Assembly: GCA_937995655.1 (NCBI GenBank) | Contig: CALKJI010000004.1 | Coordinates: 62,001 to 126,000, forward strand | Direction of reading: 5' to 3' | DNA length: 64,000 nucleotides | Source: an uncultured Pseudothermotoga sp. | GTDB taxonomy: Bacteria; Thermotogota; Thermotogae; Thermotogales; DSM-5069 | In this document: piece after piece, positions 1-64,000 of the stretch | Layout: each line of letters starts with the position of its first letter | Position numbering within the stretch: the stretch's first letter is position 1 | The notes under the pieces: generated by a model | What the model was told of the DNA's origin: nothing | Seen by the model: only the letters and a program-made list of their open reading frames with translations | Database searches by the model: none | Made by a program: the position numbers and the translations under genes

Positions 1-325
1 TCGGGGTAGTTGCAGTTAGTAAAGAGGAAATAGAAGCACTCGTTGTCGTTGGAAAAACAGAGGTTGCGTACAAAATATTCTTTTGATCAAAAAAATCCTC
101 TTTGCGAAGAACTCTCTGCAAACTATGTAGACCAAGTGCATCTATGAGAAAGATGATGACCTTGTTTATGTTGTCGAACAAACCTGGTATCCATTTTTCA
201 AACGGATAAACAGGGTGAAGAGTCCGGCAACCGAAGTGAGCCAAGATTGAATTTGATACATTCACAAGGGACAGCTTCTCATAGTCGGGTTTGAAGACAT
301 CTTCGGTTATTTTGTCTATTTGCAT
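1..325 (-). CDS. Alkaline phosphatase superfamily protein (type I phosphodiesterase-like), N-terminal part
   Basis: Reading the minus strand from about 325 to the left edge gives an uninterrupted frame of about 108 residues. It contains the hallmarks of the alkaline phosphatase / phosphodiesterase superfamily: a hydrophobic strand ending in a metal-binding Asp (VIIFLIDALG) and, further on, the segment VFPTTTSAS, whose Thr is the usual nucleophile. The rest runs off the left edge. Start: ATG at 323-325 is preceded by GGTGA at good spacing; an in-frame ATG at 329-331 has no room for a ribosome site. Such proteins hydrolyse phosphomono- or diesters with two metal ions; the substrate cannot be told from this part. 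It is divergent from the rubredoxin gene. Confidence 0.8.
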   Translation of the reverse strand, partial: MQIDKITEDVFKPDYEKLSLVNVSNSILAHFGCRTLHPVYPFEKWIPGLFDNINKVIIFLIDALGLHSLQRVLRKEDFFDQKNILYATSVFPTTTSASISSLLTATTP

Positions 326-341
326 TTTCATCACCAATTAG

Positions 342-370
342 AGTATAAAGCCAAAGATTGATTTTGAAAA
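342..370 (-). promoter_or_regulatory. Candidate promoter of the phosphatase-like gene
   Basis: On the minus strand TTTTCA (365-370) and TATACT (342-347) are 17 bases apart and end about 17 bases before the ATG at 325. The -10 is 5/6 to consensus and the -35 is 4/6. The call is by eye only. Confidence 0.35.
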
Positions 371-490
371 GATGAAGGTTGTGAGATGTGAGAAAGATGA
401 TAAAATTGTTGTACCAAAATTATTTAAAAAATTGGTCATACACGGAGTAATTAATGTAATTTGAAAGTTCTTTTCAAAATTTCTGCTTAT

Positions 491-526
491 ATGTGGCTAC
501 AATTAAACTTTGAATGTGGTACAATT
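491..526 (+). promoter_or_regulatory. Candidate tandem -10 elements upstream of rubredoxin
   Basis: Two near-copies of ATGTGG(C)TACAATT occur at 491-504 and 514-526. The second forms an extended -10 (TGG then TACAAT at 520-525). No good -35 is seen for either. The rest of the 326-659 interval holds no convincing gene; it includes an AT-rich stretch and presumably the rubredoxin leader. Confidence 0.3.
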
Positions 527-659
527 TCGGTAGGAAATCCGTTCTCAGACACATCTTTGGTTGGAGATACGGAGTGCTTCTTGTAGAGTGAAAGTACCTT
601 GTTGGAGCAAGGGTAGCAGAGTTTTTCAATTATTCGTTCAGTTCACCTTTGGAGGAGGA

Positions 660-830
660 ATGAAGATGCAAAAGTACAGGTGCATAATTTGTGGGTATGT
701 TTATGATCCAGCCGAAGGAGATCCTGACAACGACATTCCAGCAGGAACATCCTTTGAAGATCTTCCAGATGATTGGGTCTGCCCGGTCTGCGGTGCTTCT
801 AAGGAGGATTTCGAGCCGGTAGAAGAGTGA
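660..830 (+). CDS. Rubredoxin
   Basis: A small one-iron electron carrier of 56 residues, the usual rubredoxin size. The four Cys iron ligands are present in two knuckles, YRCIICGY (C8, C11) and WVCPVCGA (C41, C44), with the conserved YDPAEGDP segment and the acidic [12 protein letters not shown] linker between. In anaerobes such as Thermotogae, rubredoxin passes electrons from NAD(P)H:rubredoxin oxidoreductase to oxygen- or superoxide-detoxifying proteins. None of those partners is adjacent here. A longer frame is open from 561, but the strong GGAGGAGG just before 660 and the family length fix the start at ATG 660 or the in-frame ATG 666. A hairpin at the stop codon probably ends transcription. 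Confidence 0.95.
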
Positions 831-849
831 ACCCCTTTGTGGGGTTCAC
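827..849. terminator. Hairpin between converging rubredoxin and bioY genes
   Basis: A perfect 9-bp stem, GTGAACCCC (827-835) with GGGGTTCAC (841-849), and a 5-base loop. It overlaps both stop codons and could serve both strands. Neither side has a clear T-run, so termination strength is uncertain. Confidence 0.5.
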
Positions 850-1409
850 CTCACAAATTTCTTGAGGACAGAATAAGCCCCGCCGACTAAGAAAATTTTC
901 ACTAAATCCCCTGGAATGAATGGTAGAAAACCCATAGAGAGCAACTTTGGAAAGCTCAACTGAACGTCCTTGATTAAAAACCACAGGTAGAGCTGCAATA
1001 AACCAAAGCTGTATATGATCCCAAAGTTGGCAATGCAGAGTATCATCATAACTTTTAACATTTTGCCTTCAGCCGACTTGAAAATTCGGCTCAAAAAGAA
1101 TGATGCAAAGATGAAACCTATGAGATAACCACCCGTTGGACCAACCAACGCATGAAAGCCGGAATTATTTCCTGAAAACCAAGGAACACCAAATACACCC
1201 AACAGCACATAGAGTATCTGGCTGAGCACAGCCAACCTGCCGATCAGCAATGGCGCTAATAGGACTACGAAGGTCTGTCCAGTCACGGGAACTGGGCTGA
1301 AAGGGAGTGGAATTCTTATCTGGGCTGCGATGCCAGTTAAGACTGTGAAGATAACTGTTCCCAAAACTCTGTACCAGAGACTTTCCTTTGAAAGTGTTTC
1401 TTCTCTCAC
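846..1409 (-). CDS. bioY: BioY family biotin transporter (ECF S component)
   Basis: A 187-residue integral membrane protein of the BioY family, the substrate-binding S component for biotin. In many bacteria it works with an ECF module (two ATPases and EcfT); none of those genes lies here. Seen in the sequence: about six hydrophobic segments, the family segment PVPVTGQTFVVLL near residues 39-51, and GPTGGYLIGF near residues 88-97, a BioY signature. The start has a good GGAGGTGA site. It follows the YhhQ-like transporter gene by 24 bases and is probably co-transcribed with it, forming a two-gene vitamin/precursor uptake unit. Length is normal. Confidence 0.93.
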   Translation of the reverse strand: MREETLSKESLWYRVLGTVIFTVLTGIAAQIRIPLPFSPVPVTGQTFVVLLAPLLIGRLAVLSQILYVLLGVFGVPWFSGNNSGFHALVGPTGGYLIGFIFASFFLSRIFKSAEGKMLKVMMILCIANFGIIYSFGLLQLYLWFLIKDVQLSFPKLLSMGFLPFIPGDLVKIFLVGGAYSVLKKFVR

Positions 1410-1433
1410 TGTATCACCTCCAAGATAGGATAC

Positions 1434-2117
1434 TCAGTTTTTGTCCAAGATTGTTTCTTTTTTCAGCATTCTGACCCCAACATAAACAACCCATGTATCA
1501 ACATAATCAAGTGCAAATTCAATGATTGTGGTCGTAAGGTATATGTTCATTAGCGTCCTTAGATCATATATCCCCGTGAATGCCACAGTTACAAAAATGG
1601 TATTATCCAGAATTTGCCCCAATTTCGTTGCAATGTTGTTTCTCATCCACAGTTTTGTCCTAAGTTTTAATTTCTCATGTATCCAAACGGCGAAATACCC
1701 TGAAAGAATATAAGCAGCCCAACTGGCGAGAGCTATTCTTGGGGTAAAGGCAAAAGCATTAGACAGATAGTTCTGTGCCACATCATTTGTAGAAGGATTA
1801 TAACCTACATAGACAAGCCCAAGCAACACAAAGGAAAACTGGGCAAAAAAACCTATCCAGACGGCCTTTCGTCCTTCCTTTTGTCCATAGATTTCTGTGA
1901 TGATCGAATAAACAGCAAAAGCTATTCCCATGCTCATATTTGCTGCTGTCACTTCAAAATTTAGAAGATCAAAAAGTTTTGCTACCCCCAGATTAGATGC
2001 GATTATCAACGTTGCAAGTGCTACGTACAGCCCCTCTTTTTTCAAAAATCGTATTGAAAATAACACTATCGAACATGAAGCGATGTATTCCAGTCCTAAA
2101 AAGAGAAAATTATTCAA
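1434..2117 (-). CDS. Queuosine precursor transporter (YhhQ / VUT family)
   Basis: A 227-residue membrane protein with about six hydrophobic segments. The Ser-Asn pair early in the protein, the segment TEIYGQKEGRKAVWIGF and the later KLGQILDNTIFVTVAFTG match the DUF165/YhhQ family, which imports 7-cyano- or 7-aminomethyl-7-deazaguanine for queuosine modification of tRNA. It starts at a TTG (2115-2117), fixed by GAGGTGA eight bases before; no better ATG exists. It is upstream of bioY and likely heads that operon. I looked for a preQ1 riboswitch in the 2118-2280 leader and could not find the consensus. Confidence 0.85.
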   Translation of the reverse strand: MNNFLFLGLEYIASCSIVLFSIRFLKKEGLYVALATLIIASNLGVAKLFDLLNFEVTAANMSMGIAFAVYSIITEIYGQKEGRKAVWIGFFAQFSFVLLGLVYVGYNPSTNDVAQNYLSNAFAFTPRIALASWAAYILSGYFAVWIHEKLKLRTKLWMRNNIATKLGQILDNTIFVTVAFTGIYDLRTLMNIYLTTTIIEFALDYVDTWVVYVGVRMLKKETILDKN

Positions 2118-2278
2118 TCCAGATCACCTCTTCGATGATTATTACATTAAGGCCTTTTCAAAACTACTAAGGGAAAGAAAAAATCTTCTGCAGAGTCCAG
2201 AGAATGACGCTCTATAATTAACATCTGTGACACATCACTTTTTACTTTCCAAAAATAAAAGTGTAATTTTTCGATAGA

Positions 2279-2284
2279 TATAAT
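2279..2284 (+). promoter_or_regulatory. Perfect -10 hexamer for the methionine operon leader
   Basis: TATAAT at 2279-2284 predicts a transcription start near 2291, about 190 bases before the first gene. No recognisable -35 lies at normal spacing, so this promoter may need an activator. The choice rests on the perfect -10 and on the structured leader and terminator that follow. Confidence 0.5.
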
Positions 2285-2290
2285 AAGAAA

Positions 2291-2483
2291 AAACAAAATA
2301 GGAGGTTCCTTGGTGGGAAATTTTGGTACATATCATTTTGAAAAAAACGTGATGGCTATGATAATGTGCATCTATGCCCCTGGAGGTTCTCCAGGCTTTT
2401 AATCTTGCTTGGAGAATTATCAGGGGCGTTTCCAAAATGGAAACGCCCTTTTTTTGAGAAAAGTTGTCCATGGAGGGAGATGA
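2291..2483 (+). promoter_or_regulatory. Structured 5' leader (candidate attenuator or riboswitch) of the methionine operon
   Basis: Between the -10 at 2279 and the first start codon at 2484 lies a leader ending in an intrinsic terminator. Just before the terminator is a 7-bp outer stem, GCCCCTG (2376-2382) with CAGGGGC (2421-2427). Inside it is a small perfect hairpin CTGGAG-GTT-CTCCAG (2380-2394) and a copy of TGGAGAA (2410-2416) that can pair instead with TTCTCCA. The 3' strand of the outer stem overlaps the 5' arm of the terminator (starts 2424), so the two cannot form together. By eye it does not match SAM-I, cobalamin, THF or T-box consensus features. The class is unassigned. Confidence 0.55.
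2424..2455 (+). terminator. Intrinsic terminator inside the methionine operon leader
   Basis: GGGCGTTTCCA (2424-2434), loop of three A, then TGGAAACGCCC (2438-2448): a perfect 11-bp stem followed by seven T (2449-2455). It sits 28 bases before the start codon of the first operon gene, so it can only make sense as a regulated (attenuator) terminator or as the end of a short RNA. Confidence 0.9.
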
Positions 2484-3050
2484 GTGATCGAGATTTTTCA
2501 TCCAGACAAAGTCGATTGCCTGCCAGACAAGAGGATTTTCTTAGCAAGAGCGGGAGCAAGATACGGTAAAATTGACGAAGATTTCATACATCGTGTGAAT
2601 GAACTGTTTTTGATGGCACTTGAAAAAATAAAGCCCATCGTGTATTACAGAACTTGTGATGCTTCTGCGTTGCCTAAAGAGGTCATACCTACAACTTTTG
2701 GCTCTATCAGGAAAATGACGATATTTCTTTCCACACTTGGCTCGACGATGGATGAATTGATATCACAATTAATCGAGAGGGGTAGCACCTTTGATGGTTT
2801 CATAGTTGACTCATGGGCATCTGAAGCACTTGAAACTCTCAATGAAAGATTCCATCTCATGCTCAGAGAAAGATTTGGCGAGGGAACGATGCGCTTTTCC
2901 CCAGGATATGGAAGTGTTGATCTAAGGGTTAATAGGTACATAGTGAAAGAATTTTTAAAAGTTGATCAAGTAACTGTGTTGGAAAGCGGTGTCATGATTC
3001 CAAGAAAAACCACAACTTGCATGGTGGGGTGGTTTGATGACCAGAAATGA
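2484..3050 (+). CDS. Stand-alone methionine synthase reactivation-domain protein
   Basis: A 188-residue protein resembling the C-terminal activation domain of cobalamin-dependent methionine synthase; T. maritima has the same free-standing arrangement (TM0269 next to TM0268, from memory). The AdoMet-binding type motif is seen as RFSPGYGSVDL (near residues 136-146), matching the family RxxPGYxxxPD region, with the expected C-terminal VMIPRKTTTCMVGW. In larger MetH enzymes this domain holds AdoMet and remethylates inactive cob(II)alamin. Start GTG 2484 has GGAGGGAG seven bases upstream. It overlaps metH by about 14 bases, so the two halves of the enzyme are made together. Confidence 0.85.
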   Translation: MIEIFHPDKVDCLPDKRIFLARAGARYGKIDEDFIHRVNELFLMALEKIKPIVYYRTCDASALPKEVIPTTFGSIRKMTIFLSTLGSTMDELISQLIERGSTFDGFIVDSWASEALETLNERFHLMLRERFGEGTMRFSPGYGSVDLRVNRYIVKEFLKVDQVTVLESGVMIPRKTTTCMVGWFDDQK

Positions 3051-5355
3051 ATTTTTGCAGATGCTGAAAGAAAAGATTTTGTTCCTCGATGGCGCTTATG
3101 GCACTGAATTTTTCAAAAGAGGCCACAGGGGATTGATAGAATTACTCAATATGAATGAGCCCAAGGTTGTTGAAGAACTTCAGAAAGATTACATTCTAGC
3201 CGGTGCAGACATTTTACTTACAAATACTTTCAGCGCCAATAGAATGAAGTTGAAAGCTCATGGCTTTGAATCAGAGTTACAAAGAATAAACATCAGAGCT
3301 GTCCAAATTGCAAGATCTGTATCTCAAGGGAAACTTGTCTTTGGTGACGTATCTTCAACTGGTAGCTTCGTTCAACCTCTTGGTGAAATCAGCTTTGATG
3401 AAGCTTACGAAATCTTTAAAGAACAAATTGCAATCTTGATGAGCGCAGGAGTAGATGGAATCATCATAGAAACAATGTCCGATCTGAAGGAGCTCAAAGC
3501 CGCCGTTCTTGCAGTGAGAGATTTGTCAGATGATATTCCCCTTATTGCGCACATGACCTTTGAAGAAGACGGCAAATCAGTGACAGGTACTTCTGTAGAG
3601 ATCTTTGCCACGCTCATGAACGACCTTGATGTAGATGTAGTGGGTATTAACTGTTCCCTTGAGCCAAAACAGATGCTCTCGGTTTTCGCAAGGTTAGCCA
3701 AGTATTGTAAAAAACCACTCAGCGTTGAGCCAAATGCGGGTAAACCTTTTTTGGAAAATGGGAGACTCTTTTACAGAACAACGCCTGAGGAATTCGCAAT
3801 TTACATGGCAGACTTTGTAGAACTCGGTGCCAATGTTGTTGGGGGATGCTGTGGTACAGGGCCAGAGCACATAAAGTTCATGACCAAGTATCTGGGAACA
3901 CAGAAACCAAGAAAAAGAGAAACAATCAGTACGCAATGTCTTTCTTCGAGGACCATTTTAAAACCTATAGATACTTTTCTAATCATAGGAGAAAGAATAA
4001 ATGCAAGTGGAAGGAAGAAACTCCAAAATCAGATTCAGCAGAAAGATTTTTCCGGTCTCTTGACCCTCGCCTACGAGCAAGAACAGGAAGGTTGCATGGC
4101 AATAGACGTTAATTTTGGCATAGAGAAGCTCTTGAGTGAAGAGCATTTTCAGCAAGCAATCATACAACTTGATAAATACTCGTGCCTGCCAGTTTCATTC
4201 GATGTACAAAACCTCAGTTTTCTGAATGTTGCGATGAAAGAGTACGTTGGAAGGGGCCTAATTAACTCTGCTTTTGCAAGAGAAGATCATTTAGTGGAAA
4301 GGATAAAGCTTTTAAAACGATATGGTGGGCTGTTGATAGTACTTGCTATGGAAAAGGATATTCCCAAAACTGCAGAAGAAAGGTTTCAGTCAGTATTAAA
4401 GGCCTTGAAGATTGTTGAAGAGCACAACGTTGAGGTTGATAGAATTTACTTTGATCCACTCGTTCTACCGGTAGGGGCAAAGAATGATTATCATGTGACC
4501 CTGCAAACGATACACCTCATCAGTAAAGCCGGATTAAAAACTTCAATCGGTCTATCAAATCTGAGTTTTGGCATGCCCAACAGAGAAAATATAAACGCCG
4601 CCTTTTTAGCCCTGTGCGTCGAGAATGGTTTGAATGCCGCCATACTCAACAGCAAAGAAGCACTCACAATGGGTGTTCTGCGAGGTACTCTTTCCCTTCA
4701 AGGAAAAGAGCTTGTGAGGGTGGAAAATCTCTCACACGATCTTTTAGTTGATCAGATAATCAAGGGGCAGAAGGAGCAGCTGATGAACACAGTTCAAGAG
4801 CTTCTAAAGCAACATGATCCTTTATACATCAGCCAGCAAGTTCTCGCGGAGGCTATGAAAAAAATCGGTATGCTTTATGCGAATGGGACTGTTTACTTAC
4901 CACATTTAATCTTAGCGGCCGAGACGGTCCAACCTGCTTTCGATTATTTGAACAATTTGCTGGGTGAATCGAGGATAAGACTTGGAAAAGTACTCCTTGC
5001 AACGGTACAGGGAGATATACATGACATTGGTAAAAAGATAGTTGCAACGGTCTTGAGGAGTGGGGGTTTTGAAGTCTACGATCTGGGGAAGGACGTACCA
5101 GCTCAGAAGATCTTGCAGGAATGCATGGCGTATAAACCTGATATAGTTGGCCTTTCTGCCATGATGACTACAACAGTTGGTCAAGTGAAAGAGGTCGCCG
5201 ATTTGTTGAAGTCAGAAGGAATTAATGTCTTTCTAATTGCTGGCGGTGCTTCAATGAATCAGCAATTGGCTGAAAGGTTTGGTGTCACCTATGCAAAGGA
5301 TGCAGTGCAAGCACTGGAGTTATGCAAGAGATTTGTGAAAGGAGGTGTCGGATGA
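3037..5355 (+). CDS. metH: Cobalamin-dependent methionine synthase lacking the activation domain
   Basis: Methylates homocysteine to methionine using methyl-tetrahydrofolate through methylcobalamin. About 772 residues in four modules: homocysteine-binding TIM barrel (about 1-290), with zinc ligands in GINCS and GGCCGTGPEH; pterin-binding barrel (about 315-570, beginning IGERINASGRKKL); cobalamin cap (about 575-650); and Rossmann cobalamin domain with the lower-ligand motif GDIHDIGKKI (about 660-670). The C-terminal AdoMet domain of E. coli-type MetH is absent and is encoded by the gene just upstream. ATG 3037 is the likelier start (TTG 3034 is in frame), with GGTGGGGTGG before it. The stop codon abuts the aspartate kinase ATG. 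Confidence 0.95.
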   Translation: MTRNEFLQMLKEKILFLDGAYGTEFFKRGHRGLIELLNMNEPKVVEELQKDYILAGADILLTNTFSANRMKLKAHGFESELQRINIRAVQIARSVSQGKLVFGDVSSTGSFVQPLGEISFDEAYEIFKEQIAILMSAGVDGIIIETMSDLKELKAAVLAVRDLSDDIPLIAHMTFEEDGKSVTGTSVEIFATLMNDLDVDVVGINCSLEPKQMLSVFARLAKYCKKPLSVEPNAGKPFLENGRLFYRTTPEEFAIYMADFVELGANVVGGCCGTGPEHIKFMTKYLGTQKPRKRETISTQCLSSRTILKPIDTFLIIGERINASGRKKLQNQIQQKDFSGLLTLAYEQEQEGCMAIDVNFGIEKLLSEEHFQQAIIQLDKYSCLPVSFDVQNLSFLNVAMKEYVGRGLINSAFAREDHLVERIKLLKRYGGLLIVLAMEKDIPKTAEERFQSVLKALKIVEEHNVEVDRIYFDPLVLPVGAKNDYHVTLQTIHLISKAGLKTSIGLSNLSFGMPNRENINAAFLALCVENGLNAAILNSKEALTMGVLRGTLSLQGKELVRVENLSHDLLVDQIIKGQKEQLMNTVQELLKQHDPLYISQQVLAEAMKKIGMLYANGTVYLPHLILAAETVQPAFDYLNNLLGESRIRLGKVLLATVQGDIHDIGKKIVATVLRSGGFEVYDLGKDVPAQKILQECMAYKPDIVGLSAMMTTTVGQVKEVADLLKSEGINVFLIAGGASMNQQLAERFGVTYAKDAVQALELCKRFVKGGVG

Positions 5356-6705
5356 ATGATTGTTCTCAAATTCGGTGGATCCAATCTGAGAAACAAGACA
5401 GATCTTGAAAAAATATTAAAAGTTATCAGCATGTATAAGGAGCCTTTCATTGTAGTTGTTTCCGCAGTCAATGGTGTTACGAACAAACTTATAAATGCCT
5501 TAAACAATATAAATGATCTCGACGTAGACGACTTTCTTGAGGAGCTTTATTGGACATACCAAAGTTTTCTAAATGAAGAAAATCTCGAGCTCAAGGAAAG
5601 AGTCTACGTAATAAGAGACCTTCTGTTGGGTACAAAGTTGATAGGTAAAGTCCCTGATTTTGTATCCGATCAAATTGTGAGTCATGGAGAAAGGTGTTCC
5701 TCACTCCTATTGACTTATTATTTGAACAAGAATAATATTCCTTGCATAGAAGCACTTCCCGAGCAATTTGGCATGGTGACAGATGGTAAGTTCAAGAACG
5801 CTTCTGTAGACTTGATCAACTCAGAAGGCAATCTCAAGAGATTCTTCGATCAAAATAAGAACTATGTGGTGCCGGGATTCTATGGTATTCACGAGGGTCA
5901 GGTAACCATCCTTGGACGTGGTGGGAGTGATTATTCTGCTACATCGATTGCATACTGTGTGGATGCAAAAAGGGTCGATCTGTACAAAGATGTGTCGGGT
6001 TTCATGACTTGTGATCCAAAATATGTCGATGGGGTCAAACCAGTTAGAAGACTGAACTATGATGAGGCTGCCGAGCTCTCTTACTTTGGTGCCAAAATTC
6101 TGCATCACGCGTCGGTCGATCCTGCACGCAAGAAGAATATTCCCTTGTACATATTCAATATAAACCACTTTGAGTCGATCGATAAGCCAGACACAGTCAT
6201 TTGTTTCAACGATTCTGTTGCAAAAACTATAATAAAGAGTATATCCTTCACCGACGACATTGCCGTAATACAGTTCAAAGGTACAAACGTGGGACGTGTT
6301 CCGGGGTTGCTTGGTCAGATAGCATCCGCTCTGGGTAATGAAGGCGTGAACATTAAATCTGTTGTCACCTCTCAGACCAGTATAAACGTTCTCATTTCAA
6401 GACAAGATCTGGACAAATGCCAGAAAATAACCAAAAAGATGAAGATTGCCGAGGTAGAAGACATTCAGTACAAAACGGAGATATCGCTCATAGCTGCTGT
6501 TGGAGATGGACTTTTAAGAAAACACGGCATCGCTGCCAGAATTTTCACGGCTGTTTCGAAAAAGAATATAAACGTTGAAATGATTTCGGCAGGTGCTTCT
6601 GAAGTAACTATCTATTTCATAGTAAAGTTGACTGATAGAGACAAAGCGCTGCGTGCCATTCATGAAGAATTTTTTAAGGGGGTCGAGAATGATGAAAACA
6701 ATTGA
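5356..6705 (+). CDS. Aspartate kinase (monofunctional)
   Basis: Phosphorylates aspartate, the first step toward aspartate semialdehyde and methionine, threonine or lysine. The 449-residue protein begins with the kinase signature VLKFGGSN, has SHGERCSS and GRGGSDYSAT for substrate and nucleotide binding, and ends with two ACT domains (about 300-375 and 380-449), the usual feedback sites. It is a stand-alone kinase and not a fusion to homoserine dehydrogenase. Zero bases separate it from metH and it overlaps the next gene by 17, so it belongs to the methionine operon. Its placement suggests it is a methionine-dedicated isoenzyme; the effector is not evident from sequence. Confidence 0.93.
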   Translation: MIVLKFGGSNLRNKTDLEKILKVISMYKEPFIVVVSAVNGVTNKLINALNNINDLDVDDFLEELYWTYQSFLNEENLELKERVYVIRDLLLGTKLIGKVPDFVSDQIVSHGERCSSLLLTYYLNKNNIPCIEALPEQFGMVTDGKFKNASVDLINSEGNLKRFFDQNKNYVVPGFYGIHEGQVTILGRGGSDYSATSIAYCVDAKRVDLYKDVSGFMTCDPKYVDGVKPVRRLNYDEAAELSYFGAKILHHASVDPARKKNIPLYIFNINHFESIDKPDTVICFNDSVAKTIIKSISFTDDIAVIQFKGTNVGRVPGLLGQIASALGNEGVNIKSVVTSQTSINVLISRQDLDKCQKITKKMKIAEVEDIQYKTEISLIAAVGDGLLRKHGIAARIFTAVSKKNINVEMISAGASEVTIYFIVKLTDRDKALRAIHEEFFKGVENDENN

Positions 6706-8017
6706 ACAGATCAATGAAAAGATTAAGAACAAAAAAGCAGTGATCTTGACTGCGGAGGAAGTAGTAAAACTGGCAAAAGAGTCTAGTCCTGAGCAGATTG
6801 CTCAAACGGTGGATGTTGTGACTACCGCAACTTTTGCCCCCATGTGTTCAAGTGGTGCATTCATAAACTTTGGTCACACAACTCCACCCATGAGAATGGA
6901 ATCTATTGATTTGACGGGAGTTGAGGTCTATGGAGGTCTTGCTGCAGTTGATGGGTATATAGGTGCAACGCAGGAATCTAAGGATGACAAAAGTTTTGGT
7001 GGAGCACACATAATTGAAGCTTTGATCAGTGGAAAAGATTTGTACTTGAGAGCATCTGGTAAAGGTACCGACTGTTACCCACGAAAGTACTTCGAAGGGT
7101 ACGTAAACAAAGATATGATAAATGACTTCTTCCTTTTCAATCCCAGAAATGCCTATCAGAACTATGCAGCTGCCACAAACAGTTCCGACAAGACCGTCTA
7201 TACCTACATGGGAAAGTTGCTCCCAAATTATGGTAATGTGACCTATTCAACTTCTGGTGAGCTGAGTCCACTTTTGAAAGATCCTAAGATGCTCACCATA
7301 GGCCTTGGAACAAGGATATTCTTGTGTGGTGCCGAGGGCTATGTAGTCTGGACTGGAACTCAGTTTAGAAACAATGTCAAGGTGAACGAACATGAAATTC
7401 CTATCGGTGCAGCAAGGACTCTTGCAGTAATCGGCGACGCTAAAAAGATGAATCCAAGATACTTGAGAGCAGCATACTTCAAAAACTATGGTGTGACACT
7501 ATTTGTAGGTATAGGAGTCCCTATACCTGTTCTAAATGAAGAAATCGCTTACCATGTATCTAGATCAAACCAAGAGATTGAGACAGAATTGAGAGATTAT
7601 GGTAAACCAGGGAGACCTATCATCGGCTGGGTCAATTATTCACAATTAAGATCTGGGTGGATTGACATAAACGGAAGGAAGGTCAAGACTTCCTCCATAT
7701 CCAGTCTTCCAATGGCTCGAGAAATAGCTTGGGTTTTGAAAGAATGGATAAGTGAAGGAAAATTCTTACTCACTCAACCTGTGAAATTGTTCCATGAGGA
7801 ATATACTGTTAAAGGACTCGTTGAAAAGACCGAAGGGGAAGCATTCAAAACCAAAGAACCAACCTGTGTCGATTGTGGTTTGTGTGTGAGCCTTTGTTCC
7901 TTTGATGCCTTGATGCTAGCCGATGGCAAATTTCTTTTCAATGCAGAAAAATGTGTGATGTGCGGAGCATGTGCTGATGCGTGCCCAGTGGGGGTGAAAT
8001 TACCACCGAATGGATAG
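6689..8017 (+). CDS. Homocysteine biosynthesis protein (DUF39 / COG1900) fused to a 2x[4Fe-4S] ferredoxin
   Basis: About 442 residues. The first 370 match the DUF39/COG1900 family, which in Methanosarcina (MA1821, from memory) makes homocysteine from aspartate semialdehyde and sulfide. Two Cys in family contexts are seen: PMCSSGAF (C53) and GTDCYPRK (C129), the probable sulfur-handling residues. The last 60 residues are a ferredoxin with CVDCGLCVSLC and CVMCGACADAC, enough for two clusters. In archaea the ferredoxin domain is often a separate NIL-ferredoxin protein; here it is fused and no NIL domain is seen. The open frame begins at 6653, but AAGGGGG before ATG 6689 sets the start. It overlaps aspartate kinase by 17 and UPF0280 by 8 bases. 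Confidence 0.88.
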   Translation: MMKTIEQINEKIKNKKAVILTAEEVVKLAKESSPEQIAQTVDVVTTATFAPMCSSGAFINFGHTTPPMRMESIDLTGVEVYGGLAAVDGYIGATQESKDDKSFGGAHIIEALISGKDLYLRASGKGTDCYPRKYFEGYVNKDMINDFFLFNPRNAYQNYAAATNSSDKTVYTYMGKLLPNYGNVTYSTSGELSPLLKDPKMLTIGLGTRIFLCGAEGYVVWTGTQFRNNVKVNEHEIPIGAARTLAVIGDAKKMNPRYLRAAYFKNYGVTLFVGIGVPIPVLNEEIAYHVSRSNQEIETELRDYGKPGRPIIGWVNYSQLRSGWIDINGRKVKTSSISSLPMAREIAWVLKEWISEGKFLLTQPVKLFHEEYTVKGLVEKTEGEAFKTKEPTCVDCGLCVSLCSFDALMLADGKFLFNAEKCVMCGACADACPVGVKLPPNG

Positions 8018-8732
8018 ATTTTATAGAAATTTGCATAAAGGGCGATTCAAGGGTTTTAACATCTCCTATTTGGAGACAGATCTTTGGATCGGTGTGGATA
8101 GATTTGAAGAACAAATGGTGGATGCAACATACAAACTTATTGTTCAGCTACATGAACAATTGCATGATTATGTGGTTAGAAACAAAGATTTTCTCTTGTC
8201 TTTCCAACCCGTGAGGGTCTCTTCGCAAAGCCCGAAGACCGTAATAAAGATGGCACAGGCTGCAGAATATGCCCATGTTGGTCCCATGGCGGCGGTGGCT
8301 GGAGCCTTTGCAGATGAAGTGGGAAGACTCTTGATTGAAAATTTCGGCTGTTCTGAAGTACTTGTGGAAAACGGTGGAGATATATTCATAAAGAACAAGG
8401 AACCTGTGATCGTCTGTGTTTACGCGGGAAATTCTTCACTGTCACAAAAAGTTGGTCTTAGGTTACCGGCAGGTACTTGGGGAGTTTGTACCTCTTCAGG
8501 TACCGTTGGACACTCGATCAGCTTTGGAAGAGCTGATGCAGTGACTGTTGTCTGTGAGAATGCCACCGTTGCCGATGCCTTTGCAACTGCTTACTGCAAT
8601 ATGGTAAAGACCGAAGAAGATATAGAAAATTTGCTTGAAACTGCTTTGAACAAACATGTCAGGACAGTTTTAGCCATTTATCGAGATAAACTTGGTATAG
8701 TGGGTGAGCACCAGTTGGTGTTCATCAAGTAA
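8010..8732 (+). CDS. UPF0280 family protein (COG2122, ApbE-like fold), homocysteine pathway partner
   Basis: A 240-residue protein of the UPF0280 family. Features seen: an N-terminal FYRNLHKGRFKGFNISY segment, a central AAEYAHVGPMAAVAGAFAD (residues about 89-107) with Gly/Ala-rich nucleotide-binding look, LVENGGDIFI, and TSSGTVGHSISFGRADAVTV near residues 162-181. The family is related in fold to ApbE flavin transferases. In Methanosarcina the COG2122 member is genetically required for the DUF39 route to homocysteine (recalled), and it is found beside DUF39 genes in many anaerobes. The tight overlap with the DUF39-ferredoxin gene here supports that role. Its precise reaction is not known to me. 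Confidence 0.88.
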   Translation: MDRFYRNLHKGRFKGFNISYLETDLWIGVDRFEEQMVDATYKLIVQLHEQLHDYVVRNKDFLLSFQPVRVSSQSPKTVIKMAQAAEYAHVGPMAAVAGAFADEVGRLLIENFGCSEVLVENGGDIFIKNKEPVIVCVYAGNSSLSQKVGLRLPAGTWGVCTSSGTVGHSISFGRADAVTVVCENATVADAFATAYCNMVKTEEDIENLLETALNKHVRTVLAIYRDKLGIVGEHQLVFIK

Positions 8733-8748
8733 AAGATGGGTGATGGTA

Positions 8749-9696
8749 ATGAGGGTAACTGATAAAATAAAAGATTCACAGATCCTTTCGATAGAGATTC
8801 TGCCTCCCAACAGAGGGCAGAGTATCGATGAAATATACCGTGTCTTAGATAGTCTGATGACCTTTTCAATAGATTTTGTGAACATCACAAGACATGCACC
8901 AGAGATGACTTACATTGAGTTACCGGACAGAATAATCAAAGTTCCCAAGGTCAAAAGACCTGGAACTGTTGGACTAACGGCAGTTCTAATGAATAGATAC
9001 AGAATAAATGTTGTGCCACATGTACTCTGTTTTGGGATGAACAAATATGAGATAGAGGATATGCTGATAGATCTTCACCTTATAGGCGTTGAAAATGTGT
9101 TTGTCGTTCGGGGCGAATATGAGAACGAATCAGGTTTTGACGAAAAGGACACTTACAAACATGCTTCAGAACTGGTAAAGCAGATCTCAAGGATGAATCA
9201 CGGAGAATATCTCTATCCTTGCGAAAACGCCCAGCCCACGAATTTTTGCATAGGTGTCGCTGGGTATCCGGAGAAACACTTCGAAGCCCCCAATATGCAA
9301 GAAGATTTGAGACATTTGAAAGAAAAGATAGATTCAGGTGCGGATTATATTATCACGCAGATGGTTTTTGATTTCGAGGTATACAAGAATTTTTTGGAGC
9401 TGGCTCGCCAATGGGGTATACACGTTCCAATCATACCCGGAATAAAGCCTATCGTGAATTTGAGATCGATTTACAGTATTCCAAAGAAGTTTTTTGTCAA
9501 CATTCCTCAGTCGTTTTTGGTACAGATGCAAGAAGCTCGAACGCCAAAAGAGGAATTTGAAATTGGAACCAGATACATCGCAAAACTTGCAGAAAAGTTG
9601 CTTTCCTTCGGTGCCCCTGGAATACATATCTTCACAATGGGTAAGGGTCAATCAGCAAGAGCCCTTATGGAGGCAATCTATGGTAAGGGAGGGTGA
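8749..9696 (+). CDS. metF: 5,10-methylenetetrahydrofolate reductase
   Basis: Makes the 5-methyl-THF that MetH uses. The frame opens at 8704, but GGGTGATGG places the start at ATG 8749 (or 8743), giving about 315 residues and a normal MetF N-terminus, SIEILPP, where E16 corresponds to the catalytic Glu of the family FEFFPP motif. Further matches are FVNITRHAP, the FAD-site region VENVFVVRGE, YPEKHFEAPN, GADYIITQMVFD and the PIIPGIKPI strand, all in family order on one TIM barrel. No zinc-finger MetV partner is adjacent. The gene follows UPF0280 by 16 bases and precedes asd by 4. Confidence 0.93.
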   Translation: MRVTDKIKDSQILSIEILPPNRGQSIDEIYRVLDSLMTFSIDFVNITRHAPEMTYIELPDRIIKVPKVKRPGTVGLTAVLMNRYRINVVPHVLCFGMNKYEIEDMLIDLHLIGVENVFVVRGEYENESGFDEKDTYKHASELVKQISRMNHGEYLYPCENAQPTNFCIGVAGYPEKHFEAPNMQEDLRHLKEKIDSGADYIITQMVFDFEVYKNFLELARQWGIHVPIIPGIKPIVNLRSIYSIPKKFFVNIPQSFLVQMQEARTPKEEFEIGTRYIAKLAEKLLSFGAPGIHIFTMGKGQSARALMEAIYGKGG

Positions 9697-9700
9697 TCTC

Positions 9701-10726
9701 ATGAAAAAGGTTGCTATTCTTGGAGCAACAGGGTTAGTTGGGCAGAGGTTTATTCAGCTACTTTCGAATCATCCATTTTTTGAGATATCCGTTCTTGCAG
9801 CTTCGGATAATTCGGCTGGTAAACGATATTCCCAGATTGTACAATGGCATTTAGACACTCCAATGCCCGATAAGGTGGGTCAAATGGAAGTACAAAGATG
9901 TGAACCGAACTTTGATTGTGATTATGTCTTTTCAGCACTCCCTTCAGATATAGCAGGACCAATAGAGGATGAATTTGTCAAATCTGGTTATACTGTGTTT
10001 TCAAATGCGGCAAGTCACAGAATGGACGAAGATGTTCCTCTAATGATCGCAGAAGTGAATCTTGATCATTTGAATTTGATTGACCATCAGAAGACATCGG
10101 GCAAAATAATTACAAATCCCAACTGTTCCACGATAGGTCTTGTTATGGCACTCAAGCCCATAATGGATCGCTTTGGCGTAGAGCAAGTACATGTTGTAAC
10201 AATGCAAGCCATCTCAGGTGCGGGATATCCTGGTGTAGCATCTTTGGATATCCTTGACAATGTTATACCCTACATAAAAAATGAAGAAGAGAAAATAATG
10301 ACGGAATCAAAGAAGATTTTAGGCAAATTCAAAGCTGATCATATCGATTTTGCTGACTTTGATATACAAGCTCAATGTAACAGAGTTCCTGTTCAAGATG
10401 GTCATATGCTTTCGGTCTTCGTAGAAACAATTCAAAAAACTTGCGTTGAAGAGATTATCGAGAGTCTTGAACGGTTCTGCCCCCTAAAGGGTATGAATCT
10501 TCCAACGGCTCCAGACAGGCCCTTAATCTACTTATCTGAGCAAAGATCACCTCAACCAAAGTTGCACAGAAATTTGGCTAATGGTATGTCAGTCAGTGTT
10601 GGCAGGCTCGTACAGATCTCCCAGAAGAGATTTCGATTCGTGGCACTCGTTCATAATACAATAAGAGGTGCGGCTGGATGTGCAATTTTGAATGGTGAAG
10701 TTTATGAGTCATTGATGGAAAGATAA
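9701..10726 (+). CDS. asd: Aspartate-semialdehyde dehydrogenase
   Basis: Reduces aspartyl phosphate to aspartate semialdehyde, the substrate of the DUF39 route. Of 341 residues, the N-terminal Rossmann motif is AILGATGLVGQRF, the catalytic Cys is C142 in TNPNCSTIG, and the conserved AISGAGYPGV and HNTIRGAAGCA segments follow. The overall pattern is closer to the archaeal/fungal type of ASADH than to the E. coli type. A longer in-frame opening from 9494 overlaps metF and is rejected; GGGAGGGTGATCTC directly before ATG 9701 fixes the start. With aspartate kinase, DUF39 and UPF0280 in one operon, the full path from aspartate to homocysteine is encoded together. Confidence 0.95.
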   Translation: MKKVAILGATGLVGQRFIQLLSNHPFFEISVLAASDNSAGKRYSQIVQWHLDTPMPDKVGQMEVQRCEPNFDCDYVFSALPSDIAGPIEDEFVKSGYTVFSNAASHRMDEDVPLMIAEVNLDHLNLIDHQKTSGKIITNPNCSTIGLVMALKPIMDRFGVEQVHVVTMQAISGAGYPGVASLDILDNVIPYIKNEEEKIMTESKKILGKFKADHIDFADFDIQAQCNRVPVQDGHMLSVFVETIQKTCVEEIIESLERFCPLKGMNLPTAPDRPLIYLSEQRSPQPKLHRNLANGMSVSVGRLVQISQKRFRFVALVHNTIRGAAGCAILNGEVYESLMER

Positions 10727-10736
10727 GAATGTCGGA

Positions 10737-11255
10737 GTGATATCTATAAGTCTTCAAATTTTGATCTATCTGATCGTCTCTTTAATCTTCATCGCCATAG
10801 CAGTTGTTATTTTGAATACTGTGATAACACACGCGAGGACCACTGTCGATAGAGTAGATAAAGAGACCGATTTTTTCATGGCTGTCGATTTTCTGAGAAT
10901 GGATTTTTGGTTCCGCTCAATTTCGATCGGCAGTGTTTCTAAAGATGGAATTAGATTCACCTTCAAAGAGAAGATCGATCGATATGAGAAAACGGTGAGC
11001 TATCTTGTGGAAAAGGTTGATGACACCTATCAACTGAAGAGGATTGCAAATGATGGAGTTAACGTCGTTTATAAATCCGCTGCTCCCATATCTTTTTCTG
11101 AGCCCCACCAAGGCATATGGGCAATACAGATTGAAGGTTTTCAGTTTGAAATGATCAACGCAACGCCAACAGAACTCAGGGCTAGACTCTACGGTGGTAA
11201 AGTAAGAACACCAGATTTTCTCCTTCCAAGGTTGATAGAAGTAAAGAACAGATGA
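10737..11255 (+). CDS. Small membrane-anchored protein, possibly pseudopilin-like
   Basis: I do not recognise the family with confidence. The 172 residues begin with a long hydrophobic helix (about 6-30), then a segment rich in Asp/Arg (TTVDRVDKETDFFMAVDFLRMDFWF) and a beta-rich soluble part. The layout of one N-terminal helix, an amphipathic continuation and a beta domain resembles minor pseudopilins of the PulJ/ComGF kind, but the prepilin peptidase motif (G-F/M-x-L-x-E) is absent. The start is uncertain: GTG 10737 overlaps its own GGAG. It is last in the methionine operon, 10 bases after asd, with no obvious functional link to methionine, and converges with the hydrolase gene one base later. 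Confidence 0.5.
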   Translation: MISISLQILIYLIVSLIFIAIAVVILNTVITHARTTVDRVDKETDFFMAVDFLRMDFWFRSISIGSVSKDGIRFTFKEKIDRYEKTVSYLVEKVDDTYQLKRIANDGVNVVYKSAAPISFSEPHQGIWAIQIEGFQFEMINATPTELRARLYGGKVRTPDFLLPRLIEVKNR

Positions 11256-11256
11256 A

Positions 11257-12252
11257 CTATTTCTCCTCCAACTTAGGTTTTTCGAGCAGTTTCACCTTTC
11301 TCTTGAATTCTTTTATATTCATTTCTTTCAAAATGAGACTTCCAAGGAAGTATTGAAAGGGCAACCAAGTAACATGTCCCGTAGGAATGATGTATCTTTT
11401 TGGTTTTCCAAGTGCATTCCACAAGATTTTTCTTGTTCTTAACGGTAAAGCCCTATCGAAAAGTGCTTCTATGAAAGTTATTCTGTCCTTTTGTGTGTAC
11501 CTTGCATATGCGATAGGATCGATCTTGAGTATTGGATGAATCTGTGAATTTATCATCTGGTCTATGCTCTTAAATGAATCAAGTTTCCTGATATCTTTTT
11601 CGAAAGTCTCCAAGAACCAATCTTTGTCGTCCATCTTGTATTCTTTGCCAAGCCCTTTTTTAACATCTCTTCGAAAATAAGCAAGAGTAGGTGAATACCA
11701 CATCAAAGTGGCTATATCTCCACCCGAAGTTATAATTATTGTTTTTCGAAATTCTTGACTTAGGGCACTTAGAATCACAGAGATCATTCCACCAAGACAG
11801 TAACCAACAAGGCAATTGTTTTCATGCCACCATCCCTTCTCTTTTGTAATTTGTAATGTGGTCAGTACATCGACAACTGCATGTTCCCAAAAGAGAACCA
11901 TTTTTTTGACATCAGCCGAGAAGTATTCTCTTCCACTCATCGATCCGTCAGCAGTTCGGGTGAGATTACCAGGAAGGATAGGAAGAAAGGTTCTCACACC
12001 AGCATTTGCTATGTGTATACCCATCCATAGCAAGAATGGGATATTGATCGTCCCAAGACCGTGTAAGAGCATCAGAGAACCCACAGGTTTTTCTTTGGGT
12101 TCAATATGATAGACCTCGACTAATTCTGTACCAGGTAAAGGGTGCTCATAGAGCGTCTGGTATTTGATCAAGGAAACTCTGAAGTTTTTCCCCTTCAATA
12201 TGTACCCACTTGAAAGTTCCGGTGATTTATATTCGAAACTCAAATTCACCAT
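11257..12252 (-). CDS. Alpha/beta hydrolase with a Cys nucleophile elbow
   Basis: A 331-residue alpha/beta hydrolase fold protein with no signal peptide. LLHGLGTIN (about residues 60-68) forms the oxyanion loop, and the nucleophile elbow reads VGYCLGGM near residue 170. Cys replaces the usual Ser, as in polyhydroxyalkanoate synthases and dienelactone hydrolase. A late TGHVTWLPF supplies the catalytic His and DRALPLRTRK is a candidate acid region. The length is shorter than PHA synthases (usually over 350 residues) and no phasin or depolymerase genes are near. It is the last gene of the FliJ, Mini-III, SpoU unit, 3 bases after the methylase. Substrate unknown. Confidence 0.75.
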   Translation of the reverse strand: MVNLSFEYKSPELSSGYILKGKNFRVSLIKYQTLYEHPLPGTELVEVYHIEPKEKPVGSLMLLHGLGTINIPFLLWMGIHIANAGVRTFLPILPGNLTRTADGSMSGREYFSADVKKMVLFWEHAVVDVLTTLQITKEKGWWHENNCLVGYCLGGMISVILSALSQEFRKTIIITSGGDIATLMWYSPTLAYFRRDVKKGLGKEYKMDDKDWFLETFEKDIRKLDSFKSIDQMINSQIHPILKIDPIAYARYTQKDRITFIEALFDRALPLRTRKILWNALGKPKRYIIPTGHVTWLPFQYFLGSLILKEMNIKEFKRKVKLLEKPKLEEK

Positions 12253-12255
12253 TCA

Positions 12256-12969
12256 CTATGTCCTTTCTAGTTTTTGAATGAAAAATTTTCTTGCAATTTC
12301 AAACAAAACTATCCCGGCACTCACCGATACATTCAATGAATCTATGGATGAAAACATGGGTATGCTGATCAATTGATCACATCTTTCTCTAACAAGTCTG
12401 CTCAAGCCCTCTCCTTCGTTTCCAAAGACAACAGCGACTGGCGGGATGAATCTTTCCTCGAAAAGGTTTTTGCCTTGCATATCGGCTCCATAGACCCAAT
12501 AACCGCGCTTTTGTAATCTTTCAATCGTATTTGCGAGGTTTGTTACAACGACGACTGGTATCCTAAAGACCGTACCAGCAGAGACCTTTACAACTGCTGC
12601 CGTCACTTTGGCAGACCGGTCTTTGGTGATTACGACAGCACTTGCACCGGCACCAACCGATGTCCTGATTATGGCACCAAGGTTGTGTGGATCGACGACA
12701 TGATCGAGTAAAACGATCAAATTACCTTCAAGAGAGCTCTCGTCACTGTAATGAAAATCCAAGTCTATCACTATACCTTGATTTTTCTCCTCACCACAGA
12801 GTTTTTCTAAGTGCTTTGGAGTTGCATAGGTGTAGGGATAATTGTAGTTTCTCAGAAGTTGTTCGATCCCCTTGAACTTGTCATCGTCACTTTCTTTAAG
12901 ATAGATCTTTCTAACAGGATATCGGGTTCTTATTATCTCGTCTAAAACGCTCTTACCGTAGACAATCAT
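12256..12969 (-). CDS. SpoU/TrmH-family RNA 2'-O-methyltransferase, RlmB-like
   Basis: Transfers methyl from AdoMet to a ribose 2'-hydroxyl, probably in 23S rRNA. About 237 residues. The N-terminal substrate-binding domain starts IVYGKSVLDEI; the C-terminal trefoil-knot domain carries all three SpoU motifs: LDHVVDPHNLGAIIRTS, VVFGNEGEGLS and ISIPMFSSIDSLNVSVSAGI. The frame opens at 12996; ATG 12969 has the best spacing to GGAGA and gives the typical RlmB N-terminus, though ATG 12978 is possible. It overlaps Mini-III by about 17 bases. The mrnC-rlmB order is common in Firmicutes as well, where both act on rRNA maturation. Confidence 0.88.
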   Translation of the reverse strand: MIVYGKSVLDEIIRTRYPVRKIYLKESDDDKFKGIEQLLRNYNYPYTYATPKHLEKLCGEEKNQGIVIDLDFHYSDESSLEGNLIVLLDHVVDPHNLGAIIRTSVGAGASAVVITKDRSAKVTAAVVKVSAGTVFRIPVVVVTNLANTIERLQKRGYWVYGADMQGKNLFEERFIPPVAVVFGNEGEGLSRLVRERCDQLISIPMFSSIDSLNVSVSAGIVLFEIARKFFIQKLERT

Positions 12970-13339
12970 CTTCGTCATTCTCCAAGGTAATTTCAATCAG
13001 TTTCATCAGTCTGTCGTAATCTTGTGATAGATAAAGAAATCCCATGAGCGCTTCAAAGGCTGTGCTCCTTCGGTAGAGAGGATCATTTCCATATTTTTTT
13101 GCACCCTTGCTATTCATCGCCCGTCTTACCAAAGACAACTCCGTTTCGTTGAGTAAACTCATCAATCTATCCAAGTTTCTTGCTTGACCATCTCTTGAAA
13201 CTACTTCATTCACTTTTCTGTGAATTTTGTCAACCTTTAGCAGATCAAGATACTTGATTCTACAATATAGAGAATACACAGCATCCCCAATATAAGCGAT
13301 CGTTGAAACAGGTAGTTGCAAAACTGTACTATCCTTCAC
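12953..13339 (-). CDS. mrnC: Mini-ribonuclease III
   Basis: A 128-residue protein consisting of the RNase III catalytic domain alone with no double-stranded RNA-binding domain, which defines Mini-III. AYIGDAVYSLYCR (residues about 14-26) holds the first acidic metal ligand, and STAFEALMGFLYLS (about 91-104) holds the catalytic Glu. Known Mini-III enzymes trim the ends of 23S rRNA. Start GTG 13337-13339 is used in the annotation; its ribosome site lies very close, so the start is uncertain by a few codons. It overlaps fliJ by 11 and the downstream methylase by about 17 bases, so the three are translated from one message. Confidence 0.9.
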   Translation of the reverse strand: MKDSTVLQLPVSTIAYIGDAVYSLYCRIKYLDLLKVDKIHRKVNEVVSRDGQARNLDRLMSLLNETELSLVRRAMNSKGAKKYGNDPLYRRSTAFEALMGFLYLSQDYDRLMKLIEITLENDEDDCLR

Positions 13340-13769
13340 CTCTGACCACCTTTCTCAAGGCAACTTCGTCAAGATACAGTCTGTTGATCCTGTCTTGTTC
13401 AAAAATGTATCTTTTAAACCGCCTTGTTCTCAAATTCTGTAAGACTTTTCTATCTCTTCTTGCTGCAAGATACTGCTCTTTAAGATCTTCTTCATTCTTC
13501 TTGAGCTGATCGAGTTGTCTATACAGTTCCTTTAGATATGTTTTCTGAAGATCTATGTATACAAACCACTGATTGATTTGTACGCCTGTTATACCCCTCG
13601 AGGAACTTTGGAGCATTGTCTTGTAAAGATCACTCAGAGAACCTTCGGCAAATTTAATTTCTTCCTGCAAAGTATTGATTTTCATTCTAGTGGCTGCAAG
13701 TTCCAATTTTACTTGATTTTCCTGTGAAATTTTAAGTTGTAGTAACCTTTCTAATCTGAATTTGAACAA
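13329..13769 (-). CDS. fliJ: FliJ-like flagellar export chaperone
   Basis: A 146-residue, almost entirely alpha-helical coiled-coil protein. It starts FKFRLERLLQLKISQENQ, the FliJ pattern of alternating aromatic/basic residues followed by LExLLxLK, and has the central DLQKTYLKELYRQLDQL helix and a basic C-terminal part RDRKVLQNLRTRRFKRY ending with an EQ/LDE-type tail. FliJ works with the FliI ATPase in flagellar protein export. No other flagellar gene lies within the window. Start is TTG 13767-13769, fixed by GGAGGAGA seven bases upstream. It heads the minus-strand unit with mrnC. Short coiled coils are hard to assign, so confidence is moderate. Confidence 0.7.
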   Translation of the reverse strand: MFKFRLERLLQLKISQENQVKLELAATRMKINTLQEEIKFAEGSLSDLYKTMLQSSSRGITGVQINQWFVYIDLQKTYLKELYRQLDQLKKNEEDLKEQYLAARRDRKVLQNLRTRRFKRYIFEQDRINRLYLDEVALRKVVRGEG

Positions 13770-13783
13770 CGAGATTCTCCTCC

Positions 13784-13830
13784 ATAGAATTTTATTTCAT
13801 ATTGATATTATAGCGTGATAGAATTTTATT
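13784..13830. repeat. 13-bp direct repeat in the fliJ/minC divergent promoter region
   Basis: ATAGAATTTTATT occurs at 13784-13796 and again at 13818-13830, 34 bases apart. The copies flank the minus-strand -10 (TATAAT, 13807-13812). The spacing is about three helical turns, so a dimeric regulator could bind both copies. Confidence 0.7.
13807..13812 (-). promoter_or_regulatory. Perfect -10 for the fliJ-mrnC-rlmB unit
   Basis: TATAAT on the minus strand, giving a start near 13800, about 30 bases before the TTG start of fliJ. No good -35 is seen. On the opposite strand TTGATA (13802-13807) with TTTATT 17 bases later could serve minC. Confidence 0.45.
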
Positions 13831-13852
13831 GATACTTTGGGGGTGATTTGCC

Positions 13853-14497
13853 TTGTCCTTCGATTTTGTGGATTTTAAGATGACGAAGGAAGGTCTTGTT
13901 TTAGTCATAAAAGATTATGATGATTTAGAAACAGTTATCCACCAACTTGGATCGCGCATATCCCAAATGAGTGGTTTTTTTGCAACGGGAGACAGAATCA
14001 TGTTAATGATTGAGAACAATGAGAAACATTCTCAAGATATGCCAAAAATTGTTTCCGTCTTGAAGAATATGGGTTTAGAGGTTTCTCAGATACTAATGGG
14101 TGTTGCTTCAGGTGAAAACATAAATGTCCGTGGAAGAATGAAAATGGTTGAAGAGGGAGAAACAAAGTCTGGCACAAAGGTGGTCAAAAAGAACCTTAGA
14201 TCTGGCCAAGCGTTAGTTCATTCTGGAGATGTGATTGTGATAGGAAATGTGCATTCTGGTGCAGAGATTATGGCTGGTGGTTCAATAGCTGTTTTTGGTG
14301 ACGTCAAAGGTGTTTTGAGAGCAGGTTTGAATGAAGGTGACCAAGCAGTGATAGCGGCTTTGTCTATACACCCAACCTTGATCCAGATCTCTGGTTATAT
14401 ACTCAGAGAAATAGAACCATCCGATGAACCTGTTGTAATACATGTGAAAGATAACAAGATCGTTGTTCAAAAGGCAAAGGATGTAAAATTTCAATAG
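13853..14497 (+). CDS. minC: Septum site-determining protein MinC
   Basis: Inhibits FtsZ ring formation away from mid-cell, working with MinD. The 214 residues show the N-terminal FtsZ-interacting domain (about 1-100) and the C-terminal beta-helical domain with VHSGDVIVIGNVHSGAEIMA and GSIAVFGDVKGVLRAG, where the turns repeat every strand as in known MinC structures. The start is TTG 13853 with GGGGGTGATTTGCC before it. No minD or minE is adjacent. T. maritima minC (TM1047, from memory) likewise precedes a row of M42 peptidases, so gene order is conserved. The next gene begins 4 bases after its stop. Confidence 0.93.
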   Translation: MSFDFVDFKMTKEGLVLVIKDYDDLETVIHQLGSRISQMSGFFATGDRIMLMIENNEKHSQDMPKIVSVLKNMGLEVSQILMGVASGENINVRGRMKMVEEGETKSGTKVVKKNLRSGQALVHSGDVIVIGNVHSGAEIMAGGSIAVFGDVKGVLRAGLNEGDQAVIAALSIHPTLIQISGYILREIEPSDEPVVIHVKDNKIVVQKAKDVKFQ

Positions 14498-14501
14498 AGG
14501 A

Positions 14502-15515
14502 GTGATGAAATTGGATGTAAAAGAGCTGATAAAAGAACTTTCCCTTTTGGATGGTCCTTCAGGGTATGAAGCAGAGGTCTTGAAGGTCATAGAAAAAAAG
14601 ATTGAACCTTTTGTTGACAAAGTTTGGTACAACAAAGTTGGTACCCTTGTGGCAGAGAAAAAGGGATTTGGAAAGGGGAAGCTTGGTATTTTTGCCCATG
14701 CCGATGAGGTTGGACACGTTATAACTAAGATAGAAGAAGGACTTTTTGCGAGGTTAGAGATGATTGGTGGAGTAGATCCAAAGATCATGTTTGCACAAAG
14801 AGTTAGAATTCATACGAAAAATGGTGTAGCAAAAGGCGTTGTTGGTGTTCTTCCTCCTCATCTTCAAAAAGAGGAACACAGGAATAAAGTACCAAACTTT
14901 GACAAGATTTTCGTAGATCTATCTTGTAGTGAACTTGGTAAGTACGTGTCAGTTGGAGATATCTGTGTTGTGGATATGAAACCAGTGGAACTGAATGGCA
15001 AACTGTGTGGTAAAGCAATGGATGATAGGGCGGGATGTGCTTCTTTGATTTTGGCAGCCCAGTTGTTGCAGACTCTAAGGAATTATCAAGATGTGTACTT
15101 TGTGTTTTCCGGTCAAGAAGAAGTTGCAGGTCCTGGAGCTGTATCGATTGCTTATGAGCTCAAGCTTGATAGAGCAATTGTTGTGGACGTAACCCATGGC
15201 GACGTGAAGGTTCCACAATTTGTGCAGATCAAGGTTGGTGAAGGACCTGCCATTTGTGTTGGACCATCGATTGATAGAGAATTTCAATCAAAACTCTCTG
15301 AAATTGCACAAAAGCATAATGTCAAAACACAAATCGAGCCTGCTCCCGGTAGATCTGGGACCGATACAGATGAGATACAGCTTACAGGAAGCGGTATACG
15401 TACTGCCTTGGTTTCTATTCCTCTCATGTACATGCACACACCTGTCGAGGTGGTAGATCCAAAAGACGTGGAGGAAACTGCCAGGTTGTTAGCCTTAGCT
15501 ACAACAGTTGAGTGA
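14502..15515 (+). CDS. M42 family metallo-aminopeptidase, copy 1
   Basis: A cobalt/zinc aminopeptidase of the TET type; older annotations call these 'cellulase M' or endoglucanase, which is misleading. About 337 residues. The two-metal site is complete: His in FAHADEVG, bridging Asp in KAMDDRAGC, catalytic Glu-Glu in SGQEEVAGPG, Asp in VVDVTHGD, and final His in YMHTPVEVV. The PDZ-like dimerisation insert lies at about 75-165. Start GTG 14502 or ATG 14505, with GAGGAG close upstream. It is the first of three tandem paralogues. M42 enzymes assemble as dodecameric tetrahedra and trim peptides made by larger proteases in the cytoplasm. Confidence 0.9.
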   Translation: MMKLDVKELIKELSLLDGPSGYEAEVLKVIEKKIEPFVDKVWYNKVGTLVAEKKGFGKGKLGIFAHADEVGHVITKIEEGLFARLEMIGGVDPKIMFAQRVRIHTKNGVAKGVVGVLPPHLQKEEHRNKVPNFDKIFVDLSCSELGKYVSVGDICVVDMKPVELNGKLCGKAMDDRAGCASLILAAQLLQTLRNYQDVYFVFSGQEEVAGPGAVSIAYELKLDRAIVVDVTHGDVKVPQFVQIKVGEGPAICVGPSIDREFQSKLSEIAQKHNVKTQIEPAPGRSGTDTDEIQLTGSGIRTALVSIPLMYMHTPVEVVDPKDVEETARLLALATTVE

Positions 15516-15528
15516 AGGAGGTGTAATT

Positions 15529-16548
15529 TTGTACCTGAAAGAATTGACTGAACTCGATGGAGTTTCCGGTAACGAGCAACAAGTGAGGGATTTCATAAAT
15601 CAGAGAATAAAGGATAAGGTTGATGATCTAAGGGTAGATGTACTTGGCAATCTGATAGCCTATAAAAAAGGAACAAAAGGCAGAAGAAAGATCGTTTTAG
15701 CGGCACACATGGACGAAGTTGGTTTTATGGTGACAAACATCGAAGAGGATGGAACTCTGGCTTTCTCGCCTGTCGGTGGAGTTGAAACACAGGTCATGCC
15801 TGGCAAGGTTGTCCGTATAAACGGTAAAACCATAGGTGTAATTGGATACAAAGCTATTCACATACAAGATAAGGAGAGTTTACTCAAGCCCTTGTCGGTC
15901 GAACAGTTGCGCATCTACATAGGTGCAAAGTCTAAAGAAGAAGCGTCCAAACAGGTCAAAATAGGTGATTATGTTGCCTTTACAACGGCTTTTGACCAGG
16001 AAAATGGTAGGGTTACTGGAAAAGCCTTTGATGATCGTGCCGGGTGTTCGGTCTTGATGGATCTCATTGAGAAGAATGATCGGTACGAGGACGATTTGTA
16101 CTTTGCCTTCGTCGTACAAGAAGAGGTTGGACTCAGAGGGAGCGCCGTTGTGGTAGAGCAGATCCATCCAGATATAGTAATAGTTATAGAAGGGACCACA
16201 GCCGGTGACGATCCAGAGTTACCAGAATACCAGTGGGCAACTCACCTAGGCGATGGCCCAGCGGTAACCTTCATGCACAGAGGGTATGTTGTGAACAAAA
16301 AAATTTATGAAGCAATATTGAATGTCGCAGTGAAATATTCAATCCCGCATCAAGCTAAAAGAAGAACGGCAGGGGGCACTGATGCAGCAAGATTTGCAAG
16401 AACAGGTGCTGGTACCGCTGCTGGTGTTGTTTCTGTACCTTCAAGATATATTCACAGCCCGGTTTCCATGATTGATCTGAACGATTACAACAACGCAGTT
16501 CTTCTTTTACAGAAAATTCTTGAAGAAGGGGAGGCATTTGCAAGATGA
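15529..16548 (+). CDS. M42 family metallo-aminopeptidase, copy 2
   Basis: A second TET-type aminopeptidase, about 339 residues. Active-site set: LAAHMDEVGFM, GKAFDDRAGCSV, VVQEEVGLRGS, VIEGTTAGDD (a Glu replaces the Asp of copy 1 at the metal ligand, a common variation tied to substrate class), and YIHSPVSMI. The frame opens at 15508, but GAAGGAGGTG seven bases before TTG 15529 sets the start. Its first bases lie 13 bases after copy 1. The metal-ligand difference and divergent sequence suggest a different residue preference from its neighbours. It overlaps copy 3 by 4 bases (ATGA). Confidence 0.9.
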   Translation: MYLKELTELDGVSGNEQQVRDFINQRIKDKVDDLRVDVLGNLIAYKKGTKGRRKIVLAAHMDEVGFMVTNIEEDGTLAFSPVGGVETQVMPGKVVRINGKTIGVIGYKAIHIQDKESLLKPLSVEQLRIYIGAKSKEEASKQVKIGDYVAFTTAFDQENGRVTGKAFDDRAGCSVLMDLIEKNDRYEDDLYFAFVVQEEVGLRGSAVVVEQIHPDIVIVIEGTTAGDDPELPEYQWATHLGDGPAVTFMHRGYVVNKKIYEAILNVAVKYSIPHQAKRRTAGGTDAARFARTGAGTAAGVVSVPSRYIHSPVSMIDLNDYNNAVLLLQKILEEGEAFAR

Positions 16549-17549
16549 TAGATCTCATAAAGAAGTTGACAGAGGCATATGGACCGAGTGGCAGGGAGGA
16601 AGAAGTGCACAATTTAATACTACAGGAATTGGAAGACCATATAGATGGTTATAAATTTGATAATGTTGGAAATCTTCTGGTATGGAAAACAGGATCGAGT
16701 GGTAAGAAGGTACTTTTCGATGCACATGCCGATGAAATAGGACTCGTTGTGACAAACATTGATGAAAAAGGCTTTCTGAGAGTTGAAAGTGTGGGAGGGG
16801 TCCCACCCCATTCTTATGTTGGTCATAGGGTTAGATTTTCAAATGTTGTAGGTGTTATTTATGTAGAAGGAGAGACGGAAGAAGAAAGAAAGAAGAACTT
16901 CACAAATCTGAATTTGGATAACATGTTTGTTGACATTGGTGCAAAGAGTCGTGAAGAAGCAATGAAACTTACCCCGATAGGTTCTTTTGGTGTTTATGAT
17001 TCGTATTTTTATAGGAACGGTGATCTTTTAATCAGTAAATCCATGGATGATCGAATAGGTTGTGCCATCATAGTTGAAATTTTCAAAAGAATTGGAAAGC
17101 CTCACAATACAATCATAGGAACATTTACCGTACAGGAGGAAGTGGGACTTGTCGGTGCATCGGTTGCTGCCTATACGTTGGTTCCCGATGTATGTATTGC
17201 CGTTGATGTCACCGATTCATCGGATTATCCAAAGTCTTTCAAGAGACACTCGATGATGCTTGGAAAGGGTCCGGCTATCAAAATCAAAGATAGAGCTTCG
17301 ATCAGTAACAGGAATATCGTTGAAAAACTAGTTGAAACTGCTGAACAACAGAAGATCCCATATCAAATGGAAGTTCTAACATTCGGTGGTACAAATGCCG
17401 CAGTACTTCAGAAAACAAGATCTGGCATACCTTCTGCAACGGTATCGATCGCTACAAGATATGTACACTCTCCAAGCGAAACGGTCTCCTTGAACGACGT
17501 CGAGAACACCGTGGAGTTACTCATAAACTATGCGGGGAAGGGAGTGTAA
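16545..17549 (+). CDS. M42 family metallo-aminopeptidase, copy 3
   Basis: A third TET-type aminopeptidase of 334 residues with an intact site: FDAHADEIGLV, KSMDDRIGCAI, TVQEEVGLVGAS, AVDVTDSSDYP and YVHSPSETV. The structurally studied T. maritima TM1050 is, from memory, the third member of the equivalent triplet. The start ATG 16545 overlaps the previous stop. The three copies are clearly divergent along their whole length, so the triplet is old and each copy probably has its own specificity. They could form mixed complexes, but nothing in the sequence shows this. Confidence 0.9.
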   Translation: MIDLIKKLTEAYGPSGREEEVHNLILQELEDHIDGYKFDNVGNLLVWKTGSSGKKVLFDAHADEIGLVVTNIDEKGFLRVESVGGVPPHSYVGHRVRFSNVVGVIYVEGETEEERKKNFTNLNLDNMFVDIGAKSREEAMKLTPIGSFGVYDSYFYRNGDLLISKSMDDRIGCAIIVEIFKRIGKPHNTIIGTFTVQEEVGLVGASVAAYTLVPDVCIAVDVTDSSDYPKSFKRHSMMLGKGPAIKIKDRASISNRNIVEKLVETAEQQKIPYQMEVLTFGGTNAAVLQKTRSGIPSATVSIATRYVHSPSETVSLNDVENTVELLINYAGKGV

Positions 17550-17551
17550 AA

Positions 17552-18259
17552 GTGCCGAAAGGTCAAATTAAGTTGACCGAAATTCAGGCTCGGGTGCTTG
17601 CAATATTGATCATTGTCTTGAGTATTGGTTTTGTGAGCTTCACACTTGCCACATTTTTAATCCTGAAGAGTCGCTCAAATGTCAAGGTAGAGATAGTGGA
17701 ACTGCCCCCACCAAGAATCGAAGTTCCAACTAAGGAGAGTACACCATCTCAATCTATCACAGAGTACGTGAGTCCCCCCTTTTACAGAATCGAGGACTTC
17801 GATTACAAAAAGCTTATCGCACAAGCCATCGAAGTGGTTGAGAAAGGCGTAAAACTATCGGTTTATATTCTGCAGGCAGAAGATGCCCTCAAAGCTATCA
17901 GAGGTTCTAATCTACCTTTCTTGATTTGTCAACATTCGAAGGACACTTATACAGTTGGGATCGTTGGTGATTATATTTTTCAGAATTTGACGCCCGTGCG
18001 TACTCTGTACGGAGTGCTTGTACTATCGGTTGTAAACAAAGAAACTGCTATGGAGCGAGTATTAGCTTTCAGAAGCGCTGGCTATCCATCTTATTTGATG
18101 CATTTCATACGCGATGGACGCGATTGGTACTCTCTCGTAATCGGAGCTTTCAGTGATGTAAATAGCGCAGAAGAATTCAACAAGAAATTGAACTGGACGG
18201 AGGTGATGAAAATAGCTGGCACTCAGCGTCCAGGGTATGTGGGGAGAATAACGCCTTGA
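17552..18259 (+). CDS. Membrane-anchored protein with C-terminal SPOR-like domain
   Basis: The 235 residues comprise a short cytoplasmic start, one transmembrane helix (about 15-39), a Pro-rich linker (about 48-75), a middle region, and a C-terminal domain of about 75 residues reading GVLVLSVVNKETAMERVLAF and then WYSLVIGAFSDVNSAEEFNKKL. The two beta-alpha-beta units with YSLVIGAF fit a SPOR domain, which binds denuded peptidoglycan at division sites. Following minC in the same run is consistent with a division role. Start GTG 17552 lies two bases after the preceding stop. The SPOR call is by pattern only. Confidence 0.65.
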   Translation: MPKGQIKLTEIQARVLAILIIVLSIGFVSFTLATFLILKSRSNVKVEIVELPPPRIEVPTKESTPSQSITEYVSPPFYRIEDFDYKKLIAQAIEVVEKGVKLSVYILQAEDALKAIRGSNLPFLICQHSKDTYTVGIVGDYIFQNLTPVRTLYGVLVLSVVNKETAMERVLAFRSAGYPSYLMHFIRDGRDWYSLVIGAFSDVNSAEEFNKKLNWTEVMKIAGTQRPGYVGRITP

Positions 18260-18804
18260 GATTTACTGTGAGCGAGAAAAGGTTGATTTTTATTACCTTT
18301 GTAGGTTTAATAATTCTTTTAGGCTTTGCACTTGAAAAGGGTTACGATAAGCAAAGTGCAATCGTCGATCGAGTAGATCAAAGAAAGATAATTGAGTTTC
18401 CAATTGACATTAACTCGGCTTCCTATGAAGACTTGCTACAAATACCTGGAATTGGTCCTGCAAAGGCAAAGGCTATAATCCAGTTCAGGGAGCAAAACGG
18501 TCCTTTTAGAACGATTGATGATTTGGTGAAGGTCTCTGGAATTGGTAAGGTAACTGCTCAGAGGATATCGAGTTTTGTGAAACTCGAAGGTTTTCCTCAA
18601 GTGGTTGGTGTTAAAAAAATAAACATCAACAGTTCTGGTTTAGAGGAACTTTTAGAACTTCCTGGTATAGGAGAAGTCAAAGCTACTGAGATAATAAAGT
18701 TCAGAGAACAGAAGGGACCTTTTAGAAAACCCGAAGATCTTCTCCAAGTACCTGGGATTGGTCCTAAGACATTAGAGAAAATAAAAGATATGATTGTATT
18801 TTGA
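18256..18804 (+). CDS. ComEA-like protein with tandem helix-hairpin-helix domains
   Basis: A DNA-binding protein of 182 residues: one N-terminal transmembrane helix (about 10-27), then two ComEA-type modules, INSASYEDLLQIPGIGPAKA followed by REQNGPFRTIDDL (about 55-110), and ININSSGLEELLELPGIGEV followed by REQKGPFRKPEDL (about 122-182). Each module has two helix-hairpin-helix motifs with the PGIG hairpin. ComEA proteins bind incoming double-stranded DNA outside the inner membrane during natural transformation. A doubled ComEA module is longer than the usual single one. Start is TTG 18256, overlapping the previous stop. No comEC is adjacent. Confidence 0.85.
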   Translation: MRFTVSEKRLIFITFVGLIILLGFALEKGYDKQSAIVDRVDQRKIIEFPIDINSASYEDLLQIPGIGPAKAKAIIQFREQNGPFRTIDDLVKVSGIGKVTAQRISSFVKLEGFPQVVGVKKININSSGLEELLELPGIGEVKATEIIKFREQKGPFRKPEDLLQVPGIGPKTLEKIKDMIVF

Positions 18805-18816
18805 GGAGGTGCTTGT

Positions 18817-19293
18817 GTGAAAAACACAACTGTGCTTTTGGCAATTTTGGTCCTTGTGATGATGTTGTTTTTGCTGTACGGCGCCACGCAACAAAACTCA
18901 AAGATAGTTTTCATCGATGTAAACAGAGTTTCCCAGGAATATCCCAAGATGGTTGAACTCAACGAGCGTTACAAAGCAGATTTCCAGTATTATCAAGGCA
19001 AGTTGAACGAACTGATGAAAGAGTATGAAACTTTACAAAAATCAGGAGCAAGTCAGGCAGAACTAGAGAAGAAGCAATCAGAGATTCTTGCTAGAAAACA
19101 GCAATATGAACAGTTGTTACAAAATGAATATCAGTCAAGGATGCAACAAGTACTCGCTGAGATTGAAAAGAAGATAGATACCTTCGCAAAGATGATGGGC
19201 TATGATTATATACTGAGCAAACAATCGATCGTCTATGGTGACGATGCCTACGATATTACCGATCAGTTGATAAAGTACTTAAAGGCACAATGA
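18817..19293 (+). CDS. OmpH/Skp family periplasmic chaperone
   Basis: The 158 residues have an N-terminal signal or anchor helix (about 5-22), then IVFIDVNRVSQEYPKM, the Skp/OmpH opening strand, a long charged coiled coil (about 45-130) forming the tentacle-like arms, and a final strand, YDYILSKQSIVYG, that completes the small body domain. Skp captures unfolded outer-membrane proteins in the periplasm. In Thermotogae the 'toga' is an outer membrane rich in beta-barrels and coiled-coil anchors, so this fits. Start GTG 18817, with GGAGG upstream; it overlaps the LptB-like gene by 4 bases. Confidence 0.85.
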   Translation: MKNTTVLLAILVLVMMLFLLYGATQQNSKIVFIDVNRVSQEYPKMVELNERYKADFQYYQGKLNELMKEYETLQKSGASQAELEKKQSEILARKQQYEQLLQNEYQSRMQQVLAEIEKKIDTFAKMMGYDYILSKQSIVYGDDAYDITDQLIKYLKAQ

Positions 19294-19996
19294 ATAAAAT
19301 TGAATGCCATGGATTAGTGAAAAAATTCGGAAGAAAGATCGTCGTTGACCACGTGGATCTCTTTGTTGAACAAGGGGAAGTTGTGGGTCTTTTAGGACCA
19401 AACGGCGCTGGTAAAACGACTATCTTCAACATGGTATTGGGGGTTGTTGTCCCTACCAGTGGTAAGATAGTGTTTTCTGGGACAGACATTACAAGGATTC
19501 CGATCAGCCACAGAGCGAGGTTTGGTATAACGTATCTCCAGCAAGAGACATCGGTCTTTGGTGGTGTAAAGGTTTTCGAGAATATAGAACTGGTTCTTAG
19601 ATTTTACGAAAGTGATAAGGAAAAAAGAAAACAGAGAGTAGAAGAGCTGCTGAAGGAATTTGGTATATGGGAATTGAGAAATCAATACGCGAATGATCTG
19701 TCAGGAGGAGAAAAAAGAAGATTAGAACTGGCGAGGATGATGGCTCTAAACCCATCTTTTTTGTTGCTTGATGAACCCTTTGTTGGTATAGATCCCAAGA
19801 CGGTCAAAGATATACAACAGATGATTCGTTCTCTCAAAGAGAGAAATATAGGAATAATAGTGACCGATCATACCGTTGACGCTTTAGCAGAGGTTGTCGA
19901 TCGCCTCTATATCATTCATAAGGGAAAAATAATAGCCCAGGGAGAGCCTCGCGAGGTTCTGGAAAACACAACGGTCAAGGAGGTTTACTTAGGCAC

Positions 19997-20000
<4 letters not shown>
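19290..20000 (+). CDS. lptB: LptB-like ABC transporter ATPase
   Basis: A 236-residue ATPase with Walker A GPNGAGKTT (about 35-43), the Q-loop at TYLQQETSVF, signature NDLSGGEKRRLE (about 139-150), Walker B FLLLDEPFVGID and switch His in VTDHTVD. The pattern and close resemblance to LptB point to the engine of the lipopolysaccharide export bridge; branched-chain amino acid LivG-type ATPases are the main alternative. Thermotogae lack classical LPS, so the cargo is uncertain. Neighbouring Skp strengthens an outer-envelope role. The membrane partners LptF/G are not in the window. It overlaps the next gene by 4 bases. Confidence 0.8.
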
Positions 20001-21927
<1,927 letters not shown>

Positions 21928-21946
21928 GGCCTGGCTCTTTCACCTT

Positions 21947-23503
21947 TCAAAACTCCGGGTAACCAGTTATTTCTTGCATCTGTTTATATAGAGGTTTAAG
22001 GTTTACATAAATTTTCTTGTAGACTTTTTCATAAAGTTGTAAATAGAGATCTTCATATTCTTTTTGTGGTTCGAATTTCTTGGAGTATCTAACCATGTTT
22101 TTCACGGCCTCATCAAAAGTTTTATAATATTTCAGTCCCACGAAGCCAACTATCGCAGCACCTAGTCCCGAAGCTTCATAAATCTCTCCTCTGAAGACTT
22201 CCCGGTTAAGTACATTTGAAAGTATTTGACAGACAAAGTCAGATCTTGAACCGCCACCTGCTACCATTATTCTTTCGATGGGTACTCTCGAAACTTTCTC
22301 TATTTTTTCAGCGGCATCGCGTAACGCATATGATAGCCCTTCTATTATCGCTCTGTACAAATAAGCCCTACTGTGAACATCACCAAAACCTATAATTGCA
22401 CCCCTCGCCTCTGGCATTTTCAATGCTGCTCCCCAATAAGGCTGAAGTATTAAACCCATAGAGCCAGGATTGGTATTTTTGAGCAGTTCATCAAAGATTA
22501 CTTCCGTGGGAACACCCTTTTGTTCAGCGAGCTGAGCTTCGTAATTGCCAAATTCCTTCTTAAACCAGTTGACCATCCAAAAACCCCTAAAGATTTCAAC
22601 CTCTGGATTGAAATATCCTGGTATTACGGCAGGGTATGACGGCATGAATTTGATCGGTTCAAGATACCTCTGTGAAGTTATCTGCAAAGTAGTTGTTGTG
22701 CCAAGGCTTGCGCAAGCTGAAGATTCTGTCAAACACCCTGTCGCAAGAGTTTCACAACCCTTGTCTGAGCCAGCGGCAATCACAAGGACTCTTGATGATA
22801 AGCCTGTCAATTGCTGGGCATATTTGGTGAGTTCACCTATCACTGTTGCAGAACTGACAAGTTGAGGAAGTTTTTCTTTCTCCACTTGAAATAGGTATGG
22901 TTGATAATCTACTTTAGGATCTGCCCAATTTTGTTTTTTGTAATTGAAGGGTATGTGCCCTATCTGGTTTGCGATAGAATCTACGAATCGTCCAGTTAAC
23001 AAATAGTTGAACCATCCAGAGAGTAAAAGGAACTTGTGAGTCTTTTTCCACAGTTGTGGTTCGTTCTGTCTTATCCAGTTTGCTTTACATTTTTTCGCTG
23101 AAATAAAGGCAGCTTTATCCATTCCGATGATCTTGAAACCTATCCTATAGTGCAATGGTAAATGACAATCGTATTCAGCCATCCTCTGATCAAGCCATAG
23201 TATTGCTGGTTTTAGTGGTTTACCATTCTGATCGAGAATCACACACGTATCTCTCTGAGTTGTTACAATGATTGCTTTAACCATTTGCCATTTCTCAGAA
23301 TTTCTCTGTCTTAAAATGGAACAAGACTTTGCCAAGGCTTGTTCGTATACAGATAGATCTTGTTCCGCCCATCCAGGTTTTGGTGAAAGATAGGCTTGTG
23401 GGTATTCTTCCTTGTGTAAATCGATCAATCTACCTAATGGGTCAAAAAGAAGTGCTCTCAAACTTTGTGTGCCACAGTCGATTGAGAGAACCAGATCCTC
23501 CAT
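21947..23503 (-). CDS. FGGY family carbohydrate kinase
   Basis: A 518-residue sugar kinase. The N-terminal phosphate motif is LSIDCGTQSLRALLFD and the second domain has IAAGSDKGCETLATGC and MVAGGGSRSDFVCQILSNVL, the FGGY signature and adenosine region. The family phosphorylates xylulose, ribulose, gluconate, glycerol, erythritol and others; this one is closest in feel to xylulose/ribulose kinases but lacks a convincing specificity pattern, for instance the WLDQR motif is kept but the rest of the pocket is divergent. No transporter, isomerase or regulator stands next to it, so context does not help. It appears to be transcribed alone from the 23504-23617 interval. Confidence 0.85.
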   Translation of the reverse strand: MEDLVLSIDCGTQSLRALLFDPLGRLIDLHKEEYPQAYLSPKPGWAEQDLSVYEQALAKSCSILRQRNSEKWQMVKAIIVTTQRDTCVILDQNGKPLKPAILWLDQRMAEYDCHLPLHYRIGFKIIGMDKAAFISAKKCKANWIRQNEPQLWKKTHKFLLLSGWFNYLLTGRFVDSIANQIGHIPFNYKKQNWADPKVDYQPYLFQVEKEKLPQLVSSATVIGELTKYAQQLTGLSSRVLVIAAGSDKGCETLATGCLTESSACASLGTTTTLQITSQRYLEPIKFMPSYPAVIPGYFNPEVEIFRGFWMVNWFKKEFGNYEAQLAEQKGVPTEVIFDELLKNTNPGSMGLILQPYWGAALKMPEARGAIIGFGDVHSRAYLYRAIIEGLSYALRDAAEKIEKVSRVPIERIMVAGGGSRSDFVCQILSNVLNREVFRGEIYEASGLGAAIVGFVGLKYYKTFDEAVKNMVRYSKKFEPQKEYEDLYLQLYEKVYKKIYVNLKPLYKQMQEITGYPEF

Positions 23504-23617
23504 CTTTGATCACCCCGTATTAATCTACGATCTTTATCACATTTATGATTTTACTCTGTTTGTTCAAAATGTTGAAAGACTGTGTACGATCATGAAATTT
23601 TGATAAAAGTGTGCTGA

Positions 23618-24283
23618 AGTAAGTTATCTTCACCGACTAATTCTGAGGGGGGACCGTTCTCAACACCACTTAATAAAACTAGAGTATTGATCTCCATTAT
23701 GGGTGAGGAATGGGCTCATTTTACAGTATATGCCTTTGATTGTAATGGAAAAAAGCTTTGGCAAAATGCCTACGATAGCGAGTAATATTCAACTTTAACT
23801 ATCGATCTTAGTAAGTTCATCAAAGTTCACGATGATAACTGGGGTCTCCTTTTGATTGATTCAAATTCATTATTACACCTCACAGTTTTATATGAAGATG
23901 TGGAATATGGACTACTATGTAAAGACCACATTTTCGAACCAGTTTGGTTTTTTGAAGACACCAAATATTACTGGTACGCGGCAGGTTATGTCAACAAAGG
24001 AAACTCCGAAACAGGACTCGTATTGATAAATCCTAACAACAAAGAAATGAATGGTCCTTTCTGGATATGTGACTCAAAGGGTCGGACCGTTAAAAACCTT
24101 TCGGGTACGATAAAACCTTACTCGGCTGTATTCTTTAAATTGGCAGAGTTCATCAGAAATGACGTAGGTTTTGTCGACATCCAGACCGATCTACCTATAG
24201 TAGTTGCTGTTGAATATTATGAAAAAGGTGGACTATGGCTTGTTGATAAGGTTGTTTCATGCTATAAAACTACTGAATGGTAA
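23618..24283 (+). pseudogene. Remnant of a two-repeat beta-domain protein, interrupted by an in-frame stop
   Basis: The longest clean stretch is 23852-24283 (143 residues), but the same frame reads on upstream through a single TAA at 23783-23785 back to a stop at 23615. The joined translation has two copies of one beta-rich unit: the first includes VLISIMGEEWAHFTVYAF and LLIDSNSLLHLTVLYED; the second includes TGLVLINPNNKEMNG and VDIQTDLPIVVAVEYYE. The equal layout (opening strand, middle, then xDxxxxLxxxVxYxE ending) shows an internal duplication. No start codon with a ribosome site and no signal peptide are found. I do not recognise the domain. It looks like the decayed 3' part of an extracellular protein gene. 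Confidence 0.6.
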
Positions 24284-24355
24284 GAGTAGACGGAAATTGA
24301 AACCTGCGATTGTGTGTGCAAATTTAAAATATCATTGTGGAGAATCTTTGAAACT

Positions 24356-29456
<5,101 letters not shown>

Positions 29457-29526
29457 TTACACTGCCCCCTTCACAACATCTCTGATCAGACCACCAAGAA
29501 CCACAAGTGGTATTTTTTCGATCTTG

Positions 29527-32500
29527 CTAAATCTTACCTAGATTTTCGTCTTTTCTTACATGACCTCTTGTAAAGATTTCTGCAAGTGCAGGTACAACAA
29601 AGAGCGTGAACAATGTGGTTATAGTCAAACCAAAGGTAATGACCCAAGCTATTGGTGATTCAAGTTCTGAGCCTTCATTTTTGCTTAAGGCAACCGGCAA
29701 CAAAGCGATTACTGTTGTTAGGGTTGTCATGAGTATGGGTCTCAATCTGAGTGAGGCGGATTCGATCACCACCCGGCGAAGAGTTTCTTCTTTGCCCAAT
29801 CTTTGTTGAATGAAAGTTATCATGACTATAGCGTTGTTCACAACAACCCCCACGAGTGTCAACATACCGACCAAAACAGGTAGATTCAAAACGTACCCAA
29901 AGATCATCATGACCAAAGCCAGTGCCACTACAGCTACAGGAACGGTTGTAAAGATTATGAACGGTGTTGTGAATGATTCAAATTGGGCACTCAAAAGCAT
30001 GTAAACAAGTAATGCAGCTACAATTATAATTGTCTTGAATTCTTTTAGTAAGAGATCCAGCGATGTCTTCTGCCCGCTAAGAGAATAGTTCACGCCATCT
30101 ATCTTTGATTCATTAATCGCTTTCTGTACAAGGTTTGTCAGTTGTGAAACTGTGTATGGCGACTTCACAATGTCTACATAAACAACTCTCTGGCCGTTTT
30201 TGTGTGCAATCGATCCGAGAGTGGTTTTCTTTCCGATATGACTCAATACATCCAATGGTAGTTCCTGCCCTCTCACATTCTTGAAAAGGATCTGTTGAAT
30301 ATCATCCACTTGCTGGATTTTGCCAGTTTTAATATAGACGGGCAATATACCATAATTTGTACTCAAAGTGCCAAATTGTTTTCCAATCGTGTAGTACTGA
30401 AGATCCATAAATAACTGCGCAGGTATCAAGCCAGAAAAGATCGTTTTGGATCTATCTATATGGACAAAAAATGTTTCAACGGTTGCCTCGCCTCTGATAG
30501 AAACCTCACCGACCTTCTCCCCTCTGAGTTTTTCTCTCAAATCTAATGCTGCATTCATCAGTTTATCTATGTCTTTACCAGTCAGTTCAACCGTCAAGGG
30601 GTATCCAAAGACCTCTGAAAGAAAATCAGCCTGACCTATTTGAATCTCCGCTCCTTCTATTTTCAAAGAAGAGATTTCTTTCAACAATTTTTCCTTGTTT
30701 TTTACATATTCTCTTCGCTTGCCCATGAACCAAATCTCAATCGTAGCTTTATCTTCCCGAGCACCACCTATTATTTGCGAAAGCTCACTGGTGATACCCA
30801 CATCAGAGTACACAGTCTGTATCTTGTATTCACTCTTTTTGCTTAGAATGAAATCTTCAATTTGTTTTGCAATCTGTGATGTCTTCTCATATCCTGCTTG
30901 ATTCTCGGCCTTCAGATTTATCGTCAATGTGTTGGATGCGAAATTTGGAATGAAACTCCTTGGCCTGGTCAATACATAATAGATGGAAAAAACTACAGCA
31001 AGTGCTGTTAGTGCGAAAAGCACCCATTTCTTCTCCAAGGCTTTGTTCAAAGTTATTTTATAGTGCTCCTTTAATCTCTCAAAGCTTTGTATTTTCCTAC
31101 TCTCTATCCATCTTGAACCTGCAGGAACGAGTATGCCTGCGACAATGAGAGAAGCCCCGAGAGATAGTGAGAGTGTCGCCGCAAAGTATTTAAACATGGT
31201 TGCGGCAAAGCTTTCGGTAAAGAGCAATGGAACAAAGACTATAATCGTTGTTGCTGTGGAAGCGAAGATGGCTCCAAAGACTTCCTTGGTACCATTTGCT
31301 GCCGCTTCATCGTATACCAGACCATCTGATTTATACCTGTATATATTTTCAAAAACAACGATTGCATTATCTACCAACATTCCTACGGCCATTGTCAATC
31401 CGCCGAGGGTTAAAAGATCGATATTTATTTTGAATAAATACATCAAGACGATGGCAAATATGAGCGAAATAGGTATACTCAATGAGACAATGATCATACC
31501 CTTTATGTCTAATACAAATATCATTACAACTATTGCAGCTCCGATCAGCCCGAGTATGAGATTTTTCAACAGGTTATTGATGGCTCTTTCAGTGTACAGG
31601 GATTGATCTATCAATGTAGAATATGGTACTTTTAAATGATTGAGGATTGCTTTCACCTCTTTGACGGTGTTCACAGTATTTGCGCCAGCCCTTTTTCTAA
31701 CGGAAATTACGTTCGACTGCTCTCCATTAACTCTCACCAATCCTTTAACTTGTTCATCGACGATTTGTACATCTGCAATTTGCCAGAGTCTCACTGGGAC
31801 AAGAATCTTTGGCATCTGCCCACTCATAGCCATTTGATAAGAAAGACCGCGGAAACCGACTATTGTATTTTTTAGATCATCAACATCTTTGAACCTTCCA
31901 TCTACAGTAATCGCATAGACACTTCCCTTTTCATCCTTAAGCTGTCCCATTGGATATACAACATTTCCGGCCAAGAAAGTATCCAACAAGTTCAGATCCA
32001 ACCCAAGATTTCTTGCCTTTTCTTGGTCTATGTTCACCATTACAACCTTCCCTGGCTTTCCCAAGATTTCCACTGCCGACACATCTGGCAAACGCTTTAT
32101 TCTGTCAATGAAGGAGTCGGGGTCTTGAGTTGTGGTAAAGACGAAAACTGGAACGATCGACGGATCGAATTCAACAACCCTTGGCTTGACCTGTTCAGGC
32201 AAATTTGCTTGCGCTATGTTGAGGTATCTTTCAAGCCTTGAGGAGGCGCTTAGAACATCTACGCCCCATTCGTATTCTACAAGGATCAAACAGAGGCCAG
32301 GTTGAGAAACAGAGGTGAAGTTCTTCACACCAGGTACGGTTGCTATGACTTTTTCAATTGGTTCTGTCACAAGTTGTTCTATCTCTTGAGGGCCCATACC
32401 CATGCATGTTGCAAAAATTGCTGCGTATGGATATTCAAGTTGAGGTAAAAGCTCTATATGTAACTTTCTTAATGCAACAACTCCGATCACCAGAATAGCA

Positions 32501-32556
32501 AAAAGAAGCATGAATACAGCAATTGGTCTTTGTGCAGATCTTTTTGGGATATTCAA
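29527..32556 (-). CDS. RND family efflux transporter (AcrB/HAE1-like)
   Basis: A proton-driven inner-membrane pump, 1009 residues, with the duplicated RND plan: N-terminal helix at 12-32, periplasmic part, transmembrane block about 325-520, second helix about 520-540, periplasmic part, transmembrane block about 840-1000. Helix 4 keeps the proton-relay Asp in GMLVDNAIVVFENIYR and the second half has the matching LVGVVVNNAIVMI, where Asn replaces Asp as is usual. Start is TTG 32554-32556 with GGGGGTGGG before it. No membrane-fusion protein or TolC-like gene is adjacent. The substrate is unknown; an outer-membrane route in Thermotogae is not established. Confidence 0.88.
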   Translation of the reverse strand: MNIPKRSAQRPIAVFMLLFAILVIGVVALRKLHIELLPQLEYPYAAIFATCMGMGPQEIEQLVTEPIEKVIATVPGVKNFTSVSQPGLCLILVEYEWGVDVLSASSRLERYLNIAQANLPEQVKPRVVEFDPSIVPVFVFTTTQDPDSFIDRIKRLPDVSAVEILGKPGKVVMVNIDQEKARNLGLDLNLLDTFLAGNVVYPMGQLKDEKGSVYAITVDGRFKDVDDLKNTIVGFRGLSYQMAMSGQMPKILVPVRLWQIADVQIVDEQVKGLVRVNGEQSNVISVRKRAGANTVNTVKEVKAILNHLKVPYSTLIDQSLYTERAINNLLKNLILGLIGAAIVVMIFVLDIKGMIIVSLSIPISLIFAIVLMYLFKINIDLLTLGGLTMAVGMLVDNAIVVFENIYRYKSDGLVYDEAAANGTKEVFGAIFASTATTIIVFVPLLFTESFAATMFKYFAATLSLSLGASLIVAGILVPAGSRWIESRKIQSFERLKEHYKITLNKALEKKWVLFALTALAVVFSIYYVLTRPRSFIPNFASNTLTINLKAENQAGYEKTSQIAKQIEDFILSKKSEYKIQTVYSDVGITSELSQIIGGAREDKATIEIWFMGKRREYVKNKEKLLKEISSLKIEGAEIQIGQADFLSEVFGYPLTVELTGKDIDKLMNAALDLREKLRGEKVGEVSIRGEATVETFFVHIDRSKTIFSGLIPAQLFMDLQYYTIGKQFGTLSTNYGILPVYIKTGKIQQVDDIQQILFKNVRGQELPLDVLSHIGKKTTLGSIAHKNGQRVVYVDIVKSPYTVSQLTNLVQKAINESKIDGVNYSLSGQKTSLDLLLKEFKTIIIVAALLVYMLLSAQFESFTTPFIIFTTVPVAVVALALVMMIFGYVLNLPVLVGMLTLVGVVVNNAIVMITFIQQRLGKEETLRRVVIESASLRLRPILMTTLTTVIALLPVALSKNEGSELESPIAWVITFGLTITTLFTLFVVPALAEIFTRGHVRKDENLGKI

Positions 32557-32577
32557 TTTCCCACCCCCATGCTACAA

Positions 32578-33252
32578 CTATTTCACTGTCCCACCGCAGA
32601 GTTCTATCACTATTTCTGCCCAAACAGTATTCAAGTCGATCAGATTAAGCCTTTGACTTTTTGAAATCACTGGAAGCTCTGTACAGGCAAGCAGTACATT
32701 CCCACCAAGAGCAGGTTCGACGTCTTCATACCAAATTCTCTGAGCTTTTGAAATCTCCCCAGCTTTCACAGAATAGATTATCTGCATCAGATAGTCCTGC
32801 AATTGGGGGTTTGGAATATGTAAGATCATTCCAACTCTTTGCGCAGCTTTTTGATAAACACCGCTTTTAATCAGTCCCTTTGTTCCTGTAAGCCAGGCTT
32901 CGTTGATGCCGCCTTTTTTAAGTTTCTCTATAGCAAGTTCTGGTAGGCTGAGCACAGGTATATTGCTTTGTTCTTGTACCTTTTGGAGAAATGCATGTGC
33001 CGTGTTACATATGAAAACAGCAAAATCTGCACCAGCCAATTCAAGTCTTTTGACGGATTCAACAAGATATGGCGTTGGATCTTCGCCACCGTACAAGAGT
33101 GCTGTTGTTCTGTCTGGTACGGCCGTGTTGAAATCAACTATCATTCTTATATGATCTTGATCCCTTTCTGCTTTTGTATGCTCAACAACCTTTTGGAGAA
33201 AATCTACCGTTGAAAGTGAACCCATTCCACCCACGATGCCAGCTATTTTCAT
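32578..33252 (-). CDS. Aspartate/glutamate racemase family protein
   Basis: A PLP-independent two-cysteine racemase of 224 residues. GIVGGMGSLSTVDF opens the first half; the first catalytic Cys is in VFICNTAHAF (about 83) and the second in LLACTELPV (about 190). MIVDFNTAVPDRTTALLYGG matches the aspartate-racemase branch (RacX/YgeA type), where the conserved Asn and Arg position substrate. D-aspartate or another D-amino acid could go into peptidoglycan or be a signal. It lies between the PqaA-like hydrolase (14 bases) and the RND pump gene (21 bases), probably one transcript. The real substrate is unclear because this branch accepts many amino acids. Confidence 0.85.
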   Translation of the reverse strand: MKIAGIVGGMGSLSTVDFLQKVVEHTKAERDQDHIRMIVDFNTAVPDRTTALLYGGEDPTPYLVESVKRLELAGADFAVFICNTAHAFLQKVQEQSNIPVLSLPELAIEKLKKGGINEAWLTGTKGLIKSGVYQKAAQRVGMILHIPNPQLQDYLMQIIYSVKAGEISKAQRIWYEDVEPALGGNVLLACTELPVISKSQRLNLIDLNTVWAEIVIELCGGTVK

Positions 33253-33266
33253 CTTTTCACCCCACT

Positions 33267-34499
33267 CTATTTATAGACTGCCGGTGTGCAAAGACTGATT
33301 TTATATCCTTCAAACTCAAAAATCGCTTCTAAGTAATAAGCAATGTGTCTTGATTCTGGGGGATCGATCTGGACTGAGTACAAGCCTTCGTTTTTCAGAA
33401 CTGGTAACTTTATCCAAAGTGAGCCTCTAAAATCGGTTGTATCTGAAACAGCTCTGTTCACATAAACTTCTTTAATTTGAGCACTATCTTTCACGGTTAT
33501 CTTGTCATTCTCTATAGAAAATTCAAAGTCAGGCAGCCTGTCTGTCAAAGCAAGTTTGAGGAAGGTTGATGAATTTTCAACTACATATGGGATGTTGGTG
33601 ATGCCGTGTTTGTTGTTTGGAACGTACAGTATATAATTTTTCCCCGCTAGATCGTAAAAGTAAAGGTTCGCTGAGTATATAGTCCAATACTCATCGTTTG
33701 TGGCATTTATTATGTATTTAGGCATGGTTAGTCTGTCTCTGTATGTGTATGGATCCACCATCTTTAGAAGTTTTTGACCTTCTTCCGTGTGGACCATCTC
33801 TGGAAGTCCTCGCCTCACATAGGGTGCTATGCTTTCACTATATTTTCCATACATCTTCATTTGTTGCTCAAGTTGTTTTGAAAAGTTCAAATTGTCAAAG
33901 ACAATGGGTGCTATGGCAAAGACACGATCATCGACCACGGCGGTAAGCCATGTGGTCCAGCCCCTTTTCGAAGGACCGGTTACGAAAAATCTATTTATAC
34001 TAAATAACTGTTCAACTAGATCCATCGTTGCTACGGCGGCTGTGGTCATTGGAAACAGTAGTGGCAAGGTGGCGTCTTTTGTTTTCGTATACTCCAAAAA
34101 TGTGTGGGCTATCAAATCATCTTCTTTTAAACCAAATATGGGTTGATTTGGTACATCACCAAGTACTACAAAAACCGAAGAGAATTTTTCCGCGATCCAA
34201 AGATAGTCCTGGACCTCTTTTGATCTAGTGGGGTCAAAATCTCCGGTGATGAACAAAACAGCCACGTTGTCGAAGAGTACATCCTTTGGTCTAACTATCA
34301 GAAGATCATGAAACCACCTGATATTTTGCCACTTTTGGCTTTCCAATAGTACATGGACCATCTTTATTCCTGTGTCTGTTGTTTTTTCAGAGATAATTTT
34401 GTAATTAACATTTTTGTTACTGATTACATAATCTGTTAATTCATCTGAAAGGGAAATAACTGCAACTGCTATTAGAAAAAACACGAAAGTTTTTTTCAT
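33267..34499 (-). CDS. Secreted PhoPQ-activated pathogenicity-related (PqaA-like) alpha/beta hydrolase
   Basis: The 410-residue protein has a signal peptide (about 1-17) and a hydrolase domain of the PhoPQ-regulated protein family (PF10142). The nucleophile elbow is VTGPSKRGWTTW (Ser about 175), the acid is in INATNDEYW (about 280) and the His in PNNKHGIT (about 308). The last 90 residues form a beta domain as in family members. The function of the family is poorly known; the fold and triad indicate an extracellular or periplasmic esterase/peptidase. An AT-rich stretch with TATAAT (34521-34526, minus) could be its promoter. It heads a short unit with the racemase and RND pump. Confidence 0.82.
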   Translation of the reverse strand: MKKTFVFFLIAVAVISLSDELTDYVISNKNVNYKIISEKTTDTGIKMVHVLLESQKWQNIRWFHDLLIVRPKDVLFDNVAVLFITGDFDPTRSKEVQDYLWIAEKFSSVFVVLGDVPNQPIFGLKEDDLIAHTFLEYTKTKDATLPLLFPMTTAAVATMDLVEQLFSINRFFVTGPSKRGWTTWLTAVVDDRVFAIAPIVFDNLNFSKQLEQQMKMYGKYSESIAPYVRRGLPEMVHTEEGQKLLKMVDPYTYRDRLTMPKYIINATNDEYWTIYSANLYFYDLAGKNYILYVPNNKHGITNIPYVVENSSTFLKLALTDRLPDFEFSIENDKITVKDSAQIKEVYVNRAVSDTTDFRGSLWIKLPVLKNEGLYSVQIDPPESRHIAYYLEAIFEFEGYKISLCTPAVYK

Positions 34500-34539
34500 A
34501 CCATCCCTCCTTTATAATTTATTATACAAAAAGATAGGC

Positions 34540-35454
34540 TCACCTTTGCCTGAAAGAGAAGATAGTGTAGACAGCAGGAAATATGAATTGATCAAAATCC
34601 TCAACTTTTGCCATGTACGTTAAGGTGAAAGCGCTGTTACTTAGAAGGATGTGCGCCTGCAAACATTTGTAGGGTACTTTGTTCGACGAGAATTGAAAGA
34701 TTCTCCAGTAGAATTCCTCTCCTTGAACCAGATTTTTGCCCTTTGAAAGTTCTCTATAATCTGAAAGGTTGGCAAGTGAGTTTTTCTCAACTGACTTGGC
34801 ATATTCTTCAATATTTAGTTTCTTTGGCAGTTCCTCAGAAACTATCTGAATATATCCCACCTTGTTACCTTCGATAGCTATGAAGGAACCTATCTCGTCT
34901 TGAACAGGTTCTATGGCTTCAAATGGCTCAATTAGATTCACGGAGTATCGAAATTTTTCATTCAAGTATTCTTGTTTGATAGAAGCTATCTTTATACTAC
35001 TCATAGACAGTAATGCAGGAACAAGATACTTGTGAAAATCTTCATGCGTTGAATAGTAGGTTATGACAAAACCTTTTTGGAATTTGACGAAGACAATCTG
35101 AAAGGCTTCAGATTTCACGTTGGAAGTACTGAGTGAAAACTTTCTGTAGAAAACTTGTAGCTCATCTATTTTCAACAATCCGTTAGCTGTTTCTTCTGCC
35201 GCCACAAGTTGCATTCCTATCAACTTTGAAAAGGTTATCAGATCTGTTGACTGAGGAAGACTGACAGACAATATCTGCAATATAGAATTACTTGTTAGGA
35301 CTTTGAAGGCTCCTATTTCATTTGGATTTGTCGGTTTGACCGTTATAAATGGATCGTAGACAGTTAAGGCAAGATCACCATTAGGTGAAAAATAAAGTGT
35401 TTGTGCAAACAAAGAAAGAGAGAAAATAATCACCAAGACAACTAAGAACCTCAT
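34540..35454 (-). CDS. Secreted protein of unknown function with two similar halves
   Basis: I do not recognise the family. The 304 residues begin with a clear signal peptide (MRFLVVLVIIFSLSLFAQ, cleavage probably after Ala-Gln). The mature part seems to be two related beta-alpha units of about 140 residues: each has a motif like VQDEIGSFIAIEGNKVGYIQIV / NPNEIGAFKVL..ILQILSVSLP, then a helix, then a strand ending YMAKVEDFDQFIFPA / YYSTHEDFHKYLVPA. The paired endings strongly suggest duplication of a PsbP/DUF1795-like fold. The frame opens at 35484, but the promoter and GGACGGTGA place the start at ATG 35454. It is divergent from the deacetylase gene. Confidence 0.75.
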   Translation of the reverse strand: MRFLVVLVIIFSLSLFAQTLYFSPNGDLALTVYDPFITVKPTNPNEIGAFKVLTSNSILQILSVSLPQSTDLITFSKLIGMQLVAAEETANGLLKIDELQVFYRKFSLSTSNVKSEAFQIVFVKFQKGFVITYYSTHEDFHKYLVPALLSMSSIKIASIKQEYLNEKFRYSVNLIEPFEAIEPVQDEIGSFIAIEGNKVGYIQIVSEELPKKLNIEEYAKSVEKNSLANLSDYRELSKGKNLVQGEEFYWRIFQFSSNKVPYKCLQAHILLSNSAFTLTYMAKVEDFDQFIFPAVYTIFSFRQR

Positions 35455-35473
35455 CCAATCACCGTCCTCAATC

Positions 35474-35503
35474 ATTATACACATAAATTCGATCGTGTAT
35501 AAT
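35474..35503. promoter_or_regulatory. Overlapping, near-symmetric divergent promoters
   Basis: ATTATACAC (35474-35482) and GTGTATAAT (35495-35503) form a perfect 9-bp inverted repeat. On the plus strand TTATAC (35475-35480) and TATAAT (35498-35503) are 17 bases apart; on the minus strand the same two elements are read in the mirror sense. Each -10 is the other's -35, so two polymerases cannot bind at once. Predicted starts are near 35510 (plus) and 35467 (minus). Confidence 0.65.
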
Positions 35504-35510
35504 AATTAGT

Positions 35511-36515
35511 GTGAAGATCTCTATGAAGATTATTGTGTTAATTTGCGTGACAATTATATCTGTCATTGTCCAGGCGAAGGTGATAGTCTTTTTATATCAC
35601 CGTTTTGACGATGCCAGGTATCCATCAACAAATACGTGGACGACTGAGCTTGAAAATCATATTCGACTTGTAAAAGAGCTCGGCTTTGAGATTTGGACAA
35701 TAAGGGACCTTGAAGAATATGTCTACGGAAGGAAAAAGATGAATAAAGATGCGGTTGTTTTCACAATAGACGATGGATACCGTTCTATTTACGATAAGGC
35801 TTACAAAATCTTCAAAAAGTACAATGTTCCTTTCTGTATCTTTCTTCAGGTTGGTGCTGTGGGATATCCAGATTACCTTACATGGGAAATGATCTATGAA
35901 ATGCTCAAGAATGGAGTAGAATTTGGAAATCATTCTTTTAGCCATCCAGATTTTCCTTCTTTCATTTCTAAGATGGGTGAAGAACAGATGCTTGAGTACT
36001 TCAAATCAGACCTTCAGAGAGCCCAGCAAGTGTTCAAGGAAAAAACAGGAAGGACTCTGAACTATTACGCCTATCCATACGGGCATTATATTCCACAGAT
36101 GATTGATATCTTAAAAGAAGAAGGTTTTAAGCTCGCATTCACTCAGAATCCAGGACCTTACGATCTGAGTTATGGTGCCTTTGAAATACCAAGAGAACCA
36201 TTGCTCGAAGATTGGGCAACGGAAAAACATCTTAGATATGTTTTGAACAGAGAACCGCTTGTCACGGAAAATTCGCCATTTGTATTACAGAATGGTATAA
36301 TGACAATAAAAACTAAAATATTGATTCCCAAGGAGGTGAGGTACGCGACCCTGTACGTGTCCGAGAAAGGCATTATTAAAAGTCATCTCAAAGATAACGA
36401 GATCTTTGGTGAAACCAAGCTGACAAAGATGTATAACAGACTCATGATAAGTGCAAACGATGGTAGAAAGGAGTACTTGAGATACTATCTAATCTTTAAC
36501 GCACAGGGTGAGTGA
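35511..36515 (+). CDS. Secreted polysaccharide deacetylase (CE4 family)
   Basis: Removes N- or O-acetyl groups from polysaccharides. The 334 residues have a signal peptide (about 5-22) and a CE4 domain with FLYHRFDD, the catalytic Asp and metal Asp in VVFTIDDGYRS (motif 1, about 83-93), metal His pair in FGNHSFSHPDF (motif 2), and YYAYPYGHY (motif 3). The canonical metal triad Asp-His-His is intact. The last 90 residues form an additional beta-rich domain. Start: GTG 35511 sits at the predicted transcription start, which would make a leaderless message; ATG 35523 is the alternative and has no ribosome site. A Bax-like hydrolase gene follows, suggesting cell-wall or exopolysaccharide processing. 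Confidence 0.87.
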   Translation: MKISMKIIVLICVTIISVIVQAKVIVFLYHRFDDARYPSTNTWTTELENHIRLVKELGFEIWTIRDLEEYVYGRKKMNKDAVVFTIDDGYRSIYDKAYKIFKKYNVPFCIFLQVGAVGYPDYLTWEMIYEMLKNGVEFGNHSFSHPDFPSFISKMGEEQMLEYFKSDLQRAQQVFKEKTGRTLNYYAYPYGHYIPQMIDILKEEGFKLAFTQNPGPYDLSYGAFEIPREPLLEDWATEKHLRYVLNREPLVTENSPFVLQNGIMTIKTKILIPKEVRYATLYVSEKGIIKSHLKDNEIFGETKLTKMYNRLMISANDGRKEYLRYYLIFNAQGE

Positions 36516-36538
36516 ATCCGTAAACAGGGGTGATGAGA

Positions 36539-37390
36539 TTGAAAAAAATCATAATGATTTTAACGCTCACTGCTCTTTCCGTTACCGTTTCAAAGTTCAC
36601 TTTTGAGTTTGTTAGTTATTTTGAAAACCTTGAAAGCCAAGAAGAAATTGTTGAACTCAGCTTTGATAGTTACAAAGACCTTTTGACGTTCTTTGAAAAG
36701 ATAGAATACGATTTGAGCAAAAAACAAGTCCCAGTAGTTATCTTGAAAAACTTGCCAAGGGATATGGATCGGATAGAAGATGTTCAGCTCAAAAAAGACC
36801 TGTTCATTCGAATAATGTTGCCGATAATATTAAAGGTAAACGAAGAGATCGAGCAAGAGAGGGAAGAAATCATCAAACTGTCAGATGATAGTTGCGAACT
36901 CAGGCATTATCTTACAAAATACAAAGCAAAGACTAAGCAAGAACTTTTGGAAAAGGTTGATGTGATACCTGTTGAAATTGCTTTGGCTCAAGCAGCAATC
37001 GAATCGGCTTGGGGGACTTCAAGGTTTGCACTTGAAGCCAACAATATTTTTGGAGAATGGACCTTCAGCCCCGGAAATGGAATTGTCCCAAGAGAGCGTC
37101 CCGATAACGAAATATATGAAGTGAGAAAGTTCCGAGACCTAATTAGTTCCGTGAGAAGTTATGCTTATAACCTGAATGTGTCGCCCTTTTACAGAGAGTT
37201 CAGGGCTATAAGGGCTGGCAAGATCAGAAAACCCATCGAGGATGGTCTATTATATTACTCACAAAGACGTGAAAAGTATATTCAAGAAATCAAAATTATT
37301 ATGATCAATAATAAATTTGTAGAATTTAGAGAACACAAAGCCTGCCCAATTCAAGTTGCTTTGATATCAGGAATGAATTTGGTAAAATAA
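36539..37390 (+). CDS. Bax-like glucosaminidase (peptidoglycan hydrolase)
   Basis: A 283-residue exported protein with an N-terminal membrane/signal segment (about 3-20). The C-terminal half is a GH73-type glucosaminidase: VIPVEIALAQAAIESAWGTSRFA holds the catalytic Glu (IES), followed by ANNIFGEWTF and an RKF-DLISSVRSYAYNLN region, closest to the E. coli Bax family. It would cleave N-acetylglucosaminyl bonds in peptidoglycan. Start: AGGGGTGA seven bases before TTG 36539; GTG 36530 and ATG 36533 overlap the ribosome site. It lies 23 bases after the deacetylase and is likely co-transcribed with it, an attractive pairing for wall remodelling. Confidence 0.83.
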   Translation: MKKIIMILTLTALSVTVSKFTFEFVSYFENLESQEEIVELSFDSYKDLLTFFEKIEYDLSKKQVPVVILKNLPRDMDRIEDVQLKKDLFIRIMLPIILKVNEEIEQEREEIIKLSDDSCELRHYLTKYKAKTKQELLEKVDVIPVEIALAQAAIESAWGTSRFALEANNIFGEWTFSPGNGIVPRERPDNEIYEVRKFRDLISSVRSYAYNLNVSPFYREFRAIRAGKIRKPIEDGLLYYSQRREKYIQEIKIIMINNKFVEFREHKACPIQVALISGMNLVK

Positions 37391-37430
37391 TCTGATTAAA
37401 CTAAGATAAAATGTTGATTTTTTTAAAAAG

Positions 37431-37439
37431 TGGTATAAT
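37431..37439 (+). promoter_or_regulatory. Extended -10 promoter of the pilin gene
   Basis: TGGTATAAT at 37431-37439 is a perfect extended -10. TTGATT lies 14 bases upstream, too close for a classic -35, so the extended element probably carries the promoter. Predicted start is near 37446, 16 bases before the ATG, with GAAGGAGGG between. Confidence 0.65.
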
Positions 37440-37461
37440 ATCAATAGAAGGAGGGAATATT

Positions 37462-37848
37462 ATGAGGAAAGGTTTTACCTTGATCGAACTGTTAATAGTT
37501 CTGGCAGTAATAGCAGCTTTGATGGCTATTGTGACGCCTATCGCATTGAATGCCGTCTCACAAGCAAAGGCAACGCAGGTGGCAGCCAACTTCAGGAACA
37601 TCAAAAGTGCCGTTGAAAGCTATGTGAACATCGAAAGAACTCTACCATCTACGTGGACTAGTCTTTCGGGATATCTAAGCTCTATACCTGCAGATTTTAA
37701 CTTCACTGTCGATACTTGGGATACCACTGGCGCAGCTACGGTGACAATAACTTATAACGGCACAGTTGATGTGAATAAGCTCAGGAGCGTTTACGATGAA
37801 ATCAATACTAACAAGCAACTCATAGTTAGACTAAGACGCTGGTGGTAA
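37462..37848 (+). CDS. Type IV pilin-like prepilin
   Basis: A 128-residue prepilin. The class III signal is textbook: MRKGFTLIELLIVLAVIAAL, cleaved after Gly4 by prepilin peptidase and N-methylated at Phe; Glu5 of the mature chain is present. The hydrophobic helix runs to about 30, followed by an amphipathic stretch with VAANFRNIKSAVESYVN and a small beta domain ending in basic residues. It could be a major or minor pilin or a pseudopilin of the transformation machinery, whose ComEA is elsewhere in the window. The longer frame from 37411 overlaps the promoter and is rejected. It forms a single-gene transcript between its own promoter and a strong terminator. Confidence 0.9.
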   Translation: MRKGFTLIELLIVLAVIAALMAIVTPIALNAVSQAKATQVAANFRNIKSAVESYVNIERTLPSTWTSLSGYLSSIPADFNFTVDTWDTTGAATVTITYNGTVDVNKLRSVYDEINTNKQLIVRLRRWW

Positions 37849-37868
37849 GTTAACTCTCTGAGTGTAAT

Positions 37869-37899
37869 AAAACCCAGCAGGGACTACCTGCTGGGTTTT
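37869..37899. terminator. Bidirectional intrinsic terminator after the pilin gene
   Basis: AAAACCCAGCAGG (37869-37881) and CCTGCTGGGTTTT (37887-37899) form a perfect 13-bp stem with a 5-base loop. The A/T ends act as the tract on either strand, so it can also stop the minus-strand sugar operon ending at 37944. Confidence 0.9.
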
Positions 37900-37943
37900 G
37901 TATTAATTTGTTTTCTTTAAAGTCTTTGTGACTGAAAAAATCT

Positions 37944-39392
37944 TTAAGACCGTGCTTTTACGCCAAGCTCGCTAAAATCATCTTCAAGCCTGCGCGAAGA
38001 GTTTTCAACCCTCTGTTTCAGTGTTTCTGTTTTCCTTCTGAGTACTGTGATAACCCTTTCAATCCTTCTGATCATCTCACGTACAGGTTTTTCCTGGGGT
38101 CCACCAGTTATCTTTCTTACCTTTATAAAATGCTCTGGCGAAAGTATACTTTCAATCTGTTTTTGGCTCAACGTGAACCTCTTACCAGAAGCTTTTTCAA
38201 ATGCTTCAGCTAAGATTTCGTAGTTCATGTCAGATTTAACATACAGAGAAACAATAGAATGTGCTTGGCGAAAACTTATCTTAAAGGTTCTCACCAGTTC
38301 ATCGGCAAGCTCTGTTGCTGTAGCACCTGTCTTTAGGGCAAGTTCTTTCACTCTTTTTTGATCGACGTCAACCTTTTGCAAAATCTCTTTGGTCAAGATC
38401 ATAGCTTGTTTTGCTATACTTAATCCTTCTATGAACTTGAACAGTACAAAATCGCCATTTTCATTGATGTCCTGATATGGCGTGTTCACAAAAACTTTTT
38501 CAACAGCATCGAAGATTCCGTAGGCAACGTTTGCTCTTATCCTGAGATGTTCAAGTATCACGGGGTTCCTTTTTTGTGGCATCATACTGCTTATTTGGAC
38601 AAGGTCATCTGGGAAGTGAAAGATTCCAACTTCACAGGAAGATTTTTGAATGAGTTCTTGGACAAATCGCGTTAGATCACTCATTAAGATCCTCAAAAGA
38701 CTTGAAGGGAAAATGATCCAGTGTGAGGTTACGATGGCTCTGTAAGAGTTTTCCACGGGCTCTAAAAAACCGAGGTATTCACTGACCATCCTTCTATCTA
38801 TAGGGAAACCCGTCGTCGTTATGGCGCCTGAACCCATGGGACAAATGTTGACAGCTCCTAAAGCATTAATGATCTCTTGCAACACTTCCACTATATCAAA
38901 GGCGAAAGAAAGTAAATAATGGGCGAAAGTTGACACTTGAGCAGGCTGACCGTGCGTATAGAGTAGTAAGAGAGTTTCAGGATTGTCTTTCGACCTCTGG
39001 ACAGCCGTGCTGATCAACTCAATCGATTGATAGGCAAAGTCTATCAATTCATCACGAACGCACATTCTAAAGACCGTGGCGTCTATGTCGTTTCTGCTCC
39101 TTGCCGTGTGAAGAAAACCTGCCTTTTCAGCTGTCAATAGTTCTGAAAGTTTTTTCTCCATCAAGAAAACTAGATCCTCAAACCCTTCTGGGAGCTTTTC
39201 TTCGATACTATCACTTTGTATTTTTCTTAAACCATTTGCTATCTCAATACAGATATCTTCGGGTAATATTTTGCATCTCTTAAGCATCAACAGATGAGCC
39301 TTGTTCAACTGCATGTAATAGTTTAAGAGTTTCTTCCAGTTTTCAAAAGAGGTATCCAAGACGATTTCTTTGTAAACTGTTGAGAATCTCAT
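37944..39392 (-). CDS. Argininosuccinate lyase-like protein of a sugar operon
   Basis: A 482-residue member of the fumarase/aspartase/ArgH superfamily. The signature loop with the catalytic Ser is intact as QISSMMPQKRNPV (about 278-290), and C-terminal TGGPQEKPV matches ArgH. Other ArgH motifs are altered: SRNDIDAT for SRNDQVAT, TLLLLYTHGQPAQVSTFAHY for GYTHLQRAQP, and PYQDINENGDF where ArgH has YNRDLQED. It is therefore likely a C-N or C-O lyase on another substrate. It is last in a nine-gene ABC sugar operon and overlaps the amidohydrolase gene by 4 bases. No arginine biosynthesis gene is near. Confidence 0.75.
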   Translation of the reverse strand: MRFSTVYKEIVLDTSFENWKKLLNYYMQLNKAHLLMLKRCKILPEDICIEIANGLRKIQSDSIEEKLPEGFEDLVFLMEKKLSELLTAEKAGFLHTARSRNDIDATVFRMCVRDELIDFAYQSIELISTAVQRSKDNPETLLLLYTHGQPAQVSTFAHYLLSFAFDIVEVLQEIINALGAVNICPMGSGAITTTGFPIDRRMVSEYLGFLEPVENSYRAIVTSHWIIFPSSLLRILMSDLTRFVQELIQKSSCEVGIFHFPDDLVQISSMMPQKRNPVILEHLRIRANVAYGIFDAVEKVFVNTPYQDINENGDFVLFKFIEGLSIAKQAMILTKEILQKVDVDQKRVKELALKTGATATELADELVRTFKISFRQAHSIVSLYVKSDMNYEILAEAFEKASGKRFTLSQKQIESILSPEHFIKVRKITGGPQEKPVREMIRRIERVITVLRRKTETLKQRVENSSRRLEDDFSELGVKARS

Positions 39393-40264
39393 CTATTCAT
39401 CCCCAAAATTTCAACGATGTTTTTGTATAGTACACGATCGATCTCATCATCTTTGTATCCCACATTAACCATGGACCTTATTTGTTCATCCAGATATGGT
39501 TTAGAAAATCCTCGTGGAAACCAGCTGGAATCTGTACCAAAGATTATTCTCTCTGGCCCGATTGTTTCTCTGTACTTTCTGAAGAGCATTTCAAGATTCA
39601 GTTCATAGGGCATCCATCTCATCCACTGGTTGGATCCGCTGGTATCAACATAGACATTGGGACATGCCCAGCACAGGTTCAAAGTTTCAAAGACATAACC
39701 ACAACCAAAATGTGGTACAATGAACTTTATTTTTTTGAACTCTTTAGCTACATCGTGGATGATCAATGGGTTTATGTTCACATGGTAGGCTGTTCCACCG
39801 GCAGCACCCATGATGCCAAAGTGAATCAACACGGGTATTTCATAGGTATTTGCAACTTCCCAAACTGGATAGAGTGATCTATCGTTCAAAGGCGTATTCA
39901 CTGCTGGTCCCAAGATTTTGTATCCCTTTAAACCCTTCTTGAGATATTTTTCAAGCTCCTGTGCCGCATCTTTTTTGGAAGGGTCGTGATGGGCATACCC
40001 AATGAATCTGTCTGGATGTTTGAGAACAACTTTCAACATATTCTCGTTACCATTGGAAGTTACAAACACTATTCTTTCGATGGAATGTCTGACGGCCTCT
40101 TGGTACCATAATTCAGAGAGTTTGTCAAAATCATTTATTTGAACTGGTTCTGGGAAGTTCCAAGCCCTGAGCCATTTTTCCTTTTCTTTTTTCAACCATG
40201 GGTCATCGATTTCTTTTATTGAAAAACCAATGTGAAAGTGAACATGTGAGTCTATCAATTTCAC
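39389..40264 (-). CDS. Amidohydrolase 2 family metal-dependent hydrolase
   Basis: The 291-residue TIM-barrel protein of PF04909 (amidohydrolase-2) has the N-terminal metal ligands in IDSHVHFHIG, later His in VLIHFGIMG and FIVPHFGCGY, and the Asp in FGTDSSWFP. Family members include decarboxylases and lactone or amide hydrolases. The frame is open to 40468, inside the upstream permease gene; GTG 40264 with GGGTGA before it restores the natural start KLIDSHVHFH. It overlaps the ArgH-like gene and follows the permease by five bases. Together these two enzymes presumably process whatever the ABC transporters bring in. The substrate is unknown. Confidence 0.8.
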   Translation of the reverse strand: MKLIDSHVHFHIGFSIKEIDDPWLKKEKEKWLRAWNFPEPVQINDFDKLSELWYQEAVRHSIERIVFVTSNGNENMLKVVLKHPDRFIGYAHHDPSKKDAAQELEKYLKKGLKGYKILGPAVNTPLNDRSLYPVWEVANTYEIPVLIHFGIMGAAGGTAYHVNINPLIIHDVAKEFKKIKFIVPHFGCGYVFETLNLCWACPNVYVDTSGSNQWMRWMPYELNLEMLFRKYRETIGPERIIFGTDSSWFPRGFSKPYLDEQIRSMVNVGYKDDEIDRVLYKNIVEILGMNR

Positions 40265-40269
40265 AGAGA

Positions 40270-41091
40270 TCACCCTTTCAATCCAGATAGCATTATTCCT
40301 CTGATTATTTGTTTCTGGAATATCAAAAAGACCATTATCAAAGGTACCGTCGAGATAGTGGCTCCAGTCATAATGAGTTCCCAGTGCATCAAATTCTCGC
40401 TGGAAAAGTATGCCAATCCTACTGGTAGTGTGTACATTTTTGGTTTTGAAGAAACTATCAAGGGCCACAAGAAGGCATTCCAGTTACCGATGAAGTTCAA
40501 GATCGCCAGAGAGGCCAAAGCTGGTTTAACAAGTGGTAATGCAATTTTCAAAAAGATACCAAACTCAGATATACCATCGATTCTTGCAGCGTCTAAAAGA
40601 TCATTTGGTATTGTCTCCATGAACTGTCTCATTAGGAAGATTCCAAAAGCCGTTATCATACCGGGAAACATGATGCCCCAATATGTATCAATCCATCCGA
40701 GCCTTGAAGACATTATGTACCAAGGTATTATGAGCATTTCTGTTGGGATCATTAGGGTGCTGAGAATGAAAATGAATATGATGTTCCTTCCTGGGAAGCG
40801 GTACTTGGCTATTGTATAGCCGACTAGTGAATCAAAGAATAAAACTGAAAAAGTAGTGGAGAGTGCTACGAACAGGCTGTTAAGAAACCAATTAGGAAAG
40901 AGTGAAGAACTGAGAATTTGTTTGTAATTGTCCAAGGTAGGGTTCTTTGGAAACAAATAGGGCCTGTATATCTCTCTGAAGGGCTTCAAGGACGAGAGGA
41001 CCATCCAAATGAAAGGAAAGGTCATGACAATTATTAATGTTGTCAGAATAAGGTAGCTGAAAATTTTGATGATTTTCTCTGATCTGGTCAT
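40270..41091 (-). CDS. CUT1 sugar ABC transporter permease (MalG type), system A
   Basis: A 273-residue permease with six predicted helices. The EAA loop that docks the ATPase reads DLLDAARIDGISEFGIFLKIALPLVKPA (about 182-209). It starts MTRSEKIIKIFSYLILTTL, the usual MalG-type opening, with a large periplasmic loop after helix 1. It pairs with the MalF-type gene 9 bases upstream and the binding protein before that. No ATPase gene is in the operon. RBS GAGGTGA precedes the ATG. Confidence 0.9.
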   Translation of the reverse strand: MTRSEKIIKIFSYLILTTLIIVMTFPFIWMVLSSLKPFREIYRPYLFPKNPTLDNYKQILSSSLFPNWFLNSLFVALSTTFSVLFFDSLVGYTIAKYRFPGRNIIFIFILSTLMIPTEMLIIPWYIMSSRLGWIDTYWGIMFPGMITAFGIFLMRQFMETIPNDLLDAARIDGISEFGIFLKIALPLVKPALASLAILNFIGNWNAFLWPLIVSSKPKMYTLPVGLAYFSSENLMHWELIMTGATISTVPLIMVFLIFQKQIIRGIMLSGLKG

Positions 41092-41100
41092 CTTATCACC

Positions 41101-41988
41101 TCAGTATTCAACTTTCTTGTTCAAAACTTTGAGTTGGACTACGGTTATCCCAAGTATTATGAGGAACAGAATCACAGTTGCGGCCGTCGCCGTTCCCATA
41201 TCAAATGATTTAAATGCCTTTTGATATATGTAAAGAACCAAAGGTTTAGTTGAATTCAGTGGTCCTCCTGAACCTTGGTCAGACATGTTATACACTTGGG
41301 TGAAGATTCTGAGAAATATTATTGTCTGCATCACCGATAAGAAAACAATTACGGGATTGAGCAGAGGAATGGTTATTTTGAACAACAACTGTCTTCGGTT
41401 TGCGCCATCCACTCTTGCAGCTTCAAGGTACTCTTTTGGTATACTCTGAAGACCTGCCAGAAAGATGATTATGCAGTAACCAACCTCGATCCAAACTGTA
41501 GTCACAACTATGGAGGGCAAGGCTTCCGTCGTACTCATCAAAAAACTTCTGGTTGGCAAACCCAGCATGTTCAAAAAGTTGTTGATGATACCAGTTGGTG
41601 GCTTTTGATACATCCAGCGCCAAACCCAGCTTGTCGCAACAAGTGGTGTTATATATGGCATTACATAGATCAATCTATAAAATCCTTGAAGTTTTGTAAT
41701 GTTGTTGAGTAGTAGTGCCAGAATTAATGAGAGAACTATAACACTTGGTACACCATATGCCACATATTTCAAAGTATTGAGCAAAGAGATTCTAAAGACG
41801 GAATCGTTAAATATCTTTACATAATTTGCTAACCCGACAAAATTCTTTACAGGCGATATTATATTCCAGTCAGTGAAGCTGATGTAAAAAGCCGATATCA
41901 TGGGGTAGAAACGTATAAAGGCAAAAAAGGTGAGAGGTACCAGAAGAAATAGGTATGCAGTCAGGATTTTTTTGTGCCTGAGCTTCAT
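41101..41988 (-). CDS. CUT1 sugar ABC transporter permease (MalF type), system A
   Basis: A 295-residue permease with six helices. After the first helix comes the family segment FYPMISAFYISFTDWNI, and the EAA loop is EYLEAARVDGANRRQLLFKITIPLLNPV (about 197-224). It forms the heterodimeric channel with the downstream MalG-type protein. The gene follows the binding-protein gene, with a stable hairpin (42004-42024) in the 41-base gap that probably tunes the binding protein to permease ratio. Start ATG 41988 has GAGGTGAAAAT before it. Confidence 0.9.
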   Translation of the reverse strand: MKLRHKKILTAYLFLLVPLTFFAFIRFYPMISAFYISFTDWNIISPVKNFVGLANYVKIFNDSVFRISLLNTLKYVAYGVPSVIVLSLILALLLNNITKLQGFYRLIYVMPYITPLVATSWVWRWMYQKPPTGIINNFLNMLGLPTRSFLMSTTEALPSIVVTTVWIEVGYCIIIFLAGLQSIPKEYLEAARVDGANRRQLLFKITIPLLNPVIVFLSVMQTIIFLRIFTQVYNMSDQGSGGPLNSTKPLVLYIYQKAFKSFDMGTATAATVILFLIILGITVVQLKVLNKKVEY

Positions 41989-42003
41989 ATTTTCACCTCA
42001 AAA

Positions 42004-42024
42004 GGGCGCGACATCATCGCGCCC
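42004..42024 (-). terminator. Intercistronic hairpin after binding protein A
   Basis: An 8-bp perfect stem, GGGCGCGA with TCGCGCCC and a 5-base loop, followed on the minus strand by TTTT. It lies between the binding-protein stop and the permease start. It may be a partial terminator or a 3' RNA stabiliser, the usual way of making more binding protein than permease. Confidence 0.7.
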
Positions 42025-42029
42025 AGGAT

Positions 42030-43274
42030 TCATTTGCCTACAGATTTCCAGAAGTTATCAAGAACCCTTTGTTCAACCTCAGCAGATTCTTTGAAAGCTT
42101 GTTCGGGTGAAATACCCTTGAGCCAGACTTTGTCCACGGCGTCCATGATGACTTGCCTTTGTGCTATTTCATCTACAAACATAGTTGCATGTGCATATTC
42201 AAGGCCTTTCAAGAATGGTCCATAAACGGGATCATTATAGTACTTTTGGGCAACCGATGGATTTGCTGGGAGCTCTCCAACTTTCTCAAGCCATATTTCC
42301 ATGACTCTGTCGCTCGAGAGAAACTTTATGAACTTGATCGCTGCATCAAGTTTTTCACCTGTTGCGTTCTTGGTAATACCGTTTGCCCAGAAGGAAGCAA
42401 AGTTGGATTTAATACCGTTGTGCTCAGGCAATTCTGCGACACCAAAGTTGATGCCAGCTTTTTTCAAAGCAGCAATTCTGAAGGATCCATCGATATTCAT
42501 TGCAGCAGACTGGGATGTGAAAGCCGTGATGTCATTGTTCATGAAACCAGGATAACCGACCTTGTGAACGGTTATGAGGTCTGTGTAAAACTTCAAAGCT
42601 GCTGGAACATTTTGGTAAGTAACCTTGGTGTAATCAACGTTGTATGGTACGCCACCAAACTGTCTGGTTAGGACCTCTCTAATCCAGTGATGGCCCTGTC
42701 CAGATGGTTGAGTTGCCAAACCTGCTTGAACTATGTTACCTTGCTTGTCATATTTTGTAAGCCTCTTTGCCATCTCGACCAACTCTTGGAGCGTTCTTGG
42801 AGGTCTTTCAGGATCCAAGCGAGCTTCTTTGAATAGATCCTTGTTCCAAAACAGAGCTAGGCTCCTCACGGCTGTCGGTAGGGCGTAGCGTTTACCCATG
42901 AATTCGACACCCTTAGGCACGAAGGAGAAGAAGTTCTTTGCAAAATACTCATCTGAGAACTCATTTTCAGGTAGTGGCTGCAAATAACCAGAGGTCACAT
43001 ATTTTGGTATCCAACCATAGTAAAGATTGACCACATCTGGACCTGTCCCGGCGGGAACTGAAGCAGCAACCTTTTCATTGAAGGTTTCATAGGGAAAAGT
43101 CACATGTTCAACCTCGATATCTGGATAGAGTTTTTGAAATTCCTTGATCAGTTCATCGACTGTTATCACTTTGGTTTCAAAATAATACTGCCAGTAAACG
43201 ATTTTAACCTTTGCAAAAACAGAAACAGAGAGAACCAGTAAAACTGCCAAGCCAACCAGCAAAAACCTTTTCAC
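42030..43274 (-). CDS. Sugar ABC transporter substrate-binding protein, system A
   Basis: A 414-residue exported binding protein of the MalE-like cluster. It has a signal peptide (about 1-21, ending VFAKV), then IVYWQYYFETKVITVDELIKEFQ, which is the typical first domain, and the conserved signature GTGPDVVNLYYGWIPKYVTSGYLQPL. There is no lipoprotein Cys at the cleavage site, so it is either free or anchored by its signal. Start is GTG 43272-43274 with GAGGAGGTG upstream. It follows the ROK regulator gene by 12 bases. The ligand is not evident. Confidence 0.9.
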   Translation of the reverse strand: MKRFLLVGLAVLLVLSVSVFAKVKIVYWQYYFETKVITVDELIKEFQKLYPDIEVEHVTFPYETFNEKVAASVPAGTGPDVVNLYYGWIPKYVTSGYLQPLPENEFSDEYFAKNFFSFVPKGVEFMGKRYALPTAVRSLALFWNKDLFKEARLDPERPPRTLQELVEMAKRLTKYDKQGNIVQAGLATQPSGQGHHWIREVLTRQFGGVPYNVDYTKVTYQNVPAALKFYTDLITVHKVGYPGFMNNDITAFTSQSAAMNIDGSFRIAALKKAGINFGVAELPEHNGIKSNFASFWANGITKNATGEKLDAAIKFIKFLSSDRVMEIWLEKVGELPANPSVAQKYYNDPVYGPFLKGLEYAHATMFVDEIAQRQVIMDAVDKVWLKGISPEQAFKESAEVEQRVLDNFWKSVGK

Positions 43275-43286
43275 GGTAACACCTCC

Positions 43287-44435
43287 TCATATGATAAAAG
43301 TATTTTTCTGAACCATATATATGGCACCCAAACAGACTCCCAAATCTGAAAGAGAAGCTTTCGTAAAGGAGAGACCTTCAAGAATTTCTTTTGGCGTTAC
43401 ATCTTCAATCACTGGAAGAATTTTTTTGATGATTCTTTCGTACTGATTGTATCCTATCCCACCTCCTATCACTACGACTTCTGGGTTGAGAAGACACAGT
43501 GAGTTTGATATAGCAAGGGCAAGATGTTCACAGGCTTCATCGAGAATTCTGCCCAAGTTGGGATCAGAGTCACTCAGCTCAAAAAACTCCTTCACCGTTG
43601 TTCCAGGAGACAGCTTTTGAAGCACCTTTTCAAAAAAATAACCCGAAAACCATCTTTCCAACCTTCCAAAGGGTAGATCATGAACCTTCTCCTTAGACCA
43701 GTCAGTTATACTGTAACCAATCTCGCCGGCCATTCCCTTACTTCCTTCGTAGAGACAGCCGTTGATTATTATTCCAGAACCAGTTCCAGTACCGAGTGAG
43801 ATCATCAAAACATTCTTGTACCCCCTTGCTGCACCCTTCCACATTTCACCCAAGGTGTTCAAATTCACATCATTCCCAACAAAGATCGGTAACTTTGTCA
43901 TCTCTTCGAGATCTTTTTTCAATGGTATATCCTTTAGGTCAAAGGCTGGCATATAGCTTATAGATCCCCTTAGCGAATCGACGGTTCCTGGAACGCCAAT
44001 GCCAATTCCCAAGAGCTCATCTTGCTGAAAATTGAATGATTCAATGACATTCTTTATTAGATTATAGAAATCGTCTTTCGATTTGATATTTTTTGAGGAA
44101 AAATTCCTTGCAATCAAAAGTTCACCATTTAAATCTGTGACGATCGCTTTGACCTTCGTACCACCGATGTCTATTCCCATAACATGGCGATACTTCGGAT
44201 TAAAAGATAGCAAAATTGGTTTCTTACCACCCCTTGACGAGCTCTTACCTTTCTTTGTCTCTTTCACTACACCGAGCTTTACAAGTCTGTGCACTGCCTC
44301 AGAAACCATGGGTTTACTCAGCTGAATCTTTGAAGCAATCTGTGATCTTGAAACGAGCGAATGATTTCGAATGAACTCCAAAACACGAGCTTCGGAACTC
44401 TTGAAGTGGTACAATTTTCTCTCTCCCTTCTTCAT
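43287..44435 (-). CDS. ROK family transcriptional regulator (XylR/NagC type)
   Basis: The 382 residues comprise an N-terminal winged helix-turn-helix (about 14-70, RSQIASKIQLSKPMVSEAVH) and a ROK sugar-kinase-like domain from about 85. GIDIGGTKVKAIVTD is the phosphate motif, GIGVPGTVD and FVGNDVNLNTLGEMWKGAA are further ROK elements, and SLGTGTGSGIIINGCLY follows. The Cys-rich zinc motif of most ROK proteins (CGxxGCxE) is replaced here by DLPFGRLERWFSG. It usually represses sugar genes until its sugar binds. It lies inside the operon between the two transporter sets, overlapping the upstream permease by 4 bases, so it is autoregulated. Its likely operator is the palindrome at 47541-47555. Confidence 0.88.
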   Translation of the reverse strand: MKKGERKLYHFKSSEARVLEFIRNHSLVSRSQIASKIQLSKPMVSEAVHRLVKLGVVKETKKGKSSSRGGKKPILLSFNPKYRHVMGIDIGGTKVKAIVTDLNGELLIARNFSSKNIKSKDDFYNLIKNVIESFNFQQDELLGIGIGVPGTVDSLRGSISYMPAFDLKDIPLKKDLEEMTKLPIFVGNDVNLNTLGEMWKGAARGYKNVLMISLGTGTGSGIIINGCLYEGSKGMAGEIGYSITDWSKEKVHDLPFGRLERWFSGYFFEKVLQKLSPGTTVKEFFELSDSDPNLGRILDEACEHLALAISNSLCLLNPEVVVIGGGIGYNQYERIIKKILPVIEDVTPKEILEGLSFTKASLSDLGVCLGAIYMVQKNTFII

Positions 44436-45286
44436 TCTTTAACTGCACCTTTTGCCAAACCTTCTACCAAAAATCTTTGGAATATACTGGCGAATATTAT
44501 GGGAGGTATCATTGAAACTATTCCTGCTGCAGTCATCAGAGGATAATTTGTATAGAAACGTCCCATGAACTCAGATATGCTTATGGGAAGAGTTTTTGAT
44601 TTCAAGCTTGTGGTGAGCACAAGTGCTATTATGAATTCATTCCAAGATGAAAGAAAGACAAAGATTCCAGATGTAAAGAGCGCTGGTTTTGACATGGGTA
44701 TCAATACTCTCCACAGAGCTCCAAGATAACCGCAACCATCTATTATTGCTGCTTCTTCGACTGATACAGGCAGCCTCTGAAAGTATGAGCTCAGTATCCA
44801 TATTGCAAATGGTAGATTCAAAGCTATATAGATCAAGGAAAGAGAAAATTTGCTGTCTAATAGACCTATTTTTGAAAGGATTAAATATATTGGAATGACC
44901 AAAATGACTGGCGGTAACATCTGTGTCAAGATGACAAAGAAGCTTATGTAGTTTCGCAGTGGTACCCGAAGTCGTTCGATCGCATAGGCAGCCAAAATGG
45001 CGAAAACCAAGGTTAAGAAAGTCACTGCGAAGGATATTGTCAAACTGTTGGTTATCGTTCTTTTTATTTGGTTTCCCACACTGTACACATCTTTACTCAA
45101 ACCGAAGACTTCCTGATAATTTCGAAATGTTGGCTGCGGTGGGAACCAGCTTTTCGAGGTCTTGATCAAGTCTTTGTCTGAAGAAATACTGGTTACGAAA
45201 GTCCAGTATATGGGCGTTATCGATAAGAAAACTATCATCACAATGACCAAAATTAGCAAAATCTTATGCGCAAAGTTCATATTCAT
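44432..45286 (-). CDS. CUT1 sugar ABC transporter permease (MalG type), system B
   Basis: A 284-residue permease with six helices and EAA loop VSVEEAAIIDGCGYLGALWRVLIPMSKPAL (about 175-204). The N-terminus contains IYWTFVTSISSDKDLIK, the usual MalG pattern before the periplasmic loop. The start ATG 45286 overlaps the end of its MalF partner by 4 bases, and its end overlaps the ROK gene, so translation is coupled throughout. It is not a recent duplicate of the system A permease: the two differ along most of the protein. Confidence 0.9.
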   Translation of the reverse strand: MNMNFAHKILLILVIVMIVFLSITPIYWTFVTSISSDKDLIKTSKSWFPPQPTFRNYQEVFGLSKDVYSVGNQIKRTITNSLTISFAVTFLTLVFAILAAYAIERLRVPLRNYISFFVILTQMLPPVILVIPIYLILSKIGLLDSKFSLSLIYIALNLPFAIWILSSYFQRLPVSVEEAAIIDGCGYLGALWRVLIPMSKPALFTSGIFVFLSSWNEFIIALVLTTSLKSKTLPISISEFMGRFYTNYPLMTAAGIVSMIPPIIFASIFQRFLVEGLAKGAVKE

Positions 45287-46167
45287 TCCTCTCCGTAAGA
45301 AGTGAATAGTATCTTCCTATAGACTATGACGATAGCAGAGACTATGCCAAGCAATATGTATGACATGGCTGAAGCACGACCAAATTTGTAGGCTTCGAAG
45401 GCATTTCTGTAAATCTCATATGATACCACTCTGGTCATTCCGGCAGGCCCACCACCCGTCACGGCATAAACCAGTTCAAAGAGTTTAAAGGTTAGGATGG
45501 TCTTCATGACAAGCAACAGTTGCGTGAATGGTTTGAGCAAAGGGATAGTTATGTACAAGATTGATTTGAACCTTGAAGCACCATCTATTTTTGCCGCTTC
45601 GTAGATTTCATCGGGGATTGATTTCATACCACCAAGATATATGATCGTGGCGAAAGCAGTTCCTTGCCAAAGGTTCGCCACAAGTAGTGCCGGTAGAACC
45701 CATTTTGGATCTGTGAGCCAGTAGATGTTCTTACTGATTATACCTAAATTAATCAAAGTTTGATTTATGAAACCATAATCAGCATTGTAAGACCATTTCC
45801 ATATCAAAGCATGGACGATAGGTGGTAATACATATGGGAGTAAGACGATTGATATTAAAACTGGTTTTATTCTCAGCCTTCTATTCAATGCCAGCGCGCT
45901 GAAAAAACCAAAGGCAATTCCAAAGGTTATATCGACTATCACAAAGTAGCTCGTATTCAAAAAAGATCTCCACCAACTTCTATCCAATAAAATATCCAAA
46001 TAGTTTCCGAGTCCGGCGAAAGATAGACTCAACTTCCCCCGCACAAACCTGACGTTGAAAAAACTCAGGTAAAATGCATAAGATAGAGGAAGTGCAAGTA
46101 TTACAACAAGAATCAGAATAGAAGGTAAGATGATCAAATAACCAAGACGTCTTTTTGCCCTCTCCAA
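45283..46167 (-). CDS. CUT1 sugar ABC transporter permease (MalF type), system B
   Basis: A 294-residue permease with six helices. YAFYLSFFNVRFVRGKL follows helix 1 and the EAA loop is EIYEAAKIDGASRFKSILYITIPLLKPF (about 194-221). Start is TTG 46165-46167; no ATG is available and AAGGGG stands upstream. It follows binding protein B after a 51-base gap with a GC-rich hairpin, the same arrangement as in system A. Confidence 0.9.
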   Translation of the reverse strand: MERAKRRLGYLIILPSILILVVILALPLSYAFYLSFFNVRFVRGKLSLSFAGLGNYLDILLDRSWWRSFLNTSYFVIVDITFGIAFGFFSALALNRRLRIKPVLISIVLLPYVLPPIVHALIWKWSYNADYGFINQTLINLGIISKNIYWLTDPKWVLPALLVANLWQGTAFATIIYLGGMKSIPDEIYEAAKIDGASRFKSILYITIPLLKPFTQLLLVMKTILTFKLFELVYAVTGGGPAGMTRVVSYEIYRNAFEAYKFGRASAMSYILLGIVSAIVIVYRKILFTSYGEE

Positions 46168-46196
46168 TTATGTTCAACCCCTTTAGATGATTTAAA

Positions 46197-46213
46197 GGGC
46201 GGGGAGACCGCCC
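46197..46213 (-). terminator. Intercistronic hairpin after binding protein B
   Basis: A 6-bp GC stem, GGGCGG with CCGCCC and a 5-base loop, just downstream of the binding-protein stop on the minus strand and followed by TTTAAA. It is in the same position relative to its genes as the hairpin at 42004-42024. Confidence 0.6.
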
Positions 46214-46218
46214 CAAAT

Positions 46219-47472
46219 TCATTTCTTAGACTTTACGAATCCATCGCGTATCTTTATTGCAGCTTGCGCTGCTGCATCAAGGGCTGCCTTAGGTGTCTTT
46301 TGCCTTGTCAAAGCTTTGTGAAGTTCTTCCTGAAGTACCGAGGAAAATTCTAGATACCACGGTACTTGCGGACGGTGCACTATATACATGGCTTGTTCGT
46401 ACATCTTGTCCAAGCCTCTCACCGTCTTGTTGAACTGGGGATTTTCCCACACAGACTTCCAACCTGGTACGATCCCAGCTTTAAGTGCTGCATCCAATGA
46501 ACCTTCAGGACCCGCCAAGAATTTTATGTATTCAAAGGCTTCTTTGGGATTCTTTGTACCATAAGAGATTGCCCAGCCCATAGGTCCCGAAACACTGTAT
46601 GGATGTTTACCATCAACGGAAGGCATCAAACCAATTTCCCACTCACCAGGCCCTTTAGAAATCTCTGGGTTGTCCAAATCTATGAGTGGTAATCCCCACA
46701 TCATTCCGAAGGCGATATCCTTATTGTATATGGCTTTGTAGACCTCTGTTTCAGTCCAGCCCAATGAGGCAGGATTTACAATTTGGTGTTTATAGATCAT
46801 GTCGATCATGAACTGTACTGCTTGCACACCTTTCTCATTGTTGAAAACTGGCTTAAGTTCCTCGTCAAAAAACTTGCCACCAAAACTGGAGAGTATAGCC
46901 ACAAAATCACAAATCAACGACTCTTTCTGTGCCCAAGACCAAGCAGTTGCGTATTTGACAACACCAGCTTGCTGGAGCTTCTTGGAAAGTTCGACGACTT
47001 CATCCCAGGTTTTTGGAAATTCACTGTAGCCCACTTTCTTAATCATCTCACGGTTATAGACAAAAGACTTCCACTCTGAGACCCATGGTAAGCCATACCA
47101 GTGTCCCTCGTATGCCATGCCACTCAACGCAAAAGGTACTGCATCTTTTTTCAGATCTTCAGTTAACCATTCATCGATTGGGAGCACCCAACCTGATTCA
47201 ACGTACATTGGGACTTCCACACAGTCAATGATGAATATGTCGTACTGAGAACCACCTGCGAGCATAGAGGCAATCAGTTTAATGTTTTGATCTCTTCCGT
47301 ATGGAACGACAGTGATATTTACTCGAACACCTGTTTCGTCGTAAAATTTCTGGTTCCGTTCGATGTAGTAGTTCAGATCTTCTGGGCCAAAGATTGTGTT
47401 GAGTTCCTTCACTTCAGCGATCAGAAATGTTGCCATGAATACAATAAGAGCCACCAAAAAAACCTTCTTCAT
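46219..47472 (-). CDS. Sugar ABC transporter substrate-binding protein, system B
   Basis: A 417-residue exported binding protein with a signal peptide (about 1-19, ending LIAEV). The first lobe contains RNQKFYDETGVRVNITVVPYG and then MLAGGSQYDIFIIDCVEVPMYVESGWVLPI, the conserved region that defines MalE-like CUT1 binding proteins. GLPWVSEWKSFVYNREMIKKVG and GMMWGLPL are further family elements. Aromatic residues (several Trp) in the cleft region suit sugar stacking. It is the first gene of the nine-gene operon, with GGGGGAGG before its ATG and a promoter/operator region about 80-110 bases upstream. Ligand unknown. Confidence 0.9.
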   Translation of the reverse strand: MKKVFLVALIVFMATFLIAEVKELNTIFGPEDLNYYIERNQKFYDETGVRVNITVVPYGRDQNIKLIASMLAGGSQYDIFIIDCVEVPMYVESGWVLPIDEWLTEDLKKDAVPFALSGMAYEGHWYGLPWVSEWKSFVYNREMIKKVGYSEFPKTWDEVVELSKKLQQAGVVKYATAWSWAQKESLICDFVAILSSFGGKFFDEELKPVFNNEKGVQAVQFMIDMIYKHQIVNPASLGWTETEVYKAIYNKDIAFGMMWGLPLIDLDNPEISKGPGEWEIGLMPSVDGKHPYSVSGPMGWAISYGTKNPKEAFEYIKFLAGPEGSLDAALKAGIVPGWKSVWENPQFNKTVRGLDKMYEQAMYIVHRPQVPWYLEFSSVLQEELHKALTRQKTPKAALDAAAQAAIKIRDGFVKSKK

Positions 47473-47540
47473 ACGACCTCCCCCTTTCTGAGTGTTTTCA
47501 CGCCCGATGGTACGAAATGCAGGTTAGTTAGTTAATAAAC

Positions 47541-47581
47541 CTTACTAATAGTAAGTTATCCTTTTTTACATTTCTTGTCAA
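47541..47581 (-). promoter_or_regulatory. Promoter and palindromic operator of the sugar operon
   Basis: On the minus strand a perfect -35, TTGACA (47576-47581), is followed 17 bases later by TAACTT (47553-47558), a weak -10. A perfect 15-base palindrome, CTTACTA-A-TAGTAAG (47541-47555), overlaps the -10 and the start region. The operon's ROK repressor is the natural candidate to bind here. Confidence 0.6.
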
Positions 47582-48034
47582 ATTCAGATATGCATAATTA
47601 TTTAGGAACAAATCCAGATTCTCACAAACCTTTTCCACTTGTCCCGGCGTATCATGTTTTTCTCCTTTGTACTCTTTCTCTCTAAGTTTTTCTCTTTGTT
47701 TTAACTGTTTAGACCATTTTTGTTACGAAAAGATGACATCAAGAGCTCTTAAATAGTTCACAGGTTACTCCCGTTAGAAATTAGTGTGATCTTTGTCTTA
47801 TGTAGCATCGGATATGAAAGACCTTAGGGAAGTTAATCGATGGTTGGCTTGAGTGACAAGGTTTTGACGTAAATGAGTAAAATATTCAAGATTGGTCAAA
47901 AACTGTATTGATATCACCAAGATAGAGAGATCTGGTATGACCACAATTGATTCCAGCGAGGAGCTTTTGCAATAGAAAAGAAAAATCAACCGTCAGCTAA
48001 AAATCAGAAAAAGTTTTCTCTAAAAAAAAGATCT
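47582..48034. other. Gene-free interval
   Basis: No reading frame with a credible start or family resemblance was found on either strand over these 450 bases. AT-rich with short homopolymers. A plus-strand frame between about 47800 and 47975 reads amino-acid-like but is broken by several stops; it might be a decayed gene but I cannot name it. Confidence 0.5.
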
Positions 48035-48403
48035 TTAACAACAGGCAGACTCACTTTTTATCTGAACAATTTGATTTTCATCGTTCAGTATTGCCACCCT
48101 TGGCCCTCTGTATTCTTTATCATCAAACAAAGCAAAACTCATTATTATGACTTTATCTCCTTTTTCTACCAATCGCGCTGCGGCGCCGTTCAGTGCTACG
48201 ATTCCACTCTTTGGTTTTCCTTTTATCACATAGGTCTCAAATCTTTCACCGTTGTTCACGTCAGCCACGAGGACCTTCTCATTTTCTTTCAAATCAACGG
48301 CTTTCATAAGTTCCTCATCTATCTCGATACTTCCTTCGTAGGCCATGTTTTTATCTGTCACAGTAGCCATATGAAGCTTTGATTTGAGCATAAATCTCAT
48401 CAT
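48035..48403 (-). CDS. panD: Aspartate 1-decarboxylase
   Basis: A pyruvoyl enzyme making beta-alanine for pantothenate and coenzyme A. The 122 residues begin MMRFMLKSKLHMATVTDKN, matching PanD, with the self-cleavage site AYEGSIEID, where the proenzyme splits between Gly and Ser to form the pyruvoyl group. The later GIVALNGAAARL and GDKVIIMSFA strands are standard. The C-terminus ends in Cys-Cys, which I have not seen noted in the family. Start ATG 48403 with GGAGGG upstream. It stands alone; other pantothenate genes are not in the window. It is divergent from the G3P oxidation operon. Confidence 0.93.
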   Translation of the reverse strand: MMRFMLKSKLHMATVTDKNMAYEGSIEIDEELMKAVDLKENEKVLVADVNNGERFETYVIKGKPKSGIVALNGAAARLVEKGDKVIIMSFALFDDKEYRGPRVAILNDENQIVQIKSESACC

Positions 48404-48526
48404 CCTAATCCCTCCAAGATGATTATATCAATGGTTTTATGATAGAACGAAGGTTTTTCAAATGTAGACATTAAGATTTAATCTTTGCTCAAGAGATTCA
48501 CTAAGATTTTCTCTGTTTCACTTGTC

Positions 48527-48554
48527 TTGAAAATCTCAGAGAATGTGATAAAAT
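48527..48554 (+). promoter_or_regulatory. Promoter of the glycerol-3-phosphate oxidation operon
   Basis: TTGAAA (48527-48532) and TAAAAT (48549-48554) with 16 bases between. The predicted start, about 48559-48561, is at or just before the first segment of the RNA switch. Confidence 0.65.
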
Positions 48555-48560
48555 AAAAAT

Positions 48561-48614
48561 GGTGTGGTATGAGCCCTGGAGAGAGCCACACCCCATAAGG
48601 GGTGTGGCTTTTTT
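48561..48614 (+). promoter_or_regulatory. Antiterminator/terminator RNA switch A, candidate GlpP target
   Basis: Segment 1, GGTGTGG (48561-48567), can pair with segment 2, CCACACC (48586-48592), leaving an 18-base loop. Segment 2 can instead pair, as part of a 10-bp stem GCCACACCCC/GGGGTGTGGC (48585-48608), with segment 3, which is identical to segment 1, and is followed by six T (48609-48614): an intrinsic terminator. The gene starts 16 bases later. The switch at 55529-55585 (minus) has the same design, the same 18-base spacer length, and shares the loop core GGAGA(G/A)AG. The antiterminator protein GlpP is encoded 3 kb away. B. subtilis GlpP is known to act on the leader of glpD. Confidence 0.75.
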
Positions 48615-48630
48615 CTTTGGAGGTGTTTTC

Positions 48631-50070
48631 ATGAAGGTTATCGTCGTTGGTGCAGGTGTTGTGGGAAGCCTTGCAGCAAGGGAACTTTCAAAGTACGATC
48701 TTGACATTACCATAATTGAAAAGAATCTCGATATTGGTTGGGGAGTTACGAAAGCTAACTCGGCGATACTCCATGCTGGTTATGACGATCCTGTAGACTC
48801 TAATCGAGCAAAGTTCTGTGCTAAAGGAAACGCTATGTACACTCAACTTTCACAAGAGCTGGATTTCGAGATAAGGAGAACAGGTTCATATGTTGTCGCA
48901 TTCAGTGACCAAGAAGTGAAGACAATCGAAGAGTTATACGAACAAGGGAGGATTAATGGAGTACCTGGTCTTGAGATTCATGATAGAAATACATTACTTG
49001 AAAAAGAACCGAATCTGAATAAAGACGTCAAATGTGGGCTTTGGGCACCAACTGCGGGTATCACAGAACCATGGATGGTCGCTATTGCGGCTGTTGAAAA
49101 CGCTGTGGCAAATGGTGTAAAGCTTGTCTTAAATGAAAAGGTGGTTGGTTTTGAGAAAAAGGGTGATCAGATAAAAAAAGTTATAACCGACAAAAATTCT
49201 TACGAAACTGATCTTGTAGTAAATGCAGCAGGACTCTATGCGGATCAAGTAGCTCTTTTAGCTGGTGCAGAGTATGTGCCGCTACATCCACGCCGTGGCG
49301 AATACATTCTTTTGGACAAAAAGATGGGGTCTATAATCAAATCTGTTATCTTCCCAACACCCACCAAGACATCAAAAGGAATATTAGTTCTACCTACAAT
49401 AGATGGTGGATTGTTGCTTGGTCCTACCGCCGTGGACTTGCAAGATGATATGAAAGATCATCTTGAAACTACAGCCCAAGGGCTGGAACAAATAAGAAAT
49501 TTCACAAGAACTCTTGTCCCATCGTTGGATTTTTCTCAAACCGTCAAAACCTTCTGCGGCCTTAGACCCGAAAGTCCTCAAAAGGATTTCTTTGTCCAAG
49601 CAAGCAAGGTTGTAAAGAATTTTGTGAACCTAATGGCAATGAGATCACCAGGTTTAACGGCTGCTCCAGCGATTGCAGAGTATGTAACACAAGAGGTCAT
49701 TCAACAAGCCATGGGTTTCAAGTTATCTAAAAGGAAAGATTTCAATCCCATTAGAAGGGGTATAAAGAAGATCGTTGAATTACCACTACAAGAATGGCAA
49801 GAATTAGTGAAAGGGGATCCAAAGGCTGGCAGATTGATTTGTTATTGCAACGAAGTCACAGAAGCCGAGATAGTGGAGGCGATAAAGAGAGGTGCAAGAA
49901 CGCTTGACGGTGTAAAGTTCAGAACAAGGGCGATGTTTGGAAGATGTCAAGGTGGCTTTTGTTCGATAAAGATCATGAAGATCCTTGAGAGAGAACTGGG
50001 AAAAGATATGTCCGAAATAGTTCTAAAGTCACCTCAAAGTTGGATTGTCGATGGGAAGGTGAGAGAATGA
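48631..50070 (+). CDS. GlpA-like FAD-dependent glycerol-3-phosphate dehydrogenase with C-terminal BFD-like [2Fe-2S] domain
   Basis: Oxidises glycerol 3-phosphate, most likely to dihydroxyacetone phosphate. The 479 residues begin with the FAD motif VIVVGAGVVGSLAARELS and have NSAILHAGYDD and RPESPQKDFF, typical of the GlpA/LhgO DAO family. The C-terminal 70 residues form a BFD-like domain: LICYCNEVTEAEIVEAI and FGRCQGGFCS give four Cys (CxC...Cx4C) for a [2Fe-2S] cluster. No membrane anchor is present. The frame opens at 48559, in the terminator; GGAGGTG before ATG 48631 sets the start. T. maritima TM1432 is the equivalent, from memory. It overlaps the next gene by 4 bases. Confidence 0.85.
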   Translation: MKVIVVGAGVVGSLAARELSKYDLDITIIEKNLDIGWGVTKANSAILHAGYDDPVDSNRAKFCAKGNAMYTQLSQELDFEIRRTGSYVVAFSDQEVKTIEELYEQGRINGVPGLEIHDRNTLLEKEPNLNKDVKCGLWAPTAGITEPWMVAIAAVENAVANGVKLVLNEKVVGFEKKGDQIKKVITDKNSYETDLVVNAAGLYADQVALLAGAEYVPLHPRRGEYILLDKKMGSIIKSVIFPTPTKTSKGILVLPTIDGGLLLGPTAVDLQDDMKDHLETTAQGLEQIRNFTRTLVPSLDFSQTVKTFCGLRPESPQKDFFVQASKVVKNFVNLMAMRSPGLTAAPAIAEYVTQEVIQQAMGFKLSKRKDFNPIRRGIKKIVELPLQEWQELVKGDPKAGRLICYCNEVTEAEIVEAIKRGARTLDGVKFRTRAMFGRCQGGFCSIKIMKILERELGKDMSEIVLKSPQSWIVDGKVRE

Positions 50071-51278
50071 AGACAGACGTTCTTGTGATCGGTGCAGGTG
50101 CTGCGGGAATGGCAGCGGCACTGAGTGCTGCAAAAAACGGAGCAAGGGTGATTCTTACCGACAGAGATGAAAGGGCTGGTGGGATTCTCAACCAATGCAT
50201 ACACAATGGTTTCGGACTTCATTACTTCAAAGAAGAACTCACAGGGCCTGAATATGCAGAGAGATTTTCCACATTGCTCGAAAATTATCAGATAACTCTC
50301 TTGACAGACTGTCACGTCCACAATGTAAAGCCCGATCGCAAAGCTGTTTTGGTTTCTCCAAAAGGTGTTTTTGAGGTTGAAACAAAATCAATTGTTTACA
50401 CAGCTGGGGCGAGAGAAAGACCTTTTGGTACACTGATGATTCCAGGTGATAGGCCGTCTGGTATCTTTACAGCCGGTGTTGCTCAGAAGTACATGAACAT
50501 TGAAAACAGGATTATAGGGAAAAGAGCTTTGATATTAGGTTCAGGAGATATAGGTATGATCATGGCACGAAGGTTGACACTCGAGGGCGTTGAAGTGGTT
50601 GCGGTGATAGAGAGATTACCTTATTCAGGCGGACTTTTGAGGAATGTGATACAGTGTCTTGAAGACTACAATATACCGTTATATCTTTCAAGTACCGTTG
50701 TTGAGGTGAGGGGAAAAGAGAGGTTGGAAGAAGTAGTTGTTGCACAAGTTGATAATAATTACAGACCCATACCTGGAACAGAACGGATTTTCAAAGTTGA
50801 TACACTCGTTCTTTCTGTTGGTCTCATACCTCAAGTGGAATTGCTCTGGGGCCTTGTACAATTAGATCCCATTTCAAAGGGTGTTTCTTGTTCCAACATA
50901 GGTCAGAGTTCAAGTGAATGGATCTTTTCTGCAGGTAACTGTACAGTGGTTTATGACCTTGTAGACTATGTGACTATGGAAGGTGAGAAGGCAGGAAAGT
51001 ATGCTGCGCATTATGCAAAAGGTGAAAGATTTGAAACTGGTGTGCCCATTGAAATAGGTGAGAATGTTGGTGTGATCTTTCCAAGAAGGTACGTGAGTGG
51101 TGAAGATCTGGTACTCTACATAAGAAGTAAGAAACCTATCGAGGGAGCAACTCTGGTTGTCGGTAATTTTGAACGGAGATTCGAAGACGTAATGCCCAGT
51201 GAGATGATCAGAATCAAGATTCCTTCTCAAAAGATAATGGGTTTTGAAAGAATCGTTGTTTCATTGAAGGAGGAATGA
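50067..51278 (+). CDS. NAD(FAD)-dependent oxidoreductase of the G3P oxidation operon (TM1433-like)
   Basis: The 403 residues are a two-dinucleotide flavoprotein: FAD motif VLVIGAGAAGMAAALSAAK at the N-terminus, GGILNQCIHNGFGLHYF with a Cys near the isoalloxazine, TAGARERPFG, then the NAD(P) motif ALILGSGDIGMIMARRL (about 155-171), and FAD-binding SAGNCTVVYDLVDY near 290. It likely passes electrons from the GlpA-like protein to NAD+ or an iron-sulfur carrier. Start ATG 50067 with GGTGAGAGA upstream; the longer frame from 50040 is inside the preceding gene. Translation is coupled at both ends. Confidence 0.85.
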   Translation: MKTDVLVIGAGAAGMAAALSAAKNGARVILTDRDERAGGILNQCIHNGFGLHYFKEELTGPEYAERFSTLLENYQITLLTDCHVHNVKPDRKAVLVSPKGVFEVETKSIVYTAGARERPFGTLMIPGDRPSGIFTAGVAQKYMNIENRIIGKRALILGSGDIGMIMARRLTLEGVEVVAVIERLPYSGGLLRNVIQCLEDYNIPLYLSSTVVEVRGKERLEEVVVAQVDNNYRPIPGTERIFKVDTLVLSVGLIPQVELLWGLVQLDPISKGVSCSNIGQSSSEWIFSAGNCTVVYDLVDYVTMEGEKAGKYAAHYAKGERFETGVPIEIGENVGVIFPRRYVSGEDLVLYIRSKKPIEGATLVVGNFERRFEDVMPSEMIRIKIPSQKIMGFERIVVSLKEE

Positions 51279-51637
51279 AGATGGACCGAATCGTCTGTGT
51301 GCAATGCCCTGTTGGATGTAAGATAAAATTTGAAATCGTAGATGGTAAGATCGCGAAAGTAGAAGGGAATAAATGTCCAAGAGGTCTTGCCTATCTTGAA
51401 GATGAACTAAGGGAACCTAAGAGGATTGTTCCAACGAGTGTGAAGATCATCGGTGGCAATTATCCACTCGTATCTGTTAAAACTTCGGCACCAATACCAA
51501 AAAAGTACATTCCAGAGTTGATGAAAAAACTCAGACAAATTGAAATTAACGCGCCTGTAAAGGCCGGAGATATTATCGTTAAGAATATCTTTGATACTGG
51601 TGTTGATATCATAGCGACAAGGACCGTATCAAAGAAT

Positions 51638-51646
<9 letters not shown>
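51275..51646 (+). CDS. DUF1667 protein, probable iron-sulfur partner
   Basis: A 123-residue protein of DUF1667. It opens with VCVQCPVGCKIKFE and has GNKCPRGLAYLEDEL, giving CxxCxxxC plus a further Cys, an arrangement like the [4Fe-4S] site of molybdopterin oxidoreductase N-termini. The second half is a small beta domain. It is always beside the two flavoproteins in anaerobic G3P oxidation operons and probably completes the electron path. It converges with glpP, overlapping it by 9 bases at their 3' ends. No clear terminator is seen between them. Confidence 0.85.
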
Positions 51647-53694
<2,048 letters not shown>

Positions 53695-53704
53695 CTATAC
53701 CTCC

Positions 53705-55501
53705 CTATGCAACAAATTGTATTGCTTGTCCTGCGACGATATACCAAGTTACAAACAAGCTGTTTACAAAAGCCCCAACATATATGCTACCAGTTCTTCT
53801 GTAAAAGAAAGACGAAATAACACCGCAAACAGCTGTTAGAAATACAAACTGATATGCAACGATTCCTAACAGTGGTTGAGTTGGGAAGAAAAGTGTCTGA
53901 GTAGCAAGTAATTTTCCAACTTGGAGAGCCACCAATATTGAAATACCAAGACAGTTTGCAAGGGCTGAAGAAACCATCCAAACAGCAGTTGTTGTAGTTT
54001 CACTCTTAAATTCTCCTGCTTTGAGCTGGCCATTCAAAACGAGTGAGTTCACGAATGCAAACAAAGCAAAGGGTGGTAAGAATTTTATGAATATCCAAAA
54101 TCTTGCTACATCCATAGGTTTCAACGCTAAGACCCACCACCTGAAATCTACCTTGAATGCCCACTGAACGATCGACAGAACTATGTGAGTCGCAAAAATT
54201 ACGCAAACAGCAAGAGCAAAAGCCTTCCAAAGTTGTTTAAGAGAAAACTTTGGTTTTTCAGAACCTATTGCTAAACCATAAGTCATAAGATTTGCGCCAA
54301 TTCTGCGATGATAAACAAAGTGCCAAAGAATGAACAGACCTACCCCTATGAGTGCATTGAAGGTCGCCCATCTTGCAAAACCTATTGTCAAACTCTGTGG
54401 CCAAAATGCATTTGGTGTAGGTGTTTTTCCTCCCGGTTGTTGGAATTTGAAGAAAGTGAAGGCTGGTATAGCTGTTATGAGTGCAAAACCAATGAGCCAG
54501 ATGATAATGCTCACCGGCTTCTTAACTTCCTTGAAACCAATGGGCTTGCCTTTCAAAGATGAAAAATAGCTGCTTTGGAGCAAACAGTAACCATAGCTGA
54601 GTACGAACATGATCCCACCTATCAGTGCCAGGAGAGTTCCGAATTCTTTCCAGGGCCATATTTGATCTTTGGGATCGATGAATTTTGGTGGAGTTATTGA
54701 ATCTTGCAAAAATTCTACTGCGTATCCTATCGCTTCTTTGGACAAATGATCTCCAGGGTGAGTACAGTTTGGGATATAAAGTTTTCTTGCGCTTTCATTT
54801 TCAAAGGAGCCGTAGAGTTTTTTGGGTACAACGTCCTCTGTGGTACCAAAGGCTGTTTTCAGTTTTTGTGTTTTGACGATGTCTGAAGGGATTTCTACAC
54901 CCCACATGAGCCTGCTGAATTCATCGTATTTGCTGAATACAACGGCGAAATTGAAAGGAGTCTCGGCAGTCACCTTTGGGGAACCATAAGTTTCAGACGA
55001 TGAACCTTCCAATATCACCGTTTTCACAAGATCAGGGTATTTACCAGCGGCGCTCAGAACAGACCAGCCGCCCATTGAATGTCCCTCAACAGCGATGTTA
55101 TTCTTGTCAACGAATGGAAGACTTGCAAGGTACAACAAACCACTATCTGCACCACGTGCAGGATTTGCAAGGCCGCCCCTTATTTGTTCAGAATAGCCGT
55201 GACCAGCCATATCCATTGCCATCACGACGTAACCACGCCTCGCAAATTCGATGTTAAAACCGCTCTGAGTCTCTCTCGAATTAATGTACCCGTGCATGGT
55301 CAAAACGGCTGGTGCTGGTCTTTGCGCCGAAACGCCCTTTGGTATGAAAAGTAGAGCGCTGAGTGTCTTTCCATCTGCACTCATGAATCTAAGCTCCTTA
55401 ACCTGGACTCTTCCGAAATCTGTTTGAACGATAAATGCGATCAGTGCACCAACAAAGACAACCACCAGAGACAACACAACCCAAGCTACAGCCTTGCGCA
55501 T
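53705..55501 (-). CDS. Membrane-anchored alpha/beta hydrolase, possibly a lipase/esterase feeding glycerol metabolism
   Basis: A 598-residue protein in two parts. After an N-terminal helix (about 7-26) comes an alpha/beta hydrolase (about 35-270) with oxyanion segment LTMHGYINS, elbow VEGHSMGGWS (Ser about 142) and a late His in NCTHPGDHLS; the acid is probably an Asp near 210-230. From about 285 to the end there are about eight hydrophobic helices. The active site should face the periplasm. I do not know this fusion by name. It is first in the glpK-glpP operon and is governed by the same RNA switch as the G3P operon, which suggests it releases glycerol from an ester. ATG with GGAGGTG. Confidence 0.72.
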   Translation of the reverse strand: MRKAVAWVVLSLVVVFVGALIAFIVQTDFGRVQVKELRFMSADGKTLSALLFIPKGVSAQRPAPAVLTMHGYINSRETQSGFNIEFARRGYVVMAMDMAGHGYSEQIRGGLANPARGADSGLLYLASLPFVDKNNIAVEGHSMGGWSVLSAAGKYPDLVKTVILEGSSSETYGSPKVTAETPFNFAVVFSKYDEFSRLMWGVEIPSDIVKTQKLKTAFGTTEDVVPKKLYGSFENESARKLYIPNCTHPGDHLSKEAIGYAVEFLQDSITPPKFIDPKDQIWPWKEFGTLLALIGGIMFVLSYGYCLLQSSYFSSLKGKPIGFKEVKKPVSIIIWLIGFALITAIPAFTFFKFQQPGGKTPTPNAFWPQSLTIGFARWATFNALIGVGLFILWHFVYHRRIGANLMTYGLAIGSEKPKFSLKQLWKAFALAVCVIFATHIVLSIVQWAFKVDFRWWVLALKPMDVARFWIFIKFLPPFALFAFVNSLVLNGQLKAGEFKSETTTTAVWMVSSALANCLGISILVALQVGKLLATQTLFFPTQPLLGIVAYQFVFLTAVCGVISSFFYRRTGSIYVGAFVNSLFVTWYIVAGQAIQFVA

Positions 55502-55528
55502 AAATACACCTCCCTCGACATTTTTAAA

Positions 55529-55585
55529 ATAAAAAAGCCATATCCCATTTTGAGATATGGCTTTCTCCTATTCTCCAACCATATC
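55529..55585 (-). promoter_or_regulatory. Antiterminator/terminator RNA switch B, candidate GlpP target
   Basis: Read on the minus strand. Segment 1 is GATATGG (55579-55585); after 18 bases, segment 2 is CCATATC (55554-55560); after 9 bases, segment 3 is GATATGG (55538-55544). Segments 2 and 3, extended to AAGCCATATC/GATATGGCTT, form an intrinsic terminator followed by a T-rich tract. Segments 1 and 2 form the competing antiterminator. Compared with switch A, each arm differs at two positions by exchanges that keep pairing (G to A in segments 1 and 3, C to T in 2), while the spacer length and loop core are kept. The membrane hydrolase, glpK and glpP lie downstream. Confidence 0.78.
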
Positions 55586-55625
55586 AATTCTAACCACGAA
55601 TATCTCTCTGACCTTTACATATTTT

Positions 55626-55654
55626 AGTATACATCCCCTAAAAGGTTCTGTCAA
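55626..55654 (-). promoter_or_regulatory. Promoter of the hydrolase-glpK-glpP operon
   Basis: TTGACA (55649-55654) and TATACT (55626-55631) with exactly 17 bases between, on the minus strand. Predicted start near 55619 gives a leader of about 118 bases containing RNA switch B. Confidence 0.8.
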
Positions 55655-55977
55655 CGAATTATTTGAGATCTTTTAAAAATTGTCTGTATTAGCTCTATCA
55701 TTCTTTTTGTCATCTTTACCGCCTTTCTGTGGCAAGGATTTGGTTTACACAATAATGACACAGATTGAGTTAGAAGGTTTCTAGATGAATGTAGTATCAC
55801 CGAAAAAATGATGACGATAAACAAAATTACATTCTAGATTACTCAAAAGATACTATAGCCAAGGTAACAAAGATTTGATTAGAATTCTTACAACGTTGGT
55901 GGTAGGAAGTTGAAAAATGATGGTTTGTATACAGAAATGGATTGTGAGTTAGAATAATCATGTGGAGGTGTATTAAG
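55655..55977. other. Gene-free interval between the glp and gal regions
   Basis: No supportable gene on either strand. AT-rich; no clear plus-strand promoter for the following operon could be identified by eye. Confidence 0.5.
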
Positions 55978-56661
55978 ATGAAAATTCGTTATCTTGGTCA
56001 TGCAGCGGTATTGATTCAACTCAAAGATAAGAACTTGATAATCGATCCCTTCATAACCGATAATCCCTGTTGTCCCGTGAAGTTGCAGGACCTACCAAGG
56101 ATTCACTACATACTGGTTACACATGGTCATTCTGATCATCTTGGTGATACGGTGAAGATAGCGAAGGCTGACGGAGCCACAGTGATAGCCAATTTTGAAT
56201 TATGCAGTTATGTGGCAAGGCATGGTATTGCCACTCACCCGATGCATATAGGCGGAAAGTATGTTTTTGAATTTGGAAGCGTCAAATTGACTCCTGCGTT
56301 ACATGGTTCTAGCTTGATCGAAAAGGAACTACCTGTATATGCAGGAAACCCCTGTGGGTTTTTGATCGAAGCAGAAGGTAAGAAGATCTACCATGCGGGC
56401 GACACAGGTTTGACAAAGGATATGGAATTGCTTCAAAAGGAAAAGATAGACATTGCCTTTCTACCAATAGGCGGTAATTTCGTGATGGATCTTTGGGACG
56501 CTGTCGAAGCAGTCAAAATGATTCAACCAAAGGTTGTTGTGCCCATACACTTCAATACTTGGGAGATAATAAAGGCAAATCCAGAGAAGTTCAAACAAGA
56601 AGTTGAGAAATTGCAAATGCAGTGTCACGTTATGAACCCCGGTGAAACGATCGAACTGTGA
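55978..56661 (+). CDS. UPF0173 metallo-beta-lactamase-fold hydrolase
   Basis: A 227-residue metal-dependent hydrolase of UPF0173. The motif is [16 protein letters not shown] (HxHxDH, about 47-62); further ligands are in [18 protein letters not shown] (Asp) and VVPIHFNTW (His), so the two-metal site is complete. The natural substrate of UPF0173 is unknown; relatives include UlaG, an L-ascorbate-6-phosphate lactonase, so a sugar lactone is a reasonable guess. Start ATG 55978 with GGAGGTG upstream. It heads the galactose operon by proximity. Confidence 0.85.
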
Positions 56662-56671
56662 GGCGGAAAAG

Positions 56672-57415
56672 ATGCGAATTCTTATTTTTGCATTTCTTTT
56701 TTTTGGGGCAGTCTGTATGGCGGGAATGATATATTATACACCAGTAGAGTTTGCCTTTCCGGGGGAACTTTATCAATCAATTGGTTCTAAGTCTGCCAAC
56801 TTCCAATATCTCATTCTGTCGAAATCAGATCAAATCATTTTGATCCTCAAGGGTTGGTTGTTCACGCCAGTACAGATCAGTGAAGAAAGATCTTTCAGGG
56901 TTGGTATTGTTGCAGAAAGTTTTGAGACACAAATAGATCTGCCAGCGAAGCAAAGTGGAATATATACATATATGGTTCAGCATCTTTTCATCCTGCCAAA
57001 GGATGTTTTAAAGATCACAGTGCAGGGGTATGAAATAAAACTTTCGGGCTTATCTTACAAAATCAGAACGGCGCATGGAGAAGATACAGTTTCTCTGTGC
57101 ACTATGAACAGCCAGAGAGTCACGGCCAACAGTTTCAAGATTGGCGAAAAGATTCTCATCATGATTTCTGCCGGCAGAAGGAACACAGGCGGATATGAAT
57201 TAGTTGTAGATTCTGTCAACATAGTCAATAAAACTATTGAGATAAAGGCTCATGTTGAATCTCCTTCAGCTTCAACACCCGTCATACAGGTCATAACCTA
57301 TCCCGCAGTAATAGTTGAGATCTGTGAACCTCTTGAACCTGGCATTTACAATGTGATCTGCACGCTTTCTGATCGTGGAGAAATCAGTTTATCAGCAGAA
57401 TTTGAAGTTTTCTGA
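56672..57415 (+). CDS. Secreted protein of unknown function
   Basis: I do not recognise this protein. The 247 residues begin with a signal peptide (RILIFAFLFFGAVCMAGM); the Cys at about 14 does not fit a lipobox well. The rest is predicted beta-rich, with two Ig-like halves: strands such as RVGIVAESFETQIDLP in the first, and IMISAGRRNTGGYELVVDSVNIVNKTIEIKAHVESP in the second. The latter part resembles a protease-complex (PrcB-like) domain, whose family pattern includes SSGYPTGGY followed by a beta strand and VxxP; here RRNTGGYELVVD fits loosely. The start is ATG 56672. The gene follows UPF0173 by 10 bases. Confidence 0.65.
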   Translation: MRILIFAFLFFGAVCMAGMIYYTPVEFAFPGELYQSIGSKSANFQYLILSKSDQIILILKGWLFTPVQISEERSFRVGIVAESFETQIDLPAKQSGIYTYMVQHLFILPKDVLKITVQGYEIKLSGLSYKIRTAHGEDTVSLCTMNSQRVTANSFKIGEKILIMISAGRRNTGGYELVVDSVNIVNKTIEIKAHVESPSASTPVIQVITYPAVIVEICEPLEPGIYNVICTLSDRGEISLSAEFEVF

Positions 57416-57489
57416 GTTTTGATTGAAACATGAAGTAAAGATTTTCGATAACTTCAAAGAGTATCTTCTAATTGAAGAGGCGATACTTT

Positions 57490-58602
57490 GTGCTAATTTA
57501 TGGTATGAACTTTCAAAATGGTGCGATCTTTCAAAAGAGAGATTCTTATGAACTTTTTTTGTCTATCTCTGACTTAGAATTTGGTAAACTTGTTCAAGCA
57601 AAGATTCGTGGCTCTGGTACCATAGAGATTTTCAATGCAGAACTGTGTAATGCTGAGATCTTCGCAGACTCATGTGTAGTGAAAGAGGGTTTATTAATAG
57701 GTTTTCTGAGTCATAGGAACGGAAAAATAACTATACACAAACAGAAGGATTCGTACACAGGATTGATCGATCTTTCGAAAAATTATGACGACTTTAAAGA
57801 TATTGATCCTCTTGTAATTTTACAAGGTTATGACAAGAGATTTCTTCTAGAAGAATATGCCAAACTTGTGGCTCATCAAAATAATGTGATTTCTGTTCCC
57901 AAACCCTATTCTGTTTTTATGATTAATCATGGCAAGGTAGAAGAATCCATAAGAAAGGCAAAAGAGTCAAATTTTGAAGTGCTACTTCTCACTCATCGAG
58001 AGAACTTAAATGAGTTTGTGAAGATATCCAAGACCAATCAGTTCATACCTGGGATTACCACAAAGTTCGATGAAAGGGAACTCAGAGAACTCCAGAAGAA
58101 AGGGTTCGAATTCTTTCAGATTACTTTCACGCATGACAAGAGAGAAGATGTATTTTTAGCAAGAAATATCTTGGAAGGTTCAACTCTTATCGCCAAAGGT
58201 ATTTCTCCGTTGACAGGCGTAGGCCTGGTTGATGGTTTGATTTTAGAAAAACCTTACAAAATGACAGAACTAATGAGGTTAGCTGTTTTGCAAAAATTTG
58301 TTCGGCTCTATATTGATTTGAACCAGGTCGATGAAAAAATGCTAGGTTTGTGCAATATTCTCAATTTTGGTATCATCTGTGATCGATCTTTTGGGAAAAT
58401 AGAGTATGCGAAATCTTACAAAGTAGAAAAAATCTCTGATCAAGAGTGTATAATTTCTTATCTCCATGAGAACAATATTTTAAGAGAACTGTTTTTTACA
58501 GCCCAAGTATTCCAAACAGAAAATAGATCAATTCCTTATTTGAAAAAAGAGATAAAAATTCGTGCAGACGGAAGGTCCTTTTATTTTTACAGTGAAGGGT
58601 GA
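57490..58602 (+). CDS. Shrunken GH36 alpha-galactosidase homologue, catalytic residues lost
   Basis: About 370 residues, against about 550 for T. maritima GalA (TM1192), which precedes galT and galK in the same way. By eye the N-terminal beta domain and ends align: GLLIGFLSHR, DIDPLVILQGYDKRFLLEEYAKLVA, FIPGIT, SPLTGVGLVDGL and the final DGRSFYFYSEG have counterparts in TM1192 (recalled sequence). The nucleophile segment KIDF is replaced by QITF (Asp to Thr, codon 58123-58125), and the acid/base region GPDTAP is replaced by LEKPYK near 58243-58260. About 180 residues of the barrel are missing, yet the frame is open. The start is GTG 57490 (TTG 57472 possible). It overlaps galT's reading frame end by a few bases or abuts it. 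Confidence 0.72.
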   Translation: MLIYGMNFQNGAIFQKRDSYELFLSISDLEFGKLVQAKIRGSGTIEIFNAELCNAEIFADSCVVKEGLLIGFLSHRNGKITIHKQKDSYTGLIDLSKNYDDFKDIDPLVILQGYDKRFLLEEYAKLVAHQNNVISVPKPYSVFMINHGKVEESIRKAKESNFEVLLLTHRENLNEFVKISKTNQFIPGITTKFDERELRELQKKGFEFFQITFTHDKREDVFLARNILEGSTLIAKGISPLTGVGLVDGLILEKPYKMTELMRLAVLQKFVRLYIDLNQVDEKMLGLCNILNFGIICDRSFGKIEYAKSYKVEKISDQECIISYLHENNILRELFFTAQVFQTENRSIPYLKKEIKIRADGRSFYFYSEG

Positions 58603-58607
58603 GGAAT

Positions 58608-59567
58608 TTGCTTGAGCTCAGGTATAATCCCTTGACCGATGAGTGGATCATAGTCTCTGCAGAGACACAAAAAAGGCCTGTACAACCAGCTCAACAGAGT
58701 TGTCCGATTTGTGTTGGCGGTCTTGAACTTCCTGAAGATTACGATCTTGTAACCTTCGAAAACAGGTTCCCTGCGCTGAAAAAGGATCCGCCACAGATCA
58801 CTCAAGATGATTTTTATAAGAAGGATAGATCCTTTGGTGTTTGCGAGGTGGTAGTTTACACAAAGGATCACAACACAGCCTTACCAGGAATGCCCTTGAG
58901 GCAGATCGAAAAACTAGTAGAGATGTGGATAGATAGAACCATTGAACTTTCGAAACATGATTTTGTTAAATACGTCTTCATCTTTGAAAACAGGGGTAAA
59001 GAGGTCGGTGCAAGCCTTCCACATCCTCACGGACAAATCTATGCCTTTCCCTTTTTACCAAAAAGAATTCAAGTCAAACTAGAGGCAATGAAGAAATGGT
59101 ACAAAGAGAGGAAAAACTGTGCCATATGCCAAATTGTCGATAATGAACTTGAGAAAAGACAAAGAATCGTTCATGAGACGGATTCTTTTGTGGCGCTGGT
59201 ACCTTTTTATGCGAGATTTCCCTTCGAAATCCATATCTATCCTAAACGCCATATCAGTACAGTTTATGAATTTTCTCACCAAGAACGGAAAGATTTTGCA
59301 AGGATAATAAAAGTTGTTACCTTAAAGTATGATAAACTCTTTGATCAAGAGTTTCCATATATGATGATGTTTTTCCAAAAGCCTTTCAATTGTCCAGAAG
59401 AGAGCGATTTGTTCCATTTCCATGTTGAATTTAATCCACCAAAAAGAGATAAGGACAAGATCAAGTGGATGGCAAGTGTCGAAACCGGCACATGGGCTTT
59501 TATAAATCCAGTGGTGCCTGAGCAAGCTGCGGAGATGTTAAGAAATACGAAAGTGGAGGGGATCTAA
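58608..59567 (+). CDS. galT: Galactose-1-phosphate uridylyltransferase
   Basis: Exchanges UMP between UDP-glucose and galactose 1-phosphate in the Leloir pathway. The HIT-type active site is intact: ASLPHPHGQIYAFPF, where the second His is the nucleophile. Two Cys pairs for structural zinc are seen, SCPICVGG near the start and NCAICQIV in the middle. About 319 residues, the usual size. Start: TTG 58608 follows GGGTGAGG; GTG 58599 in frame is too close to the ribosome site. The stop overlaps the galK start by one base. Confidence 0.95.
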   Translation: MLELRYNPLTDEWIIVSAETQKRPVQPAQQSCPICVGGLELPEDYDLVTFENRFPALKKDPPQITQDDFYKKDRSFGVCEVVVYTKDHNTALPGMPLRQIEKLVEMWIDRTIELSKHDFVKYVFIFENRGKEVGASLPHPHGQIYAFPFLPKRIQVKLEAMKKWYKERKNCAICQIVDNELEKRQRIVHETDSFVALVPFYARFPFEIHIYPKRHISTVYEFSHQERKDFARIIKVVTLKYDKLFDQEFPYMMMFFQKPFNCPEESDLFHFHVEFNPPKRDKDKIKWMASVETGTWAFINPVVPEQAAEMLRNTKVEGI

Positions 59568-60628
59568 TGCCAAAGTTCAAAGCTCCCGGTAGGGTGAACA
59601 TCATTGGAGAGCACACAGATTACAACGATGGTTTTGTTCTACCTTTTGCAATTGACAGATATGTTGAAGTCGATATCAAGCCGAGCAATAGATATGTATT
59701 CACGTCACAAGTGATGAATGAGACAGTTTCAGTTAAAAAGTTTCAAAAACTTGGTAAATGGACAGATTATATCATGGGAGTGATCTGGGTTATTGAACAA
59801 CGAGGATACAAGACAGAGCCAGTTGAAGTTATCGTCTCTTCAAACCTTCCTATCGGAGCTGGTCTTTCAAGTTCTGCTGCCTTAGAAATAGCAACGGCTT
59901 ATGGTATTAATGAGATCTTCAATCTGAAGATGGATGAGATGCAACTTGTTGAGGTAGGAGTGAAGGCAGAAAGAGAGTTTGTTGGTGTTAGGTGTGGAGT
60001 GATGGATCAGTTCACGGCAGTTTTTGCAAAGAAGGATTACGCGATCTTTCTTGATACTTCAAATCTAAAATATGAGTATGTGCCATTGAATTTGGCTGAT
60101 CTTGAGTTTGCTTTGATAGATTCAAATACAAAACATGAATTGTCTTCATCTGAATACAACAAAAGACGAGAAGAGTGTGAGAAAGTTTTGAAGATGCTGA
60201 ACAAGAAATCTTTTCGAGAAATAAATTACGATGATCTTTCAATACTTGATCCGCTGTTGAGAAAAAGGGCACGGCACGTCCTCGATGAAAATAAACGTGT
60301 TTTGCTCGCGGTGAGGGCTCTGAAAAACTCAGAGAGTTTCTTGCTTGGAAATATCTTATACGAATCGCATGTGAGCCTGAGAGATCTTTACGAAGTTTCC
60401 TGTGATGAGACAGACTTCATAGTTGGTTATGTCAAGGGAGAGATTGGAATACTTGGAGCCAGGATGGTTGGAGGCGGTTTTGGTGGCAGTGTCCTTGTAC
60501 TGGCCAGAGCAGGTCATATCGATAAAGTCTTTATGGAATTGGAAAAGAGCTACTTCAAGATGTTTGGTAAGAAGCCATCATTGATCAAAATAAAAAGCAG
60601 TGATGGAGCGAACATGGTGATGGAATGA
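59567..60628 (+). CDS. galK: Galactokinase
   Basis: A GHMP kinase making galactose 1-phosphate. The 353 residues have the galactokinase signature GRVNIIGEHTDYNDGFVLP (about 8-26), the ATP loop PIGAGLSSSAALE (about 95-107), and motif 3, GARMVGGGFGGSVLVLA near residue 303. GVRCGVMDQFTAVFAK includes the catalytic Asp. It shares its start with the galT stop and its end overlaps the GntR gene by 4 bases. Together with galT it would channel galactose from galactan or raffinose-type sugars to glycolysis; galE is not in the window. Confidence 0.96.
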   Translation: MPKFKAPGRVNIIGEHTDYNDGFVLPFAIDRYVEVDIKPSNRYVFTSQVMNETVSVKKFQKLGKWTDYIMGVIWVIEQRGYKTEPVEVIVSSNLPIGAGLSSSAALEIATAYGINEIFNLKMDEMQLVEVGVKAEREFVGVRCGVMDQFTAVFAKKDYAIFLDTSNLKYEYVPLNLADLEFALIDSNTKHELSSSEYNKRREECEKVLKMLNKKSFREINYDDLSILDPLLRKRARHVLDENKRVLLAVRALKNSESFLLGNILYESHVSLRDLYEVSCDETDFIVGYVKGEIGILGARMVGGGFGGSVLVLARAGHIDKVFMELEKSYFKMFGKKPSLIKIKSSDGANMVME

Positions 60629-61281
60629 AAAGGACGTCTTCTGAATGGCTAAAGAACGAGATAATAAGATACATAGTTAGAATGGGAATGAGACCATCGG
60701 AAAAACTCCCTTCAGAACGCGAACTTGCACAGACTTTTCAAGTGAGTAGGACCACCGTTCGCGAGGCAATCAAGAGGCTTGAGGAAAAAGGTGTAGTAAA
60801 AGTGGAGGCACCTAAAGGAATTTTTGTGGCAAGTGACCTAGACGAACTTTCCTTTGAGGCCACATTCTCGGTTAGATTTTGTCCAACAAGAGAGTTCATA
60901 ATAGATTTGCTCAAAGTCAGGGGAGCGATGGAAGAACTTGCTGTTGAATTGACTGTTCAGAATTCGTCAGAAGATGATCTTCTCAAAGCGATCGGTGAGC
61001 TGAAGGTTCTCGACCTTGTTGATCCTGATCAAGACATGGAGTTTCACAAAAGATTCTTTGAAATGTCTGGTAATACTATGTTGATTAGTTTTTTTGAAGC
61101 TTTTCACGATCTTTTAAGTGCGATCTGGCACCCACCCTTTTTTGAAAGAACCTTTGGTAGGGCAAGTTTGCCCTACCATACGGAGTTGCTGGATGCTATT
61201 GCACAAAAGGATATATCAAAGGCAAAGTTGATGGTCCGCACGATTATCGAAACAGATATCAAAGTTTTACTTTCCTCATAG
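60625..61281 (+). CDS. GntR-family regulator, FadR subfamily
   Basis: A 218-residue one-component regulator. Winged helix at about 5-70, with LPSERELAQTFQVSRTTVREAIKRLEEKG matching the GntR consensus closely. The C-terminal FCD domain (about 80-210) has Asp/His residues typical of metal-assisted ligand binding: VRGAMEELAVEL, DPDQDMEFHKRFFEMSGN and LPYHTELLDAI. It is the last gene of the galactose operon (ATGA overlap with galK), so it probably responds to a galactose-pathway intermediate or to a sugar acid, which FadR-type proteins often bind. It converges with the PLP enzyme gene, overlapping it by 23 bases. Confidence 0.85.
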   Translation: MKRTSSEWLKNEIIRYIVRMGMRPSEKLPSERELAQTFQVSRTTVREAIKRLEEKGVVKVEAPKGIFVASDLDELSFEATFSVRFCPTREFIIDLLKVRGAMEELAVELTVQNSSEDDLLKAIGELKVLDLVDPDQDMEFHKRFFEMSGNTMLISFFEAFHDLLSAIWHPPFFERTFGRASLPYHTELLDAIAQKDISKAKLMVRTIIETDIKVLLSS

Positions 61282-62419
61282 CTTCGAAGGCTTTTTGTAG
61301 GTCATCGATCAACAGATCAGGATCTTCCAAACCAATATGAAGTCGTACTATCTTGTTCTTTTCGGTTAAGCCATCTCTGTTTGTAACTGCATAAGGTATA
61401 ATGAGGCTCTCGTATCCTCCCCAACTAACCGCTCTTCTGAATATTCTAAGTGTGTTTGTGAAAGTGATGATTTGATCCAAATTTTTCACTTTCAGTTTCA
61501 CACTGAACAGGCCGCTACCACCTCTCATTTGTTTCTTAGCAAGCTCATATTGTGGATGTTTGGGATAAAATGGGTAGAATATCTCTTCGATTTCGGGAAC
61601 TGTTTTCAGATATTCTATTATTTTCAAAGTATTTTCCATGTGCTTGGGCATTCTGATGTGGATCGTTCTAAGACCGCGCAAGAGTAACCAAGACTCAAAT
61701 GGTCCAATAGTTGCACCAATGTTCATAAATTCTGTATTGAATATATGTCTTATGTCTTCTCTTTTACCAACTACTACACCAGCCACTACATCGCTGTGAC
61801 CTCCAATGTATTTGCTGGCAGAATGAACAACCAGGTCTATCCCTAAATCAATGGGGTTTTGAAACAATGGGGTCGCCCAGGTATTGTCTATTATTGTTTT
61901 TATATTGTTTTCTCTTGCAAATCTTGCAATGGGTGAAAGCTCTTGCAGAGCAAATGTGAACGTAGTAGGGCTTTCGAGAAAGAATAGTTTTGTATTGGTC
62001 CTTGTGTTTTCAATGAAGTCTTTTGGATCAGTACCCTCTACAAATGTCACTTCGATACCAAATCTCTTGAGATATTGGGAAAAGAGTTTGCTTGTCCACC
62101 CATAGGCGTCTTTGACACAGACCACATGATCCCCACTTTTCAAAAATGCCATTGTTGCCGCACTAACGGCTGCTATTCCAGAAGCAAAGAGTTTTGCATC
62201 TTCTGCCTTTTCTAACGCCGCGATCTTTTTCTCTACCACTTCTGCCGTCGGGTTCTTACCTCTACTGTACAAATGTGCCTCAAATTCATTCAGTAGTGAA
62301 TTTTGGAATTCCTCAAAATTCTTGAAGGAAAATATGGAGGTTTCGTATATAGGAACACTCACAGGATCATAAGAAAAACCTTTTTCTGCATAATTGTGAA
62401 GAATCTCGGTGATATCCAT
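61259..62419 (-). CDS. Cys/Met metabolism PLP enzyme (cystathionine gamma-synthase/lyase family)
   Basis: A 386-residue fold-type I PLP enzyme. The PLP Lys is in VVHSASKYIGGHSDVVAG; other family motifs are YSRGKNPTAEVVEKKIAALE, ASGIAAVSAATMAFLKSGD, and the late RLHIGLEDPDLLIDDL. Family members include cystathionine synthases and lyases, methionine gamma-lyase and O-acetylhomoserine sulfhydrylase, and the sequence by eye does not decide between them. Its setting is odd: it follows two CUT1 sugar permeases (15-base gap) instead of sulfur genes. The window's methionine operon uses a different route to homocysteine, so this enzyme is probably degradative or acts on another amino acid. Start ATG 62419 with GGGGAGG upstream. 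Confidence 0.85.
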   Translation of the reverse strand: MDITEILHNYAEKGFSYDPVSVPIYETSIFSFKNFEEFQNSLLNEFEAHLYSRGKNPTAEVVEKKIAALEKAEDAKLFASGIAAVSAATMAFLKSGDHVVCVKDAYGWTSKLFSQYLKRFGIEVTFVEGTDPKDFIENTRTNTKLFFLESPTTFTFALQELSPIARFARENNIKTIIDNTWATPLFQNPIDLGIDLVVHSASKYIGGHSDVVAGVVVGKREDIRHIFNTEFMNIGATIGPFESWLLLRGLRTIHIRMPKHMENTLKIIEYLKTVPEIEEIFYPFYPKHPQYELAKKQMRGGSGLFSVKLKVKNLDQIITFTNTLRIFRRAVSWGGYESLIIPYAVTNRDGLTEKNKIVRLHIGLEDPDLLIDDLQKAFEAMRKVKL

Positions 62420-62434
62420 GGTACTTTCCTCCCC

Positions 62435-63259
62435 TCACTCTTTCACGGCACCTTGCGTTAGCCCTTGAACGATATACTTTTGAGCGAATGCAAAAATCAG
62501 CATAGCCGGTAGAAGAGCTATCATCACACCTGCTGCCATCGCACCCCAGTCTATATCAGCCTTACCCACGAACGAGTTCAGCCCGACTGGGATTGTCTTC
62601 TTAGACTCGCTGTTCAGGAGCATGATAGCAAGAAACAGTTCATTCCAGCAGTTTACAAAGGCAAAACAAAAGGTTGCTGCGAGACCTGGCGCAGTCACTG
62701 GAAAGACTACCTTGAAGAGCATCTGTAGCTTTTTGCAACCATCTATCAAAGCGGCTTCCTCGATACTCTCAGGTATCCTTTCGAAAAATCCTTTCATCAT
62801 GATCGAAGAAAAAGGTACCATTATGCCTGTGTAAAGAAAGATAAGAACAAACAGACTGTCTGTGAAACCTACTGGGGCAAACATGACATATATGGATGAC
62901 ATCAAGATAAAACCAGGGATTATCTGAGTCATAAAAAGGAGGAAGAACAAAACCTTGTTCGCCGAGAATTGTTTTCTTGCTAGTACGTATCCACTGAAGG
63001 ATGCAACGATCAAGGCAGCCAAGGAAGAAAATAACGAAACAAATATGCTGTTCGATGTGTACCTTGTGAAGTTCAAAGATCTTAAAAGATACCTATAGTT
63101 TTCAAAGGTTATCTCTTTTGGCCAATAAGTAATTGGATAGGTATACATCTCTGTTTGTCCTTTTAGCGATGTAACTAAGGTCCAGTAAAGTGGAAAAAGT
63201 GCACACATCAGAAATGCACCTAAAGCCAGGACTCTAATAATGAGTAAGAGTCTTTTCAT
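62435..63259 (-). CDS. CUT1 ABC transporter permease (MalG type), right-edge system
   Basis: A 274-residue permease with six helices. The first helix is followed by YWTLVTSLKGQTEMYTYP, and the EAA loop is ESIEEAALIDGCKKLQMLFKVVFPVTAPGL (about 165-194). It overlaps the end of its MalF partner, so the two are coupled. ATG 63259 is preferred over TTG 63262; the GAGGGTGG site serves both. No ATPase is visible, as in the other two CUT1 sets of this window. Confidence 0.9.
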   Translation of the reverse strand: MKRLLLIIRVLALGAFLMCALFPLYWTLVTSLKGQTEMYTYPITYWPKEITFENYRYLLRSLNFTRYTSNSIFVSLFSSLAALIVASFSGYVLARKQFSANKVLFFLLFMTQIIPGFILMSSIYVMFAPVGFTDSLFVLIFLYTGIMVPFSSIMMKGFFERIPESIEEAALIDGCKKLQMLFKVVFPVTAPGLAATFCFAFVNCWNELFLAIMLLNSESKKTIPVGLNSFVGKADIDWGAMAAGVMIALLPAMLIFAFAQKYIVQGLTQGAVKE

Positions 63260-64000
63260 CAAAAACCACCCTCGGTTTTGCTGAATCTCAGATAGAAATA
63301 GGCGTAAGTTACAAGGATTAGCATAATAACAACACCGATCGCAGAAGCCACTCCATAGTTGTACTCGTTATATACTTTGCTTATTAGCAGTGTGGAAAGT
63401 ATATGTGAACTTCCAGCAGGACCACCGTTGGTCATGGAGAAAATAATATCTGGAAAATTTACAATCCAGATGAATCTTATAAGTGTTGTGTTTATTATTA
63501 CAGGTTTTACATAGGGAATGGTTATTCTTACAAATTGCTTGAATGCATTGGCTCCATCTATTCTTGCTGCTTCATACAGTTCTTGTGGCACAGACTGAAG
63601 AGCAGCAAGGAGCATGATGGCAAAGAAAGGTATGCCATACCATATATTTGCAACTATCGCTGAATACAATGCATAATGGGGATCTGAAAGGAAGGCTATT
63701 TTTTCTTTTATAATACCAATTTTCAAAAGCAAATCGTTTATAACACCTGCGGAACCGTGAAACATCCAACGCCATTGAAGACCTATCACGAAACCTGAAA
63801 CAGCCCATGGGTAGAAGACGAGTGCCGTATAAATACCTCTACCCTTGAAGGGTTTTCTAAGCAGTAAAGCCAAGGAGAAACCAAGTACAAACTGCAAGGA
63901 CAAAGAAACTAAGACCCATTTTGCAGTGTTCTTAAGAGCTTGAACAAAGATTGGATCGCAAAAAGCATCTGCGAAATTCTTAAAACCAATGAATTTTTTT
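63259..64000 (-). CDS. CUT1 ABC transporter permease (MalF type), truncated by the right edge
   Basis: The frame is open to the window end: upstream of the internal TTG at 63903 it reads IGFKNFADAFCDPIFVQALKNT, the normal MalF-type segment before helix 2, so the true start lies beyond 64000. About 247 residues are present. The EAA loop is ELYEAARIDGANAFKQFVRITIPYVKPV. A binding-protein gene would be expected further right. Features of the transported compound are not visible; the following PLP enzyme hints at an amino-acid-containing or sulfur substrate, but that is a guess. Confidence 0.88.
   Translation of the reverse strand, partial: KKFIGFKNFADAFCDPIFVQALKNTAKWVLVSLSLQFVLGFSLALLLRKPFKGRGIYTALVFYPWAVSGFVIGLQWRWMFHGSAGVINDLLLKIGIIKEKIAFLSDPHYALYSAIVANIWYGIPFFAIMLLAALQSVPQELYEAARIDGANAFKQFVRITIPYVKPVIINTTLIRFIWIVNFPDIIFSMTNGGPAGSSHILSTLLISKVYNEYNYGVASAIGVVIMLILVTYAYFYLRFSKTEGGF

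Follow-up and report, generated by a model that had tools for sequence, protein, structure and literature searches.

Results

Organisation of the locus

The window, which is the whole stretch of 64,000 nucleotides that was analysed, contains a galactose operon with the order SHORT, galT, galK and a gene for a GntR regulator, where SHORT denotes the gene under study and its product. The frame of SHORT is uninterrupted over 370 codons, from the GTG at 57490 to the TGA ending at 58602, and its 3' end overlaps the annotated GTG of galT (58599) by 4 nt. The open frame, the ribosome site and the tight linkage described in an earlier note on this DNA are all present. The features of the locus are the following.

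57474..57480, + strand: Shine-Dalgarno-like gaagagg, 9 nt 5' of the SHORT GTG start (sequence)
57490..58602, + strand: SHORT, a catalytically dead derivative of the GH36 α-galactosidase GalA, 370 aa (sequence, profile and structure comparisons)
57490..57825, + strand: N-terminal β-sandwich domain of SHORT, reduced, the W65-bearing NNWQSWGP segment being absent (AlphaFold model, alignment)
57910..58380, + strand: stripped (β/α)8 barrel of SHORT, catalytic loops deleted (AlphaFold model, alignment)
Residues 141-145, 164-167, 186-192, 208-212, 232-236, 249-252, 273-276 and 294-297: the eight barrel strands of SHORT (AlphaFold model)
58117..58128, + strand: QITF of SHORT where TmGalA has KIDF, with Thr at the nucleophile Asp327 (alignment)
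58414..58500, + strand: C-terminal β strands of SHORT, counterpart of the GalA C-terminal domain (AlphaFold model)
58504..58533, + strand: linker of SHORT, residues 339-348, pLDDT below 50 (AlphaFold model)
58540..58599, + strand: conserved tail of SHORT, residues 351-370 (alignments, tail profile)
58567-58590, + strand: tail core DGRSFYFY of SHORT
58599..59567, + strand: galT, galactose-1-phosphate uridylyltransferase, alternative start TTG 58608 (putative partner of the tail, from co-occurrence)
59567..60628, + strand: galK, galactokinase

The source genome, an assembly of 14 contigs and 2.1 Mb with 99.9% completeness, was searched throughout for a second GalA, and none was found besides SHORT. 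The region 5' of SHORT (window positions 55960-57415) encodes a protein of metallo-beta-lactamase fold and a fast-evolving protein with a PrcB_C domain; in f1, the family to which the source genome belongs, the gene for the latter is present in 10 of 11 genomes (G004 is without it), and the lactamase-fold gene is found in most of them.

SHORT derives from an α-galactosidase and has lost the active site

SHORT is a derivative of a TmGalA-type GH36 α-galactosidase whose active site has been wholly lost. In a phmmer search against the PDB, TmGalA was the sole match above noise (1zy9, E=1.6e-10), and together with galT and galK lying directly 3' this bears out the proposal of the earlier note that the galactose operon holds a probable pseudoenzyme descended from GH36. 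In the profile check suggested there, the Pfam GalA_N profile (PF22676) matches with 19 bits, under its curated cut-off of 27, and the Melibiase profile PF02065 yielded no match to SHORT.

The catalytic residues of TmGalA are Asp327, the nucleophile, and Asp387, the acid/base (PMC6089974). Both are lost in SHORT, as had been claimed, the first through the change from KIDF to QITF and the second through deletion of the GPDTAP segment. When nine active-site positions of TmGalA were scored in the alignment (W65, W190, D220, D221, W257, K325, D327, R383 and D387), SHORT retained none of them, and in the other 16 short copies described below at most one or two scattered active-site residues are left. 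The strong reduction in length is also real (370 vs 552 aa for TmGalA).

The AlphaFold model of SHORT, built from five sequences (pLDDT 82.5, pTM 0.77), shows a β-sandwich, eight β/α units, C-terminal strands, a low-confidence linker and two strands formed by the tail; the three-domain architecture of GH36 (β-sandwich, (β/α)8 barrel and C-terminal β domain) is thus kept in the predicted model, in a stripped form. With this model as the Foldseek query the TmGalA structures rank first (E ~1e-23, query TM 0.68). The model of the full-length GalA of L106, computed with 4 rows, reached a pLDDT of 43 and was left out of the comparison.

The position of SHORT in the galactose operon and the GntR regulator following galK, in the window and in the closest relatives, could speak for a dead barrel that senses galactose or an oligosaccharide and signals, comparable to the sensor derived from a galactokinase. 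Sugar sensing or binding had been suggested in the earlier note, and we regard it as quite unlikely: no residue contacting galactose in TmGalA is kept, the ligand-facing loops have been removed by deletions, and the body of the protein is poorly conserved, with 28% mean pairwise identity within f1.

Dead copies are old, selected and probably of more than one origin

All 11 genomes of f1, a family that takes in a Pseudothermotoga sp., carry a short dead copy of 344-385 aa directly 5' of galT. The frames of these copies are intact, and their products are 16-44% identical to the protein of the window. Six genomes of a second family, f3, likewise have a short copy (307-435 aa) directly 5' of galT, which makes 17 dead open copies in two families; elsewhere in the Thermotogales a full-length GalA occupies this spot. 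A scan of the genome contigs with A1 gave four loci only, one from a Pseudothermotoga sp. In close pairs with unsaturated dS the dN/dS of SHORT is 0.27, 0.18 and 0.29, as compared with 0.04-0.07 for galT in the same pairs. SHORT is an ancient gene under purifying selection. These results dispose of the quite recent decay that had been offered as an alternative explanation, and the frameshifts in relatives that would have indicated it are absent from all 11 f1 frames. They also make it very improbable that SHORT is a pseudogene in decay whose frame is open by chance or is held open by nothing more than translational coupling to galT: the overlap with galT and the fast evolution of the body, whose dN/dS is some 3-6 times the galT value in the same pairs, are in line with such a decay, but the dN/dS values lie well under 1, all 17 copies in the two families are open and their C-terminal tail is invariant at the amino-acid level. 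What was proposed as a conserved, non-enzymatic GalA derivative is therefore found as such in f1 and f3, selected and without the catalytic motifs of its family, as is characteristic of pseudoenzymes.

A single clade of SHORT loci is rejected by the galT+galK tree (AU p=0.0135), although not by the galT tree alone (p=0.238). Catalysis has therefore been lost at the locus adjoining galT at least twice, unless gene replacement restored it. Second GalA genes occur in 12 of the 17 genomes with SHORT vs none of those with a full-length GalA linked to galT (Fisher 1e-7), and each of these 12 relocated, full-length enzymes has the KIDF and GPDT motifs. In the f3 genomes concerned (L041-L044, L053, L072) the SHORT-galT-galK operons cluster with f1/f2 in the galT+galK tree and the second GalA clusters with native f3 enzymes, a pattern that suggests horizontal transfer of the operon.

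Two further genes depart from the catalytic form. The full-length GalA linked to galT in G050 (L081 2484-4253, - strand) has lost W65, W190, R383 and the acid/base Asp387 and bears the tail, so that it is perhaps a further catalytic loss at an earlier stage. An unlinked GalA of 450 aa in G026 (L045 5531-6883, + strand), which lacks galT and has no close match to galK, has lost several active-site residues including the acid/base; this GalA is apparently a real case of decay.

A conserved C-terminal tail

The earlier note overlooked the conserved part of the protein, which is a C-terminal tail whose presence tracks GalT. The last 20 residues of SHORT follow the pattern K...xDGRxFx[FY]Y, and the mean pairwise identity within f1 is 80% for the core DGRxFxFY, vs the low value of the body given above. 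Within the first 61 genomes the tail terminates all 48 GalA or SHORT genes lying directly 5' of galT, counting also weaker forms, for instance the DMRLFHYY of G016. It is absent from the 12 second GalAs of the SHORT genomes and from the GalAs of G026 and G053, and these tail-less proteins are spread over three separate clades. The dissociation thus goes both ways, catalysis being lost with the tail kept and the tail being lost with catalysis kept.

In two f7 genomes without GalA (G048 and G054) the tail opens a small ORF that has its own Shine-Dalgarno sequence and lies directly 5' of galT. These ORFs are probably unannotated small proteins:

L097 1176-1343, + strand: stand-alone tail mini-ORF of G054, beginning MRLIKVKVVKEDGRYVYYYEVEKG
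L100 508-687, - strand: stand-alone tail mini-ORF of G048, beginning MRLKKVKVIKKDGRFVYYYYEEEKG

The codons for Asp, Gly, Arg, Phe and Tyr of the tail differ synonymously between genomes, and selection therefore acts on the peptide. In the open literature, which was covered in part, no published account of the tail or of a partner of GalT was found.

The tail co-occurs with GalT

A tail profile of 28 rows was run on all 103 Thermotogota genomes of the class, and 66 of them match at E<=1e-3; five further tails (G016, G029, G065, G068 and G092) were confirmed at the GalA end by position or sequence. The tail is present in 71 of the 72 genomes with a clade-A GalT, and no significant match occurs in the 31 genomes without one, many of which have no GalA to bear it. 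The association is strong (Fisher 1.6e-25, uncorrected for phylogeny), to be read in the light of shared ancestry among the genomes, of about half a dozen independent events behind the link and of the fragmentation of some assemblies. The lone exception, G059 (82% complete), has a clade-A galT at which the contig ends, with no tail seen. The set that bears on the question is accordingly reduced to nine readable GalA genes in genomes lacking galT, and all nine are without the tail. Clade-B GalT forms a separate branch and is accompanied by neither GalA nor tail.

Family f11, in which GalA is unlinked to galT, provides a test of action in trans. The tail is present in all seven f11 genomes with galT, and in all seven readable genomes without galT the GalA ends just short of it, through two independent losses. 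As galK is present in each of these seven galT-less genomes, the link of the tail is with GalT and not with GalK; the same pattern is seen in G053 (79% complete). A role of the tail as a partner of GalK was rejected, galK being still present in galT-less genomes with a tail-less GalA. In G073, G074 and G077-G083, galK and mostly also GalA are present and clade-A galT is absent; most of them encode a distant GalT-like paralogue.

The tail probably acts as a protein, in trans

Lying 5' of galT, the tail stretch might control galT translation, either through the nascent peptide (a leader or arrest peptide) or as an RNA element. In most genomes 22-31 nt separate the tail codons from the start region of galT, the frames differing, and the mini-ORFs of f7 stand directly 5' of galT, as such a control would have it. 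Leader and arrest peptides act in cis, on the gene that follows them, yet the seven f11 genomes keep the tail on a GalA unlinked to galT, on a different contig or, in G069, about 430 kb away. The distance between tail and galT also rises to 44-68 nt in part of f3, and the tail varies synonymously. An RNA element was rejected on the synonymous variation and the unlinked tails, the latter having already largely refuted the cis-control reading as a whole, which we consider unlikely: since the tail can apparently serve GalT from a distant gene, a leader peptide or an RNA element is disfavoured.

The finding that every catalytic GalA adjoining galT bears the tail could also be explained by a metabolic tether, the tail keeping GalA beside GalT for the channelling of galactose. 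We give this little credence, as 17 genomes with a dead GalA and the GalA-less f7 genomes keep the tail, and catalytic second copies of GalA do without it.

Discussion

The tail persists without catalysis or even without GalA, and vanishes without GalT though GalA and GalK stay; we take it, therefore, that the tail serves GalT. We propose that SHORT is probably a pseudo-α-galactosidase retained because its C-terminal tail serves GalT, and we infer from the co-occurrence both a binding of the tail to GalT and an effect on it. The ancestral GalA of Thermotogota would have been an α-galactosidase with an extra C-terminal peptide working with GalT, as a protein and in trans. In several lineages the GalA linked to galT would have lost catalysis with the tail remaining, usually where a second, tail-less GalA could take over hydrolysis, and the source genome has the tail-bearing dead copy alone. 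The most likely mechanism is a docking of the tail onto GalT that helps the enzyme to fold, to stay stable or to be active, the stripped GalA body being presumably the carrier of the tail. The body, on which some constraint is also apparent, may have a function of its own besides. Replacement by the tail of the C-terminal strand or the N-terminal arm of the E. coli/human GalT was considered and rejected, as tail-less GalTs (clade B and the archaeal-type 6k5z) lack both too.

Against the proposal that the tail helps GalT we count the clade-B GalTs of Thermotogota, which have no tail, the partial constraint on the body and the exception of G059. E. coli GalT also functions without any such peptide.

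In a broader form, for which we see roughly even chances on the sequence comparisons, the GalT of Thermotogota would have a portable accessory peptide of ~20 aa, encoded in trans, as an obligate micro-subunit. Its carrier would be the C-terminus of an unrelated glycosidase or a dead remnant of a glycosidase, or it would stand alone as a mini-ORF; it would preserve the remnants of the proteins on which it rides and be lost along with GalT. The proposed service to GalT would explain the persistence of dead glycosidases beside galT in two families, and GalT, a textbook enzyme of the Leloir pathway whose human counterpart GALT is disease-linked, is predicted to have a new partner. Annotation by homology of the body can overlook the selected part of a protein.

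Among known systems, TmGalA (TM1192; PDB 1zy9, 5m0x; GH36) shares with SHORT the operon position, the fold and the C-terminal tail, but it is catalytic, with 552 aa and 9/9 active-site residues against 370 aa and 0/9. The numbers of residues resolved in 1zy9 and 5m0x (526 of 564 and 533 of 575) are compatible with disorder of the TmGalA tail, residues 531-552. Yeast Gal3p is a pseudo-galactokinase sensor with an intact ligand site; sensors of this type are, like SHORT, dead relatives of an enzyme of the galactose pathway, but Gal3p retains the ligand site and SHORT does not. The AdoMetDC and DHS prozymes of trypanosomatids are paralogues of the enzymes that they activate (PMC5201418, PMC3663545), and as with SHORT, for which the supporting role is the one proposed here, a dead protein is maintained beside an active enzyme. 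Prozymes derive from their client enzyme, whereas SHORT, which is associated with GalT, is not a paralogue of it but derives from GalA, its putative client being the unrelated GalT.
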